A DNA stretch of 38,990 bases from an uncultured Planctomycetales bacterium. Lineage in GTDB: Bacteria > Planctomycetota > Planctomycetia > Isosphaerales > Isosphaeraceae. Under the pieces are notes generated by a model, which saw only the letters and a list, made by a program, of their open reading frames with translations, was not told the DNA's origin and made no database searches. The stretch is taken from contig CAIYJE010000198.1 in the NCBI GenBank assembly GCA_903926465.1, positions 1-38,990 of the forward strand, in the 5' to 3' direction. The position numbers and the translations under genes were made by a program. Below, piece after piece: positions 1 through 38,990 of the stretch. The stretch's first letter is position 1, and every line of letters starts with the position of its first letter.

Positions 1-27
1 CATGCGAGCAGACTTTGTTTTGGCCAT
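1..27 (-). CDS. possible 5' end of an unknown gene cut by the window edge
   Basis: An ATG at 27 (minus strand) opens a frame reading MAKTKSARM up to the window edge. It is preceded by AAGGA with a spacing of 8 bases, a reasonable ribosome-binding site. Only nine codons are visible, so no family can be named and the call may be wrong. It would lie about 90 bases downstream of the giant surface-protein gene, in the same direction. Confidence 0.25.
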
Positions 28-118
28 GGCACGGATTCCTTGCGGTCGCGATAGTTTCTACCCTTGCTGTCCTCCAGGAAGCGGCAGAAATCACACCGGC
101 ACAATCATGCCAGATTAC

Positions 119-3100
119 CTAGAATCGCGCAATCGCCCTGTTATTTCCACCGATCGCAGTGATTGTGAACCCGGCTGACTGGAAGGCACCGATATCGTTG
201 CTTGCCCATCCAGGCCGGGCATTACCTCGTTGATCACTGCTGGAACCATTCGAATCACCCGTTCTTAGCGCTGGGCTGCCAGGTAATAACGCAAACGTTT
301 GGGTCGATCCGCCATAGCTTCCCAAAGATGACAAGTAGGCATTGATCGGGCTTGCCGAGGTTCCACACTGGTTCCCAGAGGATCCGTTGGTAATGCCCGT
401 TAAACTGGATGTTCCTACACCGATCAGGTTGGAGGAACCTGAAGAAATCCTACCGTAGACATCCGTAGTATTGCCGGCAACGATAGAATCTATAAGGGTA
501 AATCTAGTTGCTGTTGTCGTACTATAAATGCCAGTATCGGTGTTATTTGTAATGGTAGAACTCACCACTGTCAGTGTTCCGCCATTCAACGCAGCGATGC
601 CGATAATATTATTCGAAAAGGTCGATGCTGAAACACTGACCTGGGCTGGGCTGTAGGCTTCATAAATGCCGTAGGTGTTGCCACTAAACGTTGACCCCGT
701 CACATTCAACGTTTCGCCCGTTGATACGAAGATGGCACCCCGTCGTCCATACGATGTCGTATCCGAGTTGCTCAGAAACGTTGAGTTCGAGACGGTTGTT
801 GAAGCGGTAGAGACGACAGAGGGCATGGAAATCGCGGAGCCATAGCCAAAGCCGCTCATGGCAGAGGCCGCCACACTATTACTGGTGAAGGTTGACGTGT
901 TTACCGTCAGAGTACCGTCTGAATAAACTGCTCCACCCGCAACATCGCCACTGGGATTTGACAAGCTGTTATTGGAAAATGTGTCGCTCGTGAGTGTCAA
1001 TGTTCCGCTATTGATGATTGCCCCACCCCTGGCATTGGAACCACTCAAGCGGAACCCATCGAAGGTCAGGCCAGTGATACTTGCCGTGATGCCACTATTG
1101 ATAGCAAGTGCCCGGTAATTGGAGGCCGAACCACCCCCCTTGATCGTGAGGCTACCAGCACCTGGGCCGGTGATGGTCACATTCTTGGTGAGGGCAGGAA
1201 GTTCGCTGAGCAGATTGATCGTGCCACTGAGACCACTTGCATCAATGGTCGTATACCCGCTTCCGGCATTCGCCTGGTTGATCGCCCAGCGCAGGTCGCC
1301 GCTGGTGCCTGACCCAGTGCCTGTATCGGTAAGCGCATTCAGCGTCAACTTCTTGTAAATGGCTTGCCCATAGCTGGCACTACTACTGCCGAAGTAGTTG
1401 CTATTTGTATCGGGAATATAGGTGGCGGTAATACTGTGGAGACCAGAGGGTAAACTGCTTGCCGGATATGTTGCAGAGCCTACGGTCAGGTTAATCTGCG
1501 ATCCAAGGGTATTTGCCCCGTCATAAAACTGAACGGTCCCGGTGGCTCCGCTCGTGACCGTGGCTGTAAAGTTTAATGAATCGGTATCATACTTTTGGAC
1601 AGTAGGACCACTGACAGTCGTTGTCGAGGCATAAACGTTCTTGAGAGCAAAGGTAGCTGGAGAACTACCAGCAACCACGGATGCCACGACGTTATAAGAT
1701 CCAGTCGTTGTATTCGCAGTTACCGTAGCGCCGGCTGTGCCGGCACTGGTGATGCTTGAGTTTACCTGAGGAGAACTATTCCAGAAGACTCCGCTGATCA
1801 CAGCATTAGGGCTTCCACTACCATTGATGATTTTAAACGTGACATTACCCTGAACATTGAAGACTGCGTATACACCACTACTGAAGCTGGTGAGAGCCTG
1901 GGAAGCCAGTACAACACCCGTTGCTGCATCGATCGCCTGAATCGTTTCCGAGCGTACATTATTCCCATCCCAATCCAACGCATACAGTGCGACCTGATGG
2001 ACCAGAGTGTCTGTGTTACTTAACGCTATACTGAAATTGGAGGAACTGAACCAAACCGGGACCATCCGGTTGCTTCCTGTTGGGTACTGGGGCGCTCTCA
2101 CATCTGTCGTTGAACCTGACCAGTCGATATAACTGTTCCCCGTGATGGCGATTGAGCTATACCCTGGAATACTGATTCCAGCAGTGGTGCCAAGGTAATA
2201 CCCATCTGTGCCGTAAACGCCCCGCCACGATCCTTGATCTATGGTATCGAGCCTCGAAAATGTAGCCGCATTGGTTGGAACAGCGCCAGCGGTAGTGGTT
2301 GTGCTCAAGGTTCCAGACGCCCCTGAGCCAGGCCCGACAAACGTGACCACACCTCCAGCTACCGGTTCGCCAGTAGTGATCGGAGTGACCGTCGTCACCA
2401 ATGAACTACCGTATGCGGTTCTAGTGATAGCATTCTGGTTGCCGCCGGACGTTGCGCTAATATTAAAACCGGCCGACTGAAAGGCACCGATATCGTTGCT
2501 CGTTCCCCCAGGCCTGGTATTGCCACGCTGATCAGTGCTTGATGCGTTGGAATCTCCTCTTCTGAGCGCAGGGCTGCCAGGCAATAACGCGATCGTCTGG
2601 GTGGAACCGCCATAGCTTCCCAGCGAAGACAGCAAGGCATTGATCGGGGAGGCAGTGGTTCCGATCTGGTTCCCGTTGGTACCGTTGGTGATCCCGATTA
2701 AACTAGATGTTCCGACACCAATGAGATTGGAGGTTCCGGAGGTAACCTTTCCCGAGATATCTGTGGTGTTTCCCGCGACAATACTATCTTTCAGGATGAA
2801 GGTGCTCGTAGATTCGGGGTTCGAGATCCCCGTACTATTACTAGCAAACGTTGAACTGGTAACCGTTAGTGGACCGCCTGGCGACGAAACTATTCCTGCA
2901 CCAGTATTTCCGCTGAACGTCGAGGCCGATACCGTGACCGCCGTAGGCGAAAACGACTCATAGATTGCATCGCCTGAGTTATTGGAGAATGTTGAGCCAG
3001 TAATATTGAGTGTTTGGCCAGCGCGTACGAATATAATTCCAATTGCATACTGTGATGAAGATATCGAGTTTCCGGAGAACGTGGAATTCGCAATGGATGT

Positions 3101-6100
3101 CGAGGCCGACGCGGTTCCGCTTGTGGGCATGGAAATCGCTGCGCCGTATCCCCATCCGGCTGAGGCAGCAATCGTATTATTTGTGAACTGCGAAGTATTG
3201 ACGGTCAGAGTGCCATCGCTATAAATAGCTCCTCCATCGATTTCACCGCTAGTCGTTGTTATTGTGTTATTGTTAAATGTATCGTTATTCAGAGTTAGAT
3301 TCCCGCTATTGGTGATCGCCCCGCCCGCAGACCCCGCTCCAATCAAGGAAAAGTTTTTGAAGGTTAGATCGGAGATACTGACCGTGACACCACTACTGAT
3401 GGCTAATGCTCGAAAATTGGAGGCCGAGCCACTCCCTTTGATCGACAGGTTACTCGCCCCTGGTCCGGTGATGGTTACATTCTTGATCAGCGTTGGTAAT
3501 GCGCTGGCAAGATTGATGGAACCACTATTTCCACCCGAAACGAACTGGATCTCGGTATAGCCGTTGCCCGCATTGGCCTGTGTAACAGCCCAGCGCAGGT
3601 CGCCTGAACTACCGGACCCGGTGTTTGAATCCGTAAGCGCATTCACCTTATATTTCTGGGTCACCGTCTGAGCTACACCAGCACTGGTGCTGGTGTAGTA
3701 GTTGATATCACCTCCATAAACTACCGTGATCGTATGGAGCCCAGTCGTAAGTGCTGTGGTGGTGTAAGTGGCCGTAGTACCGGTTGCCGAATCAAGTGTT
3801 ACCGTACCGAGCGTGGTAGCCCCATCCTTGAAGGTAAAGCTTCCTCCAGCCGTCGGCCCGGATGCTGTATGGCCGAGAGTCGCAGTGAAAGTGACATTGC
3901 CACCGGTGTAAATGGCACTGGCGGAACTGGTTACGGACGATGTTGTTGAATAGTAAACGTTTTGCGTGATCGAACTGCTCGTACTGGTAGCATTATAACT
4001 ATCTCCATTATATACTGCGGTAATAGTGTGGGGTCCGACACTCAGCGATGAGCTGGAAATCGAAGCCGTTGTCCCAGAAATCGTTCCAGAGCCAAGTGAT
4101 GTGGCACCATCATAGATCGTCACCGTGCCTGTGGCACCACTCGTCACCGTGGCTGTGAATGTGACGCTGTTTCCCGAAACAGATGAAGATGACGACGAAA
4201 CCACGCTGGTGGTTGTAGCATACTTGTTGACTCTTTGGGTGATCGTACTGCTGGTGTTCGAATTATAGTTTGTATCGCCGCCGTAAACCGCCGTGATCGC
4301 ATGATCGGTGATCGATAGTGAGGATATTGCATAGGTGGCTGTGCCATTAGAAATCGTTCCAGTTCCCAGGGTGGTCGAACCATCCTTGAAGGCGACCGTG
4401 CCGGTGGCGCTGCTGGGCACAGTTGCCGTGAATGTTACACTGCTGTTGTAGGTATTTGTGTATGTGGTTGTGCCGGTCAGTTGCGTACCTGAACTAGTGA
4501 CTGTGGTTGTCGGAGTTGCCTTTGTAACGGTCTGGGTTACGGCACTGCTGGTGCTGGTGGCGTAGTTGGTATCTCCGCCGTATACCGCAGTGATACTGTG
4601 GGTGCCGCCAGTCAGGGGTGTTGTTATCGTATAAGTCGCGGAGCCGTTACTCAGAGTACCGGTTCCCAGCGATGTGCTTCCGTCCTTGAACGTGACCGTT
4701 CCCGTTGCACCGCTGGTCACACTGGCGGTATAGGTCACGTTCCCGCCGTAGGTGATCGAGTTACTGGATGTTGTTAGCGTTGTGCTTGTACTCGCCTGAT
4801 TGACTGTTTGTCCACCCGTGACAAAGAACACATCGTCCATAAAAGCGGTCACATCGGCGCTGGTCAATCCCTGAAACTTCAGGGTGTGCGTGCCGCCCGT
4901 AACCGCGATCGGAGCGGTAGACTTCGCTACCAATGCGGAGGCGCTGCTCGTTGTGTACGTACCCAGGTCGGTACTATCCAGCAGTACCTGGATGCTCTGG
5001 TTGCCGGTTCCCCGCTGTTCGATCGAAAAGTAGAAGGTTGCGTAAGTGCTGGCGGAGATTGTGATATTCTGAGAGAAATAGGCACCCCCACCAGATCCCT
5101 GAATGAATGCTGCCTGGCCCGAAGTGCTGCGGGTGCCATCTGGATTATTGGTGCCAGCACCGGTCACGTTGAACCCGCTGTTGTTCGCGGCAATTCCCGC
5201 AGCTCCGCCGAAGTTCCAGGACGAATTGCTGGGGGTATATGTATACGCACCCCCACCGCTGCCTTGGTCCGGGGTCTCAAAACCGGCGTTGCTCGGCACC
5301 AGTTTGGATCCCAGATACCCGGTGCTGCTTAGGTAGTTGCCACCACCCGAATACACGGCTGTGATATTGTGATAACCACCGGTCAATGGCGTTGTCGTCG
5401 TATAAGTCGCTACGCCGCTACTGAGACTTGCTGCCGTGCTGTTCAGGGCCGTGCTACCATCCATAAAGGTAACCGTACCTGTCGCGCCTGTTGCTGTGCT
5501 TCCACCACTGGCCACCGTGGCCGTGAAGGTTACATTCCCGCCGTATGTTATCGTAGTATTACTGCTAGTTACCGAGGTACTGGTCACAGATCTTACGGTC
5601 TGGGTTGTGGAAGTGCTGCTTGAGGCATAGGTATTATCACCGTTATAAATCGCCGTGATGGTATGGTTACCACCCGATAATGGTGTTGTTGTGGTGAAAG
5701 AGGCTATCCCGCTCGTCAGACTTGTACCTCCGGGGTTCAGGATCAGATTGCCGTCCTTAAAGGTTACGGTACCTGTGGCGCCGCTCGTTACAGTGGCTCT
5801 GAAGGTCACGTTAGTACCATAGTTGATGGTACTGGTGGCATCCAGGGTGATTGCGCTACTGTTATTGGTTACGTTTATAGTTGACCTGCTGGTCAATGCC
5901 GTCGATACAAGATTACTCGTAGTTCCCGTCGGAGCATTGAATGTTGGCGTGCTTGCAGTTCCGCTACTGTAGATCGAGGCAACCTGAGAAGCTGTTAACG
6001 CCGTGTTATAGAATTGTAAATCATGCATGTATCCCCCAAAAAGAGGATCTCCTGACCAGTTACTTTTTCCAATATAATTACTAGACCGGGTTACATTTGA

Positions 6101-7000
6101 AGGAAGCGGAATATTTGTATAAGATGCGACAGAGACTCCATCGACATAGACATTCACGTGCCCACTGGTATCCATCGATACGGTATAGTTATGCCAAGCA
6201 TTCATCAACCACTGATTGGCCACCTGCGAGTCTAGGGTAAAGACCCCGCTGCCATCTGTGGTTAAGAATTCGAGTTTACTACCGTTATCGTAGCGGTTCA
6301 TAACAATTTCATCGTTACTTCCACTACTACTAAAATCGTAGAGTCTTGCCCAATTTCCACTCGTGGGATTGGCCCACACGCTTGATGTGAATCCGGTTGT
6401 AAAATCGCTGAGCCCGCTGGATGGCTGTATCACATAATTTGTGCTACCATCAAACGCTGGGTACGGATTACTGGACCCGCTAACGTAAGAGCTACTTGCG
6501 GCCCAGGTGCTGTTGCCTGAGTAAGCTGCTGTTAAAATGTGGGTACCTGAAGTCGACCAACTGGTCGTCAGGCTCGCACTTCCGTTTGTTACGGTTTGTG
6601 CAGAACCTAGTGCTGTCCCATTATCATAGAACTGTAATGTCCCGCCACTTACAGCCGTAGTCAAACCCGTCTTACTCAAGATTGTGGCTGTCAGTACCTC
6701 ATTCGCCCCTTTCGCGATGGAGACCGCCGAAGCCGAGACACCCGTGACCGTCGCGGTAGCTGTTAGCAACCGCCGCCCTTCGAGTGATTCCATGCCCAGT
6801 AGCACGGAACGTCTCGTCGGCCGGCGAATCGCGCGCTGAAACCGAGTGCTGAACCGAGACTCCATATCTTCGAACCAGCTCAGCGCAGATTTCCTGAGCC
6901 GGTTGAGCCGTGACAGCAACGACTGCTTCAGCCGACGGCGCTTGAGGAGCTTGGAGAACAGCTTGTGGAGACGGAGACGGCGGAGCAGTTTCATGAGCAT
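119..7000 (-). CDS. giant secreted/surface protein: LEGRRLLTA motif, Ig-like repeats, LamG-like domain, two beta-helix modules
   Basis: A protein of about 2,293 residues, probably exported and acting at or outside the cell surface; adhesion or matrix function is inference. I use the ATG at 7000; the frame also extends to a TTG at 7129. From this ATG, residues 1-70 are very basic (many Arg/Lys/Leu) and end in ESLEGRRLLTA (about 71-81), an N-terminal motif typical of large planctomycete exported proteins. Then follow an Ig-like repeat, a LamG/concanavalin-type domain (about 175-350), two Ig-like repeats, a jelly-roll-like insert (about 560-730, encoded near 5320-4810), four further Ig-like repeats containing TGTVTFKDG-type strands, a beta-helix (choice-of-anchor Q type) module (about 1115-1510), a spacer domain, an eighth Ig-like repeat, and a second beta-helix module to the end. 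Composition is Ser/Thr/Gly-rich; I see only one cysteine. The two beta-helix modules are near copies. No membrane anchor or sorting signal is evident at the C-terminus. Confidence 0.9.
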   Translation of the reverse strand: MLMKLLRRLRLHKLFSKLLKRRRLKQSLLSRLNRLRKSALSWFEDMESRFSTRFQRAIRRPTRRSVLLGMESLEGRRLLTATATVTGVSASAVSIAKGANEVLTATILSKTGLTTAVSGGTLQFYDNGTALGSAQTVTNGSASLTTSWSTSGTHILTAAYSGNSTWAASSSYVSGSSNPYPAFDGSTNYVIQPSSGLSDFTTGFTSSVWANPTSGNWARLYDFSSSGSNDEIVMNRYDNGSKLEFLTTDGSGVFTLDSQVANQWLMNAWHNYTVSMDTSGHVNVYVDGVSVASYTNIPLPSNVTRSSNYIGKSNWSGDPLFGGYMHDLQFYNTALTASQVASIYSSGTASTPTFNAPTGTTSNLVSTALTSRSTINVTNNSSAITLDATSTINYGTNVTFRATVTSGATGTVTFKDGNLILNPGGTSLTSGIASFTTTTPLSGGNHTITAIYNGDNTYASSSTSTTQTVRSVTSTSVTSSNTTITYGGNVTFTATVASGGSTATGATGTVTFMDGSTALNSTAASLSSGVATYTTTTPLTGGYHNITAVYSGGGNYLSSTGYLGSKLVPSNAGFETPDQGSGGGAYTYTPSNSSWNFGGAAGIAANNSGFNVTGAGTNNPDGTRSTSGQAAFIQGSGGGAYFSQNITISASTYATFYFSIEQRGTGNQSIQVLLDSTDLGTYTTSSASALVAKSTAPIAVTGGTHTLKFQGLTSADVTAFMDDVFFVTGGQTVNQASTSTTLTTSSNSITYGGNVTYTASVTSGATGTVTFKDGSTSLGTGTLSNGSATYTITTPLTGGTHSITAVYGGDTNYATSTSSAVTQTVTKATPTTTVTSSGTQLTGTTTYTNTYNSSVTFTATVPSSATGTVAFKDGSTTLGTGTISNGTATYAISSLSITDHAITAVYGGDTNYNSNTSSTITQRVNKYATTTSVVSSSSSSVSGNSVTFTATVTSGATGTVTIYDGATSLGSGTISGTTASISSSSLSVGPHTITAVYNGDSYNATSTSSSITQNVYYSTTSSVTSSASAIYTGGNVTFTATLGHTASGPTAGGSFTFKDGATTLGTVTLDSATGTTATYTTTALTTGLHTITVVYGGDINYYTSTSAGVAQTVTQKYKVNALTDSNTGSGSSGDLRWAVTQANAGNGYTEIQFVSGGNSGSINLASALPTLIKNVTITGPGASNLSIKGSGSASNFRALAISSGVTVSISDLTFKNFSLIGAGSAGGAITNSGNLTLNNDTFNNNTITTTSGEIDGGAIYSDGTLTVNTSQFTNNTIAASAGWGYGAAISMPTSGTASASTSIANSTFSGNSISSSQYAIGIIFVRAGQTLNITGSTFSNNSGDAIYESFSPTAVTVSASTFSGNTGAGIVSSPGGPLTVTSSTFASNSTGISNPESTSTFILKDSIVAGNTTDISGKVTSGTSNLIGVGTSSLIGITNGTNGNQIGTTASPINALLSSLGSYGGSTQTIALLPGSPALRRGDSNASSTDQRGNTRPGGTSNDIGAFQSAGFNISATSGGNQNAITRTAYGSSLVTTVTPITTGEPVAGGVVTFVGPGSGASGTLSTTTTAGAVPTNAATFSRLDTIDQGSWRGVYGTDGYYLGTTAGISIPGYSSIAITGNSYIDWSGSTTDVRAPQYPTGSNRMVPVWFSSSNFSIALSNTDTLVHQVALYALDWDGNNVRSETIQAIDAATGVVLASQALTSFSSGVYAVFNVQGNVTFKIINGSGSPNAVISGVFWNSSPQVNSSITSAGTAGATVTANTTTGSYNVVASVVAGSSPATFALKNVYASTTTVSGPTVQKYDTDSLNFTATVTSGATGTVQFYDGANTLGSQINLTVGSATYPASSLPSGLHSITATYIPDTNSNYFGSSSASYGQAIYKKLTLNALTDTGTGSGTSGDLRWAINQANAGSGYTTIDASGLSGTINLLSELPALTKNVTITGPGAGSLTIKGGGSASNYRALAINSGITASITGLTFDGFRLSGSNARGGAIINSGTLTLTSDTFSNNSLSNPSGDVAGGAVYSDGTLTVNTSTFTSNSVAASAMSGFGYGSAISMPSVVSTASTTVSNSTFLSNSDTTSYGRRGAIFVSTGETLNVTGSTFSGNTYGIYEAYSPAQVSVSASTFSNNIIGIAALNGGTLTVVSSTITNNTDTGIYSTTTATRFTLIDSIVAGNTTDVYGRISSGSSNLIGVGTSSLTGITNGSSGNQCGTSASPINAYLSSLGSYGGSTQTFALLPGSPALRTGDSNGSSSDQRGNARPGWASNDIGAFQSAGFTITAIGGNNRAIARF

Positions 7001-7618
7001 GGGTATGGTCCAGGTTGCGTGGGCCGATGGTTCAACGTCTTGTTCGGTGCCTTGGCGATCAGGGCGTTGGCCGGATATTGAGGCAGTGTGGGCTGGCCGC
7101 CTGTCTACGGCGTACTGCGGGCTTTTCAAAGTTTGGGTAAGTCGACTCAGAGCCCTGTGGACGATCTTTGCTCTTTACGCAAGCGATTTCAGATTTCATG
7201 ATTCTTTGCGCACGGGAAGCTTTCTGACGCTCGGTCATCACCGTTCTCTACAGGCCCGTCTCGCCAAACAAGGCTAGAACAGCCCATTTCCACACGACCT
7301 CTACCGGTCGTTCATGGTGCTCTGACTGCATGGACCCAAGACTAGAGTTCCGCAATTTATCTCTTCGGGGTTTAGGCCCGAAACATAGGTCGAAGTTTTG
7401 AGAAAATTGATTTTTCGATGGCGAACCCTTTAGAGCCAAGGGCTCGGGCTCTCCAGTTGGGTCGGAAACCAATTCACTTACGGCACCACAGTTACGCACC
7501 CAGCGAAACCAAGCAACTACGCCGGCCCGTGTTTCTTTGACAGAACCATCGCACGAGACGTTAAGGCCGCGAATGAACCCGCGACACTCACCCAGGCCTG
7601 ATACGGCGGGACCAGTAC

Positions 7619-7640
7619 CCTGTCAATTACCCGCATCTTT
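7619..7640 (-). repeat. dispersed 22-base repeat, copy 1
   Basis: Read on the minus strand this is AAAGATGCGGGTAATTGACA followed by GG. It matches the plus-strand copies at 7955-7976 and 13440-13461 with two or three mismatches each. The flanks are not obviously alike, so the conserved unit is short. Function unknown. Confidence 0.6.
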
Positions 7641-7695
7641 CGCCAGTAGCTGTTTTCCAGGGTTTCACGAAAGCGGGGAACATGGCAGGTCTTGA

Positions 7696-7740
7696 GGGCT
7701 GAAGGCCCGAACCCATATGAGCCCAGCCCAACGGGCTGGG
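7696..7740. repeat. GC-rich palindromic repeat pair
   Basis: Two adjacent palindromes: GGGCTGAAGGCCC (7696-7708) and CCCAGCCCAACGGGCTGGG (7722-7740, 8-base arms). Similar units in similar order occur at 12938-12981, and a single related unit at 22770-22782, so this is a dispersed repeat family rather than a local terminator. Confidence 0.7.
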
Positions 7741-7772
7741 TTAGATAAGTCCCGATAAAAACTCTTGGGCTC

Positions 7773-7805
7773 CACGGGCGAGCCAATTCCATTGGTTCGC
7801 CCGTG
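7773..7805. repeat. long inverted repeat, 15-bp stem with 3-base loop
   Basis: The arms at 7773-7787 (CACGGGCGAGCCAAT) and 7791-7805 (ATTGGTTCGCCCGTG) pair over 15 positions with a single G-T pair around the loop TCC. No T-run follows on either strand, so it is not a classical terminator. It sits between units of the GC-rich palindromic family. Confidence 0.7.
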
Positions 7806-7854
7806 AAGCCAAATACATCTAAGAATAAGAATTTTACGTTAGGCCCTAGATTAT

Positions 7855-7871
7855 CCAGGGCGTTGCCCTGG
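7855..7871. repeat. GC-rich palindrome of the same repeat island
   Basis: CCAGGGC GTT GCCCTGG forms a 7-bp stem with a 3-base loop. A similar unit, CCCAGGCCTTCGCCCTGGG, lies at 13087-13105. Both are followed within about 25 bases by a sequence of the type CCTTCAGGG, as in other copies of this island. Confidence 0.6.
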
Positions 7872-7954
7872 GCTGATATGAATCGCCCCCTTCAGGGCTC
7901 CAGAGCAAACCCTGTTTTGGAGGTTTCAGGTTGGAAGCAGGGTGATAAGGGCAA

Positions 7955-7976
7955 AAAGATGTGGGTAATCGACAGG
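7955..7976 (+). repeat. dispersed 22-base repeat, copy 2
   Basis: AAAGATGTGGGTAATCGACA followed by GG, the second copy of the repeat also found at 7619-7640 (minus) and 13440-13461 (plus). Confidence 0.6.
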
Positions 7977-8087
7977 TACCAAGGTACGTATCCGAACAAA
8001 AACTCCCCGGAATGCGGCCCTGAAAGGGCGGCAAGCCGGGGAGTTATGCAAGGAACCTCGGCGGACAAAGCTTGTCCGCATGCCTGC

Positions 8088-8912
8088 TCAGGGGAACCGC
8101 AGGCTGTCTGGCTGGGAATCGAGGATGACCGGGCCATCGGCGTCGGGGGCCGCCTCGTCGGTAACCGGCTTGACAGCGGGGCGTTTGGCCACGGGGGCAC
8201 CGGCGGTTGCCAAAATATGCCGGAGTTGGTCGGCCGAGGCCGGAACCACCATCTCTTTGTTCGAATTCGCCAGAATTTCTGAAGGGGTCACCGGGGCCGT
8301 GTAATACGCCCAGTCGGCCCTGTGATCGACCGTAGCCACCGAACCGCCCACCACGGCCCCAGCATACAAGCCCTTGCCTCGTGAGTAGGTCATCATGTCG
8401 GCCTTGAAGCGGGGGTCGGTCTCTCCGCCCACGCCGGCCCCAATGGGTCCGGCGGCGGCACTGGCGTCTACACCCAAAGTCATCTTGCCCTGGCCCAGCA
8501 GGAACCGCTCAATCGTCGCCCGTTCCTGGAACACCAGCAGCAGTTCCGAAGAACTGGCACCGATCTGAAGGCCCACGTTGCCGCCGGTCAACGTGATAAA
8601 GAACGGGTTGGACCATTCGCCGGTCATGGTGTCTCGCACCATCACAATGCCCCGGCCGTGCCGGGCACCACCAATGAACCCAACCTGGAGCATGTTCGGA
8701 AACAGGATGACCCCCTGCGAGCCACGAATCACCGGGGCCGGCACACCAAAATCAGGGTCGCGCAACATTGACTGCAGCAGCGCCGCACTTGAGCGAACGA
8801 TATGGTCTTCCTTGGCCTGCTGCTGGGCGAAACCCGGAACCGCCGGGAGCAGGGCAAGCAAACCGAGCAGAAGACCAGAATGGCGTATCATCCGATGACT
8901 GTTAAGCCTCAT
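8088..8912 (-). CDS. secreted SYLF-domain (YSC84-type) lipid-binding protein
   Basis: A 274-residue protein with an N-terminal signal peptide (basic MRLNSHRMIRH, a Leu-rich core, cleavage likely after GFA at about residue 29), so probably periplasmic or secreted. Residues about 35-230 match the SYLF/Ysc84 family: an SSAALLQSML start, GSQGVILFPN, GARHGRGIVMVR, a GxxGLQIGASSSELLLVF core, and a closing YSRGKGLYAGAVVGGSV. SYLF domains bind phosphoinositides in eukaryotes; the bacterial role is not established. The start at 8912 is chosen because GAGGAAGGGA lies just upstream and the signal peptide begins there; the frame is open further upstream. The last 40 residues are Pro/Ala/Asp-rich and probably unstructured. 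It is divergent from trpB and stands alone. Confidence 0.9.
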   Translation of the reverse strand: MRLNSHRMIRHSGLLLGLLALLPAVPGFAQQQAKEDHIVRSSAALLQSMLRDPDFGVPAPVIRGSQGVILFPNMLQVGFIGGARHGRGIVMVRDTMTGEWSNPFFITLTGGNVGLQIGASSSELLLVFQERATIERFLLGQGKMTLGVDASAAAGPIGAGVGGETDPRFKADMMTYSRGKGLYAGAVVGGSVATVDHRADWAYYTAPVTPSEILANSNKEMVVPASADQLRHILATAGAPVAKRPAVKPVTDEAAPDADGPVILDSQPDSLRFP

Positions 8913-9106
8913 GGGAGTCCCTTCCTCAAGGTGGGGTGAGTCGACGGAGTTCGGGCCCAAAAGATCCCCCAACCCCGATTTTCTGTCAACGCCGTTCCCG
9001 ATCGCCTGCCGGCAAACCGCCATCTCAACGCCATACAAAGTGGCGGTTAATTCATTCCGCAAAGCACAATCGGCCAATCACCAGACTCCAAACACCCGTG
9101 ATTCCC

Positions 9107-9136
9107 TTGACCCAGCCTTGCCATGGTCGGGACAAT
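9107..9136 (+). promoter_or_regulatory. candidate sigma70-type promoter for trpB
   Basis: TTGACC (9107-9112) and GACAAT (9131-9136) are separated by 18 bases and lie about 57 bases before the trpB start. The -10 matches the consensus in 4 of 6 positions. This is pattern matching only. Confidence 0.4.
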
Positions 9137-9192
9137 AGAAATGCCCGCCCTTTGAAATTGCCGTTTGCACGCCGTGCAAGGATTTGCCGCTC

Positions 9193-10422
9193 ATGTCGCG
9201 AGTTGATTTCGCGGTGGCACCGGCCACCAGCCACCAGCCAGACGCCCTGGGACGTTACGGATCTTATGGCGGCCGTTTCGTGCCCGAAACCTTGATGGAC
9301 GCCCTGAATCAACTGACCGAGGCCTACGAGAAGTATAAAGACGAGCCCGTCTTCCGGGCCGAGATGATCGACTACCTCAACAACTACGTCGGCCGCCCAT
9401 CCCCGCTCTATCTCGCCCGCCGGCTTTCCGACCTGACCGGTGGCGCCGATATCTACCTCAAGCGGGAAGACCTGAACCACACCGGCGCCCACAAGATTAA
9501 CAACGCCATCGGCCAGGTGCTCATTGCCCAGCGCATGGGTAAGAAGCGGGTGATCGCCGAAACCGGTGCCGGCCAGCACGGTGTAGCCACTGCCACCGCG
9601 TGTGCCCTTACGGGCCTGGAATGCACCATTTACATGGGTGAAGAGGATATCAGACGCCAGAAGCTGAACGTCTTCAACATGCGCACCATGGGGGCAGAGG
9701 TGATCTCGGTAACCTCCGGCACCCGGACCCTGAGAGATGCCACCAATGAGGCCATGCGTGACTGGATGGGCTCGTCTCTCAACACCCATTACACCATTGG
9801 CAGCGTGGTGGGCCCCCATCCGTTCCCGATGATCGTCCGCGACTTCCAGTCGGTGATTGGCCGGGAAACCCGCCAGCAGTGCCTGGACCGCGTTGGCCGG
9901 CTGCCAGACGCCGTGGTGGCCTGCGTGGGCGGCGGCTCGAACGCCGCCGGCATGTTCTACCCGTTCGTCGAGGATACCGAGGTCGAGATGATCGGGGCTG
10001 AGGCCGGCGGTTTTGGCCCCAAGGCTGGCGGGCACGCCTCTAGCCTGACCCAGGGTCGACCCGGAGTCCTGCACGGCAGCTTCAGCTACGTGCTTCAGGA
10101 TGAGGACGGCCAGACCGAAAACGTGCACTCGATCTCCGCGGGACTGGACTACCCAGGCGTGGGACCCGAGCACAGCTACTGGAAAGACACCCACCGGGTG
10201 CGCTACGAGGCCGTTACCGACAAAGAGGCTCTGGAAGCCTATTATACGCTGGCCCGCCGCGAAGGAATTCTGCCGGCCCTGGAAACCAGCCACGCCGTAG
10301 CCCAGGCCATGAAGGAAGCTTCCCGGCTGGGTAAAGGGAAAATTCTGGTCATTTGCCTCTCCGGGCGTGGCGATAAAGACGCATACGAAATTGCCAGGCT
10401 CCGGGGCGAACCGCTCGTCTGA
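9193..10422 (+). CDS. trpB: tryptophan synthase beta chain
   Basis: A 409-residue PLP enzyme that joins indole to L-serine, the last step of tryptophan synthesis, working with TrpA in an alpha2beta2 complex in the cytoplasm. Seen in the sequence: the PLP-lysine motif HTGAHKINN (Lys101), [10 protein letters not shown] with catalytic Glu123, and the phosphate-binding loop GGGSNAAG at about 246-253. The N-terminus [17 protein letters not shown] is typical of TrpB1. Start: the ATG at 9193 has AAGGA at 9178-9182; an in-frame TTG at 9184 is too close to that site. It is followed 33 bases later by a small membrane-protein gene and then trpA in the same direction. Length is normal for the family. Confidence 0.98.
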
Positions 10423-10455
10423 TCCCGAGAATTTCCAATAATCCAGGTTACCAGC

Positions 10456-10782
10456 ATGGAACCCAATCGCGATTCAGAGCGGGCCTTTACCCACAGCCTC
10501 ACCGTTTTTTCGGTCTCGTCCGGAATGATCGGGGTCTGTTTGACCGCCATTGGCTTGGTCCAACTTGTGGTCAAAGGCCGCTCCGCGACCACCATTTGCG
10601 ATGATCTGCTGGTACTTGATGCCGCGGTCTTTGGCGTGGTCTGCATGCTCTGCTACCGCGTACTTCATCATCAGATCCACAACGCAACGTCGTCACTCGA
10701 CAACTGGGTCGATCGGATCTTTCTGTTCGGCCTGGCGCTAATGGTGCTTGTCTGCGGGATCTTTGCCTGGTCGATTCTCTGA
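10456..10782 (+). CDS. small membrane protein of unknown function between trpB and trpA
   Basis: A 108-residue protein with three clear hydrophobic segments (about residues 15-40, 51-67 and 86-106) separated by short polar loops, so an inner-membrane protein. The frame is closed by its own stop, starts at ATG, and lies 33 bases after trpB, which suggests co-transcription. I do not recognise the family; small three-helix hypothetical proteins of this shape are common and need have nothing to do with tryptophan. No enzymatic motif is visible. Confidence 0.75.
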   Translation: MEPNRDSERAFTHSLTVFSVSSGMIGVCLTAIGLVQLVVKGRSATTICDDLLVLDAAVFGVVCMLCYRVLHHQIHNATSSLDNWVDRIFLFGLALMVLVCGIFAWSIL

Positions 10783-10866
10783 GGTCCGACTTCCTCCTTG
10801 CCTGGGTGACGACCGATCCCGCCCCGGGGTAGGATGTAAAAGTCAAATTCCGAGTCCAGACCGCCA

Positions 10867-10893
10867 CGCCTCCCGCTTCAAGCGAGGCGTTTT
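10867..10893 (+). terminator. Rho-independent terminator between the small membrane-protein gene and trpA
   Basis: CGCCT-CC-CGCT-TCA-AGCG-AGGCG forms a 9-bp stem with a two-base bulge and a 3-base loop, followed by TTTT. It lies 85 bases after the small membrane-protein gene and about 90 bases before trpA. It may end the trpB transcript, or act as an attenuator of trpA; I see no Trp-rich leader peptide. Confidence 0.55.
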
Positions 10894-10983
10894 CCATCCA
10901 GGAACAGGCTTTTCACCCACGGGAAGCCAGGTTCCGTTCTCACCAAAGATACTCACGCCGTACCTCTTGACCTCCGAAGGCCC

Positions 10984-11814
10984 ATGAACCGTATCGACGC
11001 CCTCTTCAGCCGCTTGCGATCCGAAGGCCGCCGGGCCATCATGCCATTCCTCACAGCCGGCGACCCCGACCTGGACACCACGCTTGCCCTGGTCCGAAAC
11101 TGCCTGGGAGAGTCTGGCGCCCATCTGGTCGAACTCGGAATTCCCTATTCCGACCCAATCGCCGATGGCCCCGTGATCGCCGCCAGCTATAACCGCGCCC
11201 TGGTGCACGGAATCAAGCTAGACACCATCCTCTCCAGCGTCCAATCGTGGCGAAAAGAGACCGCCAATGACCCGCGCCAGAGCAGCGCACCATTGGTCAC
11301 CATGGTGTCCTACTCCATCGTGTACAAACATGGCCTCGACCGCTACGTAACGGAAGCGGCCGCCGCCGGGGTCGATGGCCTGATTGTGCCCGACCTGCCC
11401 GTTGAGGAAGCAGCAAAGCTTGAGAGCCGCGTGGCAGCCGAGAACTTGAAGCTGATCCAGCTGGTCACGCCCACCACTCCGCGGGAACGAGCCATTCGCA
11501 TTGCCAAAACATCGACTGGATTCCTCTACTACGTCTCTGTAGCTGGCATCACCGGCGAACGATCTCAGTTCCCGCCCGACCTCGCGGAAAAGGTCGGCTG
11601 GCTTCGAACCCAAACCGATATCCCGATCTGCATCGGTTTCGGAATCAGCAAGCCCGAGCACGTGCGGCAACTGGCCCCAGTGGCCGATGGCCTGATCATC
11701 GGCAGCGCCATCGTCAGGCGCATTCATGATCTCAGCGAGCAGGGGGCCTCTCGCGAATCCCTGGTCCAGGATATCGGCCAGTTCGTAGCCGAAATGGTCA
11801 AGGCCCTGGACTAA
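10984..11814 (+). CDS. trpA: tryptophan synthase alpha chain
   Basis: A 276-residue TIM-barrel lyase that cleaves indole-3-glycerol phosphate to indole and glyceraldehyde-3-phosphate; indole is channelled to TrpB. The catalytic residues are visible in VELGIPYSDPIADGPVI: Glu50 and Asp61 (Glu49 and Asp60 in the enterobacterial enzyme). Further family motifs are MPFLTAGDPD at the N-terminus, DGLIVPDLPVEE, YYVSVAGITG and the phosphate-binding IGFGISKPEH and GLIIGSAIV loops. Length is normal. It lies about 200 bases behind the small membrane-protein gene, with a hairpin terminator between, so it may have its own promoter. About 70 bases downstream begins a decayed gene. Confidence 0.98.
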   Translation: MNRIDALFSRLRSEGRRAIMPFLTAGDPDLDTTLALVRNCLGESGAHLVELGIPYSDPIADGPVIAASYNRALVHGIKLDTILSSVQSWRKETANDPRQSSAPLVTMVSYSIVYKHGLDRYVTEAAAAGVDGLIVPDLPVEEAAKLESRVAAENLKLIQLVTPTTPRERAIRIAKTSTGFLYYVSVAGITGERSQFPPDLAEKVGWLRTQTDIPICIGFGISKPEHVRQLAPVADGLIIGSAIVRRIHDLSEQGASRESLVQDIGQFVAEMVKALD

Positions 11815-11883
11815 CAGGGGACGAGGCAGCAGGGGGGGGCAGATATCACAAAACTCCGGTGGGCAGTCTGGACTTACTCATCC

Positions 11884-12599
11884 ATGACCAAACCATCGGA
11901 CCTGCTCCCCTCGGAATACGGCACGCTCTTGGCCACGGTCAAGGAACGTGTCCCGCGGCCCTGTACGCCGGCTCAAGGCGGTAAACACCGAACTCGTCGA
12001 GCTTTACTGGGACATCGGCCGGATGATCGGGGAACGGCAGTCGGGCGGAACGTGGGGTAAGGCTATTGTCCAACAACTGGCTGGAGATTTACAGAACGAG
12101 TTTCCAGGCGTGACAGGATTTTTAGCCTCGAATCTTTGGCGTATGAAGGCTTTCTTCGAAACTTACCGAGAACTCGAAAAACTCGCACCACTGGTGCGAG
12201 AAATTGGCTGGACTCATAACCTGATCATTCTGGTGCGATGCAGAAACCCTCTGGAACGCGAATTCTACCTACGGATGACCCGCAAATTCGGCTGGTCCAA
12301 GAGCGTCCTCATCCACCAGATTAAAAACCAGAGCTTTGAAAAATCTCTGCTCGGCCAGACGAATTTCGACCAGGCTCTCACGCCAGAGCTAAGGGCACAG
12401 GCCAAACTGGCGGTGAAAGACGAAACACCTTCGATTTCCTGGAACTGTGCGAAGAACACAGCGAGCGAGAGCTGGAGCGGGTATTGGTTGCCCGAATCGA
12501 GAACTTTCTGCGCGCAATGGGTGGCGTTTTTGCTTGCATGGGGAGCCAGTTTCGGTTGGAAGTTGAAGGAGACGAGTTGCTCAGCAAGACATTTTAAGG
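11884..12599 (+). pseudogene. DUF1016 (YhcG-type) PD-(D/E)XK nuclease gene, broken
   Basis: Three pieces in different frames together rebuild most of a DUF1016-family protein. The ATG at 11884 gives a typical N-terminus (YGTLLATVKERV) but is out of frame with the next piece, LKAVNTELVELYWDIG, which runs from about 11970 to 12420 and includes EREFYLRMTRKFGWSKSVLI, QTNFDQALTPELRAQ and AKLAVKDE. A second shift near 12423 is needed to continue with TFDFLELCEEHSERELERVL and FLRAMGGVFA up to a stop at 12597-12599. The nuclease end normally following (acidic active-site segment and the rest of the fold) is absent. So there are two frameshifts plus a 3' truncation, and the gene is most likely dead. 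The deletion ends close to a long palindrome repeat at 12639. Confidence 0.85.
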
Positions 12600-12638
12600 C
12601 CCTGAATACCAGTTTAACTGCCTTTGCAACAGGTGTCT

Positions 12639-12727
12639 GGTGGCACGGATGACTCTTCCGAGAGTCATCTATGCCACCTCCGAATCCAACAAAACGCACT
12701 CGCCCCAAACCTGGTGTTCACGGCCCC
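12639..12727 (+). repeat. palindrome plus flanking repeat, copy 1
   Basis: GGTGGCA (12639-12645) and TGCCACC (12672-12678) enclose GGATGACTCT-TCCG-AGAGTCATCT, so the whole 40 bases can form a stem of about 17-18 pairs with a 4-base loop. The following 49 bases, through 12727, match 13351-13406 with a few substitutions and one 3-base indel. Confidence 0.75.
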
Positions 12728-12810
12728 ACTCCTTCCTTCGGAGTCGGTCGGTCGCTTGCGCTCCCGGCTCTGCAAGAAGAAGACGCTGCGCGGTCGTCAA
12801 TGCCGTCGGT

Positions 12811-12840
12811 CATGGATGACTCTCGGAAGAGTCATCCATG
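12811..12840 (+). repeat. palindrome, copy 2
   Basis: CATGGATGACTCT-CGGA-AGAGTCATCCATG: a perfect 13-bp stem with a 4-base loop, followed by CCACC as in the other copies. The loop CGGA is the reverse complement of the loop in copy 1. Confidence 0.75.
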
Positions 12841-12937
12841 CCACCAGTCAAGAGAAGGCCGCGCTCAGACGTTGGCTAAGATTTGTGTAATACGGATTCC
12901 AGCCAAGTGCAGTGAAGCCTGGGGCCGGGCTGTTTTT

Positions 12938-13020
12938 CGGGCTGAAAGCCCGGTTCATAAAGCCCAGCCCGAAGAGCTGGGTAACGTATCCCCCCAAGAC
13001 CACCCGCCCTGTACGGGCGG
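12938..13020. repeat. cluster of GC-rich palindromes
   Basis: Three palindromes in a row: CGGGCTGAAAGCCCG (12938-12952), CCCAGCCCGAAGAGCTGGG (12963-12981, one mismatch) and CCGCCCTGTACGGGCGG (13004-13020). Order and spacing of the first two resemble 7696-7740. Confidence 0.7.
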
Positions 13021-13086
13021 TTCATCCGTGTGAAAGAGAGACGCCCTTACAGGGCTGAAAGACGATTTTATAGGCATAAACACAAA

Positions 13087-13105
13087 CCCAGGCCTTCGCC
13101 CTGGG
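13087..13105. repeat. GC-rich palindrome
   Basis: CCCAGGCCTTCGCCCTGGG, with arms CCCAGG and CCTGGG around GCCTTCG, is followed about 15 bases later by CCTTTCAGGG. It is the last unit of the cluster and resembles 7855-7871. Confidence 0.6.
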
Positions 13106-13320
13106 CTTTAAGAACGATCCTTTCAGGGTCGAGAATTCGATGCCTCTTGATAGGGGTTACTGAATTCGGCGGAATGATTATACATCCAAGAATCCCTCGC
13201 TCACGCGTCGGGCGAGTAGGAGTTGTCTTCGGGAGCGATAGTTCCCCAAAAGCGCAACTTCAAAGCTCACGCTCTCAGCTCGGTCAGGATAAGAGCAAGC
13301 ACGCGTCATTGATCACACGT

Positions 13321-13406
13321 CACGGATGACTCTCGGAAGAGTCATCCATGCCACCTCCTCCGAATCCAACAAAACGCGCTCGTCCCAAACCTGGTGTTCG
13401 CAGCCC
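13321..13406 (+). repeat. palindrome plus flanking repeat, copy 3
   Basis: GGATGACTCT-CGGA-AGAGTCATCC (13324-13347) is followed by ATGCCACC and a flank through 13406 that matches copy 1, with an extra three bases in CCTCCTCCG. Copies 1 and 3 are in the same orientation by their flanks, but their hairpin loops are reverse complements of each other. Confidence 0.75.
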
Positions 13407-13439
13407 AACAAGGTCGTTCCGAGCTGGCCGCTCGCTGCG

Positions 13440-13461
13440 AAAGATGTGGATAATTGACAGG
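13440..13461 (+). repeat. dispersed 22-base repeat, copy 3
   Basis: AAAGATGTGGATAATTGACA followed by GG, matching the copies at 7619-7640 and 7955-7976. It lies 34 bases after the end of palindrome copy 3. Confidence 0.6.
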
Positions 13462-13729
13462 CTTCCACCCGAGCCCAACGATTCTCCAAGAATGGACGTG
13501 TGCCTGCGGTGGTCCGAGGTTTTACTCAAGACCGAGCCGGACAAACAAGTTGCATGTGGATTCAGGCGAGCATTTTTCTTCACCATTCAAGGGTTGAACA
13601 TGAATGATTGCGCCGCACGCTCGGCTGGCTCGGGTGGAACCTCGCCCCACCGCAAGCTTGACAACCTGGCAATTTTACCAAACCGCAACTCTAACACTCA
13701 TCAGAACTGGACCAGCTTGGAACCTACAC

Positions 13730-14860
13730 TCAATTCTTGGGCGTAAAGATCAAGATCTCAACACGATTTGATGGCGGTGGAGAGTTCTCGCCAGCAGCGT
13801 TGGCCCCCGGCTCGGGTTTGGGTTCCCGGGTACCGAACCCCACGGCGGCCACCTTGCGCTGGCGAAAGAAGCCCAGGTCGAACAGGCGGTGCTTGGTTTC
13901 CAGGTAATTCTTCACAGCCCGGGCCTGGTCTTGTGTGAGAATGCGCGCGGTGTTCTGGTCTTGCGCCGAGGTGGCAAACGCCGCGATCACAATTTCGGCC
14001 GACTCGGGCGCAGCAAGGTCTTTGAACCACGTCACGAACTGGTCGAGCTGCGCGGCACCGTTCTCCGAAACAATGGCCGTGTCGGGCTCGAACAGGTCGG
14101 CACTGTTAAAAACCTGGCCCTCGCGGGTAGAGTTGGGCCGGTACAAAATCCGGTCGGTATCGTCGAAACCGCGTTCCTTGATGTAGCTGGAGATTGGCCA
14201 GAACCCTTTCACGGCCGAAAGGTTATCGTCGAGCGCACTCACGGCTTTTTCGCCCCGTTCGGCCAGGCTCATGAACTGCCGATAGGCGGCGTCATCGCGT
14301 ACCAGCTTCCCTAACGTTCCTTCGCCACGGTTGATGGCTCCGGCAATGGCGTTGAATTCCTTCATTCCCTGCTCGGTCTCTCTGGTCAGGCTTGCGAGCT
14401 GGTTCAGAGATTCTCGAGTCGACTTGAACAAATCGCTCAGTTCCAGCGGTTCGGTGGTTAACAACTGGCCGCCGTCTGGGAGCGCCTGGGCATTGGGCTT
14501 ACCGGGCGAGATCTCGATTACCTTGGGGCCGACCGCATTCTGCATGGCAATACTGGCCACGGCGTCGGTCCGGATGAGCGAGTGTAGCCGGGCGTCGATC
14601 CGCAGCCCGACCCGAATTGGGCCACCAGGCTCCACGGGAGGCTGAATAGATTCGACCACGCCGGCTTCCATGCCCTGAAGGCGGACCTTATCGCCCAGGG
14701 CAAGGCCGCTGATTCTGGCGAACGCGGCCTCGGCCCGGAATGTTGGCTGCCAGACCCAGTGGCGCTGGGCGACCTTGAATACGCCCCAGGTGGCCAGTGC
14801 CAAAACGCCAACGGCCAGTGTTGCATTGAGCAGGGCACGCCCTGGACTGATTTCACGCAT
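13730..14860 (-). CDS. MCE/MlaD-family protein fused to an OmpA-like C-terminal domain
   Basis: A 376-residue protein, probably the envelope substrate-binding part of an Mla-type lipid transporter. Residues about 9-30 form one membrane helix. Residues about 40-125 are an MCE domain (FARISGLALGDKVRLQGMEAGVV). A helical segment follows (about 130-220). Residues about 250-376 look OmpA-like: FNSADLFEPDTA, a TQDQARAVKNYLE helix and the closing NRVEILIF, which keeps the Arg used in peptidoglycan binding, while the usual GHTD element is replaced by AAFATS. Start: the ATG at 14860 overlaps the stop of the upstream gene by eight bases, indicating translational coupling; a longer frame starts at a TTG at 14908. 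Upstream in the operon are an unknown gene and an MlaE permease. Confidence 0.88.
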   Translation of the reverse strand: MREISPGRALLNATLAVGVLALATWGVFKVAQRHWVWQPTFRAEAAFARISGLALGDKVRLQGMEAGVVESIQPPVEPGGPIRVGLRIDARLHSLIRTDAVASIAMQNAVGPKVIEISPGKPNAQALPDGGQLLTTEPLELSDLFKSTRESLNQLASLTRETEQGMKEFNAIAGAINRGEGTLGKLVRDDAAYRQFMSLAERGEKAVSALDDNLSAVKGFWPISSYIKERGFDDTDRILYRPNSTREGQVFNSADLFEPDTAIVSENGAAQLDQFVTWFKDLAAPESAEIVIAAFATSAQDQNTARILTQDQARAVKNYLETKHRLFDLGFFRQRKVAAVGFGTREPKPEPGANAAGENSPPPSNRVEILIFTPKN

Positions 14861-15434
14861 GGTGACCCGCGTTTCTGGTTCCAGAGTTTGGGTCCTGGCC
14901 AGACCCAAGATTCACCAGCCGCTTCAACGGCGGTGCCTGCCCATAAAAGGGATCCACGTAGGCATGAGCATACACATCCTGGGTAGATTCACAGGCGTGC
15001 GCACACACCGCGCGAATCCTGGCCGCAACATCGGCCGAGAGGTAGTCACGGGAATCCTCGACCTCATGGTAGAAGTTTGTCAGGGTCCACCAGGTCTCCA
15101 GCAATGGGCGATCCATGCCCAGCGCGGTTTCTCCGAACGTGCGCACCACGTGATCTTTCAACCGCAAAACCAGGCCACCACGCCCAGGATCATTCACAGG
15201 CCGGGCCACTGACTCTACGGCATCCAGTGCGCCGGCAATCGCGGCATCGGTGGGCAGGCCGGCCAGGGCGGCCAGCAGTAACCCAAGGTCGGCGGGGTCT
15301 GAGCCCAAGATCGACACAAAGGCCGGCATGGCAATCTCCAGGTTTCCCCGGGTGATCGAGTCTGTGGCCAGCAGCGCATTGCACCACTGGTCAAACGTGG
15401 CGCGGTCGCAGGTGAACAGGTCCAGCCGGAGCAT
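14853..15434 (-). CDS. unknown protein between MlaE-type permease and MCE protein
   Basis: A 193-residue protein, apparently soluble, with no signal peptide. The ATG at 15434 is preceded by GGGAAGG at good spacing. It starts 39 bases after the MlaE-like gene stop, and its own stop overlaps the start of the MCE gene, so it belongs to that operon. It is Ala/Leu/Asp-rich and probably helical. I see no Walker A or ABC signature, so it is not the missing ATPase. No family recognised; a partner of this transporter is inference from position only. Confidence 0.75.
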   Translation of the reverse strand: MLRLDLFTCDRATFDQWCNALLATDSITRGNLEIAMPAFVSILGSDPADLGLLLAALAGLPTDAAIAGALDAVESVARPVNDPGRGGLVLRLKDHVVRTFGETALGMDRPLLETWWTLTNFYHEVEDSRDYLSADVAARIRAVCAHACESTQDVYAHAYVDPFYGQAPPLKRLVNLGSGQDPNSGTRNAGHHA

Positions 15435-15473
15435 GAGAAAGGCCTTCCCGGAGAGTGTACACCCAGAGGTCTA

Positions 15474-16256
15474 TTAACTATGCCAGTGCATGGCATCAAC
15501 AACCGCCTGGATCACTGGAACAATTAGCACATTGAAGAAGAAGACCGCCAGCGTCGAACGAACCACGCCCCGGGTCGCCGCGCGGCCCACGTCGTCGGTG
15601 GATCGACCGGACCGCATCCCGGTCCAGCAACCAATGATACCGATCAGGAAACCGAACACGGCAGTTTTCAAGGTGGCCGGCACAATATCACGGAGCCAAA
15701 GGTGCTCCAGTGACTTGATGCCATACGCCTGGGGCGAGAGTGAGCCAGCCACCTGTTCCGTCAGCATTCCGCCCAGCAAAGCCGCAGCGTCCAGAACCAC
15801 GGTCAATAACGGCAGCGCCAGAATACAAGCGAGCACACGAGGCGCGACCAGGGCCGAGATTGGCGGCGAACCCAGCACAATCTGGGCATCAATCTGCTCG
15901 GTTAACTCCATGGACCCGGTTTCTGCCGCAAGCCCAGCCCCCATCCGGCTGGCCACCAACACCGAGGCCAGCAAGGGCCCAGTTTCCACCAGTACGGCAA
16001 TCGCCAGGATGCCGGGAAGCTGATCCTGATAACCATTGGCCACCAGCGAGCGGCGGCTCTGCAACCAGGTAACCACCCCCACGCTGAACCCCGCGGCCAG
16101 AATTACCGGCAGGCTGCCCCAGGCCACCCGCTCAAATTGGCGCAAAACCAAACCGGGGCGTTTAATGAGCACACCCGGCAAGGCCAACAGTGCCCGCAGG
16201 GCAAAGTCGATAAAGCGTCCGAACTCCAGGAATGACTCCGTTGCGGCTCCGGTCAC
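15474..16256 (-). CDS. MlaE-family ABC transporter permease
   Basis: A 260-residue inner-membrane protein of the MlaE/YrbE family, the permease of MCE-type phospholipid transport systems. It has an amphipathic N-terminus and several hydrophobic segments (about 45-65, 80-105, 140-170, 200-220, 235-255). The family core is visible: LVETGPLLASVLVASRMGAGLAAE (about 90-113), then TEQIDAQIVLGSPPISALVAPRVLA. The start is GTG at 16256 with AGAAGG upstream. It heads an operon with an unknown protein and an MCE/OmpA protein. The usual ATPase (MlaF) is not next to it in this window. Confidence 0.93.
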   Translation of the reverse strand: MTGAATESFLEFGRFIDFALRALLALPGVLIKRPGLVLRQFERVAWGSLPVILAAGFSVGVVTWLQSRRSLVANGYQDQLPGILAIAVLVETGPLLASVLVASRMGAGLAAETGSMELTEQIDAQIVLGSPPISALVAPRVLACILALPLLTVVLDAAALLGGMLTEQVAGSLSPQAYGIKSLEHLWLRDIVPATLKTAVFGFLIGIIGCWTGMRSGRSTDDVGRAATRGVVRSTLAVFFFNVLIVPVIQAVVDAMHWHS

Positions 16257-16497
16257 CTCAACACCTTCTTACCTGGCCAGAGACCTGGCCGGAAGTGGAC
16301 GTCAGGCCTACCCCTGACGCCCGTTCAGCCAACCGATTGAGTTCAGATCTAGGACTTTACGTCATCATCACCCAACAGAGACAGGATCGTCCATGGCCGT
16401 TTCAGGTCCGAATCCGGCACTCGCTCCTTGAACGCGCAGCCGGAGGGCGCAAGTGGAACCACAACCAGCCTGAGCTTTAAGACTGACCATCTGCCCA

Positions 16498-17328
16498 TCA
16501 GTACGAGGGGGGTTGCCCGGTCCCTGGGCCGGGGTAGGGGCCGTAGACGGCTTCATCCCACCACTGGGGTTGCTGAGACCGAATCTGGTTGCGAAACAGA
16601 ATTCCGATCAAAACCCCGGCCGCCGCGCCACCGAAGTGGGCCAGGTACGCCACACCCCCTGCGCTCCCCAGTTTTTCCAAAGACCCGAATCCCAGAAAAA
16701 GCTGCATGGCAATCCAGAAGCCAATGAACCAGAGCGCCGGAATATTGACGATGGCCATGAGTGGGAACGGAAGCAGAACCCGGATTCGGTTGCGAGGAAA
16801 CCACACGGCATACATGCCCATGAGGCCAGCGATGGCCCCGGAAGCCCCCAATGTGGGGATGACCGAGTTGGGAGCGGCCAAGATTTGAGCCGCCGACGCC
16901 GCCAGGCCACACCCCAGATACGCTAAAATGTATCGCTTGGTGCCCAGAAACTCCTCGACGTTGTCGCCGAAAATCCAGAGATAGAACATATTTCCCAGCA
17001 GGTGCATCATGCCACCATGCATGAACATGGCCGTGAACAGGGTCATCCAGATCGGAATTGCCACCGGCCCCTGCGCCACCAGGTCTTCCGAGTCTGGCTC
17101 TTGGCTGACCAGGAAATTGGGCAAAAACGGATGCGGGGGCCGAGCCATCTCGAACTCATGCGTAATATCGAAGTTGTGGGTGATCTCGTAGGGAGTGGCC
17201 GCATAGGACGTGGTGAAAACATCCCCCTGCATCGTCTGAACGAGAAACATGAGCACGTTCAGGGCGATGAGCCCGTAAGTGCCTACCGGGACAATGTTCG
17301 AGCGTTCAACGTCACCTAAAGGAAACAT
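16498..17328 (-). CDS. rhomboid-family intramembrane serine protease
   Basis: A membrane protease of 276 residues that cleaves transmembrane substrates within the bilayer. The catalytic serine is in GASGAIAG (about residue 163) and the histidine in AHFGGAAAG (about 231). The HGGMMHLLGNMFYLWIFGDN segment carries the family's conserved His and Asn. At least six hydrophobic segments are visible. The loop between the first helix and the HGG segment is long (about 60 residues, His/Glu/Pro-rich), and the C-terminus is a Pro/Gly/Tyr-rich tail. Start: the ATG at 17328 gives the usual MFPLGD beginning; a TTG at 17334 is possible because AAGGA fits it slightly better. It is about 240 bases upstream of the MlaE gene, so co-transcription is uncertain. 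Confidence 0.95.
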   Translation of the reverse strand: MFPLGDVERSNIVPVGTYGLIALNVLMFLVQTMQGDVFTTSYAATPYEITHNFDITHEFEMARPPHPFLPNFLVSQEPDSEDLVAQGPVAIPIWMTLFTAMFMHGGMMHLLGNMFYLWIFGDNVEEFLGTKRYILAYLGCGLAASAAQILAAPNSVIPTLGASGAIAGLMGMYAVWFPRNRIRVLLPFPLMAIVNIPALWFIGFWIAMQLFLGFGSLEKLGSAGGVAYLAHFGGAAAGVLIGILFRNQIRSQQPQWWDEAVYGPYPGPGTGQPPSY

Positions 17329-17574
17329 GAGCAATGGTGTCCTTGCACGGTCGGGGCTTGCCCTTCGGTCTCAACTAAAGACCCCGCAATTCTACGGTCT
17401 GGGCCGCAGGTTGGCCGCAACACCGTGCGTTTTTTTGGCCCAAATCACAAAAGTATCCTGGCCTGCTCGTGGGAATTTCCAAGATTTCCAGCCAATCGCC
17501 CAGTCGGTCTCCAAATGAACGACCCTGAGGAACCAGGGGGCTGTCTGGGATTTCTTCCGACGAGCCGAAGCGGC

Positions 17575-18096
17575 TCAGGCCGACCAGAGGGCCTGAACCG
17601 GCGGCATCTGCTCCCACTCGGATCGGACTTTGGCCAACCCCAGGGCGCACACTTCAAATTCCTGGCTCAACCGCTGAAGCAGCGCTTCGTCGTGCAGATC
17701 CGCGAACCGGCTTGCCAGGTGGTAGGATCGTTTCCCCTGAATTCGCACGTCGAGCACGAGGTCTGGCGAGTTTTTGAGGCGCATCCGCCCAAGCACCTCG
17801 GGAAAGACGCCGGTCCAGAATAATGCGATGTCGCCGGCACTCCGGAAACATTGGTGCCGCTGCTCGTCATTGGTGGCGGCTGTCGCCTCCGCCAGCAAAC
17901 CGGTGAGCGTGGTGGCTTCCCAAGCCCCCGGTTCCAGAACCAAAGGACCCGCCGCAGGCACAAAGCGTGCCAGCAGATCGGACACATAGTCAATCAATCG
18001 AGGATCTGCGATCCCCAGTTCCGCCTGAAATGTGTACTCCGTCAGCCCGCGAAAAAAGCGGCACAACGGATGCGTCGCGGAAATCTCTTGCGCCAT
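17575..18096 (-). CDS. unknown conserved-looking protein
   Basis: A 173-residue soluble protein without signal peptide or membrane segment. The ATG at 18096 has AGGAG about 10 bases upstream, and codon use resembles the neighbours, so the gene is real. It is mostly helical by composition, with stretches such as FFRGLTEYTFQAELGI and GDIALFWTGVFPEVLGR. I cannot assign a family and see no catalytic motif. It is transcribed toward the rhomboid gene with a gap of about 250 bases. Confidence 0.75.
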   Translation of the reverse strand: MAQEISATHPLCRFFRGLTEYTFQAELGIADPRLIDYVSDLLARFVPAAGPLVLEPGAWEATTLTGLLAEATAATNDEQRHQCFRSAGDIALFWTGVFPEVLGRMRLKNSPDLVLDVRIQGKRSYHLASRFADLHDEALLQRLSQEFEVCALGLAKVRSEWEQMPPVQALWSA

Positions 18097-18538
18097 AACC
18101 GTTTACTCCTGAACATGTTAAACGATATCCGGAGCCGTTCCACTCTCCACTCCCTGGCTCATGTTGCAATTCGTACGCCAGAAACTCAGTTTGATCAACT
18201 GGGTTACCCAGCAGTAGCCCGGACTTGAAACCGGAGGGCCATTGGCTGAGAATAGGTGTACGTAAAAGAAGGCCGGGAAGACCCGGTACTGGAGGTAGAC
18301 CCAGCACATGAATTTGTCCGCACTACCGTTCTGGCCTGCCTGAACGAAAACGTGGCCAGAGAAATGGCGTGGGAAGCGGTCAGGGATGCTCGTCTGGATC
18401 CCGTTTCCGTCCTGCGTTTCCTGTGTCTGGGATGAGCGGCCTGGCTTGGACCCGAGCCCGGTTTGCTTCGCCGGCAGTCCTCCGCATAGACTCTCCCTGC
18501 CTTCTTGCGTGCGCCGCTTTCGCGGGGGCATGCAATAG
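18097..18538. other. intergenic stretch, nothing recognised
   Basis: Divergent region of about 440 bases between the unknown gene (minus) and the metallo-beta-lactamase gene (plus). An open minus-strand frame at 18118-18567 has an unlikely composition and overlaps the next gene's start. I see no RNA gene or clear promoter pair. Confidence 0.5.
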
Positions 18539-19963
18539 ATGGTTGGAGTGTTTTCTGTGCAGATCACGTTTCACGGGGCAGCGCGGCAAGTTACCGGTAG
18601 TGCCCATTTGCTGGAATTTGGGAACCGCCGGATCCTTCTGGATTGCGGTCTATTCGATTCTGACCGCCTGAATCCGGATAGCCCGAACCGCCACTTTACG
18701 TTTGACCCGCTCAGCCTTGATGCGGTCGTGATATCGCATGCGCACAACGATCATATTGGCCGGCTCCCCTGCCTGATGCGGGCGGGATACCGGGGCCCAA
18801 TTTACGCCACGCCCGCCACGGCCGACATTCTGAATGTCATGCTGCGAGACAGTGCCCGCATCCAGCGCGAGGATGTCCGTCAGGCCGAAGCCCGACGCTC
18901 GATGGGTTATGACGATCAGGGTGCCATCCAGGCCATTGAACCCCTGTTCGAGCTGCATGACGTGGAATGGGTGGTTGAACGGCTTCAGCGACTTCCCTAT
19001 GACGTTTCCACCGAGATCGTTGAAGGGGTCCATCTGACCTATCGTGATGCTGGGCATATCCTCGGCTCCGCCATGATCCAGCTTGACTATACCGAGGCCG
19101 GCACCAAACGCCGGTTTTTGTTCACCGGCGACCTGGGACGTCGGTCCATGGGCCTGTTACCAGATCCAACCATTGTTCGTGGAATAGATATTCTGGTTAG
19201 CGAAAGCACCTATGGTGCCAAGGAACTGGATTCTCACGACAAGTTGATCAAGCAACTGCACGCCATTGTGGCGCGGGCCAGCAGGCTTCGATCCAAGATT
19301 ATCATTCCCGCCTTCAGCCTGGGCCGAACCCAGCGGATGATCTACTGCTTCCAGGAACTGTTTGACTTTCACAAGGTCAAGCCAATTCCCGTCTATGTGG
19401 ACAGCCCGCTTTCCAACCGCCTGACAGATATCCACCGTGAACATCCCAAAGCCTACACACCGCGTGCCCAAAAATTGATGGATCGAGACCCGATCTACTT
19501 CGGCTCATCCAACGTTCACTACTCAACCGGTTGGGAAGATTCCCGCCGCCTGAACAATCTTGACGGCCCGCTGATCATCATTGCCTCAAGCGGCATGTGC
19601 GACGCTGGCCGGGTCCGTCATCACCTGAAACACACGGTCAGTGACCCCGACAACGCTATTGTGATTGTCAGCTACCAGGCCGAGGGAACGCTGGGCCGAC
19701 AAATTGCCGAGGGCGAGGAACAGATCAAGATCATCGATCAATGGTACGACCTGAACGCTGCCGTTTACGTGCTGGACGGCTTCTCTGGTCACGCGGATCG
19801 CAATGACTTGCAATGGTGGTACGAGCAGACCGGTGGCAACATCGAACGCGCCTTCCTGGTTCATGGCGAACCCGAGCAGATGCTCTCACTCAGTGAGATC
19901 CTGCAGCCTCATGTCACGACCGACGTTGTGATGGCGGAACCACTTCACACCTACGAAGTCTGA
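18539..19963 (+). CDS. MBL-fold beta-CASP RNase (RNA-specificity domain protein)
   Basis: A 474-residue metallo-beta-lactamase/beta-CASP protein of the bacterial YSH1/CPSF-like group, probably a zinc-dependent ribonuclease in the cytoplasm. The zinc motif SHAHNDHIG gives His67, His69, Asp71 and His72; further ligands appear in YRDAGHILGSAM and FTGDLGR. The beta-CASP insert spans about residues 200-370 (PAFSLGRTQRMIYCF, VYVDSPLS). The C-terminal RNA-metabolising part includes SSGMCDAGRVRHHLK and GFSGHADRNDL. The start at 18539 is uncertain: in-frame GTG codons at 18548 and 18557 would give the more usual beginning with QITFHGAARQVTGS. It is alone on the plus strand, 170 bases before a MazG-like gene. 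Confidence 0.95.
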   Translation: MVGVFSVQITFHGAARQVTGSAHLLEFGNRRILLDCGLFDSDRLNPDSPNRHFTFDPLSLDAVVISHAHNDHIGRLPCLMRAGYRGPIYATPATADILNVMLRDSARIQREDVRQAEARRSMGYDDQGAIQAIEPLFELHDVEWVVERLQRLPYDVSTEIVEGVHLTYRDAGHILGSAMIQLDYTEAGTKRRFLFTGDLGRRSMGLLPDPTIVRGIDILVSESTYGAKELDSHDKLIKQLHAIVARASRLRSKIIIPAFSLGRTQRMIYCFQELFDFHKVKPIPVYVDSPLSNRLTDIHREHPKAYTPRAQKLMDRDPIYFGSSNVHYSTGWEDSRRLNNLDGPLIIIASSGMCDAGRVRHHLKHTVSDPDNAIVIVSYQAEGTLGRQIAEGEEQIKIIDQWYDLNAAVYVLDGFSGHADRNDLQWWYEQTGGNIERAFLVHGEPEQMLSLSEILQPHVTTDVVMAEPLHTYEV

Positions 19964-20134
19964 GCCACACTTTTCACCCAGGTCTGGAAATTGCGCTTCT
20001 TTTGGAGCCAATGACCACGGGTGAAGCTTGGGCCCGCCACACTCCTCGGAGCCTGGGCTGTTGGCGAGATCGGTTCCGTGTCAACGTGCGCTCAACTAAG
20101 ACTTCCTCGAACCTGTCAGAAATCGTGACGATTC

Positions 20135-20518
20135 ATGAACGATGACCAGACCACGATCCAGGATCTGAAACTGCAGGTTCGCCAGTTTTCTCAGGCGAGA
20201 GCCTGGGAGCAATTCCACCATCCTAAAGATCTGGCACTAGCCTTGGTTTGTGAGGTGGGCGAGGTTCTGGAACACTTTCGTTACCAGACCAATGAGCAGA
20301 TCTCAGAAAAGTTAGCCTCTTCCAGCGAGCAAACAGCGCTCGCGCATGAACTGGCCGATTGCCTCTGGCTACTCCTGAGACTGGCGGATGTGACGGGTGT
20401 GGATCTTGCAACTTCTCTCCAGGAAAAGCTGGTACTGGCCGACCAGAAATATCCAGTTGAGAAGGCCTATGGTAAACCCGACAAGTACACGGCTTACCAG
20501 AACCAGAATCCCACCTGA
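20135..20518 (+). CDS. MazG-like nucleotide pyrophosphohydrolase (dCTPase/RS21-C6 type)
   Basis: A 127-residue all-helical NTP pyrophosphatase that probably removes non-canonical or surplus (d)NTPs. The magnesium-binding pattern ExxE...ExxD is seen as Glu40 and Glu43 (CEVGEVLEHF) and Glu72 and Asp75 (HELADCLWLLLRLAD). The EKLVLADQKYPVEKAYG tail is typical of the RS21-C6/DCTPP1-like branch. Length is normal. The start is ATG at 20135. The exact substrate cannot be read from the sequence. Confidence 0.92.
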   Translation: MNDDQTTIQDLKLQVRQFSQARAWEQFHHPKDLALALVCEVGEVLEHFRYQTNEQISEKLASSSEQTALAHELADCLWLLLRLADVTGVDLATSLQEKLVLADQKYPVEKAYGKPDKYTAYQNQNPT

Positions 20519-20701
20519 ACAAGACGGAAAGGGGGGGCAGCAAACTCCAGGCCTGGTCAGAATTCAAGCCAGCGCGGAAAGACAGCCTTGGGACGAACGG
20601 GACTGATGGCGATTCACGTTCCACGCAGTACTTTCCAAGACAGGCTCAAAGCGCTGAGCCGAACCGTCAACCGCGATAACGGAGCTGCTGGATTGGGGAG
20701 C

Positions 20702-22192
20702 TCACGCAGGCGGATTCAATTCCAGTGAACGGCGGAGCCGGGCAGACCTGTAATGACCCACCATCTGGACAACCACCCGCCATTCACCAAGCGCAAGCTG
20801 GATAATCATATAAACCGAAGCAATAACCAAAATTTTTCCGAGTATCACGAATCCGGTTCCCGGCAGGTACAGGCCACAAACCGCAGCGAGCGCGGCTGAA
20901 ACCACAGAACGAAAGAACGTGGTCCAGGGGAACGCAATCTTGCCAATATGTATTGCCGATACCAGCGATGCCAGACAAACCAGGAGAGAAATCAAAGCAG
21001 CGATGATTGCAAAGCCAATCGTTCCATTTGAAGAGCCAAACCAATCCAGGGTCTGCCCCAGAGACAACGCAACGGTGGAATAGAGAACCAGGGCCAATCC
21101 TAGAAATAAGAAAAGCGGTAGAACCAGCTTGGCACGCTCACCTCGGGCAGCAATGAGCGTTCGTCCACATGCGGTTAAGTTTCGAAATGTCGTGCCAAAA
21201 AGCAGAACACCAGCCACGGGACCCGCAGAGGCAAACGACGGACCGAAAAGAAAGACCGCAATCTGGGTTGAGCTCGTACACATGGCAACGGTCAAGCCTG
21301 CGAAGATCAGAGTCAGGCGTAAGTAATCTTGGAAGAGTCGGTTTTCTTCGTCAAGCCGACCGTCTTTCCGATGCCGGGCGAGCGATTGCAAGATCACTCC
21401 CACGGTTCCCGCATAAGCGACCTGCGGGGTGAGACAAATATTCTGAGCTGCGGCATACACGCCTGCGGCTCCCGGGTTAGTGAGCAGAACTTTGACTGCT
21501 ACAAGGTCCATTCCATCGATCATCCGCTGAGCGAAGCCGCTGGCGGCATGGGTTCGCGAATATCCGAACACATTCGTGAACGACATCCGGTCTGAACTCA
21601 GGATTGGAAGTCCGCTTAAAATCCAGCCCAGGAGGCATTGAATCGCCGATGCCAGCGGCATTGCGGCTGCCGCCCCTTGCAAACTGAACCCGCGTTCAAC
21701 GAGCAGGAACGCCATGGCCATGCGCACCAGCCAGTAGCAAACGTAGATGACAGCGCTGGAGGTGAACCGCCCCTGACCAGTGAGAATGAGCAAATAGATA
21801 CCCGCGACCGTAGAGAGCGGGATATCGATGGCCATGATCCGAAGGGGATACTCTAGGCCAGGCGAACGGAGAAGGCTCGCCAGCCATGGTGATGCGAAGA
21901 ACACAACCAGCGCTACACCACTCCCAAAAAGCAGGGCCGTGTGCAGGATAGCCTTGGCATACCGCTGACCCTGGTCATGACCGGCAACCATGGGCACGGT
22001 GGCACCGCCAACCAGCAAAGTGATCGGCAAGGCGCACCACTGTGTCACCAGAAACGAAACCGAGTATGTACCGTAATTGATCGCGCCCAAGGATCTTGAG
22101 AGATAAACAAACGCAATCATTCCGCAGACAAGCACCACAAAACGGGCCAGTGTCTGTACGGCACTGCTAAACGCGATATGTTTTCGAGTCAC
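20702..22192 (-). CDS. polysaccharide/oligosaccharide flippase (MOP superfamily, Wzx-like)
   Basis: A membrane protein of about 496 residues with 12-14 hydrophobic segments, typical of flippases that move lipid-linked saccharides across the inner membrane. The N-terminal region (SSAVQTLARFVVLVCGMIAF, then YLSRSLGAINYGTYS) is characteristic of the family. I place the start at the GTG at 22192 (VTRKHIAFSSAV); the frame is open to 22312 but the extra residues are Cys/Trp-rich and unlike a flippase. The ribosome-binding site is weak. It is divergent from the glycosyltransferase genes beginning at 23549 and probably belongs to the same glycan pathway. Confidence 0.88.
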   Translation of the reverse strand: MTRKHIAFSSAVQTLARFVVLVCGMIAFVYLSRSLGAINYGTYSVSFLVTQWCALPITLLVGGATVPMVAGHDQGQRYAKAILHTALLFGSGVALVVFFASPWLASLLRSPGLEYPLRIMAIDIPLSTVAGIYLLILTGQGRFTSSAVIYVCYWLVRMAMAFLLVERGFSLQGAAAAMPLASAIQCLLGWILSGLPILSSDRMSFTNVFGYSRTHAASGFAQRMIDGMDLVAVKVLLTNPGAAGVYAAAQNICLTPQVAYAGTVGVILQSLARHRKDGRLDEENRLFQDYLRLTLIFAGLTVAMCTSSTQIAVFLFGPSFASAGPVAGVLLFGTTFRNLTACGRTLIAARGERAKLVLPLFLFLGLALVLYSTVALSLGQTLDWFGSSNGTIGFAIIAALISLLVCLASLVSAIHIGKIAFPWTTFFRSVVSAALAAVCGLYLPGTGFVILGKILVIASVYMIIQLALGEWRVVVQMVGHYRSARLRRSLELNPPA

Positions 22193-23548
22193 GACTGAAT
22201 GCTCATGGCAAAGGCACGACCACATCGACGTCTGACAGAAATTCCAGGCAAAAGTAAAACCATTCAGAGCTCCCTTGCTGGCTATGGCTGGGCTGCAAGT
22301 CCAAGCTGTCACCAGGCGAGCCCGAAAGGTGATGACCGGCTCAAGAAACGATCACGCGAATTGACAGAAAGCAATCACCAATATTCACAATTTATCGACG
22401 TCTCAACCCACCCTTCGGCAAGATAGCATAACACCGGCTGCTCGGTTTTGCAGCACGCAAGATGGCTATCCCCACAATGCATCAAACGTACCCACAAGGC
22501 ATCGTCGTTTCATCGCCATTCGGCCAAATTCAGCAGCATCGAGATCCGGGCTTGATCGTCCTCTACGAACGGTTCTGATAGCTCAGGAACCGAGGATCCT
22601 GTTCAAGTCGTACGGCTCTTTCGTGCCGTGAACGGTGTTCCCCGAGGCCAATCCTTTCAGAAGCAAGAACCGGTCTTGGAGAGGCTGTGACTTTATCAGA
22701 ACCGTCCCGCCAAGACGTGAGGCATGGGGTGCCCTTCAACCGAGCCCTTGGGGCGGGGCGGTTGAAACCGGGCCTTCAGCCCAGAAAATAGCCCTGGGCC
22801 AATTGTTGACGCTGTTCCGCTGAATACGGATGTCGTTTCATTTTAGCGTGAACCGCCTGACGTGCCAGCGGAAGAAGGCCAGGGCTGGAATCACGTCCCT
22901 CCTGTGATTCCGCAAGCCAAACCAAAGAGGACGGATCGCGGAGTTTGGGGCTGTGGGCTTCGGCAGGACCTGCGTTGCCTTTAAGAAACGATCGGCTGGC
23001 AAAACGAGTACAAAATGCGACGGCCTGGGGAAGCCTGAACCTCAAAAGGTTGCCATGGCGAGAGCGGGAGCTACATTGCACAACCGCATCGTATGGGCGA
23101 GCGGCCCGGGCCACGAATCACGCCAAAATTCCTGGATACCCTGAGCGATCGAGCAGGCTGAGAGCCCTGGATTTCATTTCCGATCTGGAGGAATCGGCAG
23201 AACCGACACTCAACGGCGCAGGGTGTCGCAACCAGTCGGTGAGATTGTGACTGTTGATTCTATTCGTCTTGATCCGTTGAAAAAACCGTACAAGCCTGGG
23301 ATCGACCATACAGAACGAACATGATCCTTCGAAAGGTTTCTACAACGATCTCGTAGGCCTCTGGATCTGGTACTTCGCAACTTTCAGAATCCATTTCAGT
23401 GCCGGCCGGCTTGAGAAAAGCCGTCCATGAATGTCCATCACTGAAAAGCGAATTGCCTTGTTTTCCAGGAAAACCGGGCGCATCCCAGGGTTCAAGGCGA
23501 ATTGAACCGATTTCTGATCCAACTACCCTTCACCTGGCCGAATCAACG
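22193..23548. other. long divergent intergenic region
   Basis: About 1.35 kb between the flippase (minus) and the GT39-like gene (plus). A minus-strand frame of 112 codons (23114-22776) ends in a fairly protein-like stretch but has no family match that I know and overlaps a repeat unit; I do not call it. GGGCCTTCAGCCC (22770-22782) and GCCCTGGGC (22791-22799) belong to the GC-rich palindromic family seen at 7696 and 12938. The frame of the GT39-like protein extends to a GTG at 23399, but that extension looks non-coding. Confidence 0.5.
22770..22802. repeat. partial GC-rich palindromic repeat
   Basis: GGGCCTTCAGCCC followed by GCCCTGGGC, two units of the palindromic family found in clusters at 7696-7871 and 12938-13105. 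Only a degenerate pair is present here. Confidence 0.5.
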
Positions 23549-25312
23549 ATGAATTTGATTCCAAGCATTCTGTTCCCAGGTCACGCTGACAGACGGGGTG
23601 GTTTTGAACGACCTTTGATTGAAGGCGTTTCGAGACCATACCCTGGGCTCGATGCCAAGCTTGGAATCAAGCGGTTTGTCGAGCAAGCGTTCTTGAACGC
23701 GCAAATTCAGACCATTGCCCAGCTCGGCCTCATAATCTCTACCTGGATTTTCCTGGTTTGCGTGCAGTGGAACAACGATGGGCTCTGGTTCCAACCAGAC
23801 TCGGGAATGCACGGCCTGAACGGCATCTTTTGGGGCGATTTCGTACGTGCGCATACGCTGAACGCCTTGGATTATGCCCAGCGGTACTTTGTGCGTTACC
23901 CGGGAATTAACCCGACCTCCTATCCACCCTTGTTTTACTGGCTGGAAGCCGTGGTCTTTGCGTTTACCGGCCCATCTCCCTTCATAGCCAAGGGAATGGT
24001 TCTGCTATTTGCATTGCTCGGGGCGTTGTATACCCGGCTCTGGTTGTGCCGTTACGTCGCTCCACAGGTGGGCTATCTTGCGGCCATGGTATTACTGCTT
24101 CCGACGATGGTCACGTTCTCTCATGCTGTGATGCTGAACGTTCCGGCCGCTGCCCTGATGCTCGCTGGGCTTTATCACACCCGAAGATGGCTGGATCAAC
24201 CGCAATCGCGGCAACTTTACCCTGCGGCTCTTTTCAGCGTGGCCTCGGTGCTTTGCTATTTTCCGTCGGTGGTCGTGGTTCCCATTATTGCTGCCTGGGT
24301 GATCGTTTTGGGTCCTTGGTCACTCTTGCTCCAGCCCCGCGTGATTCTGACAGCGATTGTCGGCGCCGTGATCCTGGTACCGTCGTTTTTGCTCGCCATG
24401 CAGTGGTCCACATCGCATGTGGCAATGACTTCGTTATCTGTACCGATGCTGTCTCAGTCCTACCCATGGTTGTATTACCCCAAACTCGCTCCCGGGGCCT
24501 TCACCTGGCCACTGCTGCTGCTGGCAGGCTTCGGAGCCGTGTCAGGACTGTTCCTCAAGAACCTTCGTGTGTCCACTATCGTGCTCACACTCTGGCTGGT
24601 GATCGAATACCTCTTCCTATCTTACCTCAAGGCCAAAGAAGACCGGTACATCTTACCGCTTGGTTTTCCCCTGGTTGGGCTGGCTGGAGTTGCGGTTGTC
24701 AGCCTGCAGGCCATGCTCGACAAACTCAAGCTTCAAGCGAATTCTCCAGTCTTCATGCAGGCGGTTTCGCTGGGATTAGTTTCCTGGCTCGGGTACCAGG
24801 CCTGGGTCATGCCCAGCCGACAAGTGAATGGCATGCGTGAAATTGCCGAGTTCCTGGCAGCCGAAGCGCCCACGGAATCCGTCTTTTATGACGGCCGTTA
24901 TCACTCACTCTTCACCTATTACGTTCGAGCCAGTGACTCTGGGATGACACGTGGCGTTGTCCGTGGCGATAAACTGCTTTACACCTACAAGATGAGCCGC
25001 GGCCTCAAAGCTGAAGAATTCGCCTCCTCGCCTGCGGAAGTCCTTGAACTCCTGAAGACGGACTCGGGTTGTCAGTATCTGGTCGTGGAATCGGATCCCG
25101 GCCCCAAAGCCCGGATGCCAGGCATCTGGCTCCGGGAAATGGTGAAGCAAGAGCCCTTTGAACTGGTCCGTTCGTTTGAACTTTCCGGTTCAAAGTGGTC
25201 CAACACCATCGATGTTTACCGAATCACGGTTCCCATTGAGCACCCGACCACCTTCGACATACCGGTCCCTACCGCCGGCTCGAATGCCCGGATGCATGCA
25301 GCACCACTTTAA
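23549..25312 (+). CDS. GT39-like membrane glycosyltransferase (ArnT/PMT type)
   Basis: A 587-residue integral membrane protein with about 10-12 hydrophobic segments, likely transferring a sugar from a polyprenyl-phosphate donor outside the inner membrane. An acidic first periplasmic loop follows the first helix (WFQPDSGMHGLNGIFWGDF), then YPPLFYWLEAVVF, a layout typical of GT39/GT83 enzymes. The C-terminal part (about 430-587) is soluble and carries the GMREIAEFLAAEAPTESVFY type of domain common in these proteins. The ATG at 23549 is chosen over the GTG at 23399, whose extra 50 residues look non-coding; no strong ribosome-binding site is seen. It is followed by two GT2 genes. Confidence 0.85.
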   Translation: MNLIPSILFPGHADRRGGFERPLIEGVSRPYPGLDAKLGIKRFVEQAFLNAQIQTIAQLGLIISTWIFLVCVQWNNDGLWFQPDSGMHGLNGIFWGDFVRAHTLNALDYAQRYFVRYPGINPTSYPPLFYWLEAVVFAFTGPSPFIAKGMVLLFALLGALYTRLWLCRYVAPQVGYLAAMVLLLPTMVTFSHAVMLNVPAAALMLAGLYHTRRWLDQPQSRQLYPAALFSVASVLCYFPSVVVVPIIAAWVIVLGPWSLLLQPRVILTAIVGAVILVPSFLLAMQWSTSHVAMTSLSVPMLSQSYPWLYYPKLAPGAFTWPLLLLAGFGAVSGLFLKNLRVSTIVLTLWLVIEYLFLSYLKAKEDRYILPLGFPLVGLAGVAVVSLQAMLDKLKLQANSPVFMQAVSLGLVSWLGYQAWVMPSRQVNGMREIAEFLAAEAPTESVFYDGRYHSLFTYYVRASDSGMTRGVVRGDKLLYTYKMSRGLKAEEFASSPAEVLELLKTDSGCQYLVVESDPGPKARMPGIWLREMVKQEPFELVRSFELSGSKWSNTIDVYRITVPIEHPTTFDIPVPTAGSNARMHAAPL

Positions 25313-25380
25313 TGCTCATACCTTCAGGTCTCCGTGTCATACTGCCTAATGCATAAATTTCAGGTCACAGGTCTAGACAC

Positions 25381-26304
25381 ATGAATGGCTCGTTACCTTT
25401 TATCTCGATTATCATTCCAACCTATAACCGGCCCAAGGCTCTGGCAGCTTGCCTGCTTGCCACGGCCGATCTTGATTATCCTCAAGATCGATTTGAAGTG
25501 ATCGTGGTGCATGACGAGATCGGCTGCACCGTTGCTGCCTCCACCCGGAATGCCCTCAATACCAAGATTCAACTTCAAGAGTTGAATCAATCGCACGCCG
25601 GCCCCGCGGCAGCCCGCAATCTGGGTGCTGCGCACGCCCAGGGGCAGTATCTCGCGTTTACCGATGATGATTGCCTAGTTTCACCCGGCTGGCTCCGCGC
25701 GCTCTCAGATCACCTTTCAGCCGCCCCCAAATCGGCCTGTGCAGGCCATACCACCAACTATCATGAGCGCAATCGCTACTCTCAAGCATCTCAGATGATC
25801 AATGACTTCGTGGTCTCCACAACCCAATCCATGAAGTCTCCGTTCGTTACCAGCAATAACCTGGCAGTGCCTACCGCGGAATTTCTGAAGCTGGGTGGAT
25901 TTGATACCCGTTTCCCCTGCGCAGCTGGCGAAGATCGTGAATTCTGTGTCCGCTGGAATCGGGCCGGGTATCGTCTCGATCAGGTTCCCGAAGCCGTGAT
26001 TCATCATGCCCAGGACCTGAGTCTTCAAGGCTTCTGGCGGCAGCAATTTGGATACGGAAGGGCGGCCTTTCTGCTTCGCTGGATCCAGAAACCGGAGCCG
26101 ACGGAAAGCCGGGTCGGCCTGGAGCGTTCCTCCTTTTACTACGACCTGCTTCGGTACCCACTCGAACATGGATTCAACCGGAAAAACGTTCACCTTGCCA
26201 CATTGCTTGCCCTCTCGCAGGTTGCCGTGGCTGCGGGCTTTTTACGTCAGGCCATTGACGCACCACGTTTAACACAAGGTTTGCCGGGGGTCACCCACAA
26301 ATGA
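25381..26304 (+). CDS. family 2 glycosyltransferase
   Basis: A 307-residue GT-A fold glycosyltransferase using an NDP-sugar in the cytoplasm. Seen: ISIIIPTYNRPKAL at the N-terminus, the metal-binding FTDDDCLV (Asp95-97), GPAAARNLGAAHAQG before it, and GEDREFCVRWNRAGY (Glu184, Asp185) as the catalytic acidic pair. GFWRQQFGYGRAAFLLRW follows, a feature of the branch of GT2 enzymes in polysaccharide or glycolipid synthesis. It starts 68 bases after the GT39-like gene and overlaps the next GT2 gene by four bases (ATGA), so the two are translationally coupled. Acceptor unknown. Confidence 0.93.
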   Translation: MNGSLPFISIIIPTYNRPKALAACLLATADLDYPQDRFEVIVVHDEIGCTVAASTRNALNTKIQLQELNQSHAGPAAARNLGAAHAQGQYLAFTDDDCLVSPGWLRALSDHLSAAPKSACAGHTTNYHERNRYSQASQMINDFVVSTTQSMKSPFVTSNNLAVPTAEFLKLGGFDTRFPCAAGEDREFCVRWNRAGYRLDQVPEAVIHHAQDLSLQGFWRQQFGYGRAAFLLRWIQKPEPTESRVGLERSSFYYDLLRYPLEHGFNRKNVHLATLLALSQVAVAAGFLRQAIDAPRLTQGLPGVTHK

Positions 26305-27359
26305 GTCTGTCTGTCATTATCCCTGTTTACAATCGCTCAAAAGATCTTTCTCAGTGCCTGGGTGCGATTACCGCTTCGACCTTAGCTCCCACAGAAATCA
26401 TCGTGGTGGACGATGGCTCCACGGATGATTCGATCAAGGTGGCCCAGCAGGCGGGAGCTCGGGTAATTCGCATCCCCGCCGGTCCCTGTGGCCCGGCTGT
26501 GGCCAGAAATCGGGGCGCAGAGGTTGCAACAGGTAAGATTCTGGTGTTTCTTGACTCGGACGTGCTGGTCCATCCAGATACCCTCGCCAAGATCGAAGAC
26601 ACGTTCAGCCGTCAACCTGGACTGAATGCGCTGTTCGGTTCTTACGATCAATCCCCCCCAGATCGTGGGGTGATCTCTCGATATAAGAATTTGCTCCACC
26701 ATTTCGTACACCAGAACTCACGACGTGAGGCAACAACCTTCTGGGCCGGATGTGGCGCCATTGATCGCCAGACCTTCCTCAAGGTTGGTGGCTTTGATGA
26801 AAGCTATCAGAAACCGTCCATTGAAGATGTGGAACTCGGTAGTCGCATGGTCCAGCGCGGCCATACGGTCTGGTCCTGTCCAGAGATCCTCTCTACCCAT
26901 CTGAAACGGTGGACCTTCTCCTCGTTGATTCGCACCGACATCTTTCAGCGCGCACTGCCCTGGTCACGCATGATTCGTGCGAATGGCTCGATCCCCAATG
27001 ACCTCAACCTTGGGTGGGCCAGCCGCCTGAGCGCGGCAGCCGCATGGATGCTCATCTTTTGCCTGGCGGCTTGCCTCTTCTCACCCTGGGCGGCAGCCGG
27101 TGCGGGGGCGGCCATCGCTTTGATCTTGCTCTGCAATACCGCGCTTTTCCAATTTTTCCAGCGCACCGAAGGACTCCGGTTCACTTGCTGGGCCTTCAGC
27201 CTGCACACGTTCTACCTTCTGTACTCCAGCCTGATTTTTGCAGTTATCGTTGGCCCCTCGGCAATTTCGGGGACCAACCGTTCTGCCGCAAAATCGAGCC
27301 GCATGGCCTCATCCGGGGTATTTGATGGTCGAAGGAATCTGGCTGTCGAGGTGCAGTAA
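26301..27359 (+). CDS. family 2 glycosyltransferase with C-terminal membrane segments
   Basis: A 352-residue GT2 enzyme: LSVIIPVYNRSKDL, IIVVDDGSTDDS (about 33-44), the metal-binding LDSDVLV (Asp85, Asp87) and a SIEDVELGSRM acidic pair (Glu175, Asp176). Residues about 242-300 form two hydrophobic segments (Ala/Leu/Trp-rich, then a Phe/Leu-rich helix), so it is probably membrane-anchored. The start codon lies inside the stop of the preceding GT2 gene. Such two-GT2 pairs with a flippase and a GT39-type enzyme suggest assembly of a lipid-linked glycan or a glycolipid; the product cannot be read from the sequence. Confidence 0.93.
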   Translation: MSLSVIIPVYNRSKDLSQCLGAITASTLAPTEIIVVDDGSTDDSIKVAQQAGARVIRIPAGPCGPAVARNRGAEVATGKILVFLDSDVLVHPDTLAKIEDTFSRQPGLNALFGSYDQSPPDRGVISRYKNLLHHFVHQNSRREATTFWAGCGAIDRQTFLKVGGFDESYQKPSIEDVELGSRMVQRGHTVWSCPEILSTHLKRWTFSSLIRTDIFQRALPWSRMIRANGSIPNDLNLGWASRLSAAAAWMLIFCLAACLFSPWAAAGAGAAIALILLCNTALFQFFQRTEGLRFTCWAFSLHTFYLLYSSLIFAVIVGPSAISGTNRSAAKSSRMASSGVFDGRRNLAVEVQ

Positions 27360-27420
27360 TCCGCCAACCGGTCTCCCACGGACCCCATTCCTTGGTTCCC
27401 AAAGCTTTAGAATTTCCAGG

Positions 27421-27454
27421 CAGGCGAACCCTTGACGGTTGAGGGGCTCGCCTG
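27421..27454. other. strong inverted repeat between GT2 gene and the CrtI-like gene
   Basis: CAGGCGA (27421-27427) and TCGCCTG (27448-27454) pair perfectly, and CCCTT with AGGGG inside extend the stem. No T-run follows, so a terminator function is uncertain. It lies 62 bases after the GT2 stop and 60 bases before the next start. Confidence 0.5.
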
Positions 27455-27514
27455 TTCGCCTACACTGACTCGTGGTTGGTTCAAAAACCGCAACGGGAAA
27501 AGGTAGGCCAGGGC

Positions 27515-29011
27515 ATGACTGCAAATCTGTATGACCTGGTTGTGGTGGGGGCCGGTATGGGCGGCCTGGCGCTGGCAGCTCAGGCGCAGCGCAGCGGTCG
27601 ACGTGTGGCCTTGCTGGAATCTCATAGCCATCTCGGCGGCTGCGCGGGCTGGTTTGATCGAGGCCCGTACGTGTTTGACGCGGGTGCAACCGCACTCATG
27701 GGCCTGAGATCGGGCGAACCCCTGGGGCGGTTGCTTGAAGAGATTGGACTCTCTTTCCAAGGTGTTGAAACGCCCAGCTACCGGGTTTATCTTCCGGACC
27801 GCGAAATTGACATTGTGCGCGATGACAACGTCTTTGAACGGGCGATCCAGAGCTGTTTTCCCGGCCAAGAGGCTGCCAAACGCCGGTTCTGGCGATGGCA
27901 AGCCAGGATTGGATCCGAACTGTTCAGGGCGGCCAGCCAGTGCCCAAGACTGAGCTGGCGGAACCCCGCAGACCTGGCTCATGACCTGAGAACGCTGGGA
28001 CCTTCCGGGATTGCCGCGGCCTCCACCTCCTTGATCACCGTGGCGCACGTCCTCAAGCTGCTGGGACTCGCAAATGATCGCCCGTTCCGGACCCTGGTGG
28101 CCATGCTCTTGCAAGACACTGCGCAGGCTGGCCCAGACGTTGTGCCTTTCGCAAATGCCTGCGCCTGCCTTCAGGCCTATCGCCTTGGTATGAGCCGGCC
28201 TGCTGGCGGAATGCGCGCACTGACCGAAGGCATTGGCCAGTGTTTTGCAACGCTTGGCGGTTTACTTCGCACCAGCACCATTGTTGATCGCGTTGATGGG
28301 CCAGACAAACCAGGCCCAGGCCAGCCGTTTGAAGTTTGGACCAGGCGCCGTGAGCGTTTTCTGGCTCGTGAAGTTGCCTTCAACCTACCCGTCGATCGTG
28401 CGGCGAGCCTGCTCGGTCGATCTTTACAGGGCCGATTGGCACGTTGCGAGCGAAAATCCAGGGCCGCCTGGAGCGCCTTCACCGGCTACCTGGCCCTGGA
28501 TCGCGCTGCGATCCCGGATTCTACGCCCCTCTTCCATCAGGTCCTGCAGGATTATGAAGCACCCATTCACGATGGCAATCATGTTCTGATCTCGCTTTCT
28601 CCATTGGAAGATTCTGGATACGGCCCACCAGATACGCGGGTGGCAACACTCTCAACCCACGTCAGACCCGCGGACTGGCTGGAACTCGACCCAACTGCCT
28701 ATCAAACGCGTAAGGCCGAGTATCAATCACGCCTTCTGGGTGCCCTTGACCGGGCCTTTCCCAATGGCTCGTCGGCCCTTCGTCATTCCGAATTTGCCAG
28801 TCCCAGAAGCTTCCTGCGTTACACCCGCAGAAGCCTGGGCGCCGTGGGCGGACCTCCCGTCTCCCGGCGCAACAGCAACCTTCTGGCGGTCGGGGCCGAC
28901 CTGCTGGGACAAGGGCTGTGGCTGGTCGGAGATTCCGTCTTTCCAGGGCAGGGGACCATGGCCGTGGTGCTGTCGGCTCGCCGCGTACTGGAACAGCTTG
29001 CCCCGAGCTAG
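27515..29011 (+). CDS. CrtI/CrtD-like FAD-dependent oxidoreductase
   Basis: A 498-residue flavoprotein of the phytoene-desaturase/carotenoid-isomerase superfamily. The dinucleotide-binding motif is VVVGAGMGGLALAAQAQ (GxGxxG at about 12-17), followed by the usual LLESHSHLGGCAG. PAGGMRALTEGIGQCFATLGG (about 229-249) and the closing WLVGDSVFPGQGTMAVVLSA are family hallmarks. It probably desaturates, oxidises or isomerises a polyene, but the superfamily also includes other amine or hydrocarbon oxidases. The ATG at 27515 is preceded by AGG at acceptable spacing; the TTG at 27476 is unlikely. It follows two GT2 genes, so a glycosylated carotenoid is one hypothesis; no other carotenoid gene is in the window. 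Confidence 0.88.
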   Translation: MTANLYDLVVVGAGMGGLALAAQAQRSGRRVALLESHSHLGGCAGWFDRGPYVFDAGATALMGLRSGEPLGRLLEEIGLSFQGVETPSYRVYLPDREIDIVRDDNVFERAIQSCFPGQEAAKRRFWRWQARIGSELFRAASQCPRLSWRNPADLAHDLRTLGPSGIAAASTSLITVAHVLKLLGLANDRPFRTLVAMLLQDTAQAGPDVVPFANACACLQAYRLGMSRPAGGMRALTEGIGQCFATLGGLLRTSTIVDRVDGPDKPGPGQPFEVWTRRRERFLAREVAFNLPVDRAASLLGRSLQGRLARCERKSRAAWSAFTGYLALDRAAIPDSTPLFHQVLQDYEAPIHDGNHVLISLSPLEDSGYGPPDTRVATLSTHVRPADWLELDPTAYQTRKAEYQSRLLGALDRAFPNGSSALRHSEFASPRSFLRYTRRSLGAVGGPPVSRRNSNLLAVGADLLGQGLWLVGDSVFPGQGTMAVVLSARRVLEQLAPS

Positions 29012-29365
29012 CGCGGTTTTCGGTTGCAGCACGCTCCGGTATCCGATGCCAGCCCGAATCGCAAGTTTTGAAGTTGCGGACTTGGGATTAGTGCCCGCAC
29101 ACTTGCAGCAGACGCTCCTGAACATAGTTTCGCGTTGCGTTTCGCAGGGCCAAGTCATGTGGAACGCAAAGGCGAACCGCAATAATCAGGATTCAGCCCC
29201 GTCATACACGAAGCTGGCGTCCCAGTGAACAGCGCGGCGGAATCACCAGTTTTCGGTCAATTTAAGCCATATTGGCGATAAACTTACCCCCAAGACCCGC
29301 CTCATGATGAACTTTAGGCTCATCGTGTCAACCTACGGCAACATGCCCAACACAACTGCAAAAAA

Positions 29366-29504
29366 GGGCTCCACCTTCAGCACTCCGAGCCCTATACTTG
29401 GGCCATCGCCGCTAAGGCACCAAGCCACGCGGGCGCTTCCTTTGGATTTGGCAGAGGCTCGGGGGGGTCCCTTCCAGATTTGAGGAAACGCCCGCGTTTT
29501 TTTT
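29366..29504 (+). ncRNA. candidate structured RNA or leader with terminal hairpin
   Basis: Three consecutive hairpins: GGGCTC/GAGCCC (29366-29371 with 29387-29392), CTTGGGCC/GGCACCAAG (29397-29404 with 29416-29424, one bulge) and CGCGGGCG/CGCCCGCG (29428-29435 with 29489-29496, extended inward by TTCC/GGAA). The last is followed by eight T. It does not match any RNA family I can recognise; the SRP RNA core and T-box elements are absent. It ends about 100 bases before the start of a BshB1-like gene. It could be a small RNA with its own terminator or a leader that attenuates that gene. Confidence 0.45.
29428..29504 (+). terminator. strong Rho-independent terminator with large loop
   Basis: A perfect 8-bp GC stem (29428-29435 with 29489-29496), extended outward by an A-T pair and inward, after one mismatch, by TTCC/GGAA, is directly followed by TTTTTTTT (29497-29504). 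The loop is about 43 bases and may fold further. It can end transcripts from the CrtI-like gene or from an RNA beginning near 29360. Confidence 0.7.
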
Positions 29505-29607
29505 ATTCAGGATAGACTATCAACGGCAGGGACAGCCCCCAGCGCCATTTGTGATCTGTCCCGCGAGATTTGAAACCCTATCCACCTCTGTTTCATGGGA
29601 TGATCGC

Positions 29608-30327
29608 GTGGCAGAGTCACATGATGCTTGGCCTGCGCTCGATGCACTGATTGTGGCACCACACCCCGATGATGCGGAACTGGGAGTGGGGGGCACGATC
29701 GTTCGCCTGCAAGAACAAGGATGGCGCGTTGGGATTTTGGACCTGACCAGTGGAGAACCGACTCCGCTTGGCTCGCCCGCACGGCGGATCCAGGAGACCG
29801 AGGCCGCAAACCATGCGCTGGGGAACCCCTGGCGGTTCAATCTTGGGCTCCCGAACCGTGATCTGGAACCCACGCTGGCCCACCGACGGGCCGTTGCCGA
29901 GGTCTTCCGCAGGACCAAGCCTCGACTTTTGTTTGCGCCCTACTGGGAAGACGCCCACCCAGACCACCTGGCTGCCACCCGACTGGTGGAAGACGCCCGC
30001 TTCTGGTCCAAGCTCTCAAAATCTGACCTGCGAGGCGCTCCGCATCACCCGGCTCGGGTTTTGTATTACTTCAGCGTGCACCTGAGGATCGTTGAGCGGC
30101 CCAGCTTTGTGCTGGATATCAGCTCTGCGGCAGACGCCAAACGCGCAGCGGTGGAGGCGTACCGTTCTCAACTGATTGAGAATCAGCCTGGCGGGCGACC
30201 AGGCGTGATCGACGCCGTCTTTGATCGGACCCGGTTCTGGGGCCATCTGGTGGGCGTACAGCACGCAGAGCCGTTCGCAAGCCGAGAGCCGATCGGCCTG
30301 GCCAAGCTCGATTCACTGCTGCTCTAA
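29608..30327 (+). CDS. PIG-L family deacetylase, BshB1-like
   Basis: A 239-residue zinc deacetylase of the LmbE/PIG-L family. The zinc motif APHPDDAELGVGGT (His19, Asp22) and EDAHPDHLAATRLVEDARFWSKL (the third ligand His) are visible. The conserved VHLRIVERPSFVLDIS, YRSQL and FWGHLVGVQHAEPF segments match the bacillithiol-synthesis deacetylase BshB1, which removes acetyl from GlcNAc-malate. I do not see bshA or bshC in this window, so another N-acetylglucosamine substrate is possible. The GTG at 29608 is chosen; the frame extends to a GTG at 29551 but the family normally begins just before LDALIVAPHPDD. It converges on purN with a gap of 31 bases. Confidence 0.88.
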   Translation: MAESHDAWPALDALIVAPHPDDAELGVGGTIVRLQEQGWRVGILDLTSGEPTPLGSPARRIQETEAANHALGNPWRFNLGLPNRDLEPTLAHRRAVAEVFRRTKPRLLFAPYWEDAHPDHLAATRLVEDARFWSKLSKSDLRGAPHHPARVLYYFSVHLRIVERPSFVLDISSAADAKRAAVEAYRSQLIENQPGGRPGVIDAVFDRTRFWGHLVGVQHAEPFASREPIGLAKLDSLLL

Positions 30328-30358
30328 GGCTCAAGCCAGATCGGGTTGCTGGAAAAAA

Positions 30359-31012
30359 TCAGCCCAGGGTGGTTCTGACACGCCGCCCTTCAACTTTGAG
30401 CCGCCCCAGCCGATACAGCTCGATCACCTCGGGAAGCACGTCACACTCGGCTGCAAACACCCGGGCCGCCAGGGAAGCCGGTGTATCGTCATCCAGAACA
30501 GGAACCACCTTCTGGCTGACAATCGGTCCGGTGTCATAGGTATCGTCGGCAATGTGGACCGTGCAGCCAGATACCTTCACGCCCACCTCAAGAGCCGCGC
30601 GATGGACGGCTTCGCCATGAAAGCCCCGTCCGCAGAAGGCCGGGATCAGAGACGGGTGAATGTTCAGCACCTTGTGGTGAAAGCGTGCCTCGATCGGCAG
30701 CAACGAGAGAAAGCCTCCCAGAATCACCAGATCGGTCTGGTGAGACTCAATGGCTTCGAATACCAATCGGCTGAACTCCGCACGCTCCAGACCGGCCTTG
30801 GTAACCACCACGGCCGGCAGCCCAGCACGCTCGGCTCGCTCAATCGCACCAATTCCCGGTCGATCGGCGATCACCACCGAGATTTCCGCAAGCAGATCCC
30901 CGTGCTGAATCCGGTCGATCAGGTTTTGGAGCGTGGTCCCGCCGCCAGAAACACAGACTGCAATCCGGATCGGCGATCCAATCATGGGCGGGGTGCGGGG
31001 ATAACTCGTCAT
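30359..31012 (-). CDS. purN: phosphoribosylglycinamide formyltransferase
   Basis: A 217-residue GAR transformylase: transfers formyl from 10-formyl-tetrahydrofolate to GAR in purine synthesis. Key residues: VSGGGTTLQNLID (phosphate loop), NIHPSLIPAFCGRGFHG with Asn117 and His119 of the catalytic centre, and DDTYDTGPIVSQ with Asp160 (Asn106, His108 and Asp144 in E. coli). Start: ATG at 31012 with AAGGTGAG upstream; an internal ATG nine codons later is less likely. It is the last gene of a minus-strand series, 83 bases after the small secreted-protein gene. Confidence 0.96.
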   Translation of the reverse strand: MTSYPRTPPMIGSPIRIAVCVSGGGTTLQNLIDRIQHGDLLAEISVVIADRPGIGAIERAERAGLPAVVVTKAGLERAEFSRLVFEAIESHQTDLVILGGFLSLLPIEARFHHKVLNIHPSLIPAFCGRGFHGEAVHRAALEVGVKVSGCTVHIADDTYDTGPIVSQKVVPVLDDDTPASLAARVFAAECDVLPEVIELYRLGRLKVEGRRVRTTLG

Positions 31013-31095
31013 TCAGCTCACCTTGCGGATGCGTTGGGAATCAACTCGGCTCAATTGCGCGGGCAGACCGCATCCACACCGGTTCCAGCAACCAC

Positions 31096-31671
31096 TCAAC
31101 GCTTGGGAGTGGAGGGAAGCGTGGTGGATCCGGTCACTCCTTGGCCAGGATAATACGTGCCGCCATTGACGGCAGTTCCCCAGTTCGAACGAAACCTGTC
31201 GCCCGAGTAGAAACCCGTGGTAGACGCTGGAGTAAAACCGCCGTTCGTCACGGTATTCCCAGTCATGCCTGAATGATAAACGGGAGCGACACCGGCGCCA
31301 GAAACCGACGAAGGCCCCCAGGTTGGGGCATAGCCACTGCCATAGACGGGAGCGACTGCCCCAGAAGCATAGCCACCGTAGCTCCACATAGGCGGCGTGC
31401 CATACGCGTACCCTGGATACTGCCAGCCATTCTGCAGGTTGACCTGCTGCTGGGTCTGCCACTGTTGCACTTGCTGTTCTTCATTGGCAAGCTGGGCTCT
31501 GACCCTTTGCCGGGCCGCGGTCGCCCGTTCGCTTTCCCTGGCTACGGGCCGCTTGGTTTTAGACTTTGAGGCAGGGTCCTGGGCACTCACAGCCCCATTG
31601 GCACCCAACACAAAGCACAGAGCCACGGCCCCCATGCGGAAACATTGCACCAGCTTCAGGTCGATTCGCAT
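31096..31671 (-). CDS. small secreted Gly/Tyr/Ser-rich protein, unknown function
   Basis: A 191-residue protein with a signal peptide (basic MRIDLKLVQCFR, then a hydrophobic core, cleavage likely after VSA at residue 30). Residues about 31-80 are Lys/Arg/Gln/Glu-rich and probably helical or coiled-coil (RVRAQLANEEQQVQQW). The rest is low complexity: Gly, Tyr, Ser, Pro, Thr and Ala repeats such as YGGYASGAVAPVYGSGY. The ATG at 31671 has AGGGAGG six bases upstream, an excellent site, so the gene is well supported. No family recognised. It lies between ileS and purN. Confidence 0.85.
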   Translation of the reverse strand: MRIDLKLVQCFRMGAVALCFVLGANGAVSAQDPASKSKTKRPVARESERATAARQRVRAQLANEEQQVQQWQTQQQVNLQNGWQYPGYAYGTPPMWSYGGYASGAVAPVYGSGYAPTWGPSSVSGAGVAPVYHSGMTGNTVTNGGFTPASTTGFYSGDRFRSNWGTAVNGGTYYPGQGVTGSTTLPSTPKR

Positions 31672-31847
31672 GGCTCGCCTCCCTACCTCAAATCGGATCG
31701 GTCGGCTGGAGATTGAGAACTCTCAACCCTCTCCCCCAGCAGCCTTACCGTACACGACTCACCCCAACCAAGCTACCCGAAGAATCTTGGTGGGGCGGAG
31801 CCGATCCGGTAGGTTCAAAACGAGGGCGAGTTCGCAAGCCAGGCGGT

Positions 31848-34661
31848 TCAGGCCGGAGCCAGACCGATTTCCCGGATCACCCCCACGCAGCGTTCACACA
31901 GGGTAGGATTGGCAGCATCTAAGCCCACGGTCGAACGCAAATTCCAGCAGCGTTCACACTTCGGGCAAGCCGAACGGTCTGCGACCACGCCCCGGGCCCC
32001 CTCAGACTCCTCCCGAACCTCGACTTCCGAGACCACACAAAGCGTGGTCAGCAGCTCTCGATGAGCGTCCAGGTACGCCGCCTGCTCGGGCTCTGCATAG
32101 ACCGTCAACCGGGCTTCCTGATTACTGCCAACCCTCTTGGCCTTCCGCAGCGCTTCAATGGCAATGAACGCTTCTTCACGTAAACCCAGCAGTTTTGTGA
32201 ACATCTCAGCCCGCGCGGGGTTGTCCCAGCGGGGCTCGGGCTGAGGCCATCTGGCCAGGTGAACACTGGAAGGGTGCCCAGGCTTGGCCGCCGGTACGTA
32301 GTCCCAGATCTCTTCGGTGGTATGCGGAATGAACGGAGCCAGCAGGATCGTCAGATCGTGGTGCAAGCGAGCAAGCACGAACTGGGCGGCCTGCCGGTGC
32401 CTGCCCCCAGGGCTTTCCGCGTAGAGGCGATCTTTGAGCACGTCCAGGTAAACACTGGAAAGCGTCACGGCGCAGAACTGGTAAATTCGCTGGTAGGCCT
32501 TGTAGAACTCGAACCGCTCGAGCGCCTCGGTGACCTCACGAATCACGCCGTTGAGCTGGCCGAGCACCCACAGGTCGATCTCCTGAAGCGTATCAGGATC
32601 TATCGCCTCAGGGTCAAAGCTGGTGTAGTCGCCCAGATTCCCAAGGATGAACCGGAACGTGTTCCGGATTTTGCGGTACGCCTCGGACGCCTCTTTGATA
32701 CCCCGCTCACTCATCCGGACATCGTCCGCGTAATCCATGCTTAGCACGTACAGACGAAGCACATCGGCCCCGTACTGCTCGGTGGCTTTCACCGCCTGGA
32801 TCACGTTACCGACCGACTTCGACATCTTCTCACCCTTGTCGTCTACCACGAACCCGTGGGTGAGCACGTTCTCAAATGGGGCACGGCCGGTACTGCCCAC
32901 GGCCGTCAGAATCGACGACTGGAACCAGCCTCGATGCTGGTCAGACCCTTCCAGGTACAGGTAAGCCGGGTAGCCTAGCTCAAAATTCTGCGCCAGCACG
33001 GCCCGATGGCTTGAGCCCGACTCAAACCAGACATCAAGAATGTCGGTCCCCTTGCGGAGATGCTCAAGCGGGAAACGGACTGGATCTAGATCGGGAGGCA
33101 CAAGTTCGGCGACCGGTTTTTGGTACCAGGCGTCGGCCCCTTCACGGCGAAACAGATCACGAAAGAATCGCACCGATTCCGCCGTGAGGTGATGCTCTTC
33201 GGTTTGCTCATTGTACAGGCTGGGGATGGGCACCCCCCAGGCGCGCTGGCGACTGACACACCAGTCGGGACGATTGGACACCATCCCCTCGATCCGGGCC
33301 TGACCCCATGACGGCATCCAGCCGACCTCTTCGGCAATCACTCGCATGGTTCGCTTGCGCAGATCCGAGTGATCCACCGCAATGAACCACTGGGCCGTGG
33401 CTCGGAAGATCACCGGCTTCTTGCAGCGCCAGCAATGCGGATAACTGTGACTGTACGAGAACCCGTGATACAGGGCCCCAATCGTACGCAGATGCTCAAC
33501 AATCACGGAATTGGATTGAAACACCCCCTGACCGACCAGCCAATCTGGGGCCTCTGTGGTATACCGGCCGGCACCGTCCACCGGACTGAGCGTTGGCAAG
33601 TGGTAGGTCTGACCGGTCCGATAGTCTTCAGCACCGTGCCCTGGGGCCGTATGCACCAGGCCTGTGCCATCTTCTACCGTCACATAATCTGCCAGCACCA
33701 GCGGGCCGGTTCGCTCGATGAACACGTGCCGGTACTGACCGTGCTCCAGTTGTGCGCCGGTGCAGCGGCCCACCTCGGACCACTCGGTCACGCTCCGGAG
33801 CCCCATCACCTTCTCTACCAGCTCCGAAGCCAGCACCGTGTGGACTGGCTGGCCCGTGGTGGGGTCGGTGTAGCGGATTCCGCTGTAGGTGAGTTCAGGG
33901 TGCGCGGCAATGGCAACGTTGGCGGGCAGCGTCCACGGGGTGGTGGTCCAGATCATCAGGTGCCAGGGGCCCTCACCCCAACCTTCTGGAACCCCGTTGA
34001 CCAGCGGAAAATTCACGTACACGCTTAGCGAAGTTTCATCGTGGTACTCAAGTTCCGCCTCTGCCAGGGCGGTGCGGTCCTGAATACACCAGTGAATTGG
34101 CTTGAGCTGGCGAAAGACATAGCCGCCTTCCACCAAGTCGGACAGCACGTCCAGAATGCTCCCCTCGTAACCAGGGTCCAAGGTCAGGTAGGGGTGCTTC
34201 CAATCACCCAGAATTCCGAGCCTTTGAAACTGGGAACGCTGAATATCGACCCACTTGAGCGCTTCAACCCGGCACTTCTCGCGAATTTCAGAGGCGGAAA
34301 GCCCACTGGCCTTGGAGCCAAGCGCCTTCATCACCGTATGCTCGATCGGCAGTCCATGACAGTCCCAGCCCGGCACGTACGGGCTGTCAAACCCGCGCAA
34401 GGAGAGGAACCGGACCACGGCATCCTTGAGCACCTTGTTGAGCAGGTGTCCCATATGGATATCGCCGTTGGCGTAGGGCGGGCCGTCATGCAGCACCCGT
34501 TTGGCATGCCCCTGGCGAGCCTGGCGAATTTGGCCGTACAGATCCTGTTCACGCCATCGCTCTTGAATTTGCGGCTCGCGAACGCCCAGGTTCGCCTTCA
34601 TGTCGAACCGGGTGACAGGCAGATTCAGCGTGTCCTTGTAATTCTTCGCTGGAGTCGACAT
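31848..34661 (-). CDS. ileS: isoleucyl-tRNA synthetase
   Basis: A 937-residue class I synthetase that charges tRNA-Ile in the cytoplasm, with editing. The HIGH-type motif is PYANGDIHMGH (about 62-72), the WDCHGLPIEH segment follows, an editing (CP1) domain lies at about 190-400, and KMSKSVGN at about 610 is the KMSKS loop. The C-terminal zinc-binding part contains CPKCERCW and LCERC (about 900-925), as in the bacterial type. The ATG at 34661 has AGAAGG upstream at good spacing; an ATG at 34670 is an alternative, and the frame stays open to 34733. Length is normal. It follows a purine nucleoside phosphorylase gene with a gap of about 250 bases. Confidence 0.98.
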   Translation of the reverse strand: MSTPAKNYKDTLNLPVTRFDMKANLGVREPQIQERWREQDLYGQIRQARQGHAKRVLHDGPPYANGDIHMGHLLNKVLKDAVVRFLSLRGFDSPYVPGWDCHGLPIEHTVMKALGSKASGLSASEIREKCRVEALKWVDIQRSQFQRLGILGDWKHPYLTLDPGYEGSILDVLSDLVEGGYVFRQLKPIHWCIQDRTALAEAELEYHDETSLSVYVNFPLVNGVPEGWGEGPWHLMIWTTTPWTLPANVAIAAHPELTYSGIRYTDPTTGQPVHTVLASELVEKVMGLRSVTEWSEVGRCTGAQLEHGQYRHVFIERTGPLVLADYVTVEDGTGLVHTAPGHGAEDYRTGQTYHLPTLSPVDGAGRYTTEAPDWLVGQGVFQSNSVIVEHLRTIGALYHGFSYSHSYPHCWRCKKPVIFRATAQWFIAVDHSDLRKRTMRVIAEEVGWMPSWGQARIEGMVSNRPDWCVSRQRAWGVPIPSLYNEQTEEHHLTAESVRFFRDLFRREGADAWYQKPVAELVPPDLDPVRFPLEHLRKGTDILDVWFESGSSHRAVLAQNFELGYPAYLYLEGSDQHRGWFQSSILTAVGSTGRAPFENVLTHGFVVDDKGEKMSKSVGNVIQAVKATEQYGADVLRLYVLSMDYADDVRMSERGIKEASEAYRKIRNTFRFILGNLGDYTSFDPEAIDPDTLQEIDLWVLGQLNGVIREVTEALERFEFYKAYQRIYQFCAVTLSSVYLDVLKDRLYAESPGGRHRQAAQFVLARLHHDLTILLAPFIPHTTEEIWDYVPAAKPGHPSSVHLARWPQPEPRWDNPARAEMFTKLLGLREEAFIAIEALRKAKRVGSNQEARLTVYAEPEQAAYLDAHRELLTTLCVVSEVEVREESEGARGVVADRSACPKCERCWNLRSTVGLDAANPTLCERCVGVIREIGLAPA

Positions 34662-34913
34662 CGCGGACATGCCTTCTAGGTAGAGCTCAACCCTGGAGCA
34701 GAACGAACCGGGTCCAGTTTGGGCAACTCCCACTGGACCGCCATTGAAACCCAGCCGTAGTACTTACGCGTCTGGAAACGAGAGAGAGCGACCCTCGCAA
34801 CCGGCGATACTCTGACTCATTTGGAGTCAACGTATCACGTCTGGCAAATCAAGGCGAAACTTGCCGCCTGATCCAGGCTACCGGATGAGTTCAAGCAGGG
34901 CCAGTGAAAGGTT

Positions 34914-35744
34914 TCAGGCATCCAGGCGGCCCAGAACTCCAAGCACAACCCGTCTGAGCTTTGCCTCGGCCTGGCCGGCCACGGCCAGGATCTCGTCAAT
35001 GTTGACCGGCTCAAGGGCGTCTGGAAGGCAAAGGTCGGTCACAATCGAGAAGCCAAGCACCCGCAACCCCGCGTGGACGGCCACCAGGACCTCTGGCACG
35101 GTTGACATTCCAACCACATCGGCCCCAATTGTACGCAGGAAACGGTACTCGGCCCGGGTCTCAAGATTGGGACCGGTGACGGCGACGTAAACCCCTCGAT
35201 GGGCAACGATACCCTGCTCAAGGGCAACCTCAAGGGCACGCTCCTGAAGCACCTTGTCATAGGGTTCGATGAGATCGGGGAAGCGAGGACCGAGCTTCTC
35301 ATCATTGGGCCCGATGAGCGGATTGACCCCCATCAGGTTGATATGGTCTTCGATCACGATCAGATCCCCCTTGCGATGGAGGGGGTTCATGCCGCCCGCG
35401 GCATTGGAGACGATCAGAATAGAGCAGCCAAGCTCCTTGAGCACCCGGATGGGGTAGGTAACCTGAGCTGCCGAGTACCCCTCGTAGAGGTGAAACCGAC
35501 CCTCCATGGCCACCACGGGCTGACCGCCCAGCCGCCCGCACACAAGTTGGCCTTTGTGGCTGACCACCGTGGATTGAGGAAAGTGGGGGATTTCTGGATA
35601 GGCAATGGTGGCTTCCGCCTCGATCTCGCGCGCCAGGCCGCCAAGTCCGGTTCCCAGGACAATTCCAACCCGCGCCTGACCGCTCCAGCGAGCCCGCACC
35701 GCGGCGACCGATTCCAGGACCTGCTTTGAGTCGTGATGAGTCAC
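34914..35744 (-). CDS. purine nucleoside phosphorylase (PNP-I/MTAP family)
   Basis: A 276-residue enzyme that cleaves purine nucleosides with phosphate to base and pentose-1-phosphate. Motifs: [10 protein letters not shown] near residue 30, [10 protein letters not shown] with His63, [10 protein letters not shown] (112-121), [10 protein letters not shown] (Glu195) and [13 protein letters not shown] (about 210-222). The position of human Asn243 is Asp237 in [11 protein letters not shown], a change that in this superfamily is associated with 6-aminopurines. The GTG at 35744 is used; the frame continues to a TTG at 35840, but that extension runs toward the hairpin at 35846-35880. It precedes ileS. 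Confidence 0.9.
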
Positions 35745-35845
35745 TGCGGAGAACCCCTCATTGGAACCACTCGGATCGGAGGCCAAGCCAGAATCGGAAT
35801 TGGGCTGGCGGTCGTATCTTCGTTGGAATGCAAGACGCAATAAGC

Positions 35846-35880
35846 CAGCGAGCCCTCCGGTGATCCGGAGGGCCCGCTGG
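35846..35880 (-). terminator. strong 15-bp hairpin after the acidic-protein gene
   Basis: The arms at 35846-35860 and about 35866-35880 (CCAGCG, GCCCTCCGG and their complements) form a stem of about 15 pairs with one mismatch and a small loop. It starts about 35 bases behind the stop of the acidic-protein gene and about 100 bases before the PNP start. There is no T-run, so I call it a likely terminator or transcript-stabilising hairpin. Confidence 0.5.
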
Positions 35881-35913
35881 ACTTGAATTCAGACCAAAAA
35901 ATCAGGAAGCAGC

Positions 35914-36294
35914 TCAGATTTCGTCGTCGAGATCCTCGTCGTCGTCATCCAAGCTGTCCAGATCGTCATCGTCGTCATCATCGTCGTCTTCTTCATCGAG
36001 GTCGATGTCGTCGAGGTCCTCATCGTCCAGGACCTCGTCGTCTTCGTCGTCCTCAAAGTCATCGTCCTCATCGTACTCGTCGTCGTCGTCCAGCTCTTCA
36101 TCGTCACTGTCATCATCGTCATCGAATTCATCGTCTTCGAACTCTTCGTCTTCGTCGAGTTCTTCGTCGATATCGGCGTCTTCATTCACCATTCGCAATG
36201 GCGTTTCCGAAAACAGCCCGAGAGCATTGAGCGAGCCCAGACGCTGAGAGAACGGCCGTTCCAGCATCTGCAGGGCTTCCAGGGGGTCCCGCAT
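35914..36294 (-). CDS. small extremely acidic (Asp/Glu-rich) protein, unknown function
   Basis: A 126-residue protein. Residues 1-37 are ordinary (MRDPLEALQMLERPFSQRLG, then SLNALGLFSETPLR); the remainder is almost only Asp and Glu with scattered Phe, Leu, Tyr and Ile. The ATG at 36294 is preceded by GAGGA at good spacing. In the DNA the acidic part is a GAT/GAC/GAA/GAG triplet repeat, so the frame could partly be a microsatellite effect, but the N-terminus and ribosome-binding site support translation. Acidic tails of this type can mimic nucleic acids or bind basic proteins or cations; function here is unknown. It sits between a MocA-type gene and the PNP gene. Confidence 0.7.
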   Translation of the reverse strand: MRDPLEALQMLERPFSQRLGSLNALGLFSETPLRMVNEDADIDEELDEDEEFEDDEFDDDDDSDDEELDDDDEYDEDDDFEDDEDDEVLDDEDLDDIDLDEEDDDDDDDDDLDSLDDDDEDLDDEI

Positions 36295-36479
36295 CGGGTA
36301 ATTCCTCACGCTAAGAATCTGGAAAAAAAAGAAGGTGGTTCGGCGGGCTTCCAAACTCTGGTTGGCTCGGAAGGGGGATTGAAGACGAATCTCCAATCGC
36401 TTTGAGCCTTACAGGTAGTCTGAGGACCCTTCGATTGTCAAGTATCGAGCCAAGTCAAGCCCTGGCATGAGCGTTCTTG

Positions 36480-37484
36480 TCAGCTCACTCGAACAAGCTG
36501 GCCGGATGCAACTGACCGACCGATCGCTTCGGTCAGGCGAACCGTGTCGAGCGCCTGATCGGCGGGACAGCACGGCGGCCGGTCTTCACGGATGGCGGCA
36601 ATGAAATCACCATCAATGCTGGTCGCGGTCTGGGCCACAGCGAGGGGCTGCATGGACTGGCCTGGTGACCAGATCCAACCCTGGGTTTCTGTGACCCGAA
36701 TGCGGCCATTCTCCCCCTCGTAAGTAATTTCAAACAAGGAAGTTGAGGACACTCCCGAAACCGCGAGTGTTGCCAGAATTCCGTCAGCCAGCCGCACTGC
36801 CGCGGCCGTAACCACGTCCAAGCCCGCGGCAAGCCGCTCTTGAATGGCAGCCACTTCAACCGCAGGACGACCCGTGGTCCAGAGCAGGGCATCAAGCAGA
36901 TGATCACCGGCGTCTGCAATAATACCGCCGCCTGAGACCCGGGGGTCAACCCGCCACGAGTCTTCGGGACCGGTATGCAACGCAAGCCAGGGTAAAGCCA
37001 GCGTGGCGGTGACCAGCCGAATCCGTCCAATGGCCTCGGACTGGAGCAAGCGTTTGGCCTCAATCAGGCTGCCGCTAAGTCTGTACTGATGTCCCACCCC
37101 CACCTTCAAGCCACGGGCACTGGCCACGCGTACAATATCATCGGCCTCTTGGGGGTTGGTGGACAGGGGCTTCTCTACGAACACATGGCAGCCGGCCTGG
37201 AGGGCGTCGATTGTGGGCTGAAAGTGGGTGCGATGAGGCGTGAAAATGGCAATCGCATCCAGTTTCTGACTGGCAAGCAGCTCACGGTGGTCTGCAAAAA
37301 GGGGTGGGGGCCCGCCATGCGCTGAACTCAGGGTTGCCTGAAGCGATTCCGCGGCTCCGCGGTCTGGGTCGGCCAGGCCTCCGATCTCCACGCCATCAAT
37401 GGCGTGGAGCCGTTGCAAGTGGGCGGCCGCCGCCTGACCGCAACCCACCACTCCGACCCGAATTGGCCGGCTCGGTTTGCTCAC
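36480..37484 (-). CDS. Gfo/Idh/MocA-family oxidoreductase
   Basis: A 334-residue NAD(P)-dependent oxidoreductase, probably on a sugar or inositol-like substrate. The Rossmann motif VGVVGCGQAAAAHLQRL is at about 10-26, EKPLSTN with the conserved Lys105 at 104-110, and GGGIIADAGDHLLDALLW with Asp191 and His195 at about 185-202. The C-terminal half is the usual alpha/beta domain. Start is GTG at 37484 with GGGAG upstream. No operon partner is obvious; substrate cannot be assigned. Confidence 0.95.
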   Translation of the reverse strand: MSKPSRPIRVGVVGCGQAAAAHLQRLHAIDGVEIGGLADPDRGAAESLQATLSSAHGGPPPLFADHRELLASQKLDAIAIFTPHRTHFQPTIDALQAGCHVFVEKPLSTNPQEADDIVRVASARGLKVGVGHQYRLSGSLIEAKRLLQSEAIGRIRLVTATLALPWLALHTGPEDSWRVDPRVSGGGIIADAGDHLLDALLWTTGRPAVEVAAIQERLAAGLDVVTAAAVRLADGILATLAVSGVSSTSLFEITYEGENGRIRVTETQGWIWSPGQSMQPLAVAQTATSIDGDFIAAIREDRPPCCPADQALDTVRLTEAIGRSVASGQLVRVS

Positions 37485-37949
37485 TGGTAAACTCCCGAGA
37501 TACCTGGCGGAACAGAATCTTGTTTCAAGGGGAACAAATCAGATTTTAACGCTCGGGCGCAAGCAAATCCGAAAGTTTCTCCGAACTCATCCAAACAGCC
37601 TGGTGTTGGGGCGTCAAGAGTGAAGCCAACGAATCAACAGCAGCGGTGCAAAACCAGCCGCCTCACACAATTCGGGCAGGCGGCCGGCAGTGCCACTCGG
37701 TCTGCCTGAATCCAGTCCAGAACTCGGCTGCGAGATAGATCCGGGGAAGACCAGAACCCACCTTGCCACCGGTTCCCGGATCCTGATACCTAAAATTTTA
37801 GGAATGAACCGAACCTGGGTGGAACCAGCGTTCTCTCATGTTTCCAGAAGCAACAAACCGCATCAAAATCCAGAGGATTGGGGTCGGCGAACAAGGGCTC
37901 CCTTGACGAACCGTGGTTCTCCTCTGTAAGTTAAACTTTCCTGATTCAT
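37485..37949. other. intergenic stretch before tRNA-His
   Basis: About 465 bases with no convincing gene. It contains the divergent upstream region of the MocA-type gene and, at 37903-37930, a candidate promoter for the tRNA. Confidence 0.5.
37903..37930 (+). promoter_or_regulatory. candidate promoter of tRNA-His
   Basis: TTGACG (37903-37908) and TGTAAG (37925-37930), 16 bases apart, lie about 20 bases before the tRNA. The -35 is near consensus and the -10 matches in 4 of 6 positions. Confidence 0.45.
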
Positions 37950-38023
37950 GGTGGCTGTAGCGTAGCGGTTAACGCACCAGATTGTGGATCTGGGGATCGC
38001 GGGTTCAAATCCCGTCAGCCACC
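37950..38023 (+). tRNA. tRNA-His, anticodon GTG
   Basis: Acceptor stem GTGGCTG (37951-37957) pairs with CAGCCAC (38016-38022). G at 37950 opposite C at 38023 is the extra G-1:C73 pair that marks tRNA-His. The anticodon stem CCAGA/TCTGG encloses the loop TTGTGGA with anticodon GTG at 37984-37986. The T-arm CGGGTTCAAATCCCG is complete. CCA is not encoded. Confidence 0.97.
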
Positions 38024-38098
38024 CTTGCCGTAAGTTCCACTGATAGAACGACTTAGGGCTAACCCATCCTTAAGTGATGGAGAAGTCTTCAAGGTTCG

Positions 38099-38118
38099 CA
38101 AACCGGAAAATTCCGGTT
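38099..38118. other. short inverted repeat downstream of tRNA-His
   Basis: AACCGGA-AAAT-TCCGGTT forms a 7-bp stem with a 4-base loop. No T-run follows. It lies about 80 bases after the tRNA and just before the insertion sequence, so it may be a tRNA terminator or unrelated. Confidence 0.35.
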
Positions 38119-38134
38119 TACGAGCGGAACACTA

Positions 38135-38990
38135 GGTCGTGTGGACAACTAGCTGGGAATTTGGGTAGTTTTCGGCCTCCCCACCACGCCAAGGAAGGCC
38201 ACCCATGCAGCACCGACACGCGATGTCCGACGCCGACTGGAACCGCATCAAGGATCTTTGACCCGGTCGATCTGGCCAAACAGGCTGGATTGCGAAAGAC
38301 AACAGACTGTTTGTCGATGCTGTTCTCTGGATCGCTCGGACGGGTGCTCCTTGGCGAGATCTTCCCGAACGGTTCGGAAACTGGAACAGCGTCTGGCGAC
38401 GATATGATCGTTGGGCCGCCAAGGGAACTTGGGAACTGATCTTCGACGCTCTGCAAGATCCCGACCTGGAGTGGCGGATTCTTGACTCAACGATCATCCG
38501 CGCCGATCCGTGCGCGGCAGGCGCGAAAAAAAAGCAAACGGCACAGGAGGCCAAGAAACCCAAGCCTTGGGACGGAGCCGAGGTGGATTCGGAACCAAGG
38601 TCCACGCTGCAGTGAGTGGGCTGTTGCCGGTGAAACTCATCCTGACACCAGGCCAGGCCGCCGATGTCACTCAGGCAAAAACCTTGATCGAAGGCGTTCC
38701 TTTTGAGGTGGTGATTGCAGACAAAGGGTACGACTCGAAGGAGGTCGTCACGTGGGTGGAACAAGCTGGTGGCGAGGCGGTGATTCCGAATCGATCGAAC
38801 GCAACAAAACCCCGAGAGATTGATTGGTCGCGGTATAAAGATCGAAATCTGGTCGAACGGTTCTGGTCGAAGGCGAAGCAGTATCGTCGGGTTGCGACTA
38901 GGTTCGAGAAGAAGGCTCAGAACTTTCTGGCGTTTGTCCATGTGGCCTCGATCATGATCATGCTACGCTAACCTGGCCAGCCTAGAGCGC
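38135..38990 (+). mobile_element. IS5-family insertion sequence, right end beyond the window
   Basis: The left end probably begins near 38135 with GTCGTGTGGACAACTAG after a CTAG; the ORF pair within encodes an IS5-type DDE transposase. The right inverted repeat is not visible because the window ends 19 bases after the transposase stop. It inserted about 110 bases downstream of tRNA-His. Confidence 0.8.
38205..38971 (+). pseudogene. IS5-family transposase, split by a -1 slippery site and a premature stop
   Basis: The frame from ATG 38205 reads a typical N-terminus (MQHRHAMSDADWNRIKDL), then meets TGA at 38259-38261 where a second Leu is expected, and continues in the same frame with GRSGQTGWIAKDNRLFVDAV to LDSTIIRA, the first Asp of the DDE triad. 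At GCGAAAAAAAAGC (A8 at 38526-38533) the reading must shift by -1 (slip site A-AAA-AAG) to give KKKANGTGGQETQALG and the rest: VIADKGYD with the second Asp and NLVERFWSKAKQYRRV with the Glu. The shift is probably programmed, as in other IS5-family elements; the TGA is probably a true loss, so this copy is likely inactive. Stop at 38969-38971. Confidence 0.85.

Follow-up and report, generated by a model that had tools for sequence, protein, structure and literature searches.

A strong hairpin with a T-tract between a crtD-like gene and bshB1 in an Isosphaeraceae planctomycete, a probable intrinsic terminator

The crtD-like–bshB1 locus and its three hairpins

The DNA analysed here, a stretch of 38,990 nt (the window), belongs to the 6.9-Mb genome of a planctomycete of the family Isosphaeraceae (207 contigs; completeness 99.7%), which was the sole representative of its genus among the genomes compared. 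The family includes Singulisphaera and Aquisphaera among its named members. The local gene order is a crtD-like gene (27476–29011) and, after a gap, bshB1 (29608–30327), both on the plus strand, followed by purN (30359–31012) and ileS (31848–34733) on the minus strand. The crtD-like gene encodes an oxidoreductase resembling CrtD/CrtI-family carotenoid desaturases; it scored 227.8 bits with TIGR02733 against a cut-off of 549.7 and passed no equivalog cut-off, and its name here denotes family resemblance only. The downstream gene, described as a BshB1-like PIG-L deacetylase in the first-pass annotation, is supported as a bacillithiol biosynthesis deacetylase by TIGR04001 (204.6 bits; cut-off, 182.5). 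GTG 29608 is a likelier start for it than GTG 29551, because homologues align from residue 22–30 on and codon usage favours the former. With this start, the distance of about 100 bases between the hairpins and the deacetylase gene given in the first-pass annotation is right.

The segment with the hairpins was confirmed to be free of genes. For the whole gap (29012–29607), no Pfam match that might betray a decayed or hidden gene was obtained with ten stop-to-stop frames, and no plasmid or phage match was found. A literature search returned nothing on the crtD-bshB1 locus.

All three successive hairpins reported previously are present. The 181-nt segment that contains them folds as a whole at −66.5 kcal/mol (z −3.3), and 0 of 200 shuffled sequences were as stable. 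Hairpin 1 (29365–29393), to which no strand was assigned, has a 7-bp stem and a 15-nt loop. On the plus strand it folds at −11.3 kcal/mol (z −3.4; 2 of 500 shuffles as stable), with pair probabilities of 0.83–0.99, and on the minus strand its z-score is −1.8. Since six A residues (29360–29365) lie on its left side, hairpin 1 resembles a weak terminator for transcripts of the minus strand; on that strand, no gene requiring such a site was seen. Hairpin 2 (29397–29424, plus strand; −9.5 kcal/mol, z −1.5) is weak and within chance expectation, 42 of 500 shuffles being as stable. Hairpin 3 (29427–29497, plus strand) is a long, near-perfect stem of 9+6+7+2+5 bp with a folding energy of −42.9 kcal/mol (z −5.1), which was reached by none of 500 dinucleotide shuffles, and its basal pairs had probabilities of 0.86–1.0 in all contexts tried. 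It is the only statistically solid hairpin of the three. It runs directly into a tract of eight T residues (T8; 29497–29504), the presumed 3′ end of a plus-strand transcript, and thus has the terminator-like form ascribed to it in the first-pass annotation. When 95-nt segments taken at random from the genome were placed before T8, a hairpin of −40 kcal/mol or better arose in 0 of 600 cases. A pattern search had matched a GCGGGCG/CGCCCGC stem with two tRNAs; ARAGORN finds no tRNA here, and the tRNA-like reading was dropped.

RNA families, related genomes and promoter candidates

The segment had been described as matching no known RNA class, and the covariance-model search proposed at that time bears this out: Rfam scans of the window and of the region matched no family here, either at the gathering score or at E values up to 10. 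Two widespread candidates were rejected individually. The 6S RNA model (RF00013) had no match in the window or in the host genome, although the same search recovered the controls in E. coli and B. subtilis, and the bacterial SRP RNA of the host (RF00169) matches on a different contig, at C67:68783–68880 with 55.5 bits.

The hairpin element occurs once in the host genome, and conservation of the hairpins in relatives, which the first-pass annotation had named as a check, was not seen: DNA, BLAST and Infernal searches returned no credible homologue. At the DNA level, covering 40 relatives and 397 class-level genomes, only three stretches of 27–39 nt were found besides the element itself. One (L140) falls within an open frame, another (L139) lies in surroundings unrelated to the crtD-bshB1 locus, and the third (L138) stands directly before a gene start in a genome of another family; none of them was taken for a homologue, and the matches are either chance or unexplained. 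A structure model, R1, also retrieved no credible homologue from 45 genomes of the family, with one sub-threshold match at E 0.1; the model was built from essentially one sequence and is weak for distant relatives, which it could miss. The L138 stretch involves the 27-nt GCGGAATCACCAGTTTTCGGTCAATTT (29237–29263), which recurs with one mismatch at L138:1501–1527, where it directly precedes an opposite-strand ATG of this class-level relative; the gene that follows is presumably proA-like. The core of GCGGAATCACCAGTTTTCGGTCAATTT was present at one mismatch in 3 of the 397 genomes, and its recurrence may reflect either chance or a shared upstream motif.

About 15 distinct relatives retain the order crtD > bshB1. 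In most of them, 100–220 nt separate the end of the crtD match from the conserved start of BshB1, compared with about 600 nt in the host, and most of these gaps hold no comparable hairpin with a T-run. In one of the relatives, L008, the gap measures 600 nt and its sequence is unrelated. For at least eight relatives, the best or a good match was a sigma-70-like site with its −10 element 51–63 nt before the conserved BshB1 codon, for example TTGTCG-17-TAGCAT (L050), TTGTCT-17-TAGCCT (L030) and TTGCCC-17-AATAAT (L006). Guided by these positions, we placed by eye a candidate bshB1 promoter in the host, CTGTCC-17-TATCCA (29556–29584, plus strand), with its −10 element 59 nt before the conserved codon and on the 3′ side of T8. 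The site is weak and lies outside the top-scoring sites of the window scan. The best plus-strand score in the promoter scan was 7.6 versus a shuffle median of 7.5, with a consensus that may differ from planctomycete promoters. On the minus strand, TTGACA-16-CATCAT (29304–29331) points leftward, antisense to the end of the crtD-like gene, and scored 8.7; shuffled sequence reached 9.0 in the same scan.

Hairpins and T-runs across the host genome

Terminators were compared in a 394-kb sample of the host genome. Among its 126 T-runs of at least six residues, T8 has the most stable adjoining hairpin, and with T8, hairpin 3 is the best textbook terminator case in the sample. Ordinary intrinsic terminators were seen elsewhere in the host, such as those at L128:18205 and L121:12003, 52–63 nt past a same-strand stop codon. 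Most other terminators lay roughly 17–90 nt from such a stop, whereas T8 is about 490 nt downstream of the stop of the crtD-like gene.

Long stable intergenic hairpins are common in the host, and several lie at the 3′ ends of genes. Genes in the same 394 kb were predicted with a simple script based on codon usage; among the 162 gaps between them, the share with a hairpin of −35 kcal/mol or better was 41% for convergent, 21% for codirectional and 8% for divergent gaps. The excess stability over shuffled gaps differed between convergent and divergent gaps (p = 0.0003). In the host, strong hairpins thus concentrate at the 3′ ends of genes, and hairpin 3 accordingly fits an ordinary intrinsic terminator.

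Two further kinds of hairpin were recorded. Within the window, two adjacent strong hairpins (8001–8080; −48.0 kcal/mol per 80 nt) lie in the gap adjoining a minus-strand gene (8088–9077), and no long T-run follows them. In the genome at large, the dispersed palindrome GACAGCCGCCCNCGGCTGTC has 127 copies at no more than one mismatch (reversed control, 0), often in inverted pairs about 47 nt apart (e.g. L128:18911–18990 and L132:18681–18760), and resembles REP/BIME elements; no copy was found in the 38,990-nt window.

Interpretation of hairpin 3 and T8

We consider it likely that hairpin 3 and T8 form a plus-strand intrinsic (Rho-independent) terminator that is very strong but otherwise ordinary, of a type often met at the ends of genes in this bacterium. 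RNA polymerase would arrive from the left, carrying either the crtD-like mRNA or a short untranslated RNA that originates in the preceding 355-base gap; the GC-rich stem would fold once transcribed, and the polymerase would be released at T8, near 29504. Transcription of bshB1 would then start from a separate promoter, located within 29505–29608. With this promoter 3′ of T8, the hairpins would be absent from the bshB1 mRNA, and the terminator would serve as an insulator that shields bshB1. Actual termination, the identity of the transcript that ends here and the bshB1 promoter are all inferred from the sequence.

Hairpin 3 shares with intrinsic terminators a GC-rich stem immediately before a T-tract and a same-strand gene upstream, and a stem of this stability next to T8 is rare by chance. 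The lack of an effective competitor helix upstream, the short gaps of relatives with the same gene order and the promoter-like sites next to their bshB1 genes all speak for termination here, as does the fact that strong hairpins of the host mark gene 3′ ends. On the other side stand the roughly 490 nt that separate T8 from the closest stop codon upstream and the weak, unranked bshB1 promoter candidate. The stem, some 29 bp long and interrupted by small internal loops, also exceeds the usual 7–12 bp, although the host has comparably long intergenic hairpins.

The distance from the crtD-like stop would be explained if T8 ended a separate short transcript. A lineage-specific small RNA of about 140–250 nt, found only in this genus between crtD and bshB1, would start between 29240 and about 29366, fold into hairpins 1–3, end at T8 and act by base pairing or protein binding. 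The gene-free segment, its structure beyond chance and a crtD-bshB1 gap far longer than in most relatives are in keeping with such an RNA, and a short structured intergenic segment closed by a hairpin and T8 is also what trans-acting sRNAs with a 3′ terminator look like. In contrast to these, however, the segment has no plus-strand promoter better than shuffled sequence and no homologue, whether by DNA search in the 397 class genomes or by structure model in the 45 genomes of the family, and hairpin 2 does not exceed chance. We regard this small RNA as unlikely. Besides a small RNA, the first-pass annotation had suggested a riboswitch-like attenuator on the strength of the position. Such a riboswitch or attenuator would act in cis within the bshB1 leader, with hairpins 1 and 2 as the sensor and hairpin 3 as the terminator, and a same-strand terminator some 100 nt ahead of a biosynthetic gene is a feature it would share with known devices of this type. 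Control of this kind would require a promoter upstream of 29366, whereas the candidate bshB1 promoter lies 3′ of T8. Known terminator-type riboswitches also have a conserved sensor and an antiterminator. Here, relatives with the same gene order have no structured leader of this kind before bshB1, no described class matches, and no upstream segment is predicted to displace hairpin 3. The best antiterminator candidate, near 29077–29106, is 320 nt off, and no antiterminator is evident because the probability of the terminator helix stays near 1 with any upstream stretch. Since the element is missing in relatives, their promoter-like sites lie nearer to bshB1 and an antiterminator is lacking, the attenuator is not supported, and we judge it very improbable. 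Hardly credible is an element acting only at the DNA level that plays no part in transcription, such as a dispersed palindromic repeat or a mobile-element end. The host does abound in dispersed palindromes, one of them in 127 copies, and its crtD-bshB1 gap is longer than that of relatives; hairpin 3, however, is single-copy, matches nothing in plasmids, phages or viral contigs and carries T8 on one side only.

If hairpin 3 and T8 are an intrinsic terminator, crtD and bshB1 are presumably transcribed as separate units in this lineage, which would add little beyond annotation. Strong hairpins near gene ends are general in this genome, so that a stable intergenic hairpin is by itself weak evidence for a regulatory RNA here. 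If a short transcript does exist at this locus, it would join the small number of sRNAs known in the family.
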